Shown here: positions 1 through 64,000 of the stretch, piece after piece
How the letters are laid out: every line of letters starts with the position of its first letter
Position numbering within the stretch: position 1 is the stretch's first letter
Translations under genes and position numbers: made by a program
Notes under the pieces: generated by a model
What the model was told of the DNA's origin: nothing
Database searches by the model: none
What the model saw: only the letters and a program-made list of their open reading frames with translations
From: Spirochaetaceae bacterium bin103
GTDB lineage: Bacteria > Spirochaetota > Spirochaetia > SZUA-6 > Bin103
Direction: 5' to 3'
NCBI GenBank assembly: GCA_002238925.1
Contig: MPNH01000022.1
Span: 1 to 64,000 of the forward strand
Length of the DNA stretch: 64,000 bases

Positions 1-316
1 TGCGGAGCCTTTGGCTCCATGACTTCGCCCAGCCGCCGTGCGCGCGTGGCTTCACGAGCAGGCTCAGACCGTGCCCACCGTGGCCGTCGCCGAAGCGCCC
101 GGGTCGGTTGACGGTGCGGACGAAGGATGCGCTGAGCCGCTTCGGTCGAGTACGTGTCACGGTCGCGGTGTGGGGCTACGAGGTCCGAGAGCGGTTATCA
201 CTATCGTTAGCACCATAATGGTTAGAATAGGCAGGATGGGATGAATACGTCAACCGTTTAGTACGTACCAATAAACTGTTAATAGCTGACGAATTAACAA
301 CACTTCGTGGGACGGA
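1..316. other. No gene recognised
   Basis: I see no convincing coding sequence. From about 190 to 300 the DNA is clearly AT-richer than the rest of the window, which suits an intergenic or promoter region upstream of the HNH-endonuclease gene. No clear -35/-10 pair or hairpin stands out. Confidence 0.4.
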
Positions 317-374
317 TTGAAACACCAATGTTTTAGCCTGTTCGACTACACGGTGCGGGAATTGCGCTTCTCCG

Positions 375-2633
375 ATGCCGCCGCGCAACGGCGCATCCAG
401 ACCATGCGGCTGTGCCGGCGTCATGGGTGGGTGCGGGCCATGCTGCAGAGCGGCGATGAGTCTGACCGCGACGGCACAGATGGAGACCGCCTTTGCCGCC
501 GCCGAGCGTGAGTGCCGGAGAGCGATCCCGAACGTCGGTCTGGAGCACTGCCACGATCTGCTTGGGCTGCCTGGTTGGCCGAGCGCAGCGTGTGACCGGG
601 ATGCCGATGAGGCGGGAGCGGGAGTGGCCAGCGCCGCGGCGCACGGTCTGGTCGCCGCCGGCCAGCAAGCACGGTCGCCCCGTGACCCCGGACGACACGA
701 AGACCGGCATACCGGCGACCGCTGCAGCCCATCTTCGGACCAGCCGGACACAGTCGATGCCCGCCCGGCAGCAGCGGGTGTGCAGCCGGCGGGCCGATTG
801 GAATCGCACGCCGCCACTTCGGACGCTGCCCCGGCCTCGACACCGGAACGAGTCCCGGACAGGCCGGACTCGAATACCGCCACCCGGCACGCGCCACCGC
901 AAGCGGCGCCGGGGCATGCACCGCGGACCGGGCTCGCCGGTGAGGTGGCGGCACACACGCCGGCAGTGCCGGCGAGCCACGCCGCTACGCAGCACCGCGG
1001 CGCCGGGCATGCCGATGCGCTGCCGGCGCGCCTGGAGTCGAGCGGAGCCGCCTCGCCCTCTCCGGCGCCCTCCCGCGCTCCGGTTCCCGCCGCACCCTCC
1101 TCGGACCAGGGCCCGGCTGCACCTCTTCTGCCCCTGACCAGTCGCACGGCGCGGGTCGTGGCCCCATCGGAGCCGCCGCCTACCGCTACGCTCGCACCGA
1201 AGCCGTCCCGAGGTGATCCGCCGGCCGAACTGTCTGCCGTCCCGGTGTCCGCCGCCGCGCTGCTGCACCCGCAGCGCCAGCGCGAGCTGATCGAGCAGGC
1301 CGCCGGCATGACCACCCGCCAGGTCGCCGGCCTGCTGGCGACCGCCGCTCCCGAGGTGGTGCCGCCGCGCGACACGCTGCGCGCGGTGGCACCCGACCGC
1401 TTTACCTTGAAGGTGAGCATCGACCAGGAGTGCGAGCAGGGACTGCGCCAACTGAAGAACCTGATCTCGCACCTGGACCCGCGCATGTCGTGGGGCGACT
1501 TGGTGGCGCGCCTGGTGCGCGAGGCGGTGGCGCGGCACGACCCGCGCGGCGGCGGTCGCCGACCGGGGCGTGCGGGCAGCACGGCAGCATCGTCGCGGCG
1601 GGAGCGGAGCAGGACACCCTCGGTCGTGCCGGCGGCCGCGCCCGCTGGGGGTGGGAGCGGTGATACTCCGGCGCCGCAGGCCGAAACCGCTGCCGCCCGG
1701 GAGCAGCGCGGGGCCGCGATGTCACCCGACGCTGCCCCCGTTCGCGGTTCCGCACCCACTGCACCGCCAGCCGGCGCGAAGGCAGCCGGCGCAACGGCGC
1801 CCGGCACCCGCGCAGCTACCACTGCTTCGGCCACTCCCGCCGCTGCCGCGGTGCCGGTTGTCGAGTCCCACCCGACAGAATCGACGCCGGAGCCTGATTC
1901 GGCTCCCCCCGCCGCTGCTGCGACGCCAGAGGGTCACAGCGCCGGTGCCCGAGTGCCGTGCCCAGCCCGAACGGTGCCCGATCGTCGGCCACAGGATGTC
2001 GAGCAGGCGGAGCCGGCTGAACAGCCCGAACAACGGAATCAGGCGTCCGGTGCTCTGCTCCTGAGGGGGCCAGCTCCGCTGGCAGGCGGCGCCCGCCAGA
2101 CCGGACCGTCCGGCGCGCCGGACGGGACTGCGGCACCGAAGTCTACCAATGGCGGCGCAGCGGAGGGCTCCGGCGCCCCGCCGGTCCCGCAGGACACTCC
2201 TCCGGCGCCGCAGTTCGCCGGCGGCGGCACAGCCGACGGCACTGACCTCCCGCCGGTCTCGCCGGGCGTTCCTCTGGGGCCGGAGTTGGCAGGCAGCGTG
2301 CCGCCTGTGCATGGCGCGGGAGGCACGCCGGTGGGAGCATCACCGCGGTTCACCGGCGATGCTCCGCGCGGTCCACGCCGGGCGCCGGTGCGGCGCCACA
2401 TTCCCGCTGCTATCCGGCGTCACGTCTGGCTACGCGACGGGGGGCGCTGCTGCTATCGCGATCCGCTCACCGGGCGCCGCTGCAATTCCGCCCACCTGCT
2501 ACAGATCGACCACTTGCTGCCGGTTGCCGAGGGCGGCGGTCCGGAGCCGGAGAACCTGGCCTTATCGTGCTTTGCTCATCACCGCATGCGCCACGGCTAC
2601 GGACCGGCGCCGCCGCCGGAGCCGTCGAGGTAG
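375..2633 (+). CDS. HNH endonuclease-domain protein, probably 5'-frameshifted
   Basis: The C-terminal ~75 residues form an HNH nuclease domain: a Cys-rich start (GGRCCY), then QIDHLLPVAEGG, ENLALSC and FAHHRMRHG supply the His-Asn-His core. Upstream, about residues 295-380 (RELIEQAAGMTTRQVAGLL, then APDRFTLKVSID) match the linker domain usual in this HNH family. Two long Pro/Ala-rich, probably disordered stretches (about residues 60-290 and 385-690) separate the conserved parts. The expected N-terminal motif is visible in another frame at 317-455 (LFDYTVRELRFSDAAAQRRI) and continues in this frame as MSLTATAQMETAFAAAE from about 456. A frameshift therefore lies near 455, and the first ~25 residues of the family seem absent. 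It may be a decaying homing- or mobile-type nuclease gene; DNA cleavage activity is unproven. Confidence 0.6.
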   Translation: MPPRNGASRPCGCAGVMGGCGPCCRAAMSLTATAQMETAFAAAERECRRAIPNVGLEHCHDLLGLPGWPSAACDRDADEAGAGVASAAAHGLVAAGQQARSPRDPGRHEDRHTGDRCSPSSDQPDTVDARPAAAGVQPAGRLESHAATSDAAPASTPERVPDRPDSNTATRHAPPQAAPGHAPRTGLAGEVAAHTPAVPASHAATQHRGAGHADALPARLESSGAASPSPAPSRAPVPAAPSSDQGPAAPLLPLTSRTARVVAPSEPPPTATLAPKPSRGDPPAELSAVPVSAAALLHPQRQRELIEQAAGMTTRQVAGLLATAAPEVVPPRDTLRAVAPDRFTLKVSIDQECEQGLRQLKNLISHLDPRMSWGDLVARLVREAVARHDPRGGGRRPGRAGSTAASSRRERSRTPSVVPAAAPAGGGSGDTPAPQAETAAAREQRGAAMSPDAAPVRGSAPTAPPAGAKAAGATAPGTRAATTASATPAAAAVPVVESHPTESTPEPDSAPPAAAATPEGHSAGARVPCPARTVPDRRPQDVEQAEPAEQPEQRNQASGALLLRGPAPLAGGARQTGPSGAPDGTAAPKSTNGGAAEGSGAPPVPQDTPPAPQFAGGGTADGTDLPPVSPGVPLGPELAGSVPPVHGAGGTPVGASPRFTGDAPRGPRRAPVRRHIPAAIRRHVWLRDGGRCCYRDPLTGRRCNSAHLLQIDHLLPVAEGGGPEPENLALSCFAHHRMRHGYGPAPPPEPSR

Positions 2634-2794
2634 CGCGACCTGCACGCCGTGGCCGCGTTCGGACCTCGCCGCCCATGGCGCACTCCTGCACGCTGTCGTC
2701 GATCACGGCCGTTCTGATTCTGCTGCGTCTGGCGCCCGAAACCCAAAGGGAGAAGGGGGTGGCGGAAAATGGGGGCGGGAGGTTAGGATACGGT

Positions 2795-3298
2795 ATGGCT
2801 GATTCTGCGACCGGTGTCCCGGAGGACACGGTTTATCAATCGAGGGTGCGCGTCGAGCGGATCAAGGGTCCGTTGCGCCGCGCTCACCTGCCGGCCGAGT
2901 CCGACCCGGTACTGTTCGGCGTCCACTCCGAGATCGCCGAACACTACGGGGTCGATCCCGAGGTTCACGAGCCGCACACCACGACGCTCGACTACGTGGT
3001 GGCGGCCGCCGGCGGGTGACTGACCGGCACATTGGGAGGCGCGCTGGAAGCGCGCGATATACCCGCCGGTGAGGGCTTTCTCACGGGCGATACGACCGGA
3101 TATATAGGAAAGGAAGGCTCGGTACTGGTGATCCGGGCCGTGCACGTCGACTACCGTCTGCGGCTGTCCCCGGACAAGCGCGCCGCCGCCGAGCGCGCGC
3201 ATCGGTTTCACGCCGACCGCTGTCCGGTGGCCGTTTCCCTGCGCGGCAGCATTCGCATCACCACCGCCCTGCACCTGGAAGATCTGCCCGCTGGTTAG
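2795..3298 (+). CDS. OsmC-family protein, probable selenoprotein (UGA at 3017-3019 read as Sec)
   Basis: Reading through one in-frame TGA gives a 167-residue protein colinear with the OsmC/Ohr family of thiol-dependent peroxide reductases. The TGA is codon 75, in VAAAGG-U-LTGTLGGALEA, where the family has its catalytic (peroxidatic) cysteine. The second conserved cysteine follows in HADRCPVAVSLRGSI, about residue 140. The frame is the same before and after the TGA and conservation is continuous on both sides, so this is not a frameshift. A 6-bp GC stem-loop lies 20 nt after the TGA. The Sec machinery is encoded at 31.0-35.9 kb. The start ATG at 2795 begins MADSATGVPEDTVYQSRV. Expected role: cytoplasmic reduction of organic hydroperoxides. 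Alternative: a nonsense-mutated pseudogene, unlikely given the exact position of the codon. Confidence 0.8.
3039..3055 (+). promoter_or_regulatory. Candidate bacterial SECIS stem-loop
   Basis: Perfect 6-bp stem GCGCGC (3039-3044 with 3050-3055) closing a 5-nt loop TGGAA. The stem starts 20 nt and the loop 26 nt after the UGA of the OsmC-like gene. Bacterial SECIS elements are short hairpins of this kind placed just downstream of the UGA and bound by SelB; the G-containing loop fits. No covariation evidence is available here. Confidence 0.55.
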
Positions 3299-3381
3299 CC
3301 GACCGGGGGCGGGTAGGTAGGTGAGCGAGGAGCAGCACCGGCAGCCGGGATTGCGTCGTCGCGCGCAGTGCGGGAGGAGTT

Positions 3382-3582
3382 TCACCGTGTGCCGCTCGCG
3401 AACGAACCAAGATCGACGTGCCGGTGCGGGCCGGCGAACTAATGGTCCGCGATGCGCGTCTGCTGCACGCCGCCCACCCCAACGGCAGTGACCGGCGGCG
3501 AAACGTAATCACGCTCCACCCGGTCTACGACGGCCCCGCCCCGCCCCACCGCCGCATGCTGCGGCCCAGGCAGTCGCGATGA
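3382..3582 (+). pseudogene. C-terminal remnant of a phytanoyl-CoA dioxygenase-like gene
   Basis: An open stretch ending at TGA 3580-3582 reads VPVRAGELMVRDARLLHAAH, then PNGSDRRRNVITL. This resembles the last part of PhyH-type Fe(II)/2-oxoglutarate dioxygenases, with the distal iron-binding His (LLHAAHPN) and the Arg that binds 2-oxoglutarate (SDRRRN). No N-terminal half with the H-x-D motif is present upstream, where the OsmC-like gene ends at 3298, so this is a truncated relic. An intact dioxygenase-HEAT gene occurs at 54.2-56.1 kb. Confidence 0.45.
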
Positions 3583-3617
3583 GCCGGAGCGGTCCCCGTT
3601 GACCGCCGAAGCAAAAT

Positions 3618-3635
3618 TGTACAGCATTGCTGTAC
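3618..3635. promoter_or_regulatory. Palindromic operator of the yefM-yoeB pair
   Basis: GTACAG (3619-3624) and CTGTAC (3630-3635) form a perfect inverted repeat with 5-nt spacer CATTG, 14 bp upstream of the antitoxin ATG. It contains the hexamer TGTACA, known as the core of the E. coli yefM operator. It is the likely autoregulatory site for the YefM-YoeB complex. Confidence 0.65.
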
Positions 3636-3649
3636 GGAACAAATCTGCC

Positions 3650-3940
3650 ATGATCAACGAAACAACCTACAGCAACGCGCGCGCCCACCTTGCGGCGCTG
3701 ATGGACCAGGTGACCGACACCCGCGAACCGGTCCTGATTCGCCGGCGCGGCGCGGAGCCGGTGGCGCTAGTCGCGGCTGATGAACTTGCCGGCTGGATGG
3801 AAACCGCCTACCTGCTTCGGTCGCCAAAGAACGCGCAACGCCTGACGGACGCCAACCGACGCGTGACCGCCGGCGAGGGCGCTGATTTGACTATCGGACA
3901 ACTGCGTGAACAGCTCGGCCTCGACCGCGAAGGAACGTGA
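3650..3940 (+). CDS. yefM: YefM/Phd-family antitoxin
   Basis: A 96-residue protein whose start MINETTYSNARAHLAALMDQ is typical of the YefM/Phd DNA-binding fold, followed by REPVLIRRRGAEPVALVAAD and the standard EL-x-x-W-x-ET-x-YLL segment. The C-terminal tail (ADLTIGQLREQLGLDREGT) would wrap the toxin. It is predicted to neutralise the YoeB-like RNase encoded next, whose GTG overlaps this stop by 4 bp, and to repress its own promoter through the palindrome just upstream. ATG 3650 is preferred over in-frame starts further upstream because family homology begins there and the operator lies before it. Confidence 0.85.
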   Translation: MINETTYSNARAHLAALMDQVTDTREPVLIRRRGAEPVALVAADELAGWMETAYLLRSPKNAQRLTDANRRVTAGEGADLTIGQLREQLGLDREGT

Positions 3941-4209
3941 CGGAGACCCGCCGCCAAGATGCGCTGTTCGACCAGAATTGCCTCGATGACCTGGTGTACT
4001 GGGTGCGCACGGACCGGAAACGTGCACTCCGAATCCTCAAATTGATCGAAGCGGTAATCCGAGACCCCTTCGACGGACCGGGCAAACCGGAGCCGCTCCG
4101 CGGGCAACTTGCCGGCGCCTGGTCGCGGCGCATCGATCAGGAACATCGCCTGGTCTATCGAATCGAGGATCGCAGCCTACGCTTTCTCGCGGCCCGGTAT
4201 CACTACTGA
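3937..4209 (+). CDS. yoeB: YoeB/Txe-family mRNA interferase toxin
   Basis: A 90-residue RelE-superfamily toxin. Visible family features: a start leading to [18 protein letters not shown], then [26 protein letters not shown] and the C-terminal ARYHY, where YoeB has its catalytic His-Tyr end. YoeB cleaves mRNA in the ribosomal A site. The gene begins at GTG 3937, overlapping the antitoxin stop (GTGA), so the two are translationally coupled. Length and order (antitoxin first) are normal, and no lesion is seen. Confidence 0.88.
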   Translation: [90 protein letters not shown]

Positions 4210-4266
4210 TCGTCGGTCGCCGCCTCCCTCACCAAATGGCTACAATCAGGAACCGAGAGGACACGT

Positions 4267-6132
4267 ATGGACTACCCGATTACACCGGTCGCCTTCACGG
4301 AGGTGACCTTCGACGACCGCTTCTGGCTGCCGCGCCTCACCACCAACCGCGAGGTCACCATCCCCTACGACTTTCGCAAGTGCGAACAGACCGGCCGCAT
4401 CGACAACTTCGCCAAGGCGGCCGGGCTCATGGAGGGGCCGCATGAGGGCATCTACTTCAACGATTCCGACGTCTTCAAGGTGGTCGAAGGGGCAGCCTAC
4501 TCGCTGCACCTGCACCCCGATCCCGAGCTCGACGCCTACCTCGACGGCCTGATCGCCAAGATCGCCGGCGCCCAGGAGGAGGACGGCTACCTGTACACCG
4601 CGCGCACCATCGACCCCGAGGCGGTGGACCCCGAGCGCGAGGGCCTCACGCGCTGGTCGAACCTGAAGGTGAACCACGAGCTGTACAACGTCGGACACCT
4701 GTACGAGGCAGCGGTGGCGCATTTCCAGGCCACCGGCAAGCGCACCCTGCTGGAGGTGGCGATCCGCAACGCGGAACTGATCGACCAGGTGTTCGGGCCC
4801 GGCAAGCTGAACGACGTGCCGGGCCACGAGGAGATCGAGATCGGTCTGGCCAAGCTGTACCGCGCCACCGGGGAGCGCCGCTACCTGGAGCTGGCGAAGT
4901 TCTTCCTGGACCAGCGCGGCCAGCCGGACCGCGGCAACCTGCAGTCCAACTTCGACAACCCCGGCTACATGCAGGACCACCTGCCGGTGACCGAGCAGCG
5001 CGAGGCGGTCGGGCACGCCGTGCGCGCCGGCTACCTGTACAGTGGCATGGCCGACGTCGCCGCCTGGACCGGGGACCGCGCCTACGTCGATGCGCTCGAC
5101 GCGCTGTGGCACAACGTGGTGGCCGGGCGCATGTACCTCACCGGCGGCATCGGCGCCCACCACCACGGCGAAGCATTCGGCGACGACTACGATCTGCCCA
5201 ACGCCGAGGCCTACGCGGAGACCTGCGCCGCCATCGCCAACGTCCTGTGGAACCACCGCATGTTCCTGCTGCACGGCCACGCAAAGTACCTCGACGTGCT
5301 CGAACGCACCCTCTACAACGGTTTCCTGTCCGGGATCTCGTTGCAGGGCGACACCTTCTTCTACGCCAACCCGCTCGCCTCCGACGGCGAGTGGCCGTTC
5401 AACGTCCAAACCGGCGCCGTGCGTAGCCCCTGGTTCGACTGCTCCTGCTGCCCGACCAACGTGGTGCGGCTGCTGCCGTCGCTGCCCGGCTACGCCTACG
5501 CCCACCGCGGCGGCGACCTGTACGTCAACCTGTACGTGGCCGGCGCCGCCACTGTCCGCACCGCGGCGGGCAGCGTGACCCTTACTCAACACACCGATTA
5601 CCCGTGGTCGGGAGCGACAAGAATCACCATCGACCCGCCCGCGGAGGCGGCGTTCGCGCTCCGCCTCCGCATCCCCGGCTGGGCCCGGAACGAGCCGGTG
5701 CCGAGCCACCTGTACCGCTACCTGGACGCCGCCGGCGATGCGCCGTCCCTGCGCGTGAACGGCGCGCCGGCCAGAATCGAGATGGAGCACGGCTTCGCCG
5801 TCGTCCGGCGCCGCTGGCGACCAGGGGACGTGGTGGAACTGGACCTGCCGATGCCGGTCCGGCGCGTCGTGAGCCACGACGGCGTGACCGGCAACCGCGG
5901 CCGCATCGCCGTGGAGCGCGGACCGCTGGTGTACTGCGCCGAGGGCGCCGACAACGGCGGCAAGGCCCTGGCGCTCTCCCTGCCCGACGCCGCCGTCCTC
6001 ACCGCCGAACACGATCGCGGCCTGCTCGGCGGCGTGACGACGATCCGCGGCGGCGGCCTGACCCTCATCCCCTACTACGCCTGGTCGCATCGCGGCGGCA
6101 GCGAAATGAACGTCTGGCTGCGGCGCGCGTAA
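4267..6132 (+). CDS. Glycoside hydrolase family 127 (beta-L-arabinofuranosidase-like)
   Basis: A 621-residue protein of the GH127 (former DUF1680) type. N-terminal motifs include FDDRFWLPR, KAAGLMEGPHEG and SDVFKVVEGAAYSL. The zinc/nucleophile set is present: E318-T-C320 (EAYAETCAA region) and C394-C395 in CSCCPTN, matching the Glu/Cys ligands of bifidobacterial HypBA1. An (alpha/alpha)6 barrel is followed by beta-sandwich domains, and the size is normal. There is no signal peptide, so it probably acts in the cytoplasm on imported oligosaccharides. It lies 135 bp upstream of a binding-protein transporter (6.3-10.0 kb), a plausible partner. The GH127 family call is firm; the exact sugar (L-arabinofuranose or another furanose) is inferred from family. 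Confidence 0.87.
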   Translation: MDYPITPVAFTEVTFDDRFWLPRLTTNREVTIPYDFRKCEQTGRIDNFAKAAGLMEGPHEGIYFNDSDVFKVVEGAAYSLHLHPDPELDAYLDGLIAKIAGAQEEDGYLYTARTIDPEAVDPEREGLTRWSNLKVNHELYNVGHLYEAAVAHFQATGKRTLLEVAIRNAELIDQVFGPGKLNDVPGHEEIEIGLAKLYRATGERRYLELAKFFLDQRGQPDRGNLQSNFDNPGYMQDHLPVTEQREAVGHAVRAGYLYSGMADVAAWTGDRAYVDALDALWHNVVAGRMYLTGGIGAHHHGEAFGDDYDLPNAEAYAETCAAIANVLWNHRMFLLHGHAKYLDVLERTLYNGFLSGISLQGDTFFYANPLASDGEWPFNVQTGAVRSPWFDCSCCPTNVVRLLPSLPGYAYAHRGGDLYVNLYVAGAATVRTAAGSVTLTQHTDYPWSGATRITIDPPAEAAFALRLRIPGWARNEPVPSHLYRYLDAAGDAPSLRVNGAPARIEMEHGFAVVRRRWRPGDVVELDLPMPVRRVVSHDGVTGNRGRIAVERGPLVYCAEGADNGGKALALSLPDAAVLTAEHDRGLLGGVTTIRGGGLTLIPYYAWSHRGGSEMNVWLRRA

Positions 6133-6267
6133 CCGGCAACCGTTCGGCTCGCCACGGTCACCGCGCCCGAAACGTTTTTTGACCGCTGCCTGCACCGGTG
6201 ATAGGGTGGTGCCAGTTCGCAATGCTGCGCAGGCGTGCACATGCGCCGGCGGCGAGGAGGCAACGCG

Positions 6268-8067
6268 ATGAAGAACGTCTGGTGGGCCGTGACTGTGGCC
6301 CTGTGTCTGACCGCGACCGGCGCTTGGGCCGGCGGCGAGGAGGAAACCGAGACCGCCTCCGCCGAGCCGCGCGAAATGGTGGAAGACCCCACCACCGGCA
6401 AGATGCTGCTCGCGCCGCGCTACGGCGGGTCGATCAGCTACGCGGCGGTCGGGTCGCCGCCGAGTTCCGACACGTGGTTCACCCACCACTCCAACAACGC
6501 CATCAATGGCGTCAACGAGAGTCTCGCCATTGGCGACTGGGGCATCGACCGCGACGTGTACGCCTACGATACCGACGTCATCCCGGTGTCGGTGATGACC
6601 GGTCAACTGGCCGAGAGCTGGACCATGCCCGACGACGTGACCGTGGTCTTCACCATCCGCGACAACGTGTTCTGGCGCGACCGGCCGCCGACCAACGGCC
6701 GCCAACTCACGGCGCACGACATCGTCTACAACTGGCACCGGTACCTCGGGCTCGGGCAGTTTGCCGAGCAGGGGGTATCGCCCTCGCTGGGCGCGGGATA
6801 CGACGGCTTCTACGAGTCGATCACCGCCCCCGACGACCGCACCGTGGTGTTCAAGCTGCCCCGACCCCGGCTCGACCCGCTGTACGACATTTTCTTCCAG
6901 CGCAGCCGGGCGATCTACGCGCCCGAGGTAATCGAGGAGCACGGCGACGTGCAGGACTGGCGCAACAACGTCGGCACCGGCCCGTTCGACCTGGTCGAGT
7001 GGGTGGAAGAGAGCGTGATGGTGTGGAACAAGATCGACGACTACTGGGGCTTCGACGAGAAGTTTCCCGACAATCGCCTGCCCTACATCGACGAGGTGCG
7101 CGCCATCTTCATGAAGGAGCCCGCCGCCCGGATCGCAGCGATCCGCACGCGGCAGGTCGATCACCTCGGCAGCCCCGGCAACAGCCAGATCAACTCGGTC
7201 GACGACGCCAACGCGCTGCGCAAGAGCAACCCCGAGCTGCAGTTCTTCCGGCGCGTGTTCCGCTGCGAGACCTGCATCGGGTTCAACATCGGCAACGAGC
7301 CGTTCGACGACATCAACGTGCGCCGCGCCATGCAGATGGCATTCGACCTGGAAGCCATGAACAACGACTTCTTCGACGGCCAGGCGGACTGGGTGCCGGA
7401 AGGCAGGATCGGCCGCGGCGCCAAGCAGGGGTACTTCACTCCGTTCTCGGAGTGGCCGGAGGAGATCGCGCAGTACTACCGCTACGATCCGGAGCGCGCC
7501 GAGCAGTTGCTCGACGAGGCTGGGTATCCGCGCGGGGAGGACGGCATCCGGTTCCGGACCCAGTACGACGTGTGGGAGGGCCGGCCGCTGCCGTTCTTCG
7601 ACCTGCAGGTCGCTTACTGGCGCGACATCGGCGTTGAGGTGGAGGTGCGGGCGCACGATGGCGCCACCCTGGTTCCGCTGATTCAGAGCAGGGCATACGA
7701 GGGGATGTCGGGGCGCGAGTTGGGCACGTTTACCGGTAATCCGCTCGGTTCGCTGCACGTAGTGGCCTATACCGACGCCACCTGGAACGCCCCCGGGATC
7801 GATGATGCGAAGATGAATGCGCTGCTCGACGCGGCCGCGGCAACCACCGACTTGGCGGAGCACCAGCGGTTGGTCAAGGAGGCGGACCTCCACTTGATCG
7901 CCAACCACTGGTACGGGTGGTCGCACCGGCTGCCGCAGATCTTCGTGTTCCAGCCGTGGATCGTCGGACACAGCGGCGAGCTGCAGCTCGGCAGCATGGA
8001 GCGCGGACCGGTGATGATGGCACGCCTCTGGATCGACCAGGAGTTGAAGGACGAGTACGTCAAGTAG
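6268..8067 (+). CDS. ABC transporter family 5 solute-binding protein (transporter A)
   Basis: A 599-residue extracytoplasmic binding protein (SBP_bac_5). The start ATG 6268 has GAGGAGG 7-8 nt upstream and gives a signal peptide MKNVWWAVTVALCLTATGAWA with a cleavage site after AWA. After an acidic linker comes DPTTGKMLLAPRYGG, a motif shared by all three binding proteins in this window. Family 5 features include VNESLAIGDW, LAESWTMPDDVTVVFTIRD and GTGPFDLVEW. These proteins bind peptides or oligosaccharides in the periplasm. The two following genes encode its permeases. The GH127 neighbour suggests an oligosaccharide ligand, which is inference. Confidence 0.9.
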   Translation: MKNVWWAVTVALCLTATGAWAGGEEETETASAEPREMVEDPTTGKMLLAPRYGGSISYAAVGSPPSSDTWFTHHSNNAINGVNESLAIGDWGIDRDVYAYDTDVIPVSVMTGQLAESWTMPDDVTVVFTIRDNVFWRDRPPTNGRQLTAHDIVYNWHRYLGLGQFAEQGVSPSLGAGYDGFYESITAPDDRTVVFKLPRPRLDPLYDIFFQRSRAIYAPEVIEEHGDVQDWRNNVGTGPFDLVEWVEESVMVWNKIDDYWGFDEKFPDNRLPYIDEVRAIFMKEPAARIAAIRTRQVDHLGSPGNSQINSVDDANALRKSNPELQFFRRVFRCETCIGFNIGNEPFDDINVRRAMQMAFDLEAMNNDFFDGQADWVPEGRIGRGAKQGYFTPFSEWPEEIAQYYRYDPERAEQLLDEAGYPRGEDGIRFRTQYDVWEGRPLPFFDLQVAYWRDIGVEVEVRAHDGATLVPLIQSRAYEGMSGRELGTFTGNPLGSLHVVAYTDATWNAPGIDDAKMNALLDAAAATTDLAEHQRLVKEADLHLIANHWYGWSHRLPQIFVFQPWIVGHSGELQLGSMERGPVMMARLWIDQELKDEYVK

Positions 8068-8158
8068 GCGCATCGCCTTCCAGTTCATGACGCCGCAGTG
8101 GGATGTTGGCTCAGCCGGCATTCCACTGCGGTCTCGATAGTGCCCCGAGGGCATACGC

Positions 8159-9115
8159 GTGCGAGCCTATATCATCCGCAGACTGCTGCTGATCATCCCC
8201 ACCCTGCTCATTCTGAGCGCGCTGGTATTCCTGTCGGTGCGCTTCATTCCCGGCGATGTGATCGACGCGCTGGAGTCGCGGATGGACTACCTGGCCGAGC
8301 CGCTCGACCGCGCCGCGCTGGAGCGGGTGCTCGGCCTCGACAAGCCGGTGCACGTGCAGTACCTGCTGTGGCTGCGCGGCATCTTCCTGCAGGGCACGCT
8401 GGGCAAGTCGCTACTCGGCAAGGATACCGTGGAGGCGAAGATCTGGACCCGCGTGGGGCCCACCTTCCAACTGGGGGTGATGTCCCTGCTCATCGGCCTG
8501 GTGATCGCGCTGCCGGTGGGCGTCTACTCGGCGATCCGCCAGGACACGGCGGCCGACTACGCGGGGCGCACGATCGCCGTGCTGGGGCTGGCGACGCCGA
8601 ATTTCTGGCTCGCGATCATGGTGATCATCTACCCGGCGCTGTGGTGGAACTGGGCGCCGCCGATCCTGATGGTCAGGTTCCTGGACGACCCGTGGGAGAG
8701 CCTGGGCGTGTTCCTGATCCCGAGCATCATCCTGGGCACCGCCATGTCGGCCGGCACCATGCGCTTTACCCGGACGATGATGCTGGAGGTGCTGCGCCAG
8801 GACTACGTGCGCACCGCCTGGGCCAAGGGCCTGCGCGAGCGCCTGGTGATCGTCCGGCACGCCATCAAGAACGCCATGATCCCGGTGGTGTCCGCTATCG
8901 GTTTGGCGCTGCCGCTGCTGGTGGGCGGCTCGGTGATCATCGAGAACATCTTCAACCTGCCCGGCATGGGGCAGCTCATGCTGGTGGCGCTGTCGGATCG
9001 GGACTACCCGATCGTGTCCGGCGTCAACCTGTTCTTCGGCTGCGGCGTGGTGCTGATCAACCTGCTGATCGACCTGATCTATGTCTATCTTGACCCGAGA
9101 ATCCGCTACCAGTAA
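8159..9115 (+). CDS. ABC permease, DppB/OppB type (transporter A)
   Basis: A 318-residue inner-membrane protein with about six transmembrane helices. The N-terminal helix is RAYIIRRLLLIIPTLLILSA, and the coupling-helix (EAA) loop is around RTAWAKGLRERLVIVRHAIK. It ends IYVYLDPRIRYQ, normal for DppB-type subunits. The start is GTG 8159. It forms a heterodimeric channel with the product of the next gene, which it overlaps by 35 bp. The binding-protein gene lies 91 bp upstream. No ATPase gene accompanies it. Confidence 0.9.
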   Translation: MRAYIIRRLLLIIPTLLILSALVFLSVRFIPGDVIDALESRMDYLAEPLDRAALERVLGLDKPVHVQYLLWLRGIFLQGTLGKSLLGKDTVEAKIWTRVGPTFQLGVMSLLIGLVIALPVGVYSAIRQDTAADYAGRTIAVLGLATPNFWLAIMVIIYPALWWNWAPPILMVRFLDDPWESLGVFLIPSIILGTAMSAGTMRFTRTMMLEVLRQDYVRTAWAKGLRERLVIVRHAIKNAMIPVVSAIGLALPLLVGGSVIIENIFNLPGMGQLMLVALSDRDYPIVSGVNLFFGCGVVLINLLIDLIYVYLDPRIRYQ

Positions 9116-10046
9116 CGGGGCGGCTGCGCGGCGGCGGTCGCCATTCGTGCGGTTCTTCAGACGGTTGATCCGCGAGAAACCGCTCGGCGCGGCAAGCGGG
9201 GCGGTGGTCCTGGTCCTTATCGTGGTCAGCATCTTCGCGACCCAACTGGCGCCATACGACATCAACGACGTCAACGCCAAGAACCGGCTGCAGGGGCCGT
9301 CCGCAGAGCACCTGCTGGGCACCGACCACGTCGGCCGCGACTTCTTCACCCGGGTGCTGCTCGGCGCCCGCCTGTCGCTGTTCGTGGGCCTGAGCGCCAC
9401 CGCGATCAACGTGCTGGTGGCGCTGCTGGTGGGCGGCGTGTCCGGCTACCTGGGCGGGAAGCTGGACTTGATGATGCAGCGCTTTGTCGATGCCTGGATG
9501 GCATTTCCCGGCCTGTTGCTGCTGCTCACCATCATGTCGATCGTCGGACGCGGGCTGCCGCAGGTGATCATCGTGCTCGGGGTGAGCGGCGGCATCGTCG
9601 GCTCCCGCGTGGTGCGCGGCGCCGTAATCGGCGTCAAGGAAAACGTCTACTTCCAGGCGGCGGAGGCAATCGGCACGCGCACCGGCAGCACCCTGCTGCG
9701 GCACGTAATCCCCAACATCGCGCCGATACTGGTGATCATCTTCAGCATCAACATCGGCGGCGTGATCATCAGCGAGGCTTCGCTGAGCTTTCTCGGCTTC
9801 GGACTGCCGATCGAGATACCGAGTTGGGGCGGGCTGCTGAGCCGCGAGGGGCGCCGCTACATGGAGCAGGCGCCGCACTTGGCGCTGTGGCCGGGCCTGT
9901 GCCTCACCGTCACCGTGTACAGCATGAACACCTTCGGCGACGCCGTGCGCGACCTGCTCGACCCGCGCCTGCGCGGCGGCGCCGGCACCAACTACGGAGG
10001 ATTCCGCAGCCGCCGGCGCGGTGCCGGTGCCCCGGTCGGCCGGTGA
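9081..10046 (+). CDS. ABC permease, DppC/OppC type (transporter A)
   Basis: A 321-residue inner-membrane subunit. The N-terminal cytoplasmic segment ends FRRLIREKPLGAASG, then one helix and a periplasmic loop with HLLGTDHVGRDFFTRVLLGA, the hallmark of DppC-type permeases. The EAA loop reads EAIGTRTGSTLLRHVIPN, and the C-terminus has FGDAVRDLLDPRLRG. It starts inside the preceding permease gene. Its last codons overlap (GTGA) the start of the FG-GAP protein gene, suggesting one transcript. The C-terminal tail after RLRG is Arg/Gly-rich and unconserved. Confidence 0.9.
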   Translation: MSILTRESATSNGAAARRRSPFVRFFRRLIREKPLGAASGAVVLVLIVVSIFATQLAPYDINDVNAKNRLQGPSAEHLLGTDHVGRDFFTRVLLGARLSLFVGLSATAINVLVALLVGGVSGYLGGKLDLMMQRFVDAWMAFPGLLLLLTIMSIVGRGLPQVIIVLGVSGGIVGSRVVRGAVIGVKENVYFQAAEAIGTRTGSTLLRHVIPNIAPILVIIFSINIGGVIISEASLSFLGFGLPIEIPSWGGLLSREGRRYMEQAPHLALWPGLCLTVTVYSMNTFGDAVRDLLDPRLRGGAGTNYGGFRSRRRGAGAPVGR

Positions 10047-11767
10047 ACGGCGGCTGCCGCCAAGCCTGCGACCCGGCAGCCCGCCCGAACTGCATCCGGC
10101 CGCTGGCGGCGGCTGTTCTGGCCGCCGCCGCAACCATGCCGGGCGCCGCGGAGGAGCCGGCGACGCGCTTTCGCGACGTCACGGCGCAGTCGGGCATCGC
10201 GTTCGAGAGCGGCATGCGCGGCATCGACGGCTTCCCGTTCGTGGACCTGATGGCCCGCACCAGCGCCGCCGCCGGCGACTACGACAGCGACGGCGACATC
10301 GACGTGTTCATCGTGCGGGGCGACATCGGCCCCAACCTCCTGTACCGCAACGACGGCGGCCTGCGCTTTACCGAGGTGGCGGCGGCGGCCGGGCTCGCCT
10401 TCACCCGCCCGCCGGAGGGCAACTACCGCCACGCCGGGCCGACCTTCGCCGACATCGACGGCGACGGCCACCTCGACCTGTTCGTCGGCGGCCTGCAGGG
10501 CGACCCGTCGCGGCTGTACCGCAACAACGGCGACGGCACGTTCACGGACGTGACCCGCCACTCCGGGCTCGACGCCATGAGCGCCGAGCAGACCTTCTCG
10601 GCGGCGTTCGGCGACTACGACCTGGACGGCGACCTCGACCTGGCGCTGGCGCACTGGGGCACCGCGCGGCCCGGCGTGCTGCACATGCGGGAGACCACCC
10701 GCGGGCTGTTCACCGAGCACCTGTGGCGCAACGACAGCGATGAGCAGGGCATCCGGTTTACGCGGGCCAGCGCCGCGGCCGGCATCGCCGCCACCATTCT
10801 GACCCTGCCCGATCCGGAGGAGCCGTTTCCCGACGGGCACCCGTCGCTCAGCCGCGACTGGACCTTCACGCCCACCTTCGCGCGCATCGACGGCGACCGC
10901 TACCCGGACCTGCTGTTCGCGGCCGACTTCAACCGCTCGCAGGTGTTTCTCAACAACCGCGACGGCACCTTCCGCAACGCCACCGACCCGGGCGTGCTGA
11001 TCGACGACCACGGCATGGGCTCGGCGGTGGCCGACTTCGACGCCGACGGCGACCTCGACTGGTTCGTGACCAGCGTGTACTACGGCGGGCCGGGCGAGAC
11101 CCCGGACCCGTTCCGCGGCAACCGCCTGTACCGCAACGACGGCGGCGTGTTCGTCGACGCCACCGATGCCGCCGGCGTGGTCGACGGCGGCTGGGGCTGG
11201 GCCGCCTGCGCCATCGACTTCGACAACGACGGCAACCTGGACATCTACCACACCAACGGCTGGATCAGCCTCGGCAGCTACGACGCCGACTACACCGCCG
11301 ACCGGTCGCGCGCCTTCGTGGGCCACGGCGACGGTACGTTCACCGACCGTGCCGCCGAGCTCGGCCTCGACGACACCGAGTTCGGACGCGGCGCGGTATG
11401 CGCGGACTTCGACAACGACGGCGACGTCGACATCCTGCTGCTGCACGAGTCCGCGACCCTGTGGGAGAACCTGACCACCGGTGCGAATCACCTGCGTGTC
11501 CTGCTGCGCGGGGCGCCGCCGAACACCGAGGCAGTGGGCGCCCGCATCAGCGTGACCACGGCCTCCGCCGCCGGGCCCCGAACCCGCATGCGCGAGCTGA
11601 CCCTCGGCAGCAACTACCTGTCGCAGAACCCGCTGCTGCAGGTGTTCGGCCTCGACGCCGCCACCGAGTGCGACGTCGAGGTGGAGTGGCCGGACGGCCG
11701 CCGCACCTCGCTGCGCGGCGTGTCAGCGGGCCAGACGCTGCGCCTCACCCACCCCGCCCTCCACTGA
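10043..11767 (+). CDS. FG-GAP/VCBS repeat protein with ASPIC/UnbV C-terminus
   Basis: A 574-residue protein from GTG 10043, chosen because it overlaps the permease stop and opens a hydrophobic export signal (RPLAAAVLAAAATMPGAA). It then carries at least six calcium-binding FG-GAP/VCBS blades, recognisable as GDYDSDGDIDVF, ADIDGDGHLDLF, GDYDLDGDLDLA, ADFDADGDLDWF, IDFDNDGNLDIY and ADFDNDGDVDIL. The C-terminal ~90 residues (LLRGAPPNTEAVGARI to VEWPDGRRTSLRGV) match the ASPIC/UnbV domain. The predicted fold is an exported seven-bladed beta-propeller. Function is unknown; polysaccharide or surface binding is plausible. Translational coupling to a transporter is unusual for the family. Confidence 0.85.
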   Translation: MNGGCRQACDPAARPNCIRPLAAAVLAAAATMPGAAEEPATRFRDVTAQSGIAFESGMRGIDGFPFVDLMARTSAAAGDYDSDGDIDVFIVRGDIGPNLLYRNDGGLRFTEVAAAAGLAFTRPPEGNYRHAGPTFADIDGDGHLDLFVGGLQGDPSRLYRNNGDGTFTDVTRHSGLDAMSAEQTFSAAFGDYDLDGDLDLALAHWGTARPGVLHMRETTRGLFTEHLWRNDSDEQGIRFTRASAAAGIAATILTLPDPEEPFPDGHPSLSRDWTFTPTFARIDGDRYPDLLFAADFNRSQVFLNNRDGTFRNATDPGVLIDDHGMGSAVADFDADGDLDWFVTSVYYGGPGETPDPFRGNRLYRNDGGVFVDATDAAGVVDGGWGWAACAIDFDNDGNLDIYHTNGWISLGSYDADYTADRSRAFVGHGDGTFTDRAAELGLDDTEFGRGAVCADFDNDGDVDILLLHESATLWENLTTGANHLRVLLRGAPPNTEAVGARISVTTASAAGPRTRMRELTLGSNYLSQNPLLQVFGLDAATECDVEVEWPDGRRTSLRGVSAGQTLRLTHPALH

Positions 11768-11884
11768 GACTCCCACCCCACAAAGCGCCTCGCTCGTCAT
11801 CAGCGTGAACGAGTGCGACTTCTGCCGCGGCAGCCGTCGTACTCGGGCTTGATGGGCGTCTCCACTCGTTAGTATGTTGTACGT

Positions 11885-12142
11885 ATGAAGCGCAAGCTCG
11901 TACGCGTCGGAAACAGCCTTGCCGTCACCCTGCCGCACGATCTGGTCAAGGAGTTCGCGTTGCGGCCCGGCATGGAGGTCGACGCGACGGTCGATCCGCG
12001 TGACGGCAGCTTCGTCGTGCGCACCGGAGTCAAGTTGTTCGAGGAGGGCGAGGTCTCAACGCGGTACCGGAAAATGGTGGACCTTCTCGTCGAGGAGCGC
12101 CGAGATCTGTACCAACGCCTCGCCGGCGGCGGCGATGATTGA
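11885..12142 (+). CDS. AbrB/MazE-type antitoxin
   Basis: An 85-residue protein whose first ~45 residues are a SpoVT/AbrB (MazE-like) DNA-binding domain: KRKLVRVGNSLAVTLPHDLV, then FALRPGMEVDATVD. The charged C-terminal half (RYRKMVDLLVEERRDLYQRL) probably binds the toxin. It lies 6 bp upstream of a Doc-type gene and is inferred to be its antitoxin and autorepressor. Doc is classically paired with Phd, so this is a shuffled pair. Confidence 0.82.
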   Translation: MKRKLVRVGNSLAVTLPHDLVKEFALRPGMEVDATVDPRDGSFVVRTGVKLFEEGEVSTRYRKMVDLLVEERRDLYQRLAGGGDD

Positions 12143-12148
12143 GGATGA

Positions 12149-12535
12149 ATGATCGAGTATCTCAGTGAGCAGCAGATCCTCCATCTCCATCACTCGCTGC
12201 TTGCTGCCACCGGCGGAGCCGACGGCCTGAGGGATCGGGGAATGCTGCAATCGGCACTGGCGCGGCCCGCCGCGTCATTTGCCGGCCAGGACCTCTACGT
12301 CTCTGTGGCGGAAAAAGCGGCAGCATTGATGCACTCGCTGGTGAGCAACCACGCGTTCGTGGACGGCAACAAGAGAGTCGCGATCGCCGCGACCGAGCTG
12401 TTCCTGCTCGCCAATGGCTACCGATTCGAGGCTGACACCGATGCCCTGGAGCAGTTGACCCTCGTGGCGGCGGCATCCCGGATCGGCCGCGAAGAGATCC
12501 GCATCTGGATCGAGCAGCGTATTCGACGGGAATGA
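12149..12535 (+). CDS. doc: Doc-family (Fic fold) toxin
   Basis: A 128-residue single-domain Fic-fold protein. The active-site motif HAFVDGNKR is complete and of Doc type (Lys in place of the second Gly of classical Fic), which in phage P1 Doc phosphorylates EF-Tu. Other family features: an N-terminal EQQILHLHH helix, GLRDRGMLQSALARP, and YVSVAEKAAALMHSLV before the motif. Start ATG 12149 directly follows the antitoxin gene. Kinase rather than AMPylation chemistry is inferred from the motif. Confidence 0.87.
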   Translation: MIEYLSEQQILHLHHSLLAATGGADGLRDRGMLQSALARPAASFAGQDLYVSVAEKAAALMHSLVSNHAFVDGNKRVAIAATELFLLANGYRFEADTDALEQLTLVAAASRIGREEIRIWIEQRIRRE

Positions 12536-12834
12536 CGAGCAATGACGGCGTCTCCGCTGGTCGAGATTGTGCGACCAGATGAAGTCGGAGGCCCGCTACG
12601 ATGGACCCTTCGGTGCTACAACGGCCGCTCAGGCTCAAGAACCGTCGGATGCGCAGTCCACCGGGCGCCACCGGGCGGCGTACACATTCACGATTTTATC
12701 TTGCATCTGTACACTCCGCGCATGATTCCTCGGCATCTGGCCGCCACGCTTCGGCGCACGGCAGGTGGCTTTCGCGCCTGGCGCCACTGGCTCTGAGTCG
12801 CCCAGCCCCTGCCACCATCTCGCAGTATCGTGGT

Positions 12835-13854
12835 CTATGACGTGCTCGCCATCCGCGTGGCATTGCGCACCGGGATGGCAAGGCTCTCGCACAGGGCGCA
12901 CGCGCGGTCTTTGTGCGCCTCCACCCGGCCCGGACGCTGGTGCTCCGGCCGTTGCTCGATCCAGCCGAGCCATGCGAGCGCACGCACCACGACAAACATC
13001 GGCACCAACTCCGCATCCTCGTCGGGGAAGGCTCGCACCCTCCGGTAGCCACGCAGCAGCGACGCGAAGTTCACGTCGAAGCGCTCGGGCGGATGCCCGG
13101 CGAGCACCACGGCGAGTTCGTACTGGTGCCAACCGAAGCCGCAGTCGTCGAAGTCGATCACCGCGAGCCGGTCGCCGTCGACCAGGACGTTGCCGAAGTG
13201 CAGGTCGGAGTGAATCAGGCTGTAGGTCCTTGCGCCGGTGCCGTAGCGGTCGAGCACGGCGCCGATCGCGTCGCGGGTGCGCACCACAAGCCGGCGCTCC
13301 GTTCGCGACAGCAGCGGCGAGTCCCAGAAGCGGCCCCAGAACGGCGTGTCGCCGAACAAGCCTGCGACGTCGAGCGCGTGCCGGGTGAACCCGTCGGGCG
13401 CCGCCCACCCGCTCGACTGGTTGTGGACCGTCGCCGCAATGGTTCCGATCGCATCGAAATGGCGCAGGTGCTCGTCCGCATCGGCTTCGCTCAGCACCCG
13501 ACCGAGCGGCGTGCCGTCGATCCAGCGCGTCACGCCGGCGTAGCGCCGCTCGCCGTCGGCGGCGGCGACCTCGACGTAGTTGCGTCCGCCGTTCGTGGTC
13601 ACGCCCACCGGCACGTCCATCCCCGCGCCGGCAAGCGCGGCGGTCCACGTGCGTTCCGAGTCGAGCTCGGCGAGCGTGTGATAGCCCGGCCGGTGCAGGC
13701 GCAGCACGTACGCGTCTCCCTCGACCCCATCCACGCGGAACGTGACGTTCTCGGACACGGCGACCAGCGACAGCGCCCCGCCGGCGAGCCCGAATGCAGC
13801 CATCGCCGCTCGAGCCGCTCCGCCGTAGCGCTGTTCGACCGCTACGCTAGCCAC
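12835..13854 (-). CDS. APH/RdoA-like phosphotransferase (kinase fold)
   Basis: A 339-residue protein with the aminoglycoside phosphotransferase/choline-kinase fold. The N-lobe has ENVTFRVDG and YVLRLHRPGYHT; the catalytic loop is SLIHSDLHFGNVLVDG and the metal-binding motif AVIDFDDCGFGWHQYELA. GTG 13854 overlaps the stop of the broken aminotransferase gene upstream. Fusions or neighbourhoods of this kinase with class III aminotransferases are common, and together they may act on an amino-alcohol. The substrate cannot be told from sequence. Confidence 0.8.
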   Translation of the reverse strand: MASVAVEQRYGGAARAAMAAFGLAGGALSLVAVSENVTFRVDGVEGDAYVLRLHRPGYHTLAELDSERTWTAALAGAGMDVPVGVTTNGGRNYVEVAAADGERRYAGVTRWIDGTPLGRVLSEADADEHLRHFDAIGTIAATVHNQSSGWAAPDGFTRHALDVAGLFGDTPFWGRFWDSPLLSRTERRLVVRTRDAIGAVLDRYGTGARTYSLIHSDLHFGNVLVDGDRLAVIDFDDCGFGWHQYELAVVLAGHPPERFDVNFASLLRGYRRVRAFPDEDAELVPMFVVVRALAWLGWIEQRPEHQRPGRVEAHKDRACALCESLAIPVRNATRMASTS

Positions 13855-15139
13855 CGCAGCGATCGGCCATCACCTCCCGGAACGCGGCCAGGAACGCGTC
13901 GGCGTCGACGGCGCTCAAGACGAGCGGCGGACGCAGCTTGAGGACGTTGCCGAGCGCGCCGGCGCTGCCGGCCAGGAAACTCTGTCCTTGAGCGCGTTGA
14001 CGATATCGGCGGCCGCTTCCCGATCGGGCGCTTTGGTCACCGGATCCTCGACCAGGTCGACCCCGACGAACAGGCCGTGGCCGCGCACGTCACCCATGAC
14101 CGGACAGTCGGGCTGCATCTGCTTCAGCCCCTCGATCAGGCGCGCGCCGACGCGCTTGACGTTGTGCCGAAGACCCTCCTCCTCGATGATGTCGATGACC
14201 GCCTTGCCGACGGCGCCCTGCAGCGGGCTCGACGCGAACGTGTTGAAGTAGCCGGTCCGGCGGAACGTCTCCACGAGTTCGCGGCTCGCCGTCGTTCCGG
14301 CCAGCGGCAGCCCGGCCCCCATCGGCTTGCCGGTCACCACGATGTCGGGCTCGAATCCCGCGACCTCGTAGCCCCACCAACGACCGGTGCGGCAATAGCC
14401 GGCCTGGACCTCGTCAGCGATAACCACTCCGCCCGCCGCGCGCGCCATCTCCACTGCCCGCGGCATGAACCCGTCGGGCACCGTGGGCAGCCCCTCGTTC
14501 GCGAAAATCGGGCACACGAGCAGTGCGGCAAACCCGACGCCGTCGCCGGTGAGATCGTCGATGGCCGCCTGCAGGCAATCCAGGTAGCGATCCCGGAATT
14601 ATTCGATCGGCTCGTCGACCGGTCCTCCGGCCAGCGGTCGATAGGTTTGCGGGAACGGAACGCCGCGCACCTCGGCGCCCCGCTCGGGATTGCGCCGGTG
14701 CAGGTGGGTGAGCTTCCCGACCGCCTCGCTAGTGCCGTGGTAGGCGGCGTCCGAGCAGACGATCCCGCGCCGACCCGTGGCCGCCCGCGCCATGCGCAGC
14801 GCCACCTCGTTCGCCTCGGTGCCGGTGCACGAGAACACGACGCTCTCCAGGCGCTCCCCGTGCAGCCCCGTGATCCGTTCGGCCAACTCGACAATGGCTT
14901 CGTGCAGGGTAGCGGCTGTGCACGTTGAGGGTCGCCTGCTGGGTCGCCATCGCCTCGATTATCCGAGGATGGGCATGGCCGACACAGAGAACGTTGTTGT
15001 ACATGTCGAGGTAGCGGCGGCCGTCGGCATCGAACAGGCAGGCGCCCTCCCCGCGCACGATGTGCAGCGGCTCGCGATAGAACAGCGGCGCGCCGGCGCC
15101 GAACGCCCGGTCGCGCCGTTCGATGAGGTCAGTGGTCAT
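13847..15139 (-). pseudogene. Class III (PLP) aminotransferase pseudogene
   Basis: Pieces of one class III aminotransferase lie in order on the minus strand. The N-terminal part from ATG 15139 has GEGACLFDADGRRYLDMYNN; the middle part has FSCTGTEANEVALRMARAAT; the C-terminal part has VVIADEVQAGYCRTGRWWGY and VTGKPMGAGLPLA with the PLP lysine. Three lesions break it: a frameshift near 14930, a TAA at 14601-14599 inside a conserved segment, and a frameshift near 13984 before the last ~45 residues (AGSAGALGNVLKLRPPLVLS). The stop overlaps the kinase start, and the 5' end overlaps the upstream permease gene by 11 bp. Several independent lesions argue for true decay, though sequencing error cannot be excluded. 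Confidence 0.75.
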
Positions 15140-16043
15140 GTGCGGTCTCCCCCCTGAGCCGCGGGTCGAGCAAGTCGCGCACGGCATCGCCGAACATATT
15201 CAGACTGTAGATGGTGACCGTCAAGCAAAGACCCGGCCAAAGCGCGATCCACGGCGCCGCCTCCATGTACTTGCGCCCTTCCCGACTCAGCATACCTCCC
15301 CAGTCGGGAATGGCGGGTGGCAGACCGAATCCCAGGAAGCCCAGCGAAGCCAAAGCCATGATCACGCCGCCTACACTGGTGCTGAATGAAATGATTATGA
15401 CCGGTGTGATATTGGGCAAGACATGGCGTATGAACGATCGCCACCGCGACGAGCCAACGGCCTCCGCCATCTCGAAATAGATACTCTCTCTGATGCCGAT
15501 GACCGCACTTCTGATTACTCGTGCGCCAGCGATGCCTCCCGATATCCCCAAGATCAGGATTATCTGCAAGAGACCCTTCCCGACTATGGAAATTACCGTC
15601 AACATGAGCAGCAATCCTGGGAAAGCTATCCAGGAATCGACAAGTCTCTGCACGATCATATCCGGTTTACCACCCACGAATCCCGAGATACCGCCCATCA
15701 GGGTACTGATGATCACGCTGATCGTGGTCACGGTCAGACCGACAAGTATCGAAATGCGAGCCCCGAATATGATGCGGCTGAGAACGTCTCTCCCGGTCTG
15801 GTCGGTACCCAGAAGATATTGCGATGAGGGGCCAGACAGCCTGTCACTAAGGTGCATTTCGTTATATGGATAGGGTGCTAATTGATCCCCGAATAGGGCC
15901 ACCACGATCAACAGGACTATGACGATCCCGCTGGTCATGCCCAGTGGCTTCTCCTTGACCAGCCTGACAAAGAAACGAGCTGCCGTGCCAGGTCTCTTTG
16001 GTACCCTTGCCGGCGATCGTGGTGCCGTGGTATTACTGGTCAT
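15129..16043 (-). CDS. ABC permease, DppC/OppC type (transporter B)
   Basis: A 304-residue inner-membrane subunit paralogous to the permeases at 9.1 and 22.1 kb: VRLVKEKPLGMTSGIV, QYLLGTDQTGRDVLSRIIFG, EAVGSSRWRSFIRHVLPN and FGDAVRDLLDPRLRG. It follows the DppB-type gene by 17 bp. Codon use is markedly less GC-rich than in transporters A and C, with many A/T third positions, suggesting a different origin. Its ligand is unknown. Confidence 0.9.
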   Translation of the reverse strand: MTSNTTAPRSPARVPKRPGTAARFFVRLVKEKPLGMTSGIVIVLLIVVALFGDQLAPYPYNEMHLSDRLSGPSSQYLLGTDQTGRDVLSRIIFGARISILVGLTVTTISVIISTLMGGISGFVGGKPDMIVQRLVDSWIAFPGLLLMLTVISIVGKGLLQIILILGISGGIAGARVIRSAVIGIRESIYFEMAEAVGSSRWRSFIRHVLPNITPVIIISFSTSVGGVIMALASLGFLGFGLPPAIPDWGGMLSREGRKYMEAAPWIALWPGLCLTVTIYSLNMFGDAVRDLLDPRLRGETAHDH

Positions 16044-16060
16044 ATTCCGGTTCGCCCAAT

Positions 16061-17029
16061 TTATTGATAGCGGAACCTGGGATTCAGGTAGGGATAAATC
16101 ATGTCGATAAGGAGAATGTTGAGCAACACCACGGTGGACAGGATCAGGTTTATTGCGGAGATCACCGGGTAGTCTCTCTTATCGAGGGCGTCCAGGAACA
16201 TGCGGCCTAGTCCCGGCAGAACGAATATCTCCTCCATGATGACGGAGCCGCCTATCAAAAGGGGCACATGCAGTCCAACCAGCGTGACTATCGGGATCAG
16301 CGCATTCTTGACGGCGTGTCTCACAACGACGACCCTCTCCTTGAGACCCTTCGACCATGCGGTCCTGATGTAGTCCTGCCTGAGCACCTCCAGCATCATG
16401 GTGCGCGTCATCCGCATGATGGCTGCCGACATGCCCGTGCCCAGAATCAGGGCTGGAATGAGGAACATCCCGAGATTCCCCAGTGGGTCTTCCGAGAACC
16501 TGATCAGCTCCACCGATGGCGACCAGCCCCACCAGATTGCCGGGAACAGCATCACCATGATTCCCAACCAGAAGTTGGGCGTTGCCATGCCGATGACGGC
16601 CACGGTGCGGCCGAGGTAGTCGGTGGCCGTATCCTGGCGAAGTGCCGAGTAGATGCCGACTGGCAGAGCAATGACGAGCGCGATTGCGATTGCCATGGCA
16701 CCAAGCTCAATGGTTACCGGCAATCTACCCAGTATCCGCTCCTCTATCGACCACTTGCCAATGAGTGATTCACCAAAGGTGCCGTGCAGGAATATGTTGC
16801 CCATCCAACGTCCGTACTGCACGTAGACAGGCACGTCCAACCCCAGCAAACGCCGGAGAGCGTCCTCGTCCACACGCCCTCCCGCCTGCGGCCCCAGCGA
16901 GGTTACGATATAGTCTACTACGTCGCCGGGGATGAAGTGAGCTGCGAGAAAGACCAGGATCGTCAACATGAGCAGGGCGGGAATGGTCAGCAACAACCGC
17001 CTGATGAGATAGGCTCTCACGTGCCACAC
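16061..17029 (-). CDS. ABC permease, DppB/OppB type (transporter B)
   Basis: A 322-residue inner-membrane subunit with the N-terminal helix RAYLIRRLLLTIPALLMLTI, a long first periplasmic loop, the EAA-type segment RTAWSKGLKERVVVVRHAVK and end PYLNPRFRYQ. ATG 17029 adds three residues before the usual VRAYL start; GTG 17020 is an alternative. Low-GC codon use matches its two cluster partners. The binding-protein gene lies 163 bp upstream. Confidence 0.9.
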   Translation of the reverse strand: MWHVRAYLIRRLLLTIPALLMLTILVFLAAHFIPGDVVDYIVTSLGPQAGGRVDEDALRRLLGLDVPVYVQYGRWMGNIFLHGTFGESLIGKWSIEERILGRLPVTIELGAMAIAIALVIALPVGIYSALRQDTATDYLGRTVAVIGMATPNFWLGIMVMLFPAIWWGWSPSVELIRFSEDPLGNLGMFLIPALILGTGMSAAIMRMTRTMMLEVLRQDYIRTAWSKGLKERVVVVRHAVKNALIPIVTLVGLHVPLLIGGSVIMEEIFVLPGLGRMFLDALDKRDYPVISAINLILSTVVLLNILLIDMIYPYLNPRFRYQ

Positions 17030-17192
17030 CTCATCTCACTTGCCCACCGCAGCGGTAATCCACATGCGCAATATCCTTCCCTGAATGACCTAGGGAGCTA
17101 GACAGCCGCGCCCGCAAGCGACCGCATCCCAGCTCCCTTTTCATTCTAATCAATCACGCTTTCCAATCAATCACGGAGGTGGGCGAAACCCA

Positions 17193-19184
17193 CTAGTAAC
17201 CCATTGCCTCCTTCAGGTCCTGGTCGATCCACAAGCGGGCAAAGAGGGTATTGCGTTCAGCGCGTCCCATATTCCATTCGCCGTTGTAACCCTTGACCCA
17301 CGGGTGGTTCACGCTATACACGGGGCTGGTCGACTTGGCCAGGCCCCAGTGCTCCCTAACCATGATCTCATCGGCCTCTCTGATAATGTTCTTCATCTCC
17401 TCAATGTCGATAGGATCTGCGTCGGGAAATTGTGCGTGCCAGCCTCCGCCAGTCGCACGATACAGGGCGTCCACCCGCGGGTCCGTAGCCTTGTTGAAGC
17501 AAACCCTGCAATGACTGGTCTTCGTTCCGAGGTTCCAACGTATGCCAAAGGTACCGGAGAAGCCCATGTATGTCCCACTCAGCAAGTGCCACTCAGCCGT
17601 CTTCGCAGAATTTCTCGCTCCCGACTCGGCATTGGACTGCAACACGAGCTCGCTTTCAACGCCAATTGCATCAAAGTACCCCATGACGATCTCTGCGTAA
17701 GTCGGGTCGAACCTGTCATGCAGGGCTAACTGGACCTTGAATCGATAGCCGTCGTCGCCGCGCGGGTGTCCGGCCTCATCGAGCAAAGCTTCCGCCGCGG
17801 ACGGATCGTACCGGTAGCCATTCTTGACGTCTTCAGGCCACTCCTCATATGGCCAGTAAAACCCTTCCGCCACATTTTGCGAAACCAGCCCACCCGGTGT
17901 TGGATCTCCATGACCGCTGAAGTAGGTAGCAGAAATTTTCTCGCGGTCCACCGACATCTGCAGTGCCTTGCGCACGTTGGGGTCGTCAACAGGCGGCAAC
18001 GCCCAGTTGAAGTTGAACTGACCCGATGGTCCGCCATAAACGCTCCACGCTTCGATTTCAGGGTTGGTCCGCTGCAGGGTCTCCAAGTCGTCGATGGAGT
18101 AGATGTTTACGTCGCCGGTGTTACCCATGTAATCGATCTTGCCGGTTCGCAGTGCGGCCAGACGTGTTGACATGTCCGGCATGAGGAGGGCCCTGTACTC
18201 GTCGATATAGGGCAGCCGGTTGTCCGGGAATTTCTCGTCGTAGCCCCAGTAGTTGTGATTCTTCTGCCAGGTCACCGAGCTACCCTCCACAACGTCAGTC
18301 AGTCTCAACGGCCCGGTACCGACCACGTTCCTCCAGTCCTTCATGTCGCCGTATTCCTCGACTCGCCCGCCCCCCCTGTCTTGTCTGTCCGCGTCCTCCT
18401 CCCCCCCCGCGCGCGGAAGAAAAAGCCAGTAGTTGTTGAGCATACTCTCGAGCACGGCGAGTTGAGGTTTCGTCAGCTTGATCTCAACCGTCCATTGGTC
18501 GGTGGCCGTTACCGATTCGACAGTTACACCAAGCAGAAACCCATGAGCGCTAGGTCCGTCTTCGGCGAAATCGCCCAGACCCAAATAGCGGTGAAAGTTC
18601 CACTCGACGTCATAGGCATCGAACTGCCGACCGTTCACCGGTGCCTTGTCGTCCCAGGCGATCCCCTCGCGGATGCTGAAGATCAACGTTGTGTCGTCCG
18701 GCATTGACCAACTTTCAGCCAGAGCCCCTCTACTGTACTCGGCGGGTCGGTCCCAGAATCCGAAATCAAATGTATCCCTGGATACTCCCCAGTCGGAGAA
18801 GGCTAGAGGCTCATTGACGCCGCTGACGAAGTGGGCCGCCCAGCCACCACCAATCAGGAACGGGTCGGTATTCTCAGCAAGGGCCTTGGTGGGCCAAGTG
18901 ATTGTCCCGCCATACTCCGGCGCGGTCACCATCTTGCCGGTGGTCGGGTCGCGCACCATTTCCTTCTCCATCGCCGCGGCCGGCGCCTTTTCGCCGGCCG
19001 GGCTTGCCCCGAGGCCGGTTGCGATCAGGACGAGACCGCACAGCGGCGGCTCGCCGCCCGGGCTCGATCGGCCGTTAGTCGGCGTTAGTCGTACCCGGTC
19101 TTGGGTTGCATCCCTTCGTCCTCTTGTCGATTCGGACACACCGACCGCGCGGCGGGCGCGGCGGCCTGGGTCACGACGCCACAT
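17193..19184 (-). CDS. ABC transporter family 5 solute-binding protein (transporter B)
   Basis: A family 5 binding protein. The mature part begins near MVRDPTTGKMVTAPEYGG, as in the other two binding proteins here, and continues with VNEPLAFSDWG, LAESWSMPDDTTLIF and VGTGPLRLTDV. The start is uncertain: ATG 19184 adds an Arg-rich segment of about 45 residues before a weak hydrophobic stretch (GLVLIATGLGASPAG), so the original signal peptide may have been altered. A C-rich insertion at 18361-18420 adds about 15 residues (GGEEDADRQDRGGG) not found in the paralogues and is suspect. The body is lower in GC than the flanking genes. Confidence 0.85.
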   Translation of the reverse strand: MWRRDPGRRARRAVGVSESTRGRRDATQDRVRLTPTNGRSSPGGEPPLCGLVLIATGLGASPAGEKAPAAAMEKEMVRDPTTGKMVTAPEYGGTITWPTKALAENTDPFLIGGGWAAHFVSGVNEPLAFSDWGVSRDTFDFGFWDRPAEYSRGALAESWSMPDDTTLIFSIREGIAWDDKAPVNGRQFDAYDVEWNFHRYLGLGDFAEDGPSAHGFLLGVTVESVTATDQWTVEIKLTKPQLAVLESMLNNYWLFLPRAGGEEDADRQDRGGGRVEEYGDMKDWRNVVGTGPLRLTDVVEGSSVTWQKNHNYWGYDEKFPDNRLPYIDEYRALLMPDMSTRLAALRTGKIDYMGNTGDVNIYSIDDLETLQRTNPEIEAWSVYGGPSGQFNFNWALPPVDDPNVRKALQMSVDREKISATYFSGHGDPTPGGLVSQNVAEGFYWPYEEWPEDVKNGYRYDPSAAEALLDEAGHPRGDDGYRFKVQLALHDRFDPTYAEIVMGYFDAIGVESELVLQSNAESGARNSAKTAEWHLLSGTYMGFSGTFGIRWNLGTKTSHCRVCFNKATDPRVDALYRATGGGWHAQFPDADPIDIEEMKNIIREADEIMVREHWGLAKSTSPVYSVNHPWVKGYNGEWNMGRAERNTLFARLWIDQDLKEAMGY
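18361..18420. repeat. C-rich low-complexity insertion within transporter B binding protein
   Basis: Runs of C (7 at about 18371 and 8 at about 18402) on the plus strand interrupt an otherwise conserved region. Paralogues read directly from a Pro/Arg residue into the EEYGDMKDW-like segment. Reading frame is kept. It belongs to the series of suspect G/C-rich stretches in this window. Confidence 0.6.
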
Positions 19185-19742
19185 GGGCTGGTGTGGTGGC
19201 AGTCTGCGCGCAGCGGCGAGCTGATTGGCCGTCTGGCCGGCAACGCCGGCGGAGAGTACCGAGGTGTGACACGGGGGTGATCGGCGCAGCCGTGCTGAAG
19301 GGGGAGATGCGCCCAGGGGCTGCCGCTGCGTGATCGGAGCGTGGCGTATGGCGTGGATATGTGCCGGTCGCCAAGCTGCCAGCGCCGGCGGTGCCGGAGT
19401 TGTGAGCGCTCGGTTGCCTGAGCGGTTGCTGAGCCGTTATAGATCGCGCGCGGATTGGACGGGATTGGACGGGATTGGACGGGATTGGACGGGATTGGAG
19501 CGCAAACCGATTAGCCGGTGGCAGAGCTGCGAGGTGGCGTCACGTATCATCCGCATCGTTCCGAACCTCAAACCTTGCACACCTATGGCGCGCCGTCAAG
19601 TACGCGTTTCGGAAGTAACGTGAACGCCGGAGGCGGCAGGAATGCCTGCCCAAGGTCGCCTTCACCAACTACCTGGGCACGCTGTCGAAGCCCGATCCCA
19701 TCGATGAACGTGCGGCGCCACCCACCCGTCGGCAGGCGGCTC
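19185..19742. other. Intergenic region, no gene recognised
   Basis: No convincing gene. It holds the upstream region of transporter B and a 10-bp tandem repeat at 19452-19500. A short open stretch near 19640-19720 (CLPKVAFTNYLGTLSKPDPI) looks protein-like, but I cannot assign it to a family. Confidence 0.4.
19452..19500. repeat. Five tandem copies of a 10-bp unit
   Basis: Five near-perfect copies of the unit GGGATTGGAC in a row; the first and last copies differ at one edge base each. The unit length is close to one helical turn. It is intergenic, and no function can be assigned. Confidence 0.9.
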
Positions 19743-20630
19743 TCAGCCTCGTTCCGGGTCGATGCCCGACCGGCGCAGGAGCGCCGCCAGCCGTTCGGCG
19801 CGTCGGCGTTCCTCACTCAGCAGATGTTCCGCGTGCTCGGCGCGTTGGCGCTCCAGGTCCGCGCGCTGACGTTGTTCCCTGCCGGTCGGAATCAGTACGT
19901 CGTGCTCATCCGTCCAGCGCAACCACCCGCTCCACCATACGCCCTCGAACTCACCCTCCCACAGCCGCAGTCCCAACCTCAACTCCGCGAACCGCAGCGA
20001 CTCTTGGCGTTCGTAGCCCCCGTCCCGCAACCGATACACGCGCACATCCTCCCGCATCACCCGATGAAACGGATCGTAGATCACGTAGTAGCCCACTCCC
20101 ATGCGCGCGTACGCGAACCTCTTGCTCCCCACCTCGTTGCCTTCCCGGTTCGACACGATCTCCACCACCAGCTCCGGCGGCTTGCCGAACTCCCACACGA
20201 AATAGGAGCGGTGCCTCTTGTCCCACCAGTTGTCCGCCACCTGCACGTCCAGGCTCACAAACACGTCCGGCACGATCGCCGGGTTGCGCGCCTCCGCGAA
20301 CACCCCGACGTTGGCAGCCGCCAGAAACGGGCGCCCGCCGCCTGGACCGCCCCACGAACTGTACAGCGGCTCGGTGAGCAGGCGTTGCTGCTTCTCGGAA
20401 GGCATGTTGTCCACCGGAGTATCGTCCTCGGTCACCAGAGATTCGATGTCGGCGCTCACCGGCGCCGCCGCCCGCGCCGCGGCAACCCCTGCTGCCTGCA
20501 CCGAGGCGGCACGCGCCACGCTCGACGCCGGCCTCGTCAGCACCCGGCCCGGCCGCGCCGGCTCCGCTCCGGGAGCGCTGGATTGCGGGTCAATCGCCGA
20601 ATGATCGCTGTGCGGGGTGGTTGGCTCCAT
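19743..20630 (-). CDS. Uma2-family (DUF820) putative endonuclease
   Basis: A 295-residue protein. The core has the PD-(D/E)XK-like Uma2 pattern: AIVPDVFVSLDVQVAD, then PPELVVEIVSNREGNE and ARMGVGYYVIYDPFHR. The first ~85 residues are Ala/Pro-rich and variable. The C-terminus is a charged coiled coil (REQRQRADLERQRAEHAEHL) ending RLAALLRRSGIDPE, typical of the family. Uma2 proteins are abundant in cyanobacteria and some MAG lineages; the nuclease activity is predicted only. A second family member follows upstream at 20.9-21.9 kb. Confidence 0.78.
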   Translation of the reverse strand: MEPTTPHSDHSAIDPQSSAPGAEPARPGRVLTRPASSVARAASVQAAGVAAARAAAPVSADIESLVTEDDTPVDNMPSEKQQRLLTEPLYSSWGGPGGGRPFLAAANVGVFAEARNPAIVPDVFVSLDVQVADNWWDKRHRSYFVWEFGKPPELVVEIVSNREGNEVGSKRFAYARMGVGYYVIYDPFHRVMREDVRVYRLRDGGYERQESLRFAELRLGLRLWEGEFEGVWWSGWLRWTDEHDVLIPTGREQRQRADLERQRAEHAEHLLSEERRRAERLAALLRRSGIDPERG

Positions 20631-20889
20631 GCGCTTACCAGTATACCCGAGTAAGCGGGAACTGCGGCGTCGCCGGCGTCGACCTGCAGGCTACGGCGGT
20701 CAGTCGGGGTCGCTGAAGAGGCGTTGGCCCACCAGACGCTGCGGGTGGATCGTGGGTGTTGCTGACACGACGCGCCGCGACCCCGAAACGGCGGCGGGCG
20801 TTCGTGCTAGTCAGTCGCCAGATCCTCATCGAGTCGAGGTTCGCGCCGTGGTGTGTGCTCCGGTATTCGCGACCCGGGCGCAAGGGAGT

Positions 20890-21867
20890 CTAACCTCGCC
20901 GAGCTGCCAGCAATTGCAGGAAATGCTCCTCGTCCCGGCACTCCAGCGCCGCATCGACCAAGTGCTCCGACACTCCCTCCAGCTCGGCCAACCGCACCGC
21001 CAGGGAAGGCGATACCGGCACGCCACGGGACTCCAGGATCCGTAACGCACTCGCACGCGACGCCTCCTCCCGGCCCGCGGCGTAACCCGCGGCCCGACTC
21101 TCGCGGCGCTGGCGCCGCAAGAACGGATCGCTATCCGGGCCGGTACCCTGCGCCGCGCCCAGGATTCGCCCCACCCGATTCAGCACGCCGGCGGTTTCCT
21201 CCGACAGCTCCGGTTCGTTCAACGCGAAGTGAATCTCCTCTGCCGTCCAACCCGGAAATGCCCGGCTCGTCGACGCCGGACGCAGCCCCGCCCGCCCCGA
21301 CACGTAGATCGTCAAACCGGGACGAAGCGCCGCCGGCCGGCTCGGCGCCGGCTCGTCCGGCACCTCCACCCACACTTCCCGAAAGCCCCATGACTCGTAG
21401 AGTCCGAGCTTGCCGCGGCGCACGTCCGTCGTGTTGTCCACCTCCAGCACCACGTCCGGCAGCGCGTCCGTGCCCACCTCAATGTCGTTGCCATGGGGTA
21501 TGGTCCACGCCGGATGCAGGAACAGTATCTGGTCGGCCTGCATGATGCGCTGCCGCTTGCCGCGGGCATTGCGGACCAGGAGGTCCGTGTGCCCCACCGC
21601 CTCGATCGGCGTGCCACGTGCCGCCGCGATCAGCCCGGCCAATTGGGCGAGCCGGTGAGCCGGGCGTTCGTGGTAGTAGCCGACCGGTTCGCACACCATC
21701 GCGACTTCGGTGTCGGCGTCCCAGTATTCAAAATAATCCTCGCAATCATCAATCTCGTCGCACGTGATGCGCACCGGGCGGCAGCCGGGAAACTCAAGTG
21801 ATTCCGGCTCGCGGTGTTCCACCGGCGCCGCAACCGCGCCGACGATCGGTTCAGCCATGAAACTCAT
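20890..21867 (-). CDS. Uma2-family (DUF820) putative endonuclease
   Basis: From ATG 21867 (or ATG 21858, MAEPIVGAVA) a ~325-residue Uma2-type protein. Core motifs are ALPDVVLEVDNTTDVRRGKL and ESWGFREVWVEVPDE; the preceding region is the family's all-beta N-terminal part. The C-terminal ~120 residues contain an Arg/Ala-rich helix and RILESRGVPVSPSLAVRLAE. The open frame continues upstream to a GTG at 22038, but that extra part belongs to a RES-domain remnant, so the internal ATG is preferred. Confidence 0.72.
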   Translation of the reverse strand: MSFMAEPIVGAVAAPVEHREPESLEFPGCRPVRITCDEIDDCEDYFEYWDADTEVAMVCEPVGYYHERPAHRLAQLAGLIAAARGTPIEAVGHTDLLVRNARGKRQRIMQADQILFLHPAWTIPHGNDIEVGTDALPDVVLEVDNTTDVRRGKLGLYESWGFREVWVEVPDEPAPSRPAALRPGLTIYVSGRAGLRPASTSRAFPGWTAEEIHFALNEPELSEETAGVLNRVGRILGAAQGTGPDSDPFLRRQRRESRAAGYAAGREEASRASALRILESRGVPVSPSLAVRLAELEGVSEHLVDAALECRDEEHFLQLLAARRG

Positions 21868-21879
21868 CCTGACACGAAC

Positions 21880-22130
21880 TGCCTGCGCCGGCAACGACAC
21901 GTTGCGCTCCAGACATGCCACCACCGACGGGACGATCAGGAGTGTACTTCGGTTTGCGGCATACCACGCGCGGCCGAAGCGGCGGGCCGCCTCCCCGTCC
22001 GGATGGGACCAATCCCGAACGAGATCGGCCGTTGCCACCTCTTAGCTGGTGCCCCTTGGTATCGTGATCTCGACGCAGCCGTAGTCGTCGACTAGCCACG
22101 ACCGCCAGCCGTCCTCAACCGGAGTGATGT
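21880..22130 (-). pseudogene. RES-domain toxin remnant fused in frame to the Uma2 gene
   Basis: Upstream of the Uma2 start the minus strand encodes GCVEITIPRGTS, a TAA stop, then VATADLVRDWSHPDG, GRAWYAANRSTLLIVPSVV and LERNVSLP. This is the pattern of the C-terminal half of RES-domain (NAD-degrading) toxins: a DW-rich loop, G-x-AW, LxVPSxVxxxE-N. The N-terminal half and any Xre-type antitoxin are missing. After the stop, the remnant is open into the Uma2 frame. Confidence 0.45.
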
Positions 22131-22141
22131 TCCGCGCTGAC

Positions 22142-23107
22142 TCAGCCCGGCCGCGGGGCGCGGAGGCCGCGGCGATCGCTACCGCGCGTGGCGACGCCGA
22201 ACCGCCCCATCTGCCCGCGCAGGCGCGGGTCGAGCAGGTCGCGCACCGCGTCGCCGAACATGTTGAGGCAATACACGGTCACGGTGAGGCAGATGCCGGG
22301 CCACAGCGCCAGCCGCGGCGCGATCTCCATGTACTGGCGGCCCTCCCGGCTCAGCATGCCGCCCCAGCTCGGAATGTTGGCCGGCAGGCCGAAGCCGAGG
22401 AAGCTCAGCGAGGCCTCCGAGATGATCACGTTGCCGACGTTGATGCTGTATACGATCAACACGGGGGCGGCGATGTTGGGCAGCACGTGGCGCAGCAGGG
22501 TGCCGCCCGTGGAGGTGCCGATTGCCTGCGCCGCCTGGAAGTAGGCGTTTTCCTTGACGCCGATCACCGCGCCGCGCACGATGCGCGAGGCGGGAATGCC
22601 ACCGGCGACGCCAAGCACCACGATGATCTGCGTCACGCCGCGGCCGGCGATCGACATGATGGTGAGCAGCAGCAGCAGCCCGGGGAACGACATCCAGGCG
22701 TCGACCAGCCGCTGCGTGACGATATCGAGCCTACCGCCGATGAAGCCGGTGGTGCCGCCGATCAGCAGCGCGATGAGAACGTTGATGGAGGTGGCGGCCA
22801 GCCCGACCGTGAGTGAAAGACGCGCGCCGATGATCAGGCGGCTCAGGAAGTCGCGGCCGGCGTGGTCGGTGCCGAGCAGGTGCTCGGCCGACGGACCCTG
22901 CATGCGGTCCTGCACGCGGCCGCGGTCGAACTCGTAGGGCGCGAGCTGCTCGGCGAAGAGGGTGACGAAGATCAGTCCCACGACTACCAGGCCGGCGGCG
23001 GCGCCAAGCCGATGCTCCTTGAACAGGCGAACGAGGAAGTCGGCGACGGAATGGCGACGTCTCGGCATCCGCGCACCGGCAGGCGCGCCCTCGGCGCTGC
23101 TACTCAT
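22142..23107 (-). CDS. ABC permease, DppC/OppC type (transporter C)
   Basis: A 321-residue inner-membrane subunit: VRLFKEHRLGAAAGLV, EHLLGTDHAGRDFLSRLIIG, QAIGTSTGGTLLRHVLPN and FGDAVRDLLDPRLRG. It starts within the last codons of the DppB-type gene (8-bp overlap). GC-rich codon use resembles transporter A. The C-terminal ~25 residues after RLRG are Arg/Gly-rich and unconserved. Confidence 0.9.
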   Translation of the reverse strand: MSSSAEGAPAGARMPRRRHSVADFLVRLFKEHRLGAAAGLVVVGLIFVTLFAEQLAPYEFDRGRVQDRMQGPSAEHLLGTDHAGRDFLSRLIIGARLSLTVGLAATSINVLIALLIGGTTGFIGGRLDIVTQRLVDAWMSFPGLLLLLTIMSIAGRGVTQIIVVLGVAGGIPASRIVRGAVIGVKENAYFQAAQAIGTSTGGTLLRHVLPNIAAPVLIVYSINVGNVIISEASLSFLGFGLPANIPSWGGMLSREGRQYMEIAPRLALWPGICLTVTVYCLNMFGDAVRDLLDPRLRGQMGRFGVATRGSDRRGLRAPRPG

Positions 23108-24059
23108 ACCGAATCCTTGGATCCAGGAACGCGTAGGTAAGGTCGGTGATCAGGTTGAGCAGCACCACCACGGTGGCGAAAAACAGGTTCACGCCGGATA
23201 TCACCGGGTAGTCGCGCTCGTTGAGGGCGATCAGCATCAGCCGACCGATCCCCGGCAGGTTGAAGATGTTCTCGATGATCACCGAGCCGCCGGCGATGAT
23301 GGGCAGTTGCAGCCCGACCAGGGTGACCACCGGAATCAGCGCGTTCTTGACCGCGTGCCGCAGCACCACCCTGCGTTCCCGGAGGCCCTTGGCCCAGGCA
23401 GTCCGCACGTAGTCCTGGCGCAGCACCTCCAGCATCATCGTGCGGGTCATGCGCATGGTGCTTGCCGCCAGGTAGGTTCCCAGGATCAGGGAGGGAATGA
23501 TGAACATGCGCAGGTTCTCCCAGGGCTCGGCGGTGAAGCGCACGTGCGTCATCGGCGGCGTCCAGCCCCACCAGATGGCGGGATAGATCATCACCATCAG
23601 TCCGATCCAGAAGTTGGGCGTGGCAAGGCCGAGGATGGCGAAAGACCGGCCGGCGTAGTCGGCCGCCGTGTACTGGCGAATGGCGGAGTAGACGCCGACC
23701 GGCAGCGCAATGAGAAGCCCAGCGATCACCGCGACCAGCCCCAACTCGATCGTGACCCCCAGTCGGCCGGCCAGCCGCTCCTCCACGCGAAAGCCGCCGT
23801 ACAGCGACTCGCCGAGCGTCCCGCGCAGCAGGATGTCACCGACCCAGCGCGCATACTGCACGTACACCGGCCGGTCCAGGCCCAGCCGCTCGCGCAGCAA
23901 CTCGCGATTGATGTCGCCGCTGCCGACGTACTCCATGCGCGCGCTCATCACGTCGACGATATCGCCCGGGATGAAGCGCACCGACAGGAACACCAGCGCA
24001 CTGACCAGGAACAGGGTCGGGATCACCAGCAACACCCGCCGGATCACGTACGCGCGCAT
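23100..24059 (-). CDS. ABC permease, DppB/OppB type (transporter C)
   Basis: A 319-residue inner-membrane subunit with the N-terminal helix RAYVIRRVLLVIPTLFLVSA, the loop GDILLRGTLGESLYGG, EAA-type segment RTAWAKGLRERRVVLRHAVK and end YAFLDPRIRYE. The binding-protein gene lies 122 bp upstream on the same strand. No ATPase gene is adjacent. Confidence 0.9.
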   Translation of the reverse strand: MRAYVIRRVLLVIPTLFLVSALVFLSVRFIPGDIVDVMSARMEYVGSGDINRELLRERLGLDRPVYVQYARWVGDILLRGTLGESLYGGFRVEERLAGRLGVTIELGLVAVIAGLLIALPVGVYSAIRQYTAADYAGRSFAILGLATPNFWIGLMVMIYPAIWWGWTPPMTHVRFTAEPWENLRMFIIPSLILGTYLAASTMRMTRTMMLEVLRQDYVRTAWAKGLRERRVVLRHAVKNALIPVVTLVGLQLPIIAGGSVIIENIFNLPGIGRLMLIALNERDYPVISGVNLFFATVVVLLNLITDLTYAFLDPRIRYE

Positions 24060-24181
24060 ATCGACTTACCTCCGCTCGGCGACATTGCCACCGGCTGCAC
24101 ACCGTGGACGCAAACCACAACGGGGTGGCAGGTGCAATCACCCGTCACCCCGTGCCTATGTTCGTATCCAGTTGCGCGGGA

Positions 24182-25996
24182 TCAGTATCCCATTTCCGCT
24201 TTCAGGTCCAGGTCGAGCCACAGCCGGGCGAGCGTCAGGTGGTTGTCCATGTCTTGCAGAAACGTCTCGCCGTTCCAGCCCTTGAGCCACGGCTGAGCCA
24301 CCTGGAAGCCGGGCGCCTTGACGCCGTAGATCTGGAAGTGGTGCCTGATGTAGTGGGCGTCGAACTCGCGCGCGATCCGGATCCGCTCGTCCTCGCTCGT
24401 GGCGCTGTTGAACTCTTGGTAGAGCCGCGACATGGTCTCGTCGCCAAGTCCGCCCAGGTACTCGACCTCCTGTCTGAGCTCCTGATCTCCCTCGGCGATG
24501 CCGCGGTAGAATCCCATGAGCTGCACCGGAGCGAGATCCCAGCCCGAGTCGCCGGTGGTCATTTCGTAACTCTTGTCCTTGCGGCGGCTGACCCAGGTCG
24601 TGGTGTCCATGATGTTGATCTCCACCTCGACGCCGATCTCCTTCCAGTAGCCGGCGGTGATCTCGGCGAAACCGAGGTCGATCACGTCGCGGTGGTCGTA
24701 GGCGACCCGCAAACGAACACCGTCCGCATCCGCCGGGTAGCCGGCCTCGTCGAGCAGGCGCATGGCCTCCTCGGGGTTGTACCGGTAGGTGGCCTGCACT
24801 TCCTCGGGCCAGTCGTCGAACGGCACGTGGTAGCCGGCCACCGCATTGCCGAAGTGGCCTTGCGGTTTCCACAGCGCGTAGCCGCCATAGTAGCTGTCGT
24901 TGATCGCCTCGCGGTCGATCGACATCTGCAGCGCCTGGCGCACGCGGATGTCGTCGAACGGCGGCCGGCGCTGATTCACGCCGAATACCTGCAGCGCTCG
25001 GATAAAGTAGGGGCCGACCTGGATGTCGGGGTTGGTGCGCAGCAGCGCCTCTACCTGCTCGGCAGTCTTGATCTCGACGCCGCCGCCGGAGGTATGGATG
25101 ATGTCGACTTGGCCGGTGCGCATGGCGGCGATGCGGGTTGCCTCTTCCTCCATGAACAGGCCCCTGAGCTCGTCCGCATACGGAAGCTGGTTGTCGGGAT
25201 ACTTCTCGTCACGGCCCCAGTAGTTGGGATTGCGGGTCCTGGTGATCGAGGTGCCCTCGACGTAGTCGGTCAGCATGTAGGGACCGGTGCCGACCACGTT
25301 TTGCCAGTTCGAGTAGTCGCCGTTCTGCTCGATCACCTCCGGCGGCAGGATCCACTGAATCACCTCGGCCAGATAGACGCGCAACGACCCGAGGCGCGGC
25401 TCGGCCAGCTTGAGCACGACCGTATACTTGTCGGTCGCCTCGATCGATTCCCACGGCAACCCGATCATTTCGTAGGTGCGCTCGGGCACGAAGTCGGTCA
25501 GACCGGCACGGCGGCGGAAGGTATATACGACATCGTCGGCGGTAAGCTCGCGTCCGTTCACCGGCTCCTTGTCGTGCCAGTGCACGCCTTGCCGTACGTT
25601 CAGGATCGTCGTCAGGTCATCCGGCTGCTCCCAGCTCTCCGCCAGGCCGCCGACGAATCCCGAAGTCGGCACGTACCACCCGGTCAGGCTCATCTGGTCG
25701 CGGGGCGCGGCCCAGTCGCCGAGTGCGAGCTTCTCGTTGACCGCCGAGATCAGCCAGCCGGCATAGTGTCCGCGCAGGTCCGGGTCGGTGTTCGCGGCCA
25801 CCAGCTTGTACGGGTAGGTCAGCGTGCCGCCGTACTCGGGCGCGGTCAGCATCTTGCCGGTGGTCGGGTCGGTGATCATCGGCTTGTCCACAGCCGCGGT
25901 CTCGCCCTCGTCTTCGCCGGCCGCCCACGCACCGGTGGCGGCCAGCGCGAACACGAGCACAAGCGTGAAGGGGTGTGCGATTCTCTGAATGTTCAT
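24182..25996 (-). CDS. ABC transporter family 5 solute-binding protein (transporter C)
   Basis: A 604-residue periplasmic binding protein with a clean signal peptide (IAHPFTLVLVFALAATGAWA), an acidic linker and the shared motif DPTTGKMLTAPEYGG. Family 5 features include VNEKLALGDWA, LAESWEQPDDLTTIL and VVGTGPYMLTDYVEG. It is close in sequence to the transporter A protein at 6.3 kb. The ligand is unknown. Start ATG 25996 has GAGAGGG upstream as a plausible ribosome-binding site. Confidence 0.9.
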   Translation of the reverse strand: MNIQRIAHPFTLVLVFALAATGAWAAGEDEGETAAVDKPMITDPTTGKMLTAPEYGGTLTYPYKLVAANTDPDLRGHYAGWLISAVNEKLALGDWAAPRDQMSLTGWYVPTSGFVGGLAESWEQPDDLTTILNVRQGVHWHDKEPVNGRELTADDVVYTFRRRAGLTDFVPERTYEMIGLPWESIEATDKYTVVLKLAEPRLGSLRVYLAEVIQWILPPEVIEQNGDYSNWQNVVGTGPYMLTDYVEGTSITRTRNPNYWGRDEKYPDNQLPYADELRGLFMEEEATRIAAMRTGQVDIIHTSGGGVEIKTAEQVEALLRTNPDIQVGPYFIRALQVFGVNQRRPPFDDIRVRQALQMSIDREAINDSYYGGYALWKPQGHFGNAVAGYHVPFDDWPEEVQATYRYNPEEAMRLLDEAGYPADADGVRLRVAYDHRDVIDLGFAEITAGYWKEIGVEVEINIMDTTTWVSRRKDKSYEMTTGDSGWDLAPVQLMGFYRGIAEGDQELRQEVEYLGGLGDETMSRLYQEFNSATSEDERIRIAREFDAHYIRHHFQIYGVKAPGFQVAQPWLKGWNGETFLQDMDNHLTLARLWLDLDLKAEMGY

Positions 25997-26265
25997 ATGG
26001 CCCTCTCCATTCAGTTACTGATCGTGAGAGTGCATGGAAGGCGAGTTGCCGGCCCCTGCCCACTCTCGCGCCCGTAACGCAGGCGGCTACGCAGCGACGG
26101 CAATCTCCTGTGGTTCACGCGCGCGGCAGGCGACTCACGGGTCTCCCGACACGCGCATTGGCGTGGTTCCTTGAGTACCATCTTGCACCCTTTCATGCGC
26201 GCGGCACCCTGTCAAGTTCGCCTTCGAGTCGGACTCGCAGATCCGGGAACGCCAAGCATCGTCGC

Positions 26266-26408
26266 GCCCGCCGCCGTTCAGCAGATCCCGCAGCGCCAGC
26301 AACGCCGAGGTCTTGCCGGTCTGCCGCGGCGTGTGCAGCACGATGTACTTCTTGTCTCGTACTCTTGTCCCGGACCAGGCCCAGCACCGTGTCGAGATCG
26401 ACCCGCCG
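26266..26408 (-). pseudogene. Fragment of AAA-type ATPase gene (P-loop region)
   Basis: This segment is nearly identical in DNA to 27623-27752, which encodes VDLDTVLGLVRDK and the Walker A region APRQTGKTSALLALRDLLNG. A 13-nt insertion after the codons for the DK residues shifts the frame here. Only the P-loop region survives; the gene ends abruptly on both sides. It lies just upstream of the Phd-PIN pair. Confidence 0.7.
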
Positions 26409-26425
26409 CCTCCGAGCTTGCTACG

Positions 26426-26447
26426 AACGTATCACTGGTGATACGTT
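26426..26447. promoter_or_regulatory. Palindromic operator of the Phd-PIN pair
   Basis: Perfect inverted repeat with 10-bp arms, AACGTATCAC and GTGATACGTT, separated by TG. It ends 7 bp before the antitoxin ATG at 26455, the standard place for an autoregulatory toxin-antitoxin operator. Confidence 0.65.
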
Positions 26448-26454
26448 ATAAGAC

Positions 26455-26691
26455 ATGGCGAATGTTACCATGCGTGATCTGCGAAACTACGGGCGCGAGG
26501 TGATCGATCGGGTAGTAAGCGGCGAGAGCCTGACCATCACACGACTCGGACGACCGGTGGCCGAGTTGCGGCCCCTGCCCAAACCCGGACGGGACGCGTC
26601 TGCGCTGCTGACGCGATGGAAACACCTGCCCCATATCGATGGGCGCGACATCAAGCGCGATCTCGACGACACCATTGACGCCGCCCTGTGA
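26455..26691 (+). CDS. Phd/YefM-type antitoxin (VapB role)
   Basis: A 78-residue antitoxin. The DNA-binding part reads VTMRDLRNYGREVIDRVVSG, ESLTITRLGRPVAELRPLP, the Phd-like fold used by many PIN-toxin antitoxins. The C-terminal half (WKHLPHIDGRDIKRDLDDTI) should bind the toxin. The stop overlaps the toxin GTG by 4 bp. A perfect palindrome precedes the gene. Confidence 0.85.
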   Translation: MANVTMRDLRNYGREVIDRVVSGESLTITRLGRPVAELRPLPKPGRDASALLTRWKHLPHIDGRDIKRDLDDTIDAAL

Positions 26692-27191
26692 GCGACGCAG
26701 CACCCGCACAGCGCGGCGTACTCGACACCAACACGGTGATCCTGCTGCCACGCCTGCGGGATGCGCGGCAACTGCCTGCGCTGCCCGCCATCACCACGAT
26801 CACGCTGGCGGAGTTGTCGGTCGGCCCCCTGCTCGCGGCGACGGAAGAAGACCGTGCAGCCAGACAAGCCCACGTACAGCAGGCCGAAGCCGACTTCGAA
26901 CCGATTGCATTCGATGCAGCGGCCGCTCGCGCGTTCGGACAGGTGGCAGCGGACCTGCGGCGTGCCGGCCGAAAACCGGCAGCCCGCGCCTACGACGCCC
27001 TGATCGCCGCCACGGCGATCGCCATTGGACTGCCGCTCTACACGGTGAACCCAGACGACTATGTTGGCATAACCAATCTTGCGGTGGTGGCGATCCCACA
27101 TCCGGACGCCCGGTCACCGCGGTGTGCTGCGCCAGCAGTGCCCGTATCTCCTGCTCCGAGAAGTTGCCCAGGCGCAGCGACTCGGACTTGA
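26688..27191 (+). CDS. vapC: PIN-domain ribonuclease toxin (VapC-like), C-terminus read into foreign DNA
   Basis: PIN-domain features in order: VLDTNTVILLPRL with the first acidic residue, TITLAELSVGPL, and ARAYDALIAATAIAIGLPLY followed by TVNPDDYVGI. VapC toxins cleave tRNA or rRNA with Mg2+. The domain should end about residue 140 (VVAIPHPD, near 27108). The remaining ~28 residues (ARSPRCAAPAVPV and on) are antisense to the truncated ATPase gene, so the native stop seems lost at the junction. The start GTG 26688 overlaps the antitoxin stop. Confidence 0.83.
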   Translation: MSDAAPAQRGVLDTNTVILLPRLRDARQLPALPAITTITLAELSVGPLLAATEEDRAARQAHVQQAEADFEPIAFDAAAARAFGQVAADLRRAGRKPAARAYDALIAATAIAIGLPLYTVNPDDYVGITNLAVVAIPHPDARSPRCAAPAVPVSPAPRSCPGAATRT

Positions 27192-27813
27192 TGTTGAAGA
27201 CGCTGCCGCCCAGCACCAGCCGGTTCTCCGCGCTCGAGTGGATGCGATAGTCGCGTACGTCACGCACGCCGCACAGGATGATGCTGTGCGGGAAACGCGC
27301 CGGACGGTCGACGTAACCGGTGCGCAACTGCCGTAGCACCGCCAGCAGGGTGTCGCCTATCAGCGCGTCGGTCTCATCGATCAACAGCACCAGCGGCCGT
27401 GGATCGGCCATGCACCAGCGCAGCAGCGCATGACGCAACGCTTGCCCCGGCCCCACGCGCTCCAGCACCGCCGGCCAGAGGTCCTCAAGGGTATCGTCGC
27501 CCAGCGTCACGCTCGCCTGGAGGGCCAGTTCGGCAAGCACGGTGCGCATACCCTCGGCCACGTTCTCGCGCATCGCTTGGCCGTCCTCGACGTTAGCGTA
27601 CACGCAGCGGAAGTCGCCGGCCCCACCGCCGTTCAGCAGATCCCGCAGCGCCAGCAGCGCCGACGTCTTGCCGGTCTGCCGCGGCGCGTGCAGCACGGAG
27701 TACTTCTTGTCCCGGACCAGGCCCAGCACCGTGTCGAGATCGATCCGCTCCAGCGGCGGGACGTGGTAGTGGTCCTCGGCCACTACCGGACCCGCGGTGT
27801 TGAACTGGCGCAT
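27105..27813 (-). pseudogene. AAA-type ATPase gene truncated at its 3' end
   Basis: From ATG 27813: VPPLERIDLDTVLGLVRDK, Walker A APRQTGKTSALL, a Walker B-like PLVLLIDETDAL, then IILCGVRDVRDYRI and FSEQEIRALLAQHTAVTG. This is the AAA-ATPase family whose members continue past the QHTA-x-TG segment for another domain of 200 or more residues. Here homology stops near 27105, where the PIN toxin gene arrives from the other strand; beyond it the frame stays open only as antisense of the toxin. Function in this family is unclear; many are linked to mobile or defence contexts. Confidence 0.7.
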
Positions 27814-27836
27814 GGTCCCGTCGTCGCAGAGTACGG

Positions 27837-27972
27837 CACCGCTGTCATCCTCGCCAATAACCCCGCTGATCCGTTCGACCGCATCCTGGTTGCGCAGGCG
27901 ATCATGAATGGCTGCTCTCTGGTGACGCCGGATCCACTCATCAAGGCCTATCCGGTGTCGATTCTTTGGTAG
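27837..27972 (+). pseudogene. C-terminal remnant of a PIN-domain (VapC) toxin
   Basis: About 44 codons ending at TAG 27970-27972 read ILANNPADPFDRILVAQAIM and LVTPDPLIKAYPVSILW, the usual end of VapC/PIN toxins, with the conserved DPFDR-x-L-x-AQA and TxD motifs. The 5' part with the first catalytic Asp is absent; the divergent ATPase gene begins 24 bp upstream. It is a relic of another toxin-antitoxin pair. Confidence 0.65.
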
Positions 27973-28027
27973 AGTTGGTCGGTATCAGGTCAGTGAGGTC
28001 AGCGGAGATCTCCGTTGACGGCGCGTC

Positions 28028-28042
28028 TATACGTACGGTATA
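28028..28042. promoter_or_regulatory. Inverted repeat, likely operator of the DUF1778-GNAT pair
   Basis: TATAC and GTATA arms with spacer GTACG, ending 4-10 bp before the possible antitoxin starts (28046 or 28052). The position suits autorepression by the ribbon-helix-helix antitoxin. Confidence 0.5.
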
Positions 28043-28051
28043 CAGATGTTT

Positions 28052-28309
28052 ATGGCTCAGGTAAACTTCAGGATGAAAGATGATCGCTTGGCGCTGATCG
28101 ATCGAGCTGCGGCGATCCGCGGGGTCACACGGACGGAGTTCGTGCTGCGATCGAGCGAGGCGGCGGCGATCGAGACGCTGAACGAGCGCCCGGTCATCGC
28201 ACTGGACGCTGAAGCGTACTCCTCGTTCGTCGCTGCACTCGATGCGCCGGTGGAACCGAACAACCGCTTGCGGGAGTTGTTTGGGCGCCAGCCGCTGTGG
28301 GAGCGCTAA
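28052..28309 (+). CDS. DUF1778 (TacA-like) antitoxin
   Basis: An 85-residue antitoxin from ATG 28052 (ATG 28046 would add two residues). The N-terminal ribbon-helix-helix region is VNFRMKDDRLALIDRAAAIR followed by GVTRTEFVLRSSEAAA, the DUF1778 pattern. The C-terminal segment (LDAEAYSSFVAALDAPVEPN then LRELFGRQPLW) is the toxin-neutralising peptide. It overlaps the GNAT toxin gene by 13 bp. Confidence 0.88.
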   Translation: MAQVNFRMKDDRLALIDRAAAIRGVTRTEFVLRSSEAAAIETLNERPVIALDAEAYSSFVAALDAPVEPNNRLRELFGRQPLWER

Positions 28310-28800
28310 CCGCTCCGAGGCCGCTGAACGCTGGTCACGACGTATCACAGTTCGACTGCGGAGCACTCAGCCTCAATACGTGGCTGCTGCGGAAAGCCCG
28401 GCTCAACGAAGCCAAGGGCGGCGCCAGGACGTACGTCGTCTGTGACAGAGATCGGGTGGTCGCCTTCTACAGTCTGGCAGCCAGTTCGGTGGAACGACGC
28501 CGGGTGTCGTCTCGCGCTGGCAGGAGCATGCCTGAGCCGGTCCCGGTGATCCTGTTGGGCCAGCTTGCCGTAGACGCTGCATATCAGGGAAGGGGCCTGG
28601 GGGCCGACCTGCTGATCGATGCCGGCAAGAGATCACTGGCGGCCGCCAAGGTAATCGGAGCGCGTGCCATCATCGTCCAAGCGCTCGACGATCAAGCGAC
28701 GCGGTTCTACCAGCGATGGGGCTTCCGTCCCTTCTCGGATCGCGAGCCGCTCTTGCTGATCCTCCGCATCTCCGAGCTGAGTGCGACGCTGCGAGAATGA
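28297..28800 (+). CDS. GNAT acetyltransferase toxin (TacT-like)
   Basis: A 167-residue GNAT protein of the TacT/AtaT toxin class, which blocks translation by acetylating aminoacyl-tRNA. Motifs: the start PRPLNAGHDVSQFDCGALSL, the TYVVCDRDRVVAFYSLA strand, the acetyl-CoA loop AVDAAYQGRGLGADLL, and ATRFYQRWGFRPF carrying the conserved Tyr. It is translationally overlapped with its DUF1778 antitoxin. The complete motif set suggests an active toxin. Confidence 0.88.
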   Translation: MGALTAPRPLNAGHDVSQFDCGALSLNTWLLRKARLNEAKGGARTYVVCDRDRVVAFYSLAASSVERRRVSSRAGRSMPEPVPVILLGQLAVDAAYQGRGLGADLLIDAGKRSLAAAKVIGARAIIVQALDDQATRFYQRWGFRPFSDREPLLLILRISELSATLRE

Positions 28801-28817
28801 ACAACACACTCGATCTA

Positions 28818-29783
28818 TCAATACCACTTCGCCTTGTCCACCACGTTGGTCAGCGGTTCGCCGGCGAGGAAGCGGCGCGCGTTGTCGAGGATGATGCGGA
28901 AGCGGCGGTCGGGGATGTTGCCGGCATCCGCCACCGCCACGTGCGGCGTCATCAGCACGTTCGGGAGTCCCCACAGCTTGTGATCGGCCGGTAGCGGCTC
29001 GTGCTCGAAGACGTCCAGTCCGGCGCCCGCGATCTCGCCTGACTCGACCGCGCCGGCGAGGTCGTCAATCCTGCACACCATGCCGCGGCCGATGTTGATG
29101 AAGTACGCCGACCGCTTCATCAGCCGGAACCGGGCGGCGTCGAAGGTGAACTCGGTCTGCGGCGTGTGCGGGACGGTGGTGATGACGAAGTCGGCGCGTG
29201 GCAGGAGCTCGTCCAGTTCGTCGGGGGTGTGCAACTCCGCGTACGGCAGGTCGTACTCCGGGCGCGGGTCGATGCCGATCACCGCCATGCCGAGCTCGTG
29301 GCACAGCCGGGCGGTCTCGTGCCCGATGCCCCCTACCCCGTTGATCAGCGCGGTGGCCTCGCCCAGGTAGACGTAGGGCGTCTTGCGGGCGTCCTTGTTC
29401 CAGGTGCGGTCGCGCTGCGCGTCCAGGTACCACGGCAGGCCGCGAGACAGCGCCAGCACGAACATCAGGATGTGGTGGGAGATGTGGTCGTGGTAGATGC
29501 CGCGCGGGTTGCAGATCACCAGCGGGTGTTCGATCAACTCGCGGTAGTAGTAGCCGTAGAACGGGCCGGCGTCCGGGTTCTGGACCCACGCGAGTTTCTC
29601 GGCGACCGCCAGGGCGGCCGGGGACACCCAGCCGTACACCGCATCGGCGTCGCGGATTGCCGCCAGCGCCTCCTGGTCCGTCTCCGGCGATACGACCTCG
29701 TACTCAGAAACGGCCTCCGCCAGGCGGGCGGCCAGCATCCGCCGTTCTTCGTCCTGCGGCGGCATGAATACAAACTTGGGCAC
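28818..29783 (-). CDS. D-isomer-specific 2-hydroxyacid dehydrogenase
   Basis: A 321-residue NAD(P)-dependent dehydrogenase. GTG 29783 is preferred because AGGAGG lies 7-8 nt upstream and the product begins VPKFVFMPPQDEER. The Rossmann motif is ALINGVGGIGHETA, followed by VIGIDPRPEYD. The C-terminal NAD-domain signature has INIGRGMVCRIDDL (catalytic Arg region), AGLDVFEHEPLP and the catalytic His in NVLMTPHVA. It interconverts a 2-oxoacid and a D-2-hydroxyacid in the cytoplasm. The substrate is unknown. Another family member lies at 56.2 kb. Confidence 0.85.
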   Translation of the reverse strand: MPKFVFMPPQDEERRMLAARLAEAVSEYEVVSPETDQEALAAIRDADAVYGWVSPAALAVAEKLAWVQNPDAGPFYGYYYRELIEHPLVICNPRGIYHDHISHHILMFVLALSRGLPWYLDAQRDRTWNKDARKTPYVYLGEATALINGVGGIGHETARLCHELGMAVIGIDPRPEYDLPYAELHTPDELDELLPRADFVITTVPHTPQTEFTFDAARFRLMKRSAYFINIGRGMVCRIDDLAGAVESGEIAGAGLDVFEHEPLPADHKLWGLPNVLMTPHVAVADAGNIPDRRFRIILDNARRFLAGEPLTNVVDKAKWY

Positions 29784-29836
29784 GTGGCGGAACCTCCTGT
29801 CAGTCGGTCTGCATGCAGTGTAGCGTACCCGGCACC

Positions 29837-30898
29837 CTACTCCCGCTCCAGGTCCAGGAGGCGCTGCTTGCGCCACAGGCCGCCGCCGTAGCCGGTGAGG
29901 GCGCCGCCGCTCCCCACCACCCGGTGACAGGGAATGACGATGGCGATCGGGTTCGCGCCGACGGCGCGCCCGACCGGACGGGCGGCGCGCGGGCGGCCGA
30001 TCGCCGCGGCGACTCGCCCGTACGTCCAGGTTTCGCCATGGGGAATCTGCAGCAGCGTCTCCCACACCTTGCGCTGCAGGTCGGTGCCGGCCGGAAACAG
30101 GGGCAGGTCGAAGCCGCGCCGGGCGCCGGCGAAGTACTCGTCGATCTGCCCGGCCGCGCAATCGATCGGCGGTTCCCGGCCCGGCACCAGGGTCGCGTCC
30201 AGGCGCCGGCACACCTGGCGGAGCTGTGCCTCGAGGCGCTCCGGATCGGCGAACTCGGCCAGCGCCAGCTTGCCGCCGGCGGCGCCCAGCATCATCACGC
30301 CCAGCGGAGTCTCCACCGGCGCCACCGCCAGCAGCGTGGAACCGGCCGCCGCGCCCGGTGAGGTGCCGACCAAGTTGCGGATCGCGGCGCTGAACCCGCT
30401 CAGCGACTCGTAGCCGTGGTCGAAGGCGGCGTCCGTTACCGGCGCACCCTGTTGCAGGTCGCCGACCACCGCGGCCAGCCGCCGGGCGCGGGCGTAGGCG
30501 TGAAAGGTCATCCCGAAGCGGCGCCGGAACCAGCGCCGCACCGCCTCCGGGCGCAGTCCGGCCGCGACCAGGTCGGCATCGGTCCAGCGCCGCCGCGGGT
30601 CGCGCTCCAGGCCGGCAAGCAGCGTGGTCAACCACGCCGGCGCCGCACCGCCGGGATCGAGTGGCTTGCAGCGCAGGCAGGGGCGGTAGCCGGCGGCCAG
30701 CGCCGTGCCGGCGGTGGCGAAGAACTCCACGTTGCGCGGCTCCGGCTTGCGCGCCGGGCACGAGCAGCGGCAAAAGATACCGGTGGTGCGCACGGCCGCC
30801 ACGAACAAGCCGTCGTAGCTGCCATCCCGGCCCGTGAACGCCGCGAGCATCTCGTCACGCGGCGGCATCGCGTTACGCGTCGGCATCGCCTCAGCCAT
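29837..30898 (-). CDS. ada: Ada: methylphosphotriester/O6-methylguanine-DNA methyltransferase and regulator
   Basis: A 353-residue three-domain protein. N-terminal Ada zinc domain with four Cys (GIFCRCSCPARKPEP, then YRPCLRCKP); the first accepts methyl from phosphotriesters. The middle AraC-type helix-turn-helix (FRRRFGMTFHAYARARRLAA) binds DNA. The C-terminal methyltransferase has active-site IVIPCHRVVGSGGALTGY. It repairs alkylated DNA and activates its own regulon when methylated. ATG 30898 starts MAEAMPTRNAMPPRDEM. An open frame extends 12 codons further but without family homology. It is divergent from the selenocysteine cassette. Confidence 0.9.
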   Translation of the reverse strand: MAEAMPTRNAMPPRDEMLAAFTGRDGSYDGLFVAAVRTTGIFCRCSCPARKPEPRNVEFFATAGTALAAGYRPCLRCKPLDPGGAAPAWLTTLLAGLERDPRRRWTDADLVAAGLRPEAVRRWFRRRFGMTFHAYARARRLAAVVGDLQQGAPVTDAAFDHGYESLSGFSAAIRNLVGTSPGAAAGSTLLAVAPVETPLGVMMLGAAGGKLALAEFADPERLEAQLRQVCRRLDATLVPGREPPIDCAAGQIDEYFAGARRGFDLPLFPAGTDLQRKVWETLLQIPHGETWTYGRVAAAIGRPRAARPVGRAVGANPIAIVIPCHRVVGSGGALTGYGGGLWRKQRLLDLERE

Positions 30899-31027
30899 GC
30901 ACAAACCGTAATCCAACGCCAAACCGCTGACCACCGCAAAGTGAACACCGAACCGCTCGGCATCCCCGGTATGCGGGCGCGGCTGGTTGAGTTACCCTCT
31001 ATCGAGCGGAGCGGTGCTTCGTATCCG

Positions 31028-31123
31028 GGAGAGTGATGGGTGCCTGGTGGTCCCCGCGGTCTTCAAAACCGTTGTCGACCCTGCCAATGCAGGGCGAGGT
31101 GGGTTCGATTCCTACCCTCTCCG
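31028..31123 (+). tRNA. selC: tRNA-Sec (anticodon TCA)
   Basis: A 96-nt tRNA. Acceptor arm GGAGAGTG pairs with CCCTCTCC (one T-C mismatch), discriminator G at 31123. The anticodon stem-loop is CGGT-CTTCAAA-ACCG with TCA at 31063-31065. A long variable arm has stem CCCTGC/GCAGGG around a CAAT loop, and the T arm is GTGGG-TTCGATT-CCTAC. The long extra arm, extended acceptor and UCA anticodon are diagnostic for selenocysteine tRNA. CCA is not encoded. selD starts about 32 bp downstream. Confidence 0.95.
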
Positions 31124-31155
31124 TTCTTACCTTGCAAGCGAAGGGGGTGATCGGG

Positions 31156-32208
<1,053 letters not shown>

Positions 32209-32440
32209 CGCGGTCGGAATAGCCGCCCGAGAACACCCGCTGCGCGCCTTCGGACGGTCGCGATCTAACACGCCGGAACAGCGGCGTCTTCCGCCACGCT
32301 TCCGAGTGGCGCCGCGCAGCCGCGGCGATGATCGGCGTGGCTGCGATCGCCCGGGACGGGGAGCCGACGGCGGAGTGCGCACTAGTGTACGGCTTGATTC
32401 GTGCCACTGACGCCGCGGATGTGGCACAATCGACGGTGCG

Positions 32441-33979
32441 ATGAACAGCGCAGACGGCGGACCGCCGCGCGCGGGTAACCGCGACACCACGCACGCGCGC
32501 CCGGCCCGCGGCAGCCGGTATGCGTCGATTCCGCCGGTCAATCGACTGGTAGCCGAACTGGCCGATCTGGGCCTCCCGCACCGGTTGTGCGTCGACCTGG
32601 TGCGGCGAGAGCTTGACCTGATCCGGGCCGCCGATCCGGTTCCGCCGCGCGCCGTGATCGAGGCGCGGGTGCGCACTGCCGCGGTGCAACTGGCCGCCGC
32701 CCGCCCGCGCCCGGTGATCAACGCCACCGGCGTGCTGCTGCACACCAACCTGGGCCGTGCTCCGCTGGGCGACGCGTCTGCCGCACTGGCGGTAGCTACC
32801 GGAGGCTACAGCAACCTTGAGCTGGATCTGGTCTCCGGGACGCGCGGCAGCCGCGGGCTGTACGTGGAGCGTAGCCTGGCTGCCCTGTGCGAAGCGGAAG
32901 CCGCTACCGTGGTAAACAACTGCGCCGCCGCCCTGCTGCTGGTGGCCAGCGCGGTGACCACAAATCCGGAACGCCGCGAGGTGATCGTGTCGCGCGGCGA
33001 GCTGATCCAGATTGGCGGCGGGTTCCGCATTCCCGACATCCTTACCGCGGCGGGCGCGCGGTTGCGGGAGGTCGGCACCACCAATCAGACCACCGCGGCC
33101 GACTATGCCGGCGCCTGCGGCGAGCGCACCGCGGCGCTGCTGACGGTGCATCGCAGCAACTTCGTCATGGAGGGGTTCGTGGCCGCGCCGCGGCTCGCCG
33201 AGTTGCGCGGCGTAGCCGCCGGCGCCGGAGTACCGCTGATCGCCGATCTGGGCAGCGGCGCCGTGACTCGCACCGACGCCGTCCACGGACTGCCGCGCGA
33301 GCCGCAGCCGCAGGAGGTGCTGGCCGGCGGCGCCACGCTCGTATGCTTCAGCGGCGACAAGCTGCTCGGCGGCCCGCAGGCAGGCGTGATTGCCGGCGAT
33401 GCGGCGTGGGTCGCGCGCCTGAAGGCGCATCCGCTGTTCCGCGCGCTACGCCTCGACAAGGTGGCGCTGGCTCTGCTGCAGCACACGGTAGACCGGCACC
33501 TGAGCGACCCCGGCTCGGTTCCGCTGCAGGAGATGCTGCACGCGCCGGTGGCCGAGTTGCGGGCCCGGGCGGCGGCTATCGTGGGCCGCCTGCCGGCGCC
33601 CCTGCAGGGTGCCGCCGCCGACTGCGCGAGCCGCCTCGGCGGCGGCACCCTGCCCACCGCCACGCTGCCCTCCTGCGGCATCGCCATCGCGCTGCCCGGC
33701 GGCAGCGCCGACGCCTTCGCCGCCGCCCTGCGCCGCGCCACTCCGCCGGTAATCGGCCACATTCACCGCGAACGGATCGTGCTCGACCTGCGCACCGTCC
33801 CGCCGCACCAGGACGACGCGTTGACGGCGGCGCTCGCCGAGGCCGCGACAGCGCTACGACACGCATCAACGGCCGACGTACGCCATGAAGCGCCGCAAAG
33901 TCCCGGCCCGCCGCGCGACGACACGGTCGTTGGGCCACCCCCGGCGGCAAGCGCAACGTCGGCTGCAGTACAACAATGA
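32441..33979 (+). CDS. selA: L-seryl-tRNA(Sec) selenium transferase
   Basis: A 512-residue PLP enzyme that converts seryl-tRNA(Sec) to selenocysteinyl-tRNA(Sec) with selenophosphate. Motifs: SIPPVNRLVAELADLGLP, RPVINATGVLLHTNLGRAPL, YSNLELDLVSGTRGSRG, VVNNCAAALLL, VGTTNQTTAADY and the PLP lysine K307 in CFSGDKLLGGPQAG. The N-terminal ~25 residues are variable. The 3' end overlaps selB by 4 bp (ATGA). A 232-bp gap separates it from selD. Length is slightly above the ~460-470 usual for the family. Confidence 0.95.
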   Translation: MNSADGGPPRAGNRDTTHARPARGSRYASIPPVNRLVAELADLGLPHRLCVDLVRRELDLIRAADPVPPRAVIEARVRTAAVQLAAARPRPVINATGVLLHTNLGRAPLGDASAALAVATGGYSNLELDLVSGTRGSRGLYVERSLAALCEAEAATVVNNCAAALLLVASAVTTNPERREVIVSRGELIQIGGGFRIPDILTAAGARLREVGTTNQTTAADYAGACGERTAALLTVHRSNFVMEGFVAAPRLAELRGVAAGAGVPLIADLGSGAVTRTDAVHGLPREPQPQEVLAGGATLVCFSGDKLLGGPQAGVIAGDAAWVARLKAHPLFRALRLDKVALALLQHTVDRHLSDPGSVPLQEMLHAPVAELRARAAAIVGRLPAPLQGAAADCASRLGGGTLPTATLPSCGIAIALPGGSADAFAAALRRATPPVIGHIHRERIVLDLRTVPPHQDDALTAALAEAATALRHASTADVRHEAPQSPGPPRDDTVVGPPPAASATSAAVQQ

Positions 33980-35934
33980 CCACGTACCACTACATCGCCG
34001 CTACGGCCGGCCACATTGACCATGGCAAGAGTTCGCTGGTGCAGGCCCTTACCGGCACCGACCCCGACCGCCTGCCGGAGGAGAAGCGGCGCGGCATCAC
34101 CATCGAACTCGGTTTCGCGCACATGGCACTGCCGGTGCCCGACCGCGACCTCAGCCTGCTGGTCGGAATCGTCGACGTGCCCGGTCACGAGGATTTCGTC
34201 AAGAACATGGTTGCCGGCGTCGGCGCGGTGGACATTGCCCTGCTCGTGGTGGCTGCCAACGAGGGCTGGATGCCACAGACCGAGGAGCACCTGCAGATCG
34301 TGGAGTACCTCGGCGCGCGCTCGGGGGCGATCGTCCTCACCAAGGCGGATCTGCTCCCGGACCTGGCGGCGCGGGTGGCCGAGATCCGATCGGCAGTGGC
34401 CGGCAGCGCGTTCGCCGACTGCCCCATCGTGCCGGTTTCGGCGCTCGACGGCACCGGCATCGACGCACTGCGCCAGACGATCGGCGCTCAGTTGCAGTCA
34501 CTGCCTCCCCCGCCCCCAGCCGGCACGCCGCGCCTCGCCGTGGACCGCGCCTTTGCCGTGGCCGGCGCCGGCACGGTCGTTACCGGCACGCTGTCCGGCG
34601 GTTCCCTGCGGCGCGGCCAGGAGGTGGAAGCGTCGCCGGGCGGGGCACGCTTCCGCATCCGCGGCGTGGAGAGTTTCAACCAGCCCGCCGACAAGACCCG
34701 CCCTGCCACTCGCGTGGCCCTGAATCTCGCCCCCGCCGGCTCCTCGCGCGCGGCTCGACCGCCGCGCCGAGGCGACCTCATCACTGCTCCGGCCAGCGTG
34801 ACCGCAAGCGCTTACCTCGATGCACTGGTCCGGCGCAGCCGGCGAGCCAGCACCGAACGCGGCGCCCCGCTGCTACGCGACGGACTTCGGGTGCGCGTTC
34901 ATCACGGCACCGCAAACCTGCCCGGCACCGTGCGCCTGCAGGCGGGCCGCACGCACGGCGGCTTGCAGCCCGGCGCATCCGCGCTGGCGCGGATTCACCT
35001 GGATGAGCCGCGCGCCCTGCTGATCGGCGACCGCTTCGTGCTGCGCGACTGGTCGCAGCGCCACACCCTGGCCGGCGGCGTGGTACTGGACCCGGCGCCG
35101 CAGCGGCCGTTGCGCGACCCCGTGCAGCGCGCTCAGTTGCAGGCTATGGGCGACGCCCCGCGGCAGGTCGCGTCGATCCTCCTGGCCCGCGCGGCAGGTT
35201 ACGGCATGGTGGCGCTGCAGGAGTTTGCCTGCCTGGTGCCGGTCACCCCGGATATCCTGGAACGCACCGCCAATACGCTCGCCGCGGACGGCCGGCTGCG
35301 GGTCTTCGACCACTTCGCCGCCAGCGCCGAGTGGTTCGACAGGCAGGTGGCCGGCGCCGCGGAAGCGGTCGATGCCGAGTTGCGCGATCATCCCGAGCGC
35401 GCCGGGGTAGCGGTAACCGCGCTGCACACCGCAGTGGCGCCACCGCCGGGGGCCCTCCCCCGCCGCGCGGCCGGCGCCCTGCGCGATGCCGTGCTCAACG
35501 CGTTGGCGGAACGCGGCTATCGCCGCTCGGGAGCGCTGATCCGCCCACCGGGGCATGCGGCAGCACTCCCTCCCCATCTCACGCGCGCGGCGAAAGCCAT
35601 GCGCGCCACCCTCGCCGCGGCGCCCCTGGCACCGCCGAGCCGCGGTCAACTTGCCGCCGACCGCACCGGCCAAGCAGTACTGGAATTCCTGATCAGCTCG
35701 GGGGAGGTGGTGCAACTCGACCCGGAGGTGGTACTTGCCGCTGACGCCTGCGACCAGGCGCGCGCGGCTGTCGTTGCCTACCTGCGCCGTCACCAGCCCG
35801 CCACGACCAGTGCCCTGCGCACGGCAGTCGGTACGAATCGCCGGGTCATCATCCCGCTGCTCGAACGCCTCGACCGCGACGGCGTAACGCTACGCGTCGG
35901 TAACGAACGCCGCCTCGCGAAACCCGACGCCTGA
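33976..35934 (+). CDS. selB: Selenocysteine-specific translation elongation factor SelB
   Basis: A 652-residue GTPase. G1 is [15 protein letters not shown], then the switch region [15 protein letters not shown]3 [11 protein letters not shown] and NKxD-type VLTKADL. Domains II-III follow with [20 protein letters not shown]. The C-terminal ~200 residues are winged helices that bind the SECIS hairpin ([37 protein letters not shown]). It delivers Sec-tRNA to ribosomes paused at UGA. It is coupled to selA by ATGA. Confidence 0.95.
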
Positions 35935-36011
35935 CAGCGGCGAGCCATCGCTCGGCGTGCGCTTCACGGAGGTTGACGGCAGCAAGCAGAGTGATGAATA
36001 CGCAAATGCGG

Positions 36012-37652
36012 TCAGTTGTGCAGAAGGTGTGCGGCGGCCCGCTTGGCCTGCTCCAGGTCGGCGGCGAACGACTGCGGCGGCAGGCGGTCGAATATGCCCA
36101 GCGCGGTAAGGGAGGCCTTCAAACCTCCGGAGAGGCCGGCGACGATGCAACCCTTGTCCTGGCCGAGCACGCTGCCGTTGATCAGCTCCTCCATCGCCAT
36201 CGCGGCGTTGTCGTCCATTGCCTCGGTCTCGCTGAAGTCGAAAATCACCACCTCGTGGTCCGCCAGGTCGGGGCTGATGACCCGTACGATCTCGCGCGCG
36301 GAGGCGATCGAGTAGCGGCCGCGCAGGGACAGCAGCCCGACGCGGGCGTGGAACGGATCGGCGCCGGCGGGCAGGTGGTCCTCGCCGAACAGGATCAGGT
36401 CCAGGAGCGGGGTGGAAACGGTCTGGTTGATCTCTCCGCGCTGCGAGCGCATCGCGTGCGCCATGCCGGCAATGAAGAAGCCGACCGCGATGGCGGAGAT
36501 TACGTCGACAAACGTGGACAGTGCCGCGGTGAGCAGGGTCACGATGCCGATCTCCGGCGAAAGCTTCGGGATGCGGCGCAGAAAGCGCACGTCCATCATG
36601 TCCCAGCCGACCTTGATCAGGATGCCGGCGAACGCGGCGTTGGGGATCCAGGCCAGCGTGTTGCCGAGGCCGAGCAGCACGGCGAGCAGGACCGCCGCGC
36701 ACACCACTCCGGTCACCGGCGTACGCCCGCCCGATCTCGCCGCCAGCAGCGAACAGGGCGCCGACGCCGCGCCGGGCAGCGCACCGATCAGGCCGGCCGC
36801 GATGTTGCCCACCCCAAGGCCGAACAGCTCCCGGTTGGGCTTGTGGTTGCGCCCCGCGATCGGATCGATGATCAACGCCGTCAACAGGTTGTAGATCGAA
36901 CTGAGAAACGCCAGGATCAGGGCCGGCTGGATGGCGTTCACCAGCACGGAGGTGGTGAGCACCGGCGCCTGCAGCGCCGGAATGCCGATCTCTGGTTCAC
37001 CGATGCGGGCCGCTCCGTCGAACAGCAGCGCGCCCGCGACCGTGGCGGCGATTAGCGCGACCAGCGCGTTGGGCACCACGCGGTGCAGCTTGGCCGGCCA
37101 CAGCATGAACACCAGCAGCGAGATGGTAGCCACGGCGAACGCGTCGACGTTGAGGTTGGCCAGCGCCCGCGGCCAGGAAGCGATGATGGCCACCACCCCG
37201 ATACCCGGCTCGACCGGGGCGCCCACGAACCACAGGGTCTGGGTCATGAAGATGTACCCGCCCACGCCCACGAACACGCCGCGCACCACCGAGAACGGCA
37301 GCCAGTTGATGAACCGGCCAAGACGCAGCAGCCCGAACGCGATCTGCATCAGACCGGCCATCATCACGATGGTGAACGCCTCAGCCATGCTGTCGGCGTA
37401 GGTGCCGATGATCACCGCCGTGAAGATGGTCACAATCGCGCTCGGCCCGGAGATCATGGGGGCGGCGCCGCCGAGCACCGCGGTGAACAGGCCGACAGCA
37501 ATCGCGCCGTAGAACGCCGCCACCGGCCCGAGCCCGGACAGCACGCCGAACCCGAGCGCCACCGGCACCATCATCACCGCCGACACGATGCCGCCGAACA
37601 CGTCTCCCTTGAGATCACTCAGCCCGTACGTCTGCCGACTGTCGCTGCCCAT
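36012..37652 (-). CDS. SulP-family anion transporter with STAS domain
   Basis: A 546-residue membrane protein. The start MGSDSRQTYGLSDLKGDVFG is followed by about 12-14 membrane segments with SulP features (SAVMMVPVALGFGVLSGLGP, PMISGPSAIVTIFTAV, VGNIAAGLIGALPGAA). The C-terminal ~110 residues form a STAS domain (LLSLRGRYSIASAREIVRVI, HEVVIFDFSETEAMDDNAAM). SulP proteins move sulfate, bicarbonate or related anions. The divergent neighbour is a sulfatase gene, which makes sulfate handling plausible but not proven. Confidence 0.88.
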   Translation of the reverse strand: MGSDSRQTYGLSDLKGDVFGGIVSAVMMVPVALGFGVLSGLGPVAAFYGAIAVGLFTAVLGGAAPMISGPSAIVTIFTAVIIGTYADSMAEAFTIVMMAGLMQIAFGLLRLGRFINWLPFSVVRGVFVGVGGYIFMTQTLWFVGAPVEPGIGVVAIIASWPRALANLNVDAFAVATISLLVFMLWPAKLHRVVPNALVALIAATVAGALLFDGAARIGEPEIGIPALQAPVLTTSVLVNAIQPALILAFLSSIYNLLTALIIDPIAGRNHKPNRELFGLGVGNIAAGLIGALPGAASAPCSLLAARSGGRTPVTGVVCAAVLLAVLLGLGNTLAWIPNAAFAGILIKVGWDMMDVRFLRRIPKLSPEIGIVTLLTAALSTFVDVISAIAVGFFIAGMAHAMRSQRGEINQTVSTPLLDLILFGEDHLPAGADPFHARVGLLSLRGRYSIASAREIVRVISPDLADHEVVIFDFSETEAMDDNAAMAMEELINGSVLGQDKGCIVAGLSGGLKASLTALGIFDRLPPQSFAADLEQAKRAAAHLLHN

Positions 37653-37777
37653 GGTACCGGCATCATCCCCTGATTAGCGCCAGTTCTGCAAAACGCGCGT
37701 CGTTGCAGGCCGTATAAGGCCTGGTGGCGGTCTCGCGCATTTGGCGTATTCTTGCAGCCAAAGGAGAAACCCATCAC

Positions 37778-39256
37778 GTGAGCCGGCCCAATATCATCCT
37801 GATCATCACTGACCAACAGCGCCACGAAACAATCCGAGCACTCGGTTTTCCCCACGTCGACACCCCGCATCTCGACGCTCTGGTGCGCGACGGGGTGTCG
37901 TTCAGCCAATGCCACGTTACGGCGCCCTCCTGCGGGCCGTCGCGCGCGAGCCTGTTTACCGGCTACTTCCCGCACAACGCGGGCGCGCAGCGCAACAACG
38001 ATCCCTGGCCGCGCACCTGGGTGGAGGACCTGCGCGCGGCCGGCTACTACTGCGTCAACGTCGGCAAGATGCACGCCACCCCGTATACCGGCATGCACGG
38101 CTTTCACGAGCGGTTCGTGGTCGAGAACAAGCAGCGCCGCTACGGCGAGCCGCTGTGGAGTGGCAACCCGCACGTATTCGACGACGAGTGGGACAAGGCG
38201 CTGGCCACGCACGGCCTCGACCGCCCGGAGAAGCCGTTGTACCGTGCCTGGCCGGACGTGGCCGAGCGCCAGGGCGCCTACGAGTGGCCGCTGCCGGAAC
38301 AGCTGCACCCGGACGTATTCGTCGGCGACCTGGCGCTGCGCTGGATCGACAACGCGCCGGAGGTGCCCGGCGAACCGCTGTTCCTGGAGATCGGCTTTCC
38401 CGGACCGCACCCGCCCTACGATCCGGTCGAGTCCTACGCGCGGCCCTACCTGGAGCGGGAACTGCCGATCCTGGAGGCCACCGCCGAGGAACTGGCGGCA
38501 CAGCCGGCGACGCTGAAGGCACTGCGCGCGCGTATGGCCGAGCTGTTCGCGGATTCCATCGCCTTCGACCCGCTGGCGCCGCCCGAGCAGCGCCACCGGC
38601 AGCGCGCTTACTACCTGGCCAACGTCACCATGATCGACGAACAGGTGGGCAGGATCATGGCGCGCCTGCGCGAGCGCGGGTTTCTGGACGACGCGGTGGT
38701 GGTCTTCACCTCCGACCACGGCGACAGTCTCGGCGACCACGGCCTGGTGGAGAAGTGGAACATGTACGACTCCAGTGTGCGGGTACCGCTGGTGGTGTCG
38801 GCGCCGGAACGGTTTGCCGGCGGACGTACCGTCGATGCCCTCACCCAGTGGTTTGACATCGGTCCCACGGTGCTTGAGCTGGCCGGCGTGCAGCCGCCGC
38901 CGAAGATGGAAGCGCAATCCCTTCTGCCGCACCTGGAGGGTGTCCCCGATGCGCCGGAGCGGCGCTACGTGTACAGCGAGCACGTCCCCGACGTGATGCT
39001 GCAGCAGGTCGACCACCTGTTGATGATCCGCGACCGCCGCTACAAGCTGGTGCAGTACCTGGGCACGGGAGACGGCCAGCTATTCGACCTGGAGCAGGAT
39101 CCGGACGAGTTGCGCAACCTGTGGGGCAGCGCCCGCCACGCCGGGATTCGCGCGACGCTGGCCAACCAGTTGCAGCACTGGTTCGTGACCAGCACCACGG
39201 CCGCCGCCGGCTGGCAGCAGTCCCCGGCGGCGGGACCGAAGGGCTCCCGGCAGTGA
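37778..39256 (+). CDS. Type I (formylglycine) sulfatase
   Basis: A 492-residue sulfatase. GTG 37778 is chosen because AAAGGAG lies about 10 nt upstream and the product starts VSRPNIILIITDQQRHET, the usual metal-binding N-terminus. The activation motif is C52-G-P-S-R in TAPSCGPSRASLFTG, so Cys would be converted to formylglycine by a maturase encoded elsewhere. Other signatures: NVGKMHATPY, VVVFTSDHGDSLGDHGLVEK and KLVQYLGTGDGQLFDLEQDP. There is no signal peptide, so it probably desulfates imported saccharides in the cytoplasm. Confidence 0.9.
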   Translation: MSRPNIILIITDQQRHETIRALGFPHVDTPHLDALVRDGVSFSQCHVTAPSCGPSRASLFTGYFPHNAGAQRNNDPWPRTWVEDLRAAGYYCVNVGKMHATPYTGMHGFHERFVVENKQRRYGEPLWSGNPHVFDDEWDKALATHGLDRPEKPLYRAWPDVAERQGAYEWPLPEQLHPDVFVGDLALRWIDNAPEVPGEPLFLEIGFPGPHPPYDPVESYARPYLERELPILEATAEELAAQPATLKALRARMAELFADSIAFDPLAPPEQRHRQRAYYLANVTMIDEQVGRIMARLRERGFLDDAVVVFTSDHGDSLGDHGLVEKWNMYDSSVRVPLVVSAPERFAGGRTVDALTQWFDIGPTVLELAGVQPPPKMEAQSLLPHLEGVPDAPERRYVYSEHVPDVMLQQVDHLLMIRDRRYKLVQYLGTGDGQLFDLEQDPDELRNLWGSARHAGIRATLANQLQHWFVTSTTAAAGWQQSPAAGPKGSRQ

Positions 39257-39297
39257 CGCGCTCGTTCGCCAGGATCCTGAGCCCTGAGCCCTGAGCC

Positions 39298-39312
39298 GGG
39301 AACATTTTTCCC
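39298..39312. promoter_or_regulatory. Inverted repeat, possible activator site upstream of the sigma-54 promoter
   Basis: GGGAA-CATTT-TTCCC, about 85 bp upstream of the -24 element, at the distance usual for enhancer sites of NtrC-type regulators. Three direct TGAGCC copies lie just before it (about 39277-39297). The assignment to the regulator at 41.6 kb is inference. Confidence 0.35.
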
Positions 39313-39397
39313 ACTCGCCGCGGTGGCGGGCACAATTCGCTCGGGCCACTGCGCCGCCGGCTGCCGAGGGCTGCGACTGAGGCGACGTTTCCGGACT

Positions 39398-39413
39398 TGG
39401 CACGCTTTCTGCT
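39398..39413 (+). promoter_or_regulatory. Sigma-54 (-24/-12) promoter
   Basis: TGGCACGCTTTCTGCT matches the consensus TGGCACG-N4-TTGCA at all of the first seven positions, with the GG (39399-39400) and GC (39411-39412) dinucleotides at the exact required spacing. A transcript would start near 39424, ahead of the PDZ-protein ATG at 39462. The operon encodes an NtrC-type activator with GAFTGA motif. Confidence 0.75.
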
Positions 39414-39461
39414 TAAGCATGGTTATCCAAACCACAACCGCAACAGCGGAGGAGGACTACC

Positions 39462-40091
39462 ATGAGCAAGCACGGAGATTCCGTGGTTCGCGAGACGACA
39501 GAGTCGGTGCAGGGGCATCGACCGCAGACCGGCCGGTTCCGGGTCGGTATTCGCAAGTACAAGAAGAGCGTGATTTTCGGATGCGCGGCCGTGGCCGCGG
39601 CGCTCGTCGTGCTGCCGGCAGCGGCCCGCACCTGGCACGGTCTGTGGACCAACGACGCGGAGACCGGCGCCCTGGTGGCGACTGTCGACCCGGACGGGCC
39701 GGCCGGCAGCGCCGGGCTGCAGCGCGGCGACATCATCGTGGGCGTCGATGGCACCGCGATCGAGAATCATCGCGATTTTCTGGACGCGATCGGCGACAAC
39801 GCCGTCGATGACACGCTCGGCCTCGAACTGCGGCGCGGCAACGAGAGAGTGACCCTCTCCGTGACCGTTGGCGCAAACGTCCGCGGCCCGTATCTCGGGC
39901 TGCTGATCGTGCCCGGCGGCGCCGGCGCATTCCAAGCCGACACGTTCGGCGATCTGCAGGAGCGCCGTGGAAGAGGGTTTCGCGGCCGGGGCGCGGGCCG
40001 TGGCGGCTGGCACCGCGGCATGCCCTCGCAGCAGAATCAGGACAAGCTGCAACAGCAGAACACGTCGGCGGTGAGCGGCGGCTCGATATAG
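39462..40091 (+). CDS. Membrane-anchored PDZ-domain protein
   Basis: A 209-residue protein with a strong ribosome-binding site (GGAGGAGG) before ATG 39462. A basic N-terminal ~40 residues precede one membrane segment (KSVIFGCAAVAAALVVLPAA), then a single PDZ domain facing the periplasm (ATVDPDGPAGSAGLQRGDII, VGVDGTAIENHRDFLDAI). The tail is Gly/Arg-rich (RRGRGFRGRGAGRGGWHRG) and then Gln/Asn-rich. There is no protease domain. It precedes a two-component pair and is driven by a sigma-54-type promoter, so it may be the regulated output or a sensor accessory of that system. The exact role is unknown. Confidence 0.75.
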   Translation: MSKHGDSVVRETTESVQGHRPQTGRFRVGIRKYKKSVIFGCAAVAAALVVLPAAARTWHGLWTNDAETGALVATVDPDGPAGSAGLQRGDIIVGVDGTAIENHRDFLDAIGDNAVDDTLGLELRRGNERVTLSVTVGANVRGPYLGLLIVPGGAGAFQADTFGDLQERRGRGFRGRGAGRGGWHRGMPSQQNQDKLQQQNTSAVSGGSI

Positions 40092-40206
40092 CGCGACCTG
40101 ACCTGCCACCTGCACGGGGATGGCGGCCGGCGGCTGCCATCCCCGCTCGCAGTCCCGGTTCCGTTTCCGCGGCATCCGTGCTTGAATGGCGGTAGAGCGA
40201 CACACC

Positions 40207-41583
40207 ATGAAACAGCCGACACGGGGCGCACTGCTCGGCTTCGGCATAGCGCTGGCCGCATTTGCGGCGGTCAGCCTGCTGGCCACCCTTTCCCTGCGCG
40301 GCGAGCGCGAGCGCAACCGGCTGCTGGCGCAGTACGAGGCGGAACGGATTGCCTCCGGGCTGTTCCTGATCGTCGCCCAGGCCGCGGCCGGCGTCGACGT
40401 CGACGCCTCGCTCACCGAACCGATCATCCGCGCCGCCACCTACGACGCCGCCGGCCGCGTCGAGCCGATCCGCATCGGCGCCGTGCCGCCGAGCATCGAT
40501 CCCCAACTCCTGCAACCGGGCCAGGACCGCTTCGAATACGACCAGGCGCAACGCACCCTCACCCTCTATCGCCGCCGCTGGCTGCCAGACAACCTGCGCG
40601 CCCGCGGAACCGGACGCCGCGGCGGGCGGCGCCCGGACGGCCACGAGTACGTACTCCTGGAGATGGATGCGGCCGGCTACTTCCGCACCGACCGCCCGCC
40701 GCCTGCCGCCCCGATCCGAAGCACGGCTCTGAGCGCCCCCGTGGGGGGGGGCCCGGACGGCACCGAGTACCTGCTCCTGGAGATGGATGCGGCCGGCTAC
40801 TTCCGCACCGACCGCCGGCTGCTTGCCGCCCAGATCGGAAGCCCGTTTCTGATCGCCGCGGTGGTGGGCGGCGGCGCCGTGCTGATGCGCAACAATGCGC
40901 GCTTCCGGCGCCGCCTCGATGCCCAGCGCCAACTCGTGGAACTGGGCGAAGCGGCGCGCACGCTGACTCACGAGATCAAGAATCCGCTCAGCGCCATCCG
41001 TCTCAAGACCGCCATCCTGCGCCGCACCGCGGGCGGCAATGCCACGTCCGCCACGGACGCCATCGCCGACCTGCAGGTGATCGACGACGAGGTAAACCGC
41101 CTGGCGGTGCTCGCCGACCGGGTGGGCGAATTCATTCGCGACCCGGCCGGCAACCGCGGACCGATCGACCTCCGGCCTCTGCTCGACGCCCTGACCGAAC
41201 GCCATCCGGCGCTTGCGGTGCAGCGCCCCGATGCCCCGCTGACCGTGCGCTTCGACCGCGAGCGTCTGCGCTCGGTGCTCGACAACCTGGTGCTCAACGC
41301 CATCGAGAGCACGGTGGATTCGGCGCCCGTCGAAGTGGTGGCAGAGGCAACCGCCCGCCACGTGACCGTACGCATCCTCGATCGCGGGGCCGGCATTGCG
41401 GAGCGCGAGCGAGAGCGCGTGTTCGACCCGTTCTTCACCACCAAGCCGAAGGGCTCCGGCATCGGCCTGGCGATCTGCCGGCGGTTTGTGCACGCCGCCG
41501 GCGGCACCCTGGAGTTGCGCCCCCGCGCCGGCGGCGGCACCGAGGCGGTAGTTACCCTGCCGCAGGAGCGGCCCGCCTCATGA
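40207..41583 (+). CDS. Sensor histidine kinase
   Basis: From ATG 40207 (an upstream ATG 40186 also exists): TM1 RGALLGFGIALAAFAAVSLL, a periplasmic sensor region of about 180 residues, TM2 SPFLIAAVVGGGAVLM, then the kinase. The H-box has His-255 in ARTLTHEIKNPLSAIRLK; N-box VLDNLVLNAIEST; G1 ILDRGAGIAE; G2 FTTKPKGSGIGLAICRRFV. It autophosphorylates and should phosphorylate the regulator encoded next (ATGA overlap). The sensor region contains a suspect 120-bp tandem duplication at 40621-40860, so the true protein may be 40 residues shorter. Confidence 0.88.
   Translation: MKQPTRGALLGFGIALAAFAAVSLLATLSLRGERERNRLLAQYEAERIASGLFLIVAQAAAGVDVDASLTEPIIRAATYDAAGRVEPIRIGAVPPSIDPQLLQPGQDRFEYDQAQRTLTLYRRRWLPDNLRARGTGRRGGRRPDGHEYVLLEMDAAGYFRTDRPPPAAPIRSTALSAPVGGGPDGTEYLLLEMDAAGYFRTDRRLLAAQIGSPFLIAAVVGGGAVLMRNNARFRRRLDAQRQLVELGEAARTLTHEIKNPLSAIRLKTAILRRTAGGNATSATDAIADLQVIDDEVNRLAVLADRVGEFIRDPAGNRGPIDLRPLLDALTERHPALAVQRPDAPLTVRFDRERLRSVLDNLVLNAIESTVDSAPVEVVAEATARHVTVRILDRGAGIAERERERVFDPFFTTKPKGSGIGLAICRRFVHAAGGTLELRPRAGGGTEAVVTLPQERPAS
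40621..40860 (+). repeat. Imperfect 120-bp tandem duplication in the kinase gene
   Basis: Two 120-bp units (40621-40740 and 40741-40860) both encode a LLEMDAAGYFRTDR-containing segment. The first ends with base differences leading into a run of 9-10 G at 40742-40751; the second continues cleanly into the membrane helix. The length keeps the frame. The asymmetric decay toward G suggests a misassembled low-quality read tail. Confidence 0.75.
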
Positions 41584-42908
41584 AAGTGCTGGTGGCCGAC
41601 GACGAACGCAACATCCGCGAGTCGCTGCGCCGTTTCCTGGAGTTGGACGGCAACGCGGTGGCGACCGCCGACAACGGCCTCGCCGCCCAGCGGCGCATGC
41701 AGGAGGAGCCGTTCGGCGCCGCCATCGTCGACCTGAAGATGCCGGGCATGGACGGGCTGGAGCTGCTGCGCTGGATCCGCAGCGAGCGGCCGCGGCTGCC
41801 GGTGATCATGATCTCCGCCTTCGGAGAGGTGACCGACGCCGTAACCGCGATGAAGCTGGGCGCGCACGACTACGTGGTGAAGCCGTTCGATCCCGAGGAA
41901 CTGGTGCTGCGGCTCGGCAAGCTGGTGGAGGCTCAGGCGCTGCGCGACCACGCCGAAGTGGCCAGCCGCGGCGCCGCCGACTCGCCGCCGGAGCTCGGCG
42001 CCAGCCCGCCCATGGCCGCCATCGCCGCGCTGGTTCGCAAGGTCGCGCCCACCCCCACCACCGTGCTGATCACCGGCGAGAGCGGCACCGGCAAGGAAGT
42101 GGTCGCGCGCGCCCTGCACCACCATTCGCGGCGCTCCGGGCCGTTTATCCCGGTCAACTGCGGCGGCATTCCCGATGCCCTGCTGGAGAGTGAACTGTTC
42201 GGCTACGAGCGTGGTGCATTCACCGGCGCCGCGCAGCGCAAGGTCGGCATGTTCGAGCTGGCGGCCGCGGGCACCCTGTTTCTGGACGAAATCGGCGAGA
42301 TGCCGGGACCGTTGCAGGTAAAGCTGCTGCGCGCCGTGCAGGACCGCCGCATCCAGCGCCTGGGCGCCACCGCGCCGATCCCGATCGAGACCCGCCTGGT
42401 TGCCGCCACCAACCGCGACCTGGAGCAGGAGGTAGCGGCTGGACGGTTCCGCGAAGACCTGTACTACCGCCTCAACGTGGTGCGCGTGCACGTGCCGCCG
42501 CTGCGCGAACGGCGCACCGACCTGCCGCAGTTGGCGGGCCGCATCCTGGCGCGCCTCAACCAGACCATGGGACGGCAGGTGCAGGGCCTCGCACCGGCGG
42601 CCCTCACCGCGCTGGGCGGTTACGGATTTCCCGGCAACGTACGCGAACTGGAGAACATCCTGGAGCGAGCCGTGATCTTCGCCGAAGGCTCGACCATCGA
42701 GGCCGCAGATCTCGACCTGGGCGACACCGGCAACCGGCAACCCGGCTCCGGGTTCGAACACGCCGCCGGCACGCTCAAGGAAAACGAGCGTGCCCTTATC
42801 GCCGCCGCCCTCGCCCGCTGGGAGGGCAATCGCACGCGCGCAGCCGCCGAACTGGGCATTACCCGGCGCACCCTGTTCAACAAGCTGCGCCAGTACGGCC
42901 TCGACTGA
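41580..42908 (+). CDS. NtrC-family sigma-54-dependent response regulator
   Basis: A 442-residue regulator with three domains. Receiver (residues 1-~120): acidic pocket VADDER and phospho-acceptor D51 in AAIVDLKMPGMDG. AAA+ sigma-54 activator domain: Walker A GESGTGKEVVARALH, the GAFTGA loop in GYERGAFTGAAQRK, Walker B GTLFLDEIGEM. C-terminal Fis-type helix-turn-helix: WEGNRTRAAAELGITRRTLF. It overlaps the kinase gene (ATGA) and should activate the sigma-54 promoter at 39.4 kb, making a positive autoregulatory loop. A hairpin follows the stop codon. Confidence 0.93.
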   Translation: MKVLVADDERNIRESLRRFLELDGNAVATADNGLAAQRRMQEEPFGAAIVDLKMPGMDGLELLRWIRSERPRLPVIMISAFGEVTDAVTAMKLGAHDYVVKPFDPEELVLRLGKLVEAQALRDHAEVASRGAADSPPELGASPPMAAIAALVRKVAPTPTTVLITGESGTGKEVVARALHHHSRRSGPFIPVNCGGIPDALLESELFGYERGAFTGAAQRKVGMFELAAAGTLFLDEIGEMPGPLQVKLLRAVQDRRIQRLGATAPIPIETRLVAATNRDLEQEVAAGRFREDLYYRLNVVRVHVPPLRERRTDLPQLAGRILARLNQTMGRQVQGLAPAALTALGGYGFPGNVRELENILERAVIFAEGSTIEAADLDLGDTGNRQPGSGFEHAAGTLKENERALIAAALARWEGNRTRAAAELGITRRTLFNKLRQYGLD

Positions 42909-42926
42909 CCGCGCGCACGAAAAAAA

Positions 42927-42948
42927 GGGCCGCCCTGACGGGCGGCCC
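42927..42948. terminator. Strong GC hairpin after the two-component operon
   Basis: Perfect 9-bp stem GGGCCGCCC/GGGCGGCCC with TGAC loop, beginning 19 bp after the regulator stop. Nine bases just before it (42918-42926) are mostly A, so as a canonical terminator with a U-tract it fits minus-strand transcription; on the plus strand it may still act as a 3'-end hairpin. Confidence 0.6.
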
Positions 42949-42958
42949 GCGTAAGTTA

Positions 42959-42982
42959 GTCCGAGTGATCCCTCACTCGGAC
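42959..42982. terminator. Second adjacent hairpin
   Basis: Perfect 10-bp stem GTCCGAGTGA/TCACTCGGAC with a TCCC loop, 10 bp after the first hairpin. There is no T-run after it. It may be a 3'-end stabiliser or a partner in a tandem terminator. Confidence 0.5.
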
Positions 42983-43248
42983 ACGTATCTCACACAAACT
43001 ACAACTACCTCCTCAACATCAAAGTCTCGTTGGCATGGACCGCCGCTTGTGAGGCGGCCCGACCCGGGGTGCCGTCAACGACGCCATGCCCAGGCCCAAT
43101 AACGGGCATCGTTCACGGCCCAACATGCCGCACTGCCGCAACGGGTGTCAATCCCCTATCAATCCCCTTTCCCACGAAGGGATCCATCGCAATTGACAAG
43201 TGCCGGCATCCGTCATTTCCTAACGTAAACCGACGAGGAGCCCGCCCC
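42983..43248. other. Upstream region of the isomerase gene pair
   Basis: No gene seen. Together with the two hairpins this gives 340 bp without coding sequence. It is less GC-rich than the surroundings in places (43141-43230) and likely carries the promoter of the sugar isomerase genes; I cannot point to specific elements. Confidence 0.4.
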
Positions 43249-44212
43249 ATGCAACTTGGCATTTTCGCCTATACATTCGTGCGCCCGACCGTCGAGGAGG
43301 CATTCGATGCCGTGCGTGCGCATGGCTTGGCGAACACGGAGTGGAACTACGTCGCGATCGCGCAGCAGGAAGTTCCCGACCAGGTCGACCCCGCGTTCGC
43401 CGAGCGCGTGCGCGTGGCGGCCGCCGAACGCGGCATCTCCATCGACTCGATCGCCGGCTACACCAACCTGGTCGATCCCGACCCGGAACGCAGGCGGGCC
43501 GGGGTGCCGCGGCGGGGGCGGCGGGCGCGGGCGCGTGGCGCCCGCCGAACGCGGCATCTCCATCGACTCGATCGCCGGCTACACCAACCTGGTCGATCCC
43601 GACCCGGAACGCAGGCGGGCCGGGTTGCAGCGGCTGTGCGGGCTGATCCGTACCGCCCGCGCGCACGGCGCCGACAAGGTCGCGCTGTGCACCGGCAGCC
43701 GCGACGCCGACAGCATGTGGCGCTGGCACGACGGCAACGACGACGCCGATGCATGGAACGACCTGCTGGCCTCGCTCGGCGTGTGCATCGAGGCCGCCGA
43801 GGAGGCCGGCGTTACGCTGGTGTTCGAGCCGGAGGTGAACAACGTCGTGCACACCGCGCGCAAGGCGCGCCGGTTGCTGGACGAACTGCAGTCTGCCCGC
43901 CTCAAGGTGGTATTCGACGGCGCCAACATCTACCACAAGGGCGAGCTGGCGCGCCAGCAGGAGATGCTCAGCGAGGCGATCGACCTGCTCGGCGCCGACA
44001 TCGCACTCGCGCATGCCAAGGACATCGAGGAGGACGGCGACGCCGGACACGCTGCCGCCGGTACCGGCAAGCTCGATTTCGGCCACTACCTGAGCGAGTT
44101 GGCGCGGTCGGGTTACGACGGACCGCTGCTGATCCACGGCCTCGATGAGCACCAGGTGCCGGAAAGCGTGCGATTTCTGCGCGGCCACCTCGAGGGCGGC
44201 GGCACATGCTGA
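43249..44212 (+). CDS. Sugar phosphate isomerase/epimerase-like TIM barrel (frame broken by a duplication)
   Basis: Start MQLGIFAYTFVRPTVEEAFD is typical of xylose-isomerase-like TIM barrels. The frame from ATG 43249 breaks at about 43500 and resumes +1 (GLQRLCGLIRTARAHGADKV, TLVFEPEVNNVVHTARKA, RLKVVFDGANIYHKGELA, IALAHAKDIEEDG with metal-ligand positions). A 121-bp imperfect tandem duplication at 43412-43653 causes the shift; collapsing it restores a 280-residue protein. It overlaps the next isomerase-like gene by 7 bp. It probably isomerises or epimerises a ketose; the substrate is unknown. Confidence 0.8.
43412..43653 (+). repeat. 121-bp imperfect tandem duplication with G-rich junction
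   Basis: Unit 1 (43412-43532) and unit 2 (43533-43653) share GCGTGGCG, then the codons for AERGISIDSIAGYTNLVDPD. The last ~30 bases of unit 1 align to unit 2 with T and A changed to G or C, giving a G-rich tail. The 121-bp length breaks the gene frame. Confidence 0.85.
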
Positions 44213-45072
44213 TCAACCTCGATACCGTGCAGGGCGGGCTCGGACGCATCCCGCTGGCCACGTTGCTGCCGCTGGCGCGCGGGTGTGGCTTCGACACGGT
44301 GACCTTTCCGCTGTGGGAGGTCTCTACCGACGAGCAGGCCCGCGGCGCGGCCGAGCGAGTGCGCGATCACGGCCTGCAGTGGGCGCTGATGCCGATGGAC
44401 ATCGACATTCTGCGGGAATGCTCCGACCACGACTACGCGGCCGACCTGGAACGGCTGCAGCGGCAGATGGACCTGGCGCAGGCGGCCGGCGTGCAGCGCT
44501 ACTACAACCACGTATGGCCGGGCAGCAACGAACGCGCGCGCAACGAGAACTTCGCCTGGTGCGTGGAGCGGTTCGGTAAGGTGTTCGAGGCGGCGAGCGC
44601 CCGCGGCATCAAGGCGGGGTTGGAGTTTCTGGGACCGAAACCGCTGTGCGATTCGTTCCGCTACCCGTTCATCCGCGGCTTGCGGGAGATGCTCACCCTG
44701 GCCGACGCGATCGCGCCCGCCGTCGCGGTGCAGTTCGACACCTACCACTGGTTTACCTCCGGCACCACGCTCGAAGAGATCCGCTTGCTCGGCTCCGGCG
44801 ACCGCGTGGTCGGCGTCCACCTCAACGACGGCTGGCGGAGCCGCTCGCGCGACGAGCAGCAGGACCTGGAGCGCGAGCTGCCGCTCGCCACCGGCGTGAT
44901 CGACAGCGTGGCGCCGGTGCGCGTGCTGCACGAGTTGGGCTACGACGGACCGGTATGGGTGGAGCCGTTCGAGCCGGCCGCCACGCGCTTGCAGGCGCTG
45001 CCGCTGGAGCAGGCGCTGCAGACGCTTGCCGACAGCGCGGCCGAGGTGCTGCGCCGCGCGGGAGTCCGCTGA
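44206..45072 (+). CDS. Sugar phosphate isomerase/epimerase-like TIM barrel
   Basis: A 288-residue AP2Ec-type TIM barrel: LARGCGFDTVTFPLWEVS, AAGVQRYYNHVWPGSNERAR, IKAGLEFLGPKPLCDSFRYP, AVQFDTYHWFTSGTTLEEI and VGVHLNDGWRSRSRDEQQD provide the usual Glu/Asp/His metal ligands. The start ATG 44206 overlaps the preceding isomerase-like gene. The C-terminal GYDGPVWVEPFEP is conserved in the family. Two adjacent members suggest successive steps in catabolism of one sugar or polyol. Confidence 0.85.
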   Translation: MLINLDTVQGGLGRIPLATLLPLARGCGFDTVTFPLWEVSTDEQARGAAERVRDHGLQWALMPMDIDILRECSDHDYAADLERLQRQMDLAQAAGVQRYYNHVWPGSNERARNENFAWCVERFGKVFEAASARGIKAGLEFLGPKPLCDSFRYPFIRGLREMLTLADAIAPAVAVQFDTYHWFTSGTTLEEIRLLGSGDRVVGVHLNDGWRSRSRDEQQDLERELPLATGVIDSVAPVRVLHELGYDGPVWVEPFEPAATRLQALPLEQALQTLADSAAEVLRRAGVR

Positions 45073-45149
45073 GCCGGTCGCCGGCGCCGCCCGGGATGAC
45101 CAGGTGTGGGCATGCCGGGTAGGATCGGCGCCATGCAAACAGGAGCACC

Positions 45150-46660
45150 GTGCACGCCATGAGCGGGGTCGCCGTTATTCCGCGCCCGGTGGCTGTGACC
45201 TCCGGAGCCGGTGCGCTGCCGATTTCGGCAGACACCGAGGTGTTGGCCGACCGCGACAGCGCCGCGGCGGCGCGCCTGCTGGCTTCCTGGTTGCCGGCGG
45301 CTGCCGGACCGGCCCGCCGCCCCCGCCCCCTCCCCCCCGCCCCCGCCCCCCGCCGCGCCCCCGCCCCGCCGGGCGCCATCGTGCTGACAACCGACACCAC
45401 CCGTACCGACCTGGGCGACGAAGGTTACGCGCTGTCGGTCGCGCCGCAGGGCGCCACGGTTACCGGCGGCACGCCGCGCGGCGTGCTGTGGGGCGCGCAG
45501 ACGCTGCGCCAGCTTCTGGGCCCGCCGGGAACCGCCACCACGCTGCCGGCGGTCGATATCGTCGACCATCCGCGGTTCGCCTGGCGCGGCCTGCACCTGG
45601 ACGTGGCGCGCCACTTCTTTCCGGTGCCGTTCATCGAGCGGCTGATCGACCTGATGGCGCTGTACAAGCTCAACACGTTCCACTGGCACCTGACCGAAGA
45701 CCAGGGCTGGCGGATCGAGATCCGCTCCCGGCCGCGGCTTACCGAGACCGGTGCGCGGCGCGCCGCCACGCCCCTGCCGCAGGACCGCACGCAAACGGAC
45801 GACACGTCCTACGCCGGCCACTACACGCAGGACGAGGTACGCCGGGTGGTGGCATACGCCGGCGAACGCGGCGTGACCGTGGTGCCGGAAATCGAGATGC
45901 CCGGCCACTCGCAGGCGGCACTGGCCAGCTACCCGGAACTGGGCTGCACCGGCTCCGGCTACGAGGTGGCCACCACTTGGGGCATCAAGAGCGATGTGCT
46001 GTGCGCCGGACGCGAGACCACCTTCGCGTTCCTGGAAGAGGTGCTGGAAGAGGTGCTGGAGCTGTTTCCAGGCCCGTTCATCCACGTCGGCGGCGACGAG
46101 TGCCCGAAACAGGCGTGGCGCGCCTGCGCCCACTGCCAGGCGCGGATCGCGAGCGAGCGGCTCGCCGATGAGGACGAGCTGCAGAGCTGGTTCATTCGCC
46201 GCATGGCCGGCTGGCTGGGGGGTCGCGGCCGGGGGCTGGGGGGGCTGGGCGGGGGTGTGGGGGGGGCGGCGTGGGGGCGGCGGCGGCGGGCCACGATGGG
46301 GTGATGTCGCCCAACACGCACTGCTACTTCGACTACTACCAGTCCGAAGACACGGCGGCCGAGCCGCCGGCGATCGGCGGCCACCTGCCGCTGGAGCAGG
46401 TGTATTCCTTCGAGCCGGTGCCTCCTGCGCTCGCCGATCATGCCGCCCGTGTGCTCGGCGTGCAGGGCAACATCTGGACCGAATACATGGCCACCGAGTC
46501 GCAGGTCGAATACATGGCGTTTCCGCGCGCCCTGGCGCTGGCGGAGGTGGCCTGGACCCCGGCGGAATTGCGCTCGCCGGCCCACTTCCGCGCCCGGCTG
46601 GCCGCGCACCGGCCGCTGCTCGACCGCATCGGCGTCGGCTACCGCTCCTGGCAGGATTGA
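45150..46660 (+). CDS. GH20 beta-N-acetylhexosaminidase (frame disrupted)
   Basis: GH20 enzymes remove terminal GlcNAc/GalNAc. The N-terminal GH20b-like domain leads to the barrel: HPRFAWRGLHLDVARHFFPV, LNTFHWHLTEDQGWRIEIRS, VVPEIEMPGHSQAALASYPE and the catalytic pair D316-E317 in FIHVGGDECPKQAW. The frame then runs into a G-rich stretch (46213-46300) where the family has GWDEIL...MSWRG, and stops at 46304. Homology resumes in another frame as VMSPNTHCYFDYYQSED and GVQGNIWTEYMATESQVEYM to 46660. A C-rich stretch near 45313-45376 lies in the N-domain. No signal peptide is evident; start GTG 45150. Confidence 0.82.
45313..45376 (+). repeat. C-rich low-complexity stretch in the GH20 gene
   Basis: Mostly C with scattered G and one T, encoding a Pro/Arg/Ala string (RRPRPLPPAPAPRRAPAPP) with no counterpart expected in GH20. 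The frame is kept. It belongs to the suspect series. Confidence 0.65.
46213..46300 (+). repeat. G-rich low-complexity stretch in the GH20 gene
   Basis: About 85 bases, nearly all G with some C and T, replacing the codons for the conserved GWDEIL to MSWRG part of the barrel. The left edge still resembles expected codons with bases drifting to G. It breaks the frame, and a short piece of real sequence is probably missing. Confidence 0.75.
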
Positions 46661-46697
46661 GCAGACCTGCTCCCGGCCTCCGGCGGGCGATCGCGCT

Positions 46698-47750
46698 CTA
46701 TACCGCCGCCGGTGCGGCGGCCTCCCGGACGGCCGCGAGCGCCTGCTCGGCCGCACGCAGCGCGGCATCGATGTCGCCGCGCTCGATGCCGTAGTGGGTG
46801 ACCATGCGCAACTCCGAATCGCCCGGGTTGATCAGCACGCCGCGCTCGCGCAGTCCGGCGGCAATGCGGTGGCCGGTTCCCGCCGGCACCCCGAAGTAGA
46901 CGATGTTGGTCTGGATCATGTCCGGATCCACGCTCACGCCCTTGATCTGCGCCAGTCCCTCGGCCAGCACCCGCGCGTGGTGATGGTCGTCCGCCAGGCG
47001 CCCAATCATGGTGTCCATTGCCACCAGACCCGCCGCCGCCAGCACACCGACCTGGCGCATCGCGGCGCCGAGGATCTTGCGCCAGCGGGTCGCTTCGTCG
47101 ATGAATGCACGGCTGCCGCACACCACGCTGCCCACCGGGCACGCCAGCCCCTTCGACAGGCACACGGTCACCGAGTCGGCCGCCGCGGCCAGTTCCGCGG
47201 CCGGCGTATTCAGCGCCACCGCGGCGTTGAACAGCCGCGCGCCGTCCAGGTGGACGCCAAGGCCGGCCGCACGCGCCGCGCCGGTCATGGCGGCGATCTG
47301 CGCGCAGTCGAGTGCCCGCCCGGAGCTGGCGTTGTGGGTGTTCTCGATGCACAGCAGGCGGGTGCGCGGGCAGTGGTAGTCGTCCGGCTTCACCGCCGCG
47401 GCGATCGCCTCCGGCGCCAGCTCGCCGTAGCGGTTGGTCGGCAACGGGAACAGCACCACGCCGCCAAGCACCGACGTGCCCCCGGCCTCGTGCTCGAAGA
47501 TGTGGCACTGGTTGCCGAGCAGGATCTCGTCGCCGCGCCGGGTCTGCGCCAGCACCGAAACCAGGTTGCCCTGGGTGCCGGAGGCCACGAACAGGCCCGC
47601 TTCCTTGCCGAGCAGCGCCGCCATCCGCTCCTGCAGGCGGTTTACGGTGGGGTCGTCGCCGTACACGTCGTCGCCGAGTTCGGCATCGTACATGGCGCGC
47701 CGCATCTCGCGGCTCGGGTGGGTTACGGTATCGCTGCGCAGGTCAATCAT
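46698..47750 (-). CDS. ltaE: Low-specificity L-threonine aldolase
   Basis: A 350-residue PLP enzyme (threonine or allo-threonine to glycine plus acetaldehyde). Start MIDLRSDTVTHPSREMRRAM is diagnostic; MGDDVYGDDPTVN-type motif appears as LGDDVYGDDPTVNRLQ. PLP lysine K200 lies in VTVCLSKGLACPVGS. Also LCIENTHNASSGRALD and VHLDGARLFNAAVA. An alternative ATG four codons upstream (47762) is possible. It lies 71 bp downstream of the ABC-2 permease gene on the same strand. Confidence 0.92.
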   Translation of the reverse strand: MIDLRSDTVTHPSREMRRAMYDAELGDDVYGDDPTVNRLQERMAALLGKEAGLFVASGTQGNLVSVLAQTRRGDEILLGNQCHIFEHEAGGTSVLGGVVLFPLPTNRYGELAPEAIAAAVKPDDYHCPRTRLLCIENTHNASSGRALDCAQIAAMTGAARAAGLGVHLDGARLFNAAVALNTPAAELAAAADSVTVCLSKGLACPVGSVVCGSRAFIDEATRWRKILGAAMRQVGVLAAAGLVAMDTMIGRLADDHHHARVLAEGLAQIKGVSVDPDMIQTNIVYFGVPAGTGHRIAAGLRERGVLINPGDSELRMVTHYGIERGDIDAALRAAEQALAAVREAAAPAAV

Positions 47751-47821
47751 TGCGCCCCGCATTGTGGCGCGCAGGGGCTCCCTGCGGCAAGCGCGGCACG
47801 CGCCGGCGTGCCGCGCCGGCG

Positions 47822-48610
47822 TTACGCGGAGGCGCCGGAGTAGCGCTTGAGGCCGAGGCGCCACAGCAGACGCGACGCGACCAGCGTGAACAGTGCCACC
47901 GCCAGCGCCAGCACCACCCGTTCGCCGGTGAGCCGCCCCACGGCCGCCTCCGCCGGCACGGTGACGGCGATCGCCACCGGCACGATGAAGGTCAGAATGA
48001 AGCGCAGCCACTGCGGGTAGATGCCGATCGGCCAGCGCGCCGCCTGATACACGTCGCTGAAGATGGCGAAGATGTTCTCGATGTGCAGAAACCAGAACGA
48101 GGCTGCCGCCATGGCCAGAAAGAAACTGTAGATGATGGCGCCGCCGGCCAGCAGCATGAGCGCGAATCCGGCGCTGTCGGCGACGGTCACCGCATCGCCG
48201 CGGCGTATCAGCGCTACCGCGAGCACGATCACGCCCAGGGCCACGTCGACCAGCTTCCACACTCGTATGTCCGAGATGCTGATCAGGAACTGTACCTCGA
48301 CCGGTTTGGTCAGGGTGTAGTCGAGGGTGCCCTCGCGCACATCCTCCATCAGCCGCGCCATGCTCGGCTCGATCACCCCGCCCATGGCGGCGCTCATCAG
48401 CAGGTAGACTCCGAGCACCGCCAGAATCTCATCATGCCCCCACCCGCCAAGGCTCTCGGTGTGGCCGAACACCACCAGCAGGCCGCCGAGCGCGGCGCCG
48501 ACCGCCACCCCTGACTGCAGCAGTTGCAGGTACAGGTTGGCGCGATAGGCGAACTCGTTGAGCAAACCGATCTTGAAAAAGGTCCAGGCGACGCGCAGCG
48601 CGTGCAGCAC
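47822..48610 (-). CDS. ABC-2 type permease subunit
   Basis: A 262-residue membrane protein of the DUF990/ABC-2 group with about six helices: YLQLLQSGVAVGAALGGLLV, EILAVLGVYLLMSAAMGG, EGTLDYTLTKPVEVQFLISI and the last helix region LALAVALFTLVASRLLWRLG. GTG 48610 is preferred because it overlaps the stop of the preceding permease by one base. It forms an exporter with the permease at 48.6 kb and the ATPase at 49.4 kb. Confidence 0.85.
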   Translation of the reverse strand: MLHALRVAWTFFKIGLLNEFAYRANLYLQLLQSGVAVGAALGGLLVVFGHTESLGGWGHDEILAVLGVYLLMSAAMGGVIEPSMARLMEDVREGTLDYTLTKPVEVQFLISISDIRVWKLVDVALGVIVLAVALIRRGDAVTVADSAGFALMLLAGGAIIYSFFLAMAAASFWFLHIENIFAIFSDVYQAARWPIGIYPQWLRFILTFIVPVAIAVTVPAEAAVGRLTGERVVLALAVALFTLVASRLLWRLGLKRYSGASA

Positions 48611-49401
48611 TAGTTTCCGACCGCCGTGAACTTGCGCACGCCCAGCTTCCACCCCACCTGCAGCAGCACCAGCCCGACCACCAGCCACAGCACCTGCATC
48701 TGGAATCCGGTCACGATCATCGCCCGGTCCAGCCGGTTCAGCAGCAGTTCCACCGGGAACCAGATGGTCCATCGGAACGGCAAATACCAGCTCAACCGCT
48801 CCAGCCATGGCGGCATCAATTCCAGCGGGGCCAGCCGCCCGGAGAAGAACAGCATCACCAGGAAGTAGATCTGAGCGAGCGCCGTGCTGCGCGTGGTCCA
48901 GAACGCCGACAGTGCGAACGTCCAGTCCAGCACCATGCGCATCCAGTAGGCGGCCGCCAACGCCACCGTGCCGAGCGCCAACGACGCCGCCCGAAAACCG
49001 AACGCCGGGTCGAACAGGACGGTGAGCAGGATCACCACCGGCACGATGATGATCAGCGTCAGGATCTTGTAACCGATGTTGTCGGCCACATCGCTGTGGA
49101 AGGGATGGATCGGCATGAGGAGCACTGCCGCGAGTTCGCCGCTACGGACCCGGTATTCGAACTCGTAGATGATCCAGGTGAAGGTGAGCTGGTTGACCAC
49201 CATCAGCACGATGAAGTAAGCGGCGAAGTCGGCCGCCCCGTAGCCGCCCACCGTGCCGCGCGCGGCGGCCACGGTTACCCACACCACCAGAAACACGGTC
49301 GGCTCCACGATCCGGTTGATCATCCATACCGCCATCGCCACGCGGTACTGGAACTGGAGCGCCACGGTAATCTTGAGGTAGACCCAGTAGATGGCGAGCA
49401 C
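48610..49401 (-). CDS. ABC-2 type permease subunit
   Basis: A 263-residue membrane protein with six predicted helices: IVEPTVFLVVWVTVAAARG, AAYFIVLMVVNQLTFTWIIY, GYKILTLIIIVPVVILLTVL and IYFLVMLFFSGRLAPLELMP, the last being a hallmark of this ABC-2 subfamily. It lies 8 bp after the ATPase gene. Paired ABC-2 permeases of this kind export lipids, glycans or drugs; the substrate here is unknown. Confidence 0.87.
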   Translation of the reverse strand: MLAIYWVYLKITVALQFQYRVAMAVWMINRIVEPTVFLVVWVTVAAARGTVGGYGAADFAAYFIVLMVVNQLTFTWIIYEFEYRVRSGELAAVLLMPIHPFHSDVADNIGYKILTLIIIVPVVILLTVLFDPAFGFRAASLALGTVALAAAYWMRMVLDWTFALSAFWTTRSTALAQIYFLVMLFFSGRLAPLELMPPWLERLSWYLPFRWTIWFPVELLLNRLDRAMIVTGFQMQVLWLVVGLVLLQVGWKLGVRKFTAVGN

Positions 49402-49409
49402 GCGGCGGC

Positions 49410-50408
49410 CTACGCCTCGGCGGGGTGCCCGGACCGGTCCAGCGCTCCGGCAAACACCTGCGCAATCACATCCTCGATCGGTGGATCCTCCACCGTGAGA
49501 TCGATGACCGGCAGGTCGGCCAGCAGACGGCCGGTGACCTGCGGCGTGTCGGCCTTCGGTACCCGCAACGTGTGCCGGAGGCCCTCCGAGGTGACCACCT
49601 GGCCGTAGCGCGACAGGTCGGCCCCCTCCTGTTGCACTTCAACTACCACCGTCTTCAGCGGCGAGAACCGCGCCACCAGGTCGGTCAGCGCACCGTCGAA
49701 CAGAATGCGCCCGTGATCGATCACGATGATGCGCTTGCACAGCGCCTCGACATCCGCCATGTAGTGGCTGGTGAGCAGCACGGTGGTGTTGTGCAGCCGG
49801 TTATGGTCGGCCAGAAACGTCCGGATGCGGCGTTGCATGGTCACGTCCAGCCCGATGGTCGGCTCATCGAGGAACAGCACCCGCGGGCGATGGATCAGGG
49901 ACACCGCAATCTCACACTTCATCCGTTCGCCGAGCGACAGATTGCGCGCCGGCCGCTCCAGCAGCTCGCCGAGCTCCAGCAATTCGGTGAGTTCGTCCAG
50001 GGTGCGCCGGTAGTCCGCGGAGGGCACGCGATACACCACGCGGTTGCGCTCCAGGGAGTCGATCACCGGGATGTCCCAGATCATCTGGTTGCGCTGGCCC
50101 ATCACCAGGGTGATGCGGCTCAGGAAGGCGCGCTCGCGCTTGGACGGCACGTGGCCGAGCACCGTGGCGTGGCCGGAACTGGGGAACAGCAGGCCGGAAA
50201 GCATCTTCAGCGTGGTGGTCTTGCCGGCGCCGTTGGGACCGACGAAGCCAACGAATTCGCCCGGCTCGAGGCCGAACGACACCTCCGTGACCGCGGCCAC
50301 GGAGCGGGTGCGGCGGGCAAACAGGCTGCGCGCCGCGGCGGCCAGACCTGCCTCCCGCTCCGGAACGACGTACGTCTTGGTCAGTTCCCGTACATCTACG
50401 GCGAGCAT
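49410..50408 (-). CDS. ABC-2 exporter ATP-binding protein
   Basis: A 332-residue ATPase. Walker A GPNGAGKTT at residues 57-65, Q-loop in LVMGQRNQMIWDIPV, signature NLSLGERMKCEIAVSL, Walker B RVLFLDEPTIGLD and H-loop VLLTSHYMADV. The N-terminal ~35-residue insertion (EREAGLAAAARSLFARRTRS) and C-terminal extension are typical of the partners of DUF990-type permeases. The order ATPase-permease-permease indicates one exporter operon. Confidence 0.92.
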   Translation of the reverse strand: MLAVDVRELTKTYVVPEREAGLAAAARSLFARRTRSVAAVTEVSFGLEPGEFVGFVGPNGAGKTTTLKMLSGLLFPSSGHATVLGHVPSKRERAFLSRITLVMGQRNQMIWDIPVIDSLERNRVVYRVPSADYRRTLDELTELLELGELLERPARNLSLGERMKCEIAVSLIHRPRVLFLDEPTIGLDVTMQRRIRTFLADHNRLHNTTVLLTSHYMADVEALCKRIIVIDHGRILFDGALTDLVARFSPLKTVVVEVQQEGADLSRYGQVVTSEGLRHTLRVPKADTPQVTGRLLADLPVIDLTVEDPPIEDVIAQVFAGALDRSGHPAEA

Positions 50409-50427
50409 CGGCGGGGCCGCGGCACGG

Positions 50428-51714
50428 CTATAGGGCGGCGCGCAGCAGCGCGCGGATGTCCCGTACCAGAGCGCTGTAGCGGGTGGTCCCGGGCGTCAGC
50501 CGATTGGTCTCCAGGCGGCGGCCGTTGACGAACACGGTGGGCGTGGCCTGGACGCCGGCCTGCACCGCCTCGTCGATGTCGCGCCGGATGTGCCGGGCGG
50601 TGTCTTCGCTCTGCAGGTCGGTCAGGAATGCCTCGACATCGTCGATGCCGGCCTCCTCGGCGTTGGCCAGCACGCGTGCCGGAGCGTGGTTCTGGAAGTG
50701 TTCATACAGCAGCAGGTGGAAGTCGAGGAAACGATCCTGCTGATGGGCCGCGAAGGCGGCCGCGGCTGCCACGCAGGAAGAGCTGATCTGTTCGCGGCCC
50801 ATGTAGGGATTGCAGGTGGCATCCAGCGGAAAGAACTTGAACACCACGCGCACGTCGCCGGGGAAGTCCTCGGCCAGTTGCAACGCCTCGGGATCGAAAT
50901 TGCGGCAGTGGATGCAGTTGTAGTCGCCGTACACGACCACCTGGATCGGTGCGTCGGCGGGACCGACGCCCGGCGAGTCCGCGAGCGAAAACTGCTGCGT
51001 GGTGCGGCTCAGATAGAGCGAGGTGGCGCCGAGGGTGCCGGGCGCGGAACTGGCCGCCCGGCCGGCGAGGCCGATGGCGCTGGTTTCCAGGCCCAGCGTG
51101 GCGCCGGCCGCCACGATCCCCCCGGCAGCCAGGGCCAGAGCCGCCGAACCGAACGCGGTTCCCGGACCGCGCGCCTGACGTCCTCCGCCCGCGGCCGCGC
51201 CGGCCCGGGCGCGGCGCCACAACAGCACCGCGAACAGCGCGAAGGTCACCAGCTGCAGCGCCGCACAGTACAGGCACAACGCCTTGATGACCGCCGCCGC
51301 GATTACCAGCAGCGCCAGCGCCACTACCGCGGACAGCCCGCTCAGGGCGGTAGCGACATCCAGGTTCACCGTCGCCAGGCGGCGGAACGGGCGCAGCAGG
51401 GGCAGCGCCAGCAGCACACCCATGGCACCGTACCCGGCCAGCGCCACCGACGAGATGGGGACCCCGGCCACGGCCGCAAAACGCGACTCGCTGACCCGGT
51501 CGCAATCCACGTAGGAGGAGATGCTGCAGCCGCTTTCCTGGCCGGCCACGACATGCTGGAAAAAGTTGTTGGTCAGCACAACGGTCAACACGAGACCGGC
51601 GACGACCAGCAACAGGGCGATCCACTCCAGCGGATCCCTGGCTCTCGCCGGCGGCGATTTCGACGGACTGCGTGATGATGGACTGCGTGATGAACGGTGG
51701 GGTCGCTGCGCCAT
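50428..51714 (-). CDS. VKOR-DsbA-like fusion (disulfide bond formation)
   Basis: A 428-residue fusion. The N-terminal vitamin K epoxide reductase domain has four or five helices; loop SGCSISSYVDCDRVSESRF with paired Cys and the redox CLYC motif in IKALCLYCAALQLV. After a linker helix comes an exported DsbA/thioredoxin-like domain with CIHC in YGDYNCIHCRNFDPEAL and the cis-Pro region ATPTVFVNGRR. VKOR reoxidises the DsbA-like partner using quinone, so the fusion would make disulfides in exported proteins. It lies 19 bp upstream of the ABC-2 ATPase gene on the same strand. Confidence 0.9.
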   Translation of the reverse strand: MAQRPHRSSRSPSSRSPSKSPPARARDPLEWIALLLVVAGLVLTVVLTNNFFQHVVAGQESGCSISSYVDCDRVSESRFAAVAGVPISSVALAGYGAMGVLLALPLLRPFRRLATVNLDVATALSGLSAVVALALLVIAAAVIKALCLYCAALQLVTFALFAVLLWRRARAGAAAGGGRQARGPGTAFGSAALALAAGGIVAAGATLGLETSAIGLAGRAASSAPGTLGATSLYLSRTTQQFSLADSPGVGPADAPIQVVVYGDYNCIHCRNFDPEALQLAEDFPGDVRVVFKFFPLDATCNPYMGREQISSSCVAAAAAFAAHQQDRFLDFHLLLYEHFQNHAPARVLANAEEAGIDDVEAFLTDLQSEDTARHIRRDIDEAVQAGVQATPTVFVNGRRLETNRLTPGTTRYSALVRDIRALLRAAL

Positions 51715-52033
51715 TGGCTAACAAGGTCGCAGCCTGGCCGAGCCGCGTCAAGACGGCGTCAGCACGAGGGAGCACGAGGGCGCCGGGGCGCATGCAAACA
51801 ATCCATCGATCTCGCTTGACGGACGCTCATGCTATGCTCACACTACCAGCCACCGAAGCGGCGCCGGGTTGGTCGGCGGCGGATCGGAACGACGGATTTA
51901 TGCGGGTTGAATATGCACAATATGTCTTTCCTCATGCGCCGGCGCAGCCATCCCGAGGCATGCAGGACCACTCGGGGGGTTACGACGGCGACGTTGGTTG
52001 GCCGACGCTCACGGGACGGGGCAGTTCCGACTG
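51715..52033. other. Intergenic region, nothing recognised
   Basis: Divergent promoter region between the VKOR-DsbA gene and a small hypothetical gene. I see no confident coding sequence, repeat or hairpin. Confidence 0.4.
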
Positions 52034-52264
52034 ATGCCGCGCGCTGACCGAGGGGCACGAAACGTCAATACCAAGGTTCGCGACCTGGTCGCCGATCTCG
52101 AATCGGCGGTGGCCGATGCGGAGTTGATCGTCGACCAGCACCTGCTCGACCGGATCGCCAATCTCAACCAGGTGTTCGCGACTCTTCACCGGCAGGGCCC
52201 GCAACGGCTGCGCCAGGCGCGCTCCGCCACCTCCCGCCGGCGGGCCAAGCGCGACGCGAGCTGA
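52034..52264 (+). CDS. Hypothetical small protein
   Basis: A 76-residue protein from ATG 52034 (MPRADRGARNVNTKVRDLVA). The middle is a predicted amphipathic helix (LVADLESAVADAELIVDQHL, then LDRIANLNQVFATLHRQG) and the end is strongly basic (RQARSATSRRRAKRDAS). No family recognised. It could be a small nucleic-acid-binding or structural protein; it may also be spurious. Confidence 0.4.
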   Translation: MPRADRGARNVNTKVRDLVADLESAVADAELIVDQHLLDRIANLNQVFATLHRQGPQRLRQARSATSRRRAKRDAS

Positions 52265-52344
52265 CCGGCTCCGGGCGCCGCTAGTACACGCGCCGACGCG
52301 GTGTTGCAGCAGCCGCCGATCGACAGGCGGCCGGGAACGCGGCC

Positions 52345-53766
52345 GTGAACTTCGCGTGGGAGCTGTTCGTAGACCTCGGCATCATCGGGTTGGCGCTGGC
52401 GTTTGCCACGCTGTTGCGAGCCCGGATCGGCTTCTTCCAGTCCCTTCTCATCCCCAACGCGATCATCGCGGGCCTGCTGCTGCTGCCGTTCTACAACTGG
52501 GTCGCACCCCTACTCGGCATCGGCCGCGGCGGCCTGGAGAACTTGGTCTTCCACCTGCTCAACCTCACCTTCATTGCCATCGCGTTGCGTCCGAGCCCGC
52601 CGCGGCGCCGGTCGCGAGCGGTTCTCGGCACTGCCACGGTAATTATCTCGCAGTTCGCGCTGCAGGGCCTGCTCGGCCTCGGGCTGACCTTCCTGTTCAT
52701 CGTCGTGCCGATCCTGCCGGCGCTGTTTCCGAGCTACGGGTTCCTGGTCACGCTCGGCTACGTGCTCGGGCCGGGGCAGGCATTTTCGATTGGCCTGAGC
52801 TGGCAGCCGCTCGGGTTTGCGGATGCCGCCAGCCTGGGACTGATTTTCGGCTCCATCGGATTCCTGGTGGCGTGCTTCGGTGGCCTGTGGCTGATCAATC
52901 TCGGTATGCGGCGCGGCTACCTCAAGCTCGGCGCCGACGAGATCCGCGCGCGGCGCTCCGATTCGGGCCTGCTCGCACGCGGTGACCGGCGGCCGGCCGG
53001 TCTGCGCCAGACCACGCGCAGCGAAGCCATCGACACGCTGTCGCTGATGCTGGCGGCGGTGTTCGGCGTCTACCTGGTCACCTACCTGCTGCTGAGAGGC
53101 CTGACCGGCCTGCTGATGCCGATCGGCGGCGCCGTCGCACAGATCGCCGAGGGCCTGTGGGGCATCGCGTTCGTGTTCGGGCTGCTGGTGGCGCTGCTGG
53201 TGAAGGCGGTCCTGCGCCGTGCGAAGTGGGACCACCTGCTGGAGGAACGCGGCCTGACGCGAATCAGCGGCGGCGCGGTCGACTTCATGGTGGCGGCCGC
53301 ACTCGGCGCCATCTCGCTCAGCGTGGTGCGTACCAACTGGCTGCCAATCGTGGTGTTCGCGCTGCTGATGGCGGCGCTGGCGGCGCTGACTATCATGTGG
53401 CTCGGCTCGCGCCTGTTCGCCGGCGACTTCGCGTTCGAGCGCGTGGTGCTGTTCTGGGGAACCTTGACCGGAACCCTCAGCACCGGCCTGGCCCTGCTGC
53501 GGGCGGTGGACCCGGAATTCAAGACGCCGGCCGCCTCCGACTACCTGTATGCCTCCGCGCTCGCCTTCTTCCTGGTCCTGCCGCTGATCCTGGTGTCGGG
53601 GTTCCCGGCCCTGGCCCACGCCAACGGCAACCGCTCGCTCTACCTGGTCACCGTAGTCGTGCTGCTGCTGTACGTGGTACTGGTGGCGGCGGCACACGCG
53701 CTGCTGTGCCGCCGTGCCGGGCGGCGCGCGTTCGCCGACATCACGCGCCCCTGGGCTTCCTCGTAG
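52345..53766 (+). CDS. GltS-like sodium:glutamate symporter
   Basis: A 473-residue membrane protein with about 12 helices. The N-terminal part LGIIGLALAFATLLRARIGF, FFQSLLIPNAIIAGLLLLP and later GYVLGPGQAFSIGLSWQPLG, GSIGFLVACFGGLWLINLG follow the GltS pattern, with an inverted second half (ALGAISLSVVRTNWLPIVVF, GTLTGTLSTGLALLRAVDPE). It starts at GTG 52345. Length and inserts differ somewhat from classical GltS (~400 residues), so glutamate specificity is uncertain. Confidence 0.75.
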   Translation: MNFAWELFVDLGIIGLALAFATLLRARIGFFQSLLIPNAIIAGLLLLPFYNWVAPLLGIGRGGLENLVFHLLNLTFIAIALRPSPPRRRSRAVLGTATVIISQFALQGLLGLGLTFLFIVVPILPALFPSYGFLVTLGYVLGPGQAFSIGLSWQPLGFADAASLGLIFGSIGFLVACFGGLWLINLGMRRGYLKLGADEIRARRSDSGLLARGDRRPAGLRQTTRSEAIDTLSLMLAAVFGVYLVTYLLLRGLTGLLMPIGGAVAQIAEGLWGIAFVFGLLVALLVKAVLRRAKWDHLLEERGLTRISGGAVDFMVAAALGAISLSVVRTNWLPIVVFALLMAALAALTIMWLGSRLFAGDFAFERVVLFWGTLTGTLSTGLALLRAVDPEFKTPAASDYLYASALAFFLVLPLILVSGFPALAHANGNRSLYLVTVVVLLLYVVLVAAAHALLCRRAGRRAFADITRPWASS

Positions 53767-53826
53767 CGGCGGTCGCCGACGCGAGCACGGCGCCCGTGCG
53801 CGCTCGACGACGGGCCGCCGAGCGGC

Positions 53827-54198
53827 TCAACCGCCGGCGCGCTTCGCCGGCCAGCCGCGTGCGGCAAGTTCGGCGACCAGCAGGTCGCGATGGTCGCCCT
53901 GGATCTCGATGGTCCCGTCGCGCACCGTCCCCCCGGAGCCACAGCGGCGCTTCAGGTCGCTGGCCAGCTCGGCCATCTCCGCCGCGCTGAGCGGCAGGCC
54001 GGTAATCACCGTTACTCCGCTGCCCTTGCGACCCCTGGTCTGCCGGCCGACGCGCACCGGCCCCGCAGGGGACGGCCGGCGCGCGCGCCGTTGGCCGGCG
54101 CACGCGCACTGGGCGACCGGGCGCCCGCAGGCGGGGCACAGCCGCCCCGCGTCGCTGGAGTAAACGAATCCGCCGCCGCGGCGGCGGGCGCGGCTCAT
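53827..54198 (-). CDS. SUI1/eIF1-like translation factor (YciH family)
   Basis: A 123-residue protein. The N-terminal half holds a likely zinc knuckle (RLCPACGRPVAQCACAG). The C-terminal half is a SUI1 domain: RKGSGVTVITGLPLSAAEM, LKRRCGSGGTVRDGTIEIQG and DHRDLLVAELAARGWPAK. Bacterial YciH-type proteins may influence start-codon fidelity. Length is normal. Confidence 0.88.
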   Translation of the reverse strand: MSRARRRGGGFVYSSDAGRLCPACGRPVAQCACAGQRRARRPSPAGPVRVGRQTRGRKGSGVTVITGLPLSAAEMAELASDLKRRCGSGGTVRDGTIEIQGDHRDLLVAELAARGWPAKRAGG

Positions 54199-54222
54199 GG
54201 CTGCTCGCCCAACGCTCCCCTG

Positions 54223-56090
54223 CTAGACCGCGGTGACCGGGGCGTCGCCGCGCTGGCGTTGGAACACTTTCATCAGCTTCGCGAAGAACTGCTTGCGGTC
54301 CTCCTCTGTCACCACGGGCGACGAGAACCAGCGCGCCCAACTCAGCGCGTCGGCCAGCTGGCCGAGCGCCTCGGCCGTGCCGATGCGGCGCAGTTGCTCA
54401 CCGGCAAACGCCGCCACGTACGGCTCCCGGTCGGTGACCGCACGCGCCAGCGCGGCCGTCGCCGCCGGCGTGCGCGCGTCAATGCGGATCAACGCCTGCA
54501 CCGCCACGTTGCGCAACTGGCTGCGCGAAACACCGACCTCGAACAACGGCTCACCACCGTCCTCGCTGTCCAGCACCGGAATCAGCGCGTCGATAATCGG
54601 CGCCGCCGGCGTGCCGATCATGCCGAGCGCGCAGATGGCGTGGAACCGGACCGGAGCGGTGTCGTCGCGCACCGCCCTGGTCAGGGCATCCACCGCGCCG
54701 GCGGCGGCCGGTCCCATCTCGCCGAGGCCGTAGGCGGCACTGGCCCGCACGTGTTCGGCGGGATCGGCCAGCGCATCCACCAGCGGCGCCACCGCGGGCG
54801 CACCCATCGTAGCGAGCGCATCGGCCACGTGGTTGATGTTGAGCACCTCGTTGCGTTCGAAGTATTCGGCCCCCTCCTGCAGCAGCGGCAGCAGGTGCGC
54901 AATAGCCGCCTCGCCGGCGGCGCCGAGGGAGTACAAGGCGTTCAATCTCACCGGCTCGAAGGCATCGCGCAGGGCCGCGCACAGCGGTTCGGCCCCCGCG
55001 CCCGCCCCAGCGGTGCGGCCCCGCCCTCGGCAACGCCCTTGTCGCGCGCCGCCGCGAAGCCGAGCGCGCTTGCCGCCGCCGCACGTTCCAGGTCGGTTCC
55101 AGATCGCAATGCCGCGAGTTGCCCGGCCACCGAGCCGGAATCGGCGTGGGCGCCGCGAGCGAAGCGATCGCCGCTGCCGCGCAACCAGTTCCAGATCGAG
55201 GTCCACACGATCTCGTTGTCGGGAACATCGTCCGGCAGCGCTGGCGCCTGCCAGCCGGCGGCAGTCTCATTCCAGCTTGGCGCGCTCGGGTTGCGGGTGC
55301 GCATGAACACGAACTTGTGGCCATAGCGCATCCGCTCCATCAGGTTGGCGAGCACCGAGTGGCCGACGTCGAAGTGCATGATCGAGACCGTTCCCATCGG
55401 ACACGACAACGGCAGCAGCTCGCGGTAGACGTAGCTGTCCGGCAGCAGCAGCGAGCCACCGGCCCCGGACTCGGGAACGGGGATCTTGGAGTCCTTGTTC
55501 GGGTATTGCAGTTCCTTGTCGTGGGTAAGCACGTTGTGGTACTGGGAGCGTGGAATCACCGCGGTCGGTCCCTGTTCCTGCGGGCAGTCCTGGGGATAGT
55601 AGAAGATGATCGCCCAGCGCGGTACGCGGTGGCGCGGCTTGGCGCCGTTGGCGTGGCCGTCCTTGTGCGGGATCATCGTGAGCCGCGGGCCGGTATCGCC
55701 AGTCGCGCCGCTGGTGTCGCCGCCGCCGTTGGCCTCGCCGTCCCCATTGGCGCTGCTGCCGCCATCGCTGCCGGCGGGATAATTCGGGTGGCAGTGCCGG
55801 TGCGGGTGCAGCAGATAATCGGGGCCGAGAATGCTGGTCAGCGCACCGACCACTTCCGGGGCCTCCAGCACTTGGCGCAGTTCGGGAATCATCGGTACGA
55901 TGTTGTTCTGTGGATTGCGTTCAAAATCCTTGCGCGGATCGCTGGTGCCCGCGAACACGCCCTCGGAGCGGTTATAAATCGCTTCATGGACCGCGGCGGG
56001 CAGGTGGGTCTGCACCTGGACGTAACCATCCACGATGAAGCCGCGCATCTGCTCATCGGTTAGCAGGTAGCTGGGATCGATCTTCCTCAT
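54223..56090 (-). CDS. Phytanoyl-CoA dioxygenase-HEAT repeat fusion (frame broken by a 26-bp duplication)
   Basis: N-terminal ~310 residues from ATG 56090 (MRKIDPSYLLTDEQMRGFIV) are a PhyH-type Fe(II)/2-oxoglutarate dioxygenase: H-x-D motif in LTMIPHKDGHANGA, IIFYYPQDCPQEQGPTAVIP, distal His/Arg region SIMHFDVGHSVLANLMERMR. The C-terminal ~270 residues are HEAT repeats (FEPVRLNALYSLGAAGEAAI, HVADALATMGAPAVAPLVDA, HVRASAAYGLGEMGPAAAGA). The frame changes near 55020, where a 26-bp imperfect duplication lies; removing one unit joins both parts into about 613 residues. A Gly/Ser/Asp-rich loop interrupts the dioxygenase. It may hydroxylate a small molecule or protein held by the repeats; the substrate is unknown. 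Confidence 0.78.
54982..55033. repeat. 26-bp imperfect tandem duplication, C-rich
   Basis: CAGCGGTTCGG (54982) and CAGCGGTGCGG (55008) start two 26-bp units filled with C-rich sequence. The length accounts exactly for the frame change between the dioxygenase and HEAT parts. Confidence 0.6.
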
Positions 56091-56182
56091 TGCAGCACCG
56101 AGGATAACAAAACTCCGGCAGTTGCGGCGACCGGCACCACGCGGCCCGCGCAACCGGCAGCCGGACAACTGGAGAGACCGCC

Positions 56183-57196
56183 ATGGAACAACGTATCTAC
56201 GTTACCCGCCAACTGCGCAATCCGGAGTTCGCCGGCGCCGCCCGCACGGCCGGACTCGAGCAACTCGCCACGCTGGCTCGAGTCGAGGATCAGCCGGGCG
56301 AGCTGACCGCCGAGCACGCCGACGGAGTGGTTGCGGTAATCGCCGACTCGGCGCCATTCCGCGACAGTTTCTACGCCGCGGCGAGCGACCTGCGCGTGGT
56401 GGCGCGCTGGGGGGTCGGATTCGACCAGGTGAACGTGGCCGCGGCCACCCGCCACGGCGTACTGATTACGGTGACCCCCGTGCACATGGACACGGTGGCC
56501 GAGTACACCATCGGGCAATGGTTTGCGACCATGAAGCGTACCTACACGCTGAACCGCAACGCCCATGCCGACGACACGCGCGTGCTGCGCTGCTTCGACG
56601 TGCGCGACTCCACCCTCGGGCTGTACGGCTTCGGGCGCATCGGCCAGGAGGTGGCGCTGCGCGCGCTGCCGCTGCTCGGGCCCGGCGGCCGGCTGCTGGT
56701 GTATGACACCCGTCCCGACATCGAGGAACTGGCGCTGCGCTGCGGGGTGGTGGCGGTGTCGTCGCCCGACGTGCTGTTCCGGGTATGCGACACGGTTTCG
56801 CTGCACGTCTCCGGCGACGCCACCATTGTCGGTTCCGATCTGCTCGCGCAGATGCAGCCGCACGCATCGCTGATCAACCCGTCACGCGGCAACCTGGTTG
56901 ACGATGAGGCCGTGCACGCGGCAATCGAGGCCGGCAAGCTGTATCACTACGTGGTCGACGACCCCCTGACCGGGTCGCGCGCCATCCACCACCACCATCC
57001 ACGCGTCATCTCCACCAATCACAGCGCCGGCATTACCGTGGAGTCCTCGGCCCGCCTCGACCAGGCGACCTTCGACCAGGTGAACGCCGCCGCCGCCGGG
57101 CGCCGCCCGGCACACATTCTCAATCCGGAGGCGCTCGACCATCCCAGGGTAACCGGCTGGCTGACCGCCACCGGCAATCACGACAAACAGGAGTAA
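56183..57196 (+). CDS. D-isomer-specific 2-hydroxyacid dehydrogenase
   Basis: A 337-residue NAD-dependent dehydrogenase. Substrate-domain signature VARWGVGFDQVNVAAATRHG; Rossmann GLYGFGRIGQEVALRALPLL; catalytic Arg in LINPSRGNLVDDEAVHAAI; catalytic His in VISTNHSAGITVES. Strong ribosome-binding site (GGAGAG) before ATG 56183. The stop is 3 bp before the L-fuconate dehydratase ATG, so the two are co-transcribed. A role in acid-sugar catabolism is likely, by reducing an oxoacid product; this is inference. Confidence 0.85.
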   Translation: MEQRIYVTRQLRNPEFAGAARTAGLEQLATLARVEDQPGELTAEHADGVVAVIADSAPFRDSFYAAASDLRVVARWGVGFDQVNVAAATRHGVLITVTPVHMDTVAEYTIGQWFATMKRTYTLNRNAHADDTRVLRCFDVRDSTLGLYGFGRIGQEVALRALPLLGPGGRLLVYDTRPDIEELALRCGVVAVSSPDVLFRVCDTVSLHVSGDATIVGSDLLAQMQPHASLINPSRGNLVDDEAVHAAIEAGKLYHYVVDDPLTGSRAIHHHHPRVISTNHSAGITVESSARLDQATFDQVNAAAAGRRPAHILNPEALDHPRVTGWLTATGNHDKQE

Positions 57197-57199
57197 CCG

Positions 57200-58557
57200 A
57201 TGATCACCATTACCGGGCTGAACGCCCGCGACATTCGCTTCCCTACCTCGGACAACCTGGACGGTTCCGACGCGGTACACACCGATCCCGACTACTCGGC
57301 GGCCTACGTGACCCTGGCCACCAGTCAGGAGGGCCTGGAGGGGCACGGCATCACCTTCACCCTCGGGCGCGGCACCGAGATCTGCATTACCGCCATCCAC
57401 TCCCTGCAGCACCTCGTGGTGGGCAGGACAATGGAGGAGATCGCCGCCGACATGGGCGGGTTCTGGCGCACCCTCACCAACGACAGCCAACTGCGCTGGA
57501 TCGGCCCGGAGAAAGGGGCAATCCACATGGCCACCGCCGCCATCGTGAACGCGGTGTGGGACCTGTACGCCAAGTGGCAGGGCAAGCCGCTGTGGCGGCG
57601 GGCGGGCGGGGGGGGGGCCGGGGGGCCGGGGGCGGGGGAAAGCCGCTGTGGCGGCTGCTGGCGGAGATGAGTCCGGAGGAGCTGGTGGCGTGCGTGGACT
57701 TCCGCTACCTCAGCGAAGCGCTCACCCGCGACGAGGCTCTTGACCTGCTGCGCCGCCACGCCTCCGGCAAGGCGCAGCGCACGGCGGAGTTGCGCGACAT
57801 CGGTCTGCCCACCTACACCTCTTCAGCGGGCTGGCTGGGCTACAGCGAGAGCAAGGTGCGCGCGCTGTGCCGGGAGTACCGCGCCGCCGGCTGGCGTGCG
57901 TTCAAGATGAAGGTGGGCTCGGACGACGCGCAGAACGTGGCGCGCGCGGCGGTGCTGCGCGAGGAGATCGGCCCCGACTGCCACCTCATGATGGACGCCA
58001 ACCAGGTGTGGGACGTACCCGAGGCAATCGCTCACATGGAGCCGCTTGCGCGGTTCAACCCGCTGTGGATCGAGGAGCCCACCAATCCCGACGACGCCAT
58101 CGGACACGGGGCCATTGCCAAGGCGATTGCGCCGATCGGCGTGGCGACCGGTGAGCACTGCCCCAACCGGGTGGTGTTCAAGCAATTGATGCAGGCGGGC
58201 GGCCTCGCCTTCTGCCAGATCGACGCGTGCCGGCTTGGCGGCGTGAACGAGGTGCTGGCCGTGCTGCTGCTGGCCGCCAAGTTCGGCATCCCGGTGTGCC
58301 CGCATGCTGGTGGAGTCGGGCTGTGCGAGTACGTGCAGCACCTGTCGGCGTTCCACTACGTGGCGGTCGCGCCAACCCTGGACGGGGTGATGATCGAATA
58401 CTCCGACCACCTGCACGAGCATTTCCTGCATCCGGTGGTGGTGCGCGATGCCCGCTACGTGCTGCCCGAGGCGCCCGGCTACAGCATTACCATGAAGCCG
58501 GACTCGCTCGCCCGCTACGAGTTCCCGTCCGGCGCGGAGTGGGTGGGGCGCCGTTAG
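57200..58557 (+). CDS. fucD: L-fuconate dehydratase (enolase superfamily; frame broken by a 56-bp insertion)
   Basis: Closely follows L-fuconate dehydratases: RDIRFPTSDNLDGSDAVHTD, DPDYSAAYVTLATSQEGLEG, TLTNDSQLRWIGPEKGAIHM, then after the break LLAEMSPEELVACVDFRYLS, YTSSAGWLGYSESKV, catalytic Lys in FKMKVGSDD, metal ligands in MMDANQVWD, IEEPTNPDDAIGH and GEHCPNRVVFKQ, catalytic His in VCPHAGGVGLCE. The first frame (from 57200) and second frame (to 58557) meet at a G-rich 56-bp insertion flanked by the repeat AAGCCGCTGTGGCGG; removing it gives an intact 433-residue enzyme. It makes 2-keto-3-deoxy-L-fuconate. Confidence 0.9.
57584..57654 (+). repeat. G-rich insertion flanked by a 15-bp direct repeat
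   Basis: AAGCCGCTGTGGCGG occurs at 57584 and 57640, offset 56 bp. The DNA between is almost pure G with some C. The offset matches the frame change in fucD exactly. Confidence 0.85.
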
Positions 58558-58575
58558 CGGCGCCGACGCACCGGC

Positions 58576-59319
58576 TCAGCGGGTGAACAGGGTTCCACGC
58601 AGGTAGCGCGCCTCGTCGGAGGCGAGAAAGGCGAACACCGGGGCAATTCCGTCGGCCGGAACCAGGCTCTGCATCGCCTGCTCGAACTGGGCGCGATCGC
58701 CGTCGTGGCTCAGCACCGCGCGCAGTTGCGCCTCCTTCAGGGGCGTCCTCACCGATCCCGGGCACACGTCGTGCACACGGATGCCGTGCGGCGCCAGCCG
58801 CTGTGCCAGCACCAGGCCCAGACCGTGCGTCGCTCCCTTGCTCGAACCGTAGGCAAACGAGGAACTGCCGCCCGACACCCCGGCACCCGAGCTGCACAGC
58901 ACGATTGCCCCGTCACCCGCGGCAATCATCGGCTCCGCCACCTGCTTGACCACCAGGTAGGATCCCTTCAGGTTGACGTCGATCACCTCGTCCCAGACCG
59001 CGTCCGAGAACGCCGGCAACTCCACGGCGGCGCCCTGCAGGATGCCGGCCAGGTGCAGCAGCACGTCGACGCCGCCGCCAAGCCAGTCCAGCGCCGCCGT
59101 CACTGCCGCCGCGACCTGTCCGGCGTCACGCACGTCGGCATGCCAGTAGCGGGCACTGCCGCCCGAACGGCAGATCTCGTCGACGATCGACCGGCCATCG
59201 CCGTCGTTGATGTCCAGCGCCGCCACCCGCGCGCCCTGCGCCGCCGTCAGCCGCGCGGTGGCGCGGCCGATTCCGGTGGCCGCGCCGGTTACGATGATCC
59301 TCTTGTTCGCCAGACGCAC
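58576..59319 (-). CDS. Short-chain dehydrogenase/reductase
   Basis: A 247-residue SDR. GTG 59319 is chosen (VRLANKRIIVTGAATGIGRA) with AAAGGGG upstream. NAD-binding TGAATGIG, ALDIND after the second strand (NAD rather than NADP preference), catalytic Ser in IVLCSSGAGVSGG and Tyr/Lys in FAYGSSKGA. C-terminal FAFLASDEARYLRGTLF is standard. It is convergent with fucD; a 2-keto-3-deoxy-L-fuconate dehydrogenase role would complete that pathway but is inference from neighbourhood. Confidence 0.87.
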   Translation of the reverse strand: MRLANKRIIVTGAATGIGRATARLTAAQGARVAALDINDGDGRSIVDEICRSGGSARYWHADVRDAGQVAAAVTAALDWLGGGVDVLLHLAGILQGAAVELPAFSDAVWDEVIDVNLKGSYLVVKQVAEPMIAAGDGAIVLCSSGAGVSGGSSSFAYGSSKGATHGLGLVLAQRLAPHGIRVHDVCPGSVRTPLKEAQLRAVLSHDGDRAQFEQAMQSLVPADGIAPVFAFLASDEARYLRGTLFTR

Positions 59320-59398
59320 GGATGCCCCTTTACCACGATTGCACCGCGCCCAACCACCCCGCCACCCCGCCGTCCGGTGCGTATTGTAGAATGGCACC

Positions 59399-60384
59399 AT
59401 GCGCATCGGGTTGTTCCTGATCCTGCCGCAGCCTCCGGGTACGACGCAGCAGCACGTGTTCGAAGCCGCGCTCGATGACGCGCTCACCGCGGAGCGGCTG
59501 GGGTTCGACAGTGTCTGGGTCACCGAACATCACGGCTCGGGTTACGGACTCAGTGCCGCACCATCGGTGGTGGCCGCCGCCATCGCCGCCCGCACCACGC
59601 GCGTGGCCATCGGCTACGCGGTCAACGTCACGCCGCTGCACCTGCCGGTCCGGCTCGCGGAAGAGATCGCCACCGTCGACCAGATCTCCGGCGGCCGGGT
59701 GATTGCCGGCTTCGGTCCGGGCTACTCGCCGGTCGAGTTCCAGACCATGGGCGCCGACTTCGCGACCCGCCACCGCGCCCATCACCATGCAGTCGGCGCG
59801 GTGGTCGACCAGTGGCGCACCGGCGGCGGCGTACGCCCGCGGCAGACCCCGCATCCGGCGATCGCGGTAACGGCAGCCGGTGCGGAGGCCGCATCGTGGG
59901 CCGCGCGCCACGGCTACGACCTGCTCACGCTCGGCGACGAGGCGCACACCGCGCGCCTGCGGCATGCCTACCGCCGGCCCCCCGCGTCGGCGAGCGGGCC
60001 CCCCCCGCGCGCCTGCGCCATGCCTCCCGCCGCACCGCGGCGCCGGACTCCGGCGGGCGCCGGGCGGGCCGCATCTGCCTGTTGCGCAGCATCTGCGCCG
60101 TGCAGCCGGACACGGCGGGCGCGCCGCGGGAGGTGCGCGACTCGATCCGCTGGACCCTGGCGCACCGCAACCGGATGGTGGAGCAGCCGCCGCCGACCGA
60201 GGCGCAGGTCGACGACTACCTGCGCCAACGGGCGCTGATCGGGCCGCCGACAGCGCTGCGCCGTGACCTGCAGCGCTTGGCGGCCGCCGGTGTCGACGAG
60301 TTGCTGTGCTGGTGCCGGTGGGGCATGCTCGGCGACCGCACGGTGCGCGCCACCATGCAGGCGCTCGCCGCCGGCCCGGCATGA
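59399..60384 (+). CDS. Luciferase-like (LLM) flavin-dependent oxidoreductase (frame broken by a 56-bp duplication)
   Basis: TIM-barrel LLM-class protein: start MRIGLFLILPQPPGTTQQHV, AERLGFDSVWVTEHHGSGYG, RTTRVAIGYAVNVTPLHLPV, LAEEIATVDQISGGRVIAGF, GPGYSPVEFQTMGAD. The frame breaks near 59980 and resumes (GRICLLRSICAVQPDTAGAP, RQRALIGPPTALRRDLQRLA) to 60384. A 56-bp imperfect duplication (59951 and 60007) accounts exactly for the shift; collapsed, the protein has 309 residues. The cofactor (FMN or F420) and substrate are unknown. It is divergent from the SDR gene. Confidence 0.8.
59951..60032 (+). repeat. 56-bp imperfect duplication, C-rich junction
   Basis: GCGCGCCTGCGGCATGCCTA (59951) recurs as GCGCGCCTGCGCCATGCCTC (60007), with C-runs between. 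It causes the frameshift in the luciferase-like gene. Confidence 0.8.
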
Positions 60385-60452
60385 AACATGGCCCGCCGCA
60401 TTTGCGGACGCCACACCTTGCCATCTATCGAACATGGTGCCACCTTATAACC

Positions 60453-61190
60453 GTGCACCGGCCGCCGCTCGCCGTCCTCCTCCGCAGCATCGCCGCCATC
60501 GGGATGGTGCTTTCGCTGTCGACTCTCCTGGCGTGCGACCCGGACAGTTGGCGCCCGCTCACCATGGCGCAGCGCGCCGAGCGCCGCCTCGACTTCGTGG
60601 TGCATGCCGAAGACAGCCAGGTGCTGGTCGATGAATTCGAGGCGTTTCTGCGCGATCCGCAGCCGCCGCCGCCCCAGGATCGCGCGATGACGTGGCGCGA
60701 CCTGCGCGTACTGCTGAACTCGTGGCGCGACCCGGCGGCACAGGACACCGACCGCGAATTCCGGCTCGCCCTGCAGCGCGCCGAGGAGAAGGGCGCCGAC
60801 ATGGTAATCAAGCCGGTTCGCGGGGATCAGTTCCCGATCAAGGTGCTCTACTTCGGCGACGAGACCTTCTTTCTGCTCGACCAGGTCCAGGAACGCCACA
60901 TCCTGTTTCGCTGCCTGCTGCCCGACCGGGAGGTTATTGCCGCCGGCTCGCGCCTGCCGTGGAACCCGCGCATCAACAGTTCCAGTGACGAAGCGGAGAC
61001 GACCATCCGCGTGTACGCGTTCTGGGGCTTCGACAGCCCCGACCGCAGCACCAGGATGAACCGGCAGCACCTTGCCGATTGCCTGGCAACGTTCTCCGAC
61101 GGCAGCCACCGCCTGCGCCGCAAGCTCGGCGATGGCGAATTGCAGCGCGTGCAGCAGGTCCACGACCTGTTCTTCCAGGTCGCGCGCTGA
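60453..61190 (+). CDS. Putative lipoprotein of unknown function
   Basis: A 245-residue protein from GTG 60453 (VHRPPLAVLLRSIAAIGMVL). A lipoprotein signal peptide ends with lipobox STLLACDPDSW, so the mature protein starts at Cys and is membrane-anchored. The rest is soluble and mixed alpha/beta (AEDSQVLVDEFEAFLRD, GDQFPIKVLYFGDETFFLLD, ETTIRVYAFWGFDSPDRST). No family recognised. It is convergent with the GMC oxidoreductase gene. Confidence 0.65.
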   Translation: MHRPPLAVLLRSIAAIGMVLSLSTLLACDPDSWRPLTMAQRAERRLDFVVHAEDSQVLVDEFEAFLRDPQPPPPQDRAMTWRDLRVLLNSWRDPAAQDTDREFRLALQRAEEKGADMVIKPVRGDQFPIKVLYFGDETFFLLDQVQERHILFRCLLPDREVIAAGSRLPWNPRINSSSDEAETTIRVYAFWGFDSPDRSTRMNRQHLADCLATFSDGSHRLRRKLGDGELQRVQQVHDLFFQVAR

Positions 61191-61199
61191 CCCGATCGG

Positions 61200-62765
61200 T
61201 CAGCCCATCAGCTCCGCTATCCGCTCGCCGATCGCCATGCAGGTGTAGTTGGTGTTGGCGCGCACACAGTCGGGCATGATGGACGCATCGGCCACACGCA
61301 GCCCCGGCACGCCGTACACCCGGCCGTCGGGATCGACCACCGCCGCCGGGTTGTCCGCGGCGCCCATCCGGCAGGTCGAAGAGCTGTGGTGGCTGGTCGC
61401 CACGGTCCGCAACAGCCAGTCGTCGAGGGCGGCATCGCTGCGCAGGTCGGCGTCGGTCGGGCTGAGGCGCTGCGCGGCCAGCGCGCGGAAGCCGGCATGG
61501 TCGAGCAGTTCGACGGCCATGTGCACGCCTTCGCGCAGCCGTTCGCGGTCGCTCGCCTCGGCGAGATAATTGTAGTCCAGCACCGGCAGTACGGCGGGAT
61601 CTCCCGATCGCAGGCGGACGCTGCCGCGGCCGGCCGCCAGGTAGAGTTGCGGCACCACGGCAAAGCCCACCGGTTGCGAGGCAGCGGGCCGGTAGTAGCC
61701 TTCCGCGGTGGCAAAGCCGGCGATGATCGTGAGCATGTCGTTGCGCAGCGGCGAGCCGGCCGCGGTGTAGCTCAGGCCGACCTGAATGCGCGGCTCGGTG
61801 CCCGATTGCGGATGTGCCGCGCCGGTGCGCACCACGACGCTGACCTGCGGGTGGTCGCGCAGGTTGGCTCCCACTCCCGGCAGGTCGTGCGCCGGATGCA
61901 CGCCCGCGGCGCGCAACTCGCCGGCGGGTCCGATGCCGGAGCGCAGCAGCAGGTGGGGGGTGCCGATCGCTCCGCCGCACAGCACCGTCTCGGCGCCGAG
62001 GATGCGTTCACCGCCCGCTTCGACGCCGATCACCCTGCTTCGGTCGAACAGCAATCGATCGACGCGGCATTCCGCGCGTATGGTCAGGTTGGGCCGCCCG
62101 CGCGCCGGTGCGAGGTAGCCGAGTGCGGCGCTCCAGCGGATGCCGCCGGGATTGTTCATCGGCAGCGGCCCCACACCGGCCGCGTGCGGCGCGTTGTGGT
62201 CCGGACACTCGGCATGGCCGGCCGCCCGGCAGGCGTCCCGGAACGCGCGCTGATCCGGCAGCAGTTCCGCGTCGGTGAAGCGGCGCACCGGAATCGGCCC
62301 GTCCCGGCCGTGGTAGGACTCGGCAAAGTCGCGGTCGGCCTCCACGCGGCGCAGGCTTGGCAGCAGTTCCCGGAAGCTCCACCCCGGGCAGCCGTCGGCA
62401 GCCCACGAGTCGTAGTCCTCCGGCACGCCGCGCAGGAAGATCTGCGCATTGATGGCGCTCGACCCGCCGACCACCTTGCCGCGCGGCACGAACATGGCCG
62501 GTTGGCGGCTCGTGGCACGGGCGCGGTACCCCCAACCGAACGCGGTGTCCAAACCGAACGCGCGCGTCCACAGGTCCCGGTCGCGGCCGTAGCCGTAGCG
62601 GATCTCGTCCGGGAGCTGCCCGTCCGGGAAGTCGGGCCCCGCCTCCAGGAGCAGCACGCGGCGACTGCGATTTTCGCTGAGCCGCGCCGCGAGCACCGCG
62701 CCGGACGCCCCGGCACCGACGATGATCAGGTCGTGGTACGCCCTGTCCTGCGACACGATCCACAC
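61200..62765 (-). CDS. GMC-family FAD-dependent oxidoreductase
   Basis: A 521-residue FAD enzyme of the choline/glucose dehydrogenase type. FAD-binding DLIIVGAGASGAVLAARLSE, GMC signature 1 RGKVVGGSSAINAQIFLRG, signature 2 VLCGGAIGTPHLLLRSGIGP, catalytic His in TVATSHHSSSTCRMG and the C-terminal RVADASIMPDCVRANTNYTC. It oxidises an alcohol; the substrate is unknown. No signal peptide. Confidence 0.92.
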   Translation of the reverse strand: MWIVSQDRAYHDLIIVGAGASGAVLAARLSENRSRRVLLLEAGPDFPDGQLPDEIRYGYGRDRDLWTRAFGLDTAFGWGYRARATSRQPAMFVPRGKVVGGSSAINAQIFLRGVPEDYDSWAADGCPGWSFRELLPSLRRVEADRDFAESYHGRDGPIPVRRFTDAELLPDQRAFRDACRAAGHAECPDHNAPHAAGVGPLPMNNPGGIRWSAALGYLAPARGRPNLTIRAECRVDRLLFDRSRVIGVEAGGERILGAETVLCGGAIGTPHLLLRSGIGPAGELRAAGVHPAHDLPGVGANLRDHPQVSVVVRTGAAHPQSGTEPRIQVGLSYTAAGSPLRNDMLTIIAGFATAEGYYRPAASQPVGFAVVPQLYLAAGRGSVRLRSGDPAVLPVLDYNYLAEASDRERLREGVHMAVELLDHAGFRALAAQRLSPTDADLRSDAALDDWLLRTVATSHHSSSTCRMGAADNPAAVVDPDGRVYGVPGLRVADASIMPDCVRANTNYTCMAIGERIAELMG

Positions 62766-62850
62766 GATACACCCCGCGCCCCTGTTGCGCCATGTCCACC
62801 CGGCCGATCATTGAAGCAGACACTACTCAACAACGGAGCACATCAGAGCT

Positions 62851-63936
62851 ATGTCCCAGACCATCAAACTGGCAGTTATTCCCGGCGACGGCACCGGCCC
62901 CGAGGTCACGGCCGAAGCGTGCAAGGTGCTGGAAGCAGTCGCACCCCTGGAGGACGTGACTTTCGAACGGGTCGACTTCGACTACGGCGGCGACCGCTAC
63001 CTGGCCACCGGCGAGGTAATCACCGAACAGCAGATCGACGAGCTGCGCCAGTTCGACGCCATCTACCTGGGCGCCATCGGGCACCCGGAGGTAAAACCCG
63101 GCATCCTGGAGAAGGGCCTGCTGCTGTCGATTCGCTTCCAGCTCGACCAGTACATCAACCTGCGCCCGGTAAAGCTCTATCCCGGCGTCGACTGCCCGCT
63201 CAAGGACAAGGGCCCGGAGCATATTCGCTTCGACGTGATTCGCGAGAACACCGAGGACCTGTACTGCGGCGCCGGCGGCTTCCTGCGCAAGAACACCGCG
63301 CAGGAAATTGCCACCCAGGAAATGATCGCCACCCGCTTCGGCGCCGACCGCTGCCTGCGCTGGGCATTCGAGCACTGCCGGCGGCGCAACGACCGCAAGC
63401 AGCTCACCCTGGTGCACAAGACCAACGTGCTCACCTTCGCGGCCAACCTGTGGGAGCGCGCCTTCCACGAGATGGGCGAAGCCGAGTTCCCGGACATCAC
63501 GCGCGACTACAATCACATCGACGCCGCCTGCATGTGGTTCGTCAAGAATCCCGAGTTCTACGACACCATCGTGGTGCCCAACATGTTCGGCGACATCATC
63601 ACCGATATCGGCGCAATGATTCAGGGCGGCCTCGGCGTTTCCGCCGGCGGCAACATCAACCCGGACCCGGGCGGTTGCAGCATGTTCGAGTGCATGGGCG
63701 GCTCGGCCCCCAAGTACACCGGCCAGAACGTGATCAATCCGATCGCCGCGATCGCCGCCATGGGCATGCTGCTGAGCGTGATCGGCGAGCAGAAGGGGCT
63801 CGACAACCTAGTGCGCGCCGGGCAGCGGGTCGATGCCGCCATCGGCAACACCACCCCGAAGATGAGCAGCATGTCCGCCGGCCAGATGGGCCACTCTACC
63901 AGCGCGATCGGAGACCTGGTAGCCGAGTCGCTGTAG
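62851..63936 (+). CDS. Isopropylmalate/isocitrate-type dehydrogenase (LeuB-like)
   Basis: A 361-residue beta-decarboxylating dehydrogenase: AVIPGDGTGPEVTAEACKVL, QLDQYINLRPVKLYPGVD, DVIRENTEDLYCGAGGF, LVHKTNVLTFAANLW, and metal-binding Asp residues in NHIDAACMWFV and NMFGDIITDIGAMI. NAD site GGSAPKYTGQNVINPIAAIA. Probably 3-isopropylmalate dehydrogenase of leucine synthesis, but tartrate/malate-type activity is possible; no leu genes are adjacent in the window. Confidence 0.85.
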   Translation: MSQTIKLAVIPGDGTGPEVTAEACKVLEAVAPLEDVTFERVDFDYGGDRYLATGEVITEQQIDELRQFDAIYLGAIGHPEVKPGILEKGLLLSIRFQLDQYINLRPVKLYPGVDCPLKDKGPEHIRFDVIRENTEDLYCGAGGFLRKNTAQEIATQEMIATRFGADRCLRWAFEHCRRRNDRKQLTLVHKTNVLTFAANLWERAFHEMGEAEFPDITRDYNHIDAACMWFVKNPEFYDTIVVPNMFGDIITDIGAMIQGGLGVSAGGNINPDPGGCSMFECMGGSAPKYTGQNVINPIAAIAAMGMLLSVIGEQKGLDNLVRAGQRVDAAIGNTTPKMSSMSAGQMGHSTSAIGDLVAESL

Positions 63937-64000
63937 CCGGGTGTAGTCCGAACGGCCGCGACGGACTGGATTTCTCGTTGATTCGCCCGCGACGGCGGCT

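What the first reader, a model, noticed from the sequence alone, without database searches (positions are those of the whole stretch)
2795..3298. OsmC-family selenoprotein: UGA exactly at the catalytic cysteine
The OsmC-like gene has a single in-frame TGA (3017-3019) at the peroxidatic cysteine position (AAAGG-U-LTGTLGG). The frame is uninterrupted on both sides, the second conserved Cys is intact, and a 6-bp stem-loop lies 20 nt downstream. The same window encodes tRNA-Sec, SelD, SelA and SelB. Standard gene calling would report two fragments or a pseudogene. Sec in OsmC-like proteins is rare, so this may be a seldom-described peroxidase form.
Basis: partly seen in the sequence, partly recalled or inferred. 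Interest (0 to 1): 0.9.

Follow-up and report, generated by a model that had tools for sequence, protein, structure and literature searches.

The report
Selenium-containing OsmC-like redox protein
The gene really is a selenoprotein: a stop codon in the middle is read as selenocysteine at the reactive position of an OsmC-type redox protein, and it belongs to a widespread branch that differs from the one OsmC-like selenoprotein already catalogued.

Summary
Confirmed. Window 2795-3298 (+) is one gene of 167 codons, with a single in-frame TGA (3017-3019) where OsmC-fold proteins carry their first redox cysteine. The open frame alone proves nothing: 90 TGA codons in this GC-rich window have 75 or more open codons on both sides. 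Homologues settle it. Of 162 distinct relatives whose site could be read, 128 have TGA, 33 have Cys and 1 has Asp. The codons of a hairpin starting 19 nt after the TGA are nearly frozen at silent sites in TGA forms and free in Cys forms. A sister branch shows covarying pairs in its own hairpin. tRNA-Sec, SelD, SelA and SelB lie in the window, and all three protein genes end in ordinary TGA.

OsmC-like selenoproteins have been known since 2005 (motif UxxT; NCBIfam NF041052). This gene is not in that family: its motif is U-x-x-G-T, it misses the model, and it falls in a separate, fully supported clade, found in Chloroflexota, Desulfobacterales, Acidobacteriota, Actinomycetota and Gemmatimonadota. 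The Ohr catalytic Glu is absent and an Asp one residue later is invariant, so 'peroxidase' is plausible but unproven. Verdict: a real selenoprotein, a new variant of a known kind.

The parts
2795..3298 (+). OsmC-fold selenoprotein gene, 167 codons, ATG to TAG, read through TGA
   Evidence: same-genus orthologue 96% identical, dN/dS about 0.12 before and 0.09 after the TGA
3017..3019 (+). TGA codon for selenocysteine 75, at the first redox-Cys position
   Evidence: 128 of 162 distinct relatives have TGA here, 33 have TGC/TGT; the column is Cys in 32 of 34 other OsmC-like proteins
3039..3055 (+). SECIS-like hairpin, 7-bp stem, apical loop GGA (3046-3048), 26 nt between UGA and loop
   Evidence: silent sites frozen in Sec forms and free in Cys forms; fits the published bacterial SECIS constraints (PMC13188914)
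3221..3223 (+). Cys143, second redox-Cys position (FHADRCPVA)
   Evidence: Cys in 123 of 123 readable Sec members and 33 of 33 Cys members; aligned with the second Cys of PDB 2onf
2777..2782 (+). GGGAGG, possible ribosome-binding site 12 nt before the ATG
   Evidence: read from the sequence; inference
31027..31123 (+). tRNA-Sec (anticodon TCA)
   Evidence: ARAGORN; Rfam RF01852, 62.1 bits against 47
31279..32208 (+). SelD, selenophosphate synthetase, stop TGA
   Evidence: TIGR00476 E=3.9e-101; stop codon
32441..33979 (+). SelA, selenocysteine synthase, stop TGA
   Evidence: TIGR00474 E=3.8e-130
33976..35934 (+). SelB, Sec-specific elongation factor, stop TGA
   Evidence: TIGR00475 276 bits against 242

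Best explanation
The gene encodes an OsmC-fold selenoprotein. SelB carrying Sec-tRNA(Sec) recognises the hairpin at 3039-3055 and inserts selenocysteine at UGA 3017-3019, giving Sec75 on the central helix. Sec75 most likely acts as the reactive selenolate: it attacks an oxidised or electrophilic substrate, probably a hydroperoxide or disulfide, and the resulting selenenyl intermediate is resolved by Cys143 as a Se-S bridge, which a cellular thiol then reduces. Supported by sequence and comparison: the recoding, the hairpin, the fold, and the two redox positions. Inferred: the Se-S cycle, the peroxide or disulfide substrate, and the reductant. The protein belongs to a distinct U-x-x-G-T clade of the OsmC superfamily, not to Ohr/OsmC proper and not to the catalogued UxxT OsmC-like selenoprotein.
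For: TGA/Cys pairs at one column: 128 TGA, 33 Cys, 1 Asp. Silent-site freeze at codons 82-87: normalised codon entropy at columns 82, 83, 84, 86 and 87 is 0.16, 0.18, 0.04, 0.05 and 0.44 in Sec forms, against a background of 0.83; the same columns that can be scored in Cys forms give 0.56-0.58, against a background of 0.48. On 65 sequences the freeze had permutation p = 5e-6. The sister UMMGT branch has a covarying stem, 16 double-changed cells, 0 of 500 shuffles as high. Sec machinery is in the window; SelB is above cut-off in 25 of 31 genomes carrying the gene. SelD, SelA and SelB end in TGA, and several homologues end their own gene in TGA, so UGA is not reassigned genome-wide. A second selenoprotein (UxxC Prx-like) is in the same genome and its sister species. 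AlphaFold2 model pLDDT 91; the named top Foldseek hits are OsmC/Ohr-type structures. Purifying selection on both sides of the TGA.
Against: No direct proof of Sec. The ULTGT hairpin itself is too conserved to show compensatory changes (0 double changes). The Ohr catalytic Glu at Cp-10 (Glu51/Cys61 in XfOhr, PMC5962072) is absent: that position is L, I, V or F in all 160 members read, which weakens a classical Ohr mechanism. No conserved neighbours point to a substrate. No model coordinates were available to measure the 75-143 distance.
Confidence: 0.85

Rival explanations
1. Pseudogene, sequencing error, or a true stop giving two fragments.
For: A standard caller would report fragments, and a TGA with open flanks is common in this window.
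Against: The same TGA occurs in 128 distinct relatives from several phyla and in the sister species. Selection is purifying on both sides, and silent sites are constrained only where TGA is present.
Confidence: 0.01
2. UGA is reassigned to an ordinary amino acid (for example Trp or Gly) in this genome.
For: None beyond the open frame.
Against: SelD, SelA and SelB in the window stop at TGA. Several homologues use TGA both inside and as the terminator of the same gene. tRNA-Sec is present.
Confidence: 0.01
3. Sec is inserted, but the protein is not a peroxidase: it is another selenol/thiol redox or transfer protein, for example a disulfide reductase or a handler of persulfide, sulfide or an electrophile.
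For: The Ohr Glu at -10 is lost and an invariant Asp stands at -9. Clade-specific H44, Y51 and the G-T motif are conserved. TIGR03561/TIGR03562 scores are far below their cut-offs. The best structural match by Foldseek E-value is 1ml8, which I recall as E. coli YhfA, a family of unknown function.
Against: Both redox positions of the OsmC fold are kept, and Sec at a peroxidatic position is the usual setting for peroxide chemistry (general knowledge).
Confidence: 0.35
4. It is simply the OsmC-like selenoprotein published in 2005, with a loosely written motif.
For: Same superfamily, same Sec position, also reported as OsmC-like.
Against: A genuine NF041052 member (L037) has U-M-L-T, matching UxxT, and scores 150.7 bits; no member of the present clade that was scanned passes 28 bits against a cut-off of 95, and the window protein has no match. 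L037 groups with Cys OsmCs away from this clade. One genome, G086, carries both families.
Confidence: 0.1

Closest known systems
OsmC-like selenoprotein, UxxT (Zhang, Fomenko and Gladyshev 2005, PMC1088965; NCBIfam NF041052)
   Same: OsmC fold, one Sec at the first redox-Cys position, second Cys kept, predicted bacterial SECIS
   Different: Motif U-x-x-G-T instead of UxxT; misses the NF041052 cut-off by a wide margin; separate clade in the tree
Ohr / OsmC thiol peroxidases (TIGR03561, TIGR03562)
   Same: Fold, two redox positions, helix-borne reactive residue
   Different: No Glu at Cp-10, invariant Asp at Cp-9; no Pro eleven before the reactive residue; scores far below the family cut-offs; Sec instead of Cys
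COG1765 / YhfA-like OsmC proteins (structures 1ml8, 2onf)
   Same: Best structural matches by Foldseek E-value; GG just before the reactive residue in some; acidic residue at -9 in many
   Different: Only 12-17% identity; Cys not Sec; function of that group unknown

Membership tests
OsmC superfamily (PF02566) | Match to the Pfam domain above the curated cut-off | tested here: met
   40.2 bits against 27.5; all 30 members of A1 match PF02566
OsmC superfamily (PF02566) | OsmC fold | tested here: met
   AlphaFold2 pLDDT 91; named top PDB matches are OsmC/Ohr-type structures, E 3e-8 to 1e-5
OsmC superfamily (PF02566) | Two redox positions, first on the central helix, second in a C-P type site | tested here: met
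   Sec75 and Cys143 align with the two Cys of other OsmC-like proteins
Ohr / OsmC thiol peroxidases | Catalytic Glu ten residues before the peroxidatic Cys | tested here: not met
   Position -10 is L, I, V or F in 160 of 160; Asp at -9 in 160 of 160; Ohr numbering from PMC5962072
Ohr / OsmC thiol peroxidases | NCBIfam TIGR03561 or TIGR03562 above cut-off | tested here: not met
   Members scanned score about 17-25 bits against cut-offs of 85.8-88.9; window protein has no match
Ohr / OsmC thiol peroxidases | Organic hydroperoxide reductase activity | not testable with these tools
   Needs enzyme assay
OsmC-like selenoprotein UxxT (NF041052) | UxxT motif | tested here: not met
   All 128 Sec members have G at +3 and T at +4
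OsmC-like selenoprotein UxxT (NF041052) | NF041052 above cut-off of 95 bits | tested here: not met
   Window protein no match; best clade member scanned 27.8 bits; positive control L037 150.7
Bacterial selenoprotein | In-frame UGA paired with Cys in homologues | tested here: met
   128 TGA, 33 Cys
Bacterial selenoprotein | SECIS: 4-16 bp stem, 3-9 nt loop, G in its first two bases, 16-37 nt from UGA to loop | tested here: met
   7 bp, loop GGA, 26 nt
Bacterial selenoprotein | tRNA-Sec, SelA, SelB, SelD in the genome | tested here: met
   All four in the window
Bacterial selenoprotein | Sec shown in the protein | not testable with these tools
   Needs mass spectrometry or 75Se labelling

The most novel reading that the evidence does not exclude
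U-x-x-G-T proteins are a separate, widespread OsmC selenoprotein family in which Sec is the ancestral state and the Cys forms of Thermoleophilia are later Sec-to-Cys replacements that lost the SECIS hairpin. Their altered active site (Asp at -9, nearly invariant His, invariant Tyr and Thr) would carry out chemistry different from Ohr.
Probability: 0.4. Interest if true: 0.65.

Novelty: new variant of a known kind. Interest (0 to 1): 0.5.

Why it matters
Gene finders cut this gene in two, so a widespread redox enzyme is probably missing from many annotations of Chloroflexota, Desulfobacterales, Acidobacteriota and Acidimicrobiia. The May 2026 inventory of prokaryotic selenoproteins (119 families and subfamilies) lists one PF02566 entry, UxxT, and no NCBIfam model reaches its cut-off on the clade members scanned. 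The paired Sec and Cys forms, with a hairpin constrained only in Sec forms, make a clean test case for what Sec adds in the OsmC fold and for the direction of Sec/Cys exchange. It also gives OsmC active sites without the Ohr Glu a reason to be assayed.

Tried and rejected
1. Sec-only family: after the first searches every full-length member had TGA (86 of 86) and I took the clade for Sec-exclusive. A further search in Thermoleophilia found 33 distinct Cys forms, so I dropped the claim.
2. Phylogenetic profile with tRNA-Sec: nearly all genomes of the sampled Chloroflexota class have it, with or without this gene, so it does not discriminate.
3. Gene neighbourhood across about 30 loci: no partner shared by more than four loci at a consistent place.
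4. Covariation in the ULTGT hairpin: none, because the stem hardly varies; the silent-site test was used instead.
5. Viral contigs: no relatives.
7. Two homemade regular-expression scans missed most loci and a first read of paralogues ignored strand; they were replaced.

Full report
WHAT IS THERE. Window 2795-3298 (+) reads as one protein of 167 residues with a single TGA at 3017-3019 (residue 75) and a TAG at the end. It matches Pfam OsmC above the curated cut-off and is the only OsmC match found in the genome. An ORF listing splits it into 2567-3019 and 3032-3298. The openness of the frame is not evidence by itself: 90 TGA codons in the six frames of this window have 75 or more open codons on each side.

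RECODING. A scan of about 85,000 prokaryotic genomes with peptide patterns that do not include the site found 30 relatives, and TGA stands at the same position in all of them, including Rubrobacter marinus, where the gene has frame breaks elsewhere. The same-genus genome G002 has the gene at 96% identity with the same TGA; dN/dS is about 0.12 before it and 0.09 after it. Profile searches of six further draws of genomes, about 1,800 in all, brought the set to 162 distinct relatives with the site readable: 128 TGA, 33 Cys, 1 Asp. The Cys forms were met only in the draw from the class of G083 (Thermoleophilia, judged from the Solirubrobacterales title of L025). In the wider superfamily the column is Cys in 32 of 34 other OsmC-like proteins and the second position in 27 of 34. 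These counts follow the groups I chose to search and are not a census.

HAIRPIN. From 19 nt after the TGA, 3039-3055 forms a 7-bp stem with loop GGA, 26 nt between UGA and loop, inside the published bacterial SECIS limits (PMC13188914). Codons 82, 83, 84, 86 and 87 are almost frozen at silent positions in Sec forms: entropies 0.16, 0.18, 0.04, 0.05 and 0.44 against 0.83 elsewhere (p = 5e-6 on 65 sequences). In the 33 Cys forms the scorable columns are as free as the rest, 0.56-0.58 against 0.48. The constraint therefore goes with the TGA, not with the protein. The stem of the ULTGT group is too invariant to covary, but the sister UMMGT group has its own stem with 16 double-changed cells, more than any of 500 shuffles.

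MACHINERY. tRNA-Sec, SelD, SelA and SelB lie together at 31027-35934. All three protein genes end in TGA, so UGA is still a stop here. SelB is above cut-off in 25 of 31 genomes that carry the gene; some of the others show only SelB fragments, as expected of partial or error-prone assemblies. tRNA-Sec presence did not discriminate between carriers and non-carriers in the one class tested. The same genome and its sister hold another selenoprotein, a Prx-like protein with FW-U-TYC.

FOLD AND ACTIVE SITE. The AlphaFold2 model (pLDDT 91) matches OsmC/Ohr structures in the PDB. The residue at 75 and Cys143 align with the two Cys of 2onf. In Xylella Ohr the peroxidatic Cys61 is served by Arg19 and Glu51, the Glu ten residues before it (PMC5962072). 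Here the residue ten before is L, I, V or F in all 160 members read, and the residue nine before is always Asp. So the protein works on the OsmC plan but is not an Ohr by that test. The cycle I think most likely is selenolate attack, a Se-S bridge to Cys143, and reduction by a cellular thiol; substrate and reductant are inferred. No conserved neighbours help.

RELATION TO KNOWN SELENOPROTEINS. OsmC-like selenoproteins were reported in the Sargasso Sea (3 sequences, UxxT; PMC1088965) and Global Ocean Sampling (5 sequences, UxxT; PMC2398784), and the 2026 inventory lists one PF02566 entry, UxxT (PMC13188914). NCBIfam NF041052 models such a family. A genuine member, L037, reads U-M-L-T and scores 150.7 bits; clade members scanned here reach at most 27.8 against a cut-off of 95, and the window protein has no match. 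In the tree the U-x-x-G-T clade stands apart with 100/100 support, L037 lies among Cys OsmCs, and L053 is a third TGA-bearing OsmC-like gene outside both. Genome G086 has both families. I therefore call this a new variant of a known kind. Discovery methods lean on close Cys homologues (PMC12013277); I found these only in one class, which may be why the clade was passed over (inference).

DIRECTION OF CHANGE. With OsmC outgroups the Cys forms nest within Sec forms (SH-aLRT 94 for the Cys clade; 99 and 97 for the enclosing forks), as expected if Cys replaced Sec. The branch to the outgroup is very long and the tree was a quick one, so this is tentative.

Noticed in passing
L145 (G000:C2:15667-16038, - strand) and L146 (G002:C135): Prx-like AhpC/TSA-family gene with an in-frame TGA in FW-U-TYC (UxxC), conserved in the sister species: a second selenoprotein of this genome.
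   Followed up: partly
L053:1501-1932: Another OsmC-like gene with TGA at the redox-Cys position (LAD-U-TIVTL) and a CP second site, 52 bits to NF041052 (cut-off 95): possibly a third Sec lineage in the superfamily.
   Followed up: partly
L032:5998-6403: Rubrobacter marinus SCSIO 52915 carries the gene with its TGA and hairpin but with frame breaks before and after it: decayed gene or assembly errors.
   Followed up: no
L193 (G1395:C43:5575-6018): Family member with Asp at the redox position and Ser at the second: probably a redox-dead paralogue.
   Followed up: no
window 3599-4209: YefM/Phd antitoxin and YoeB toxin pair just downstream of the selenoprotein gene.
   Followed up: partly
window 375-2633: 752-residue ORF with a weak HNH endonuclease match at its C-terminus, upstream of the gene.
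   Followed up: no
window 3020-3022 and homologues: The codon after the UGA is almost always CTG in the ULxGT group (81 of 87), a silent-site constraint outside the hairpin, perhaps UGA context.
   Followed up: no
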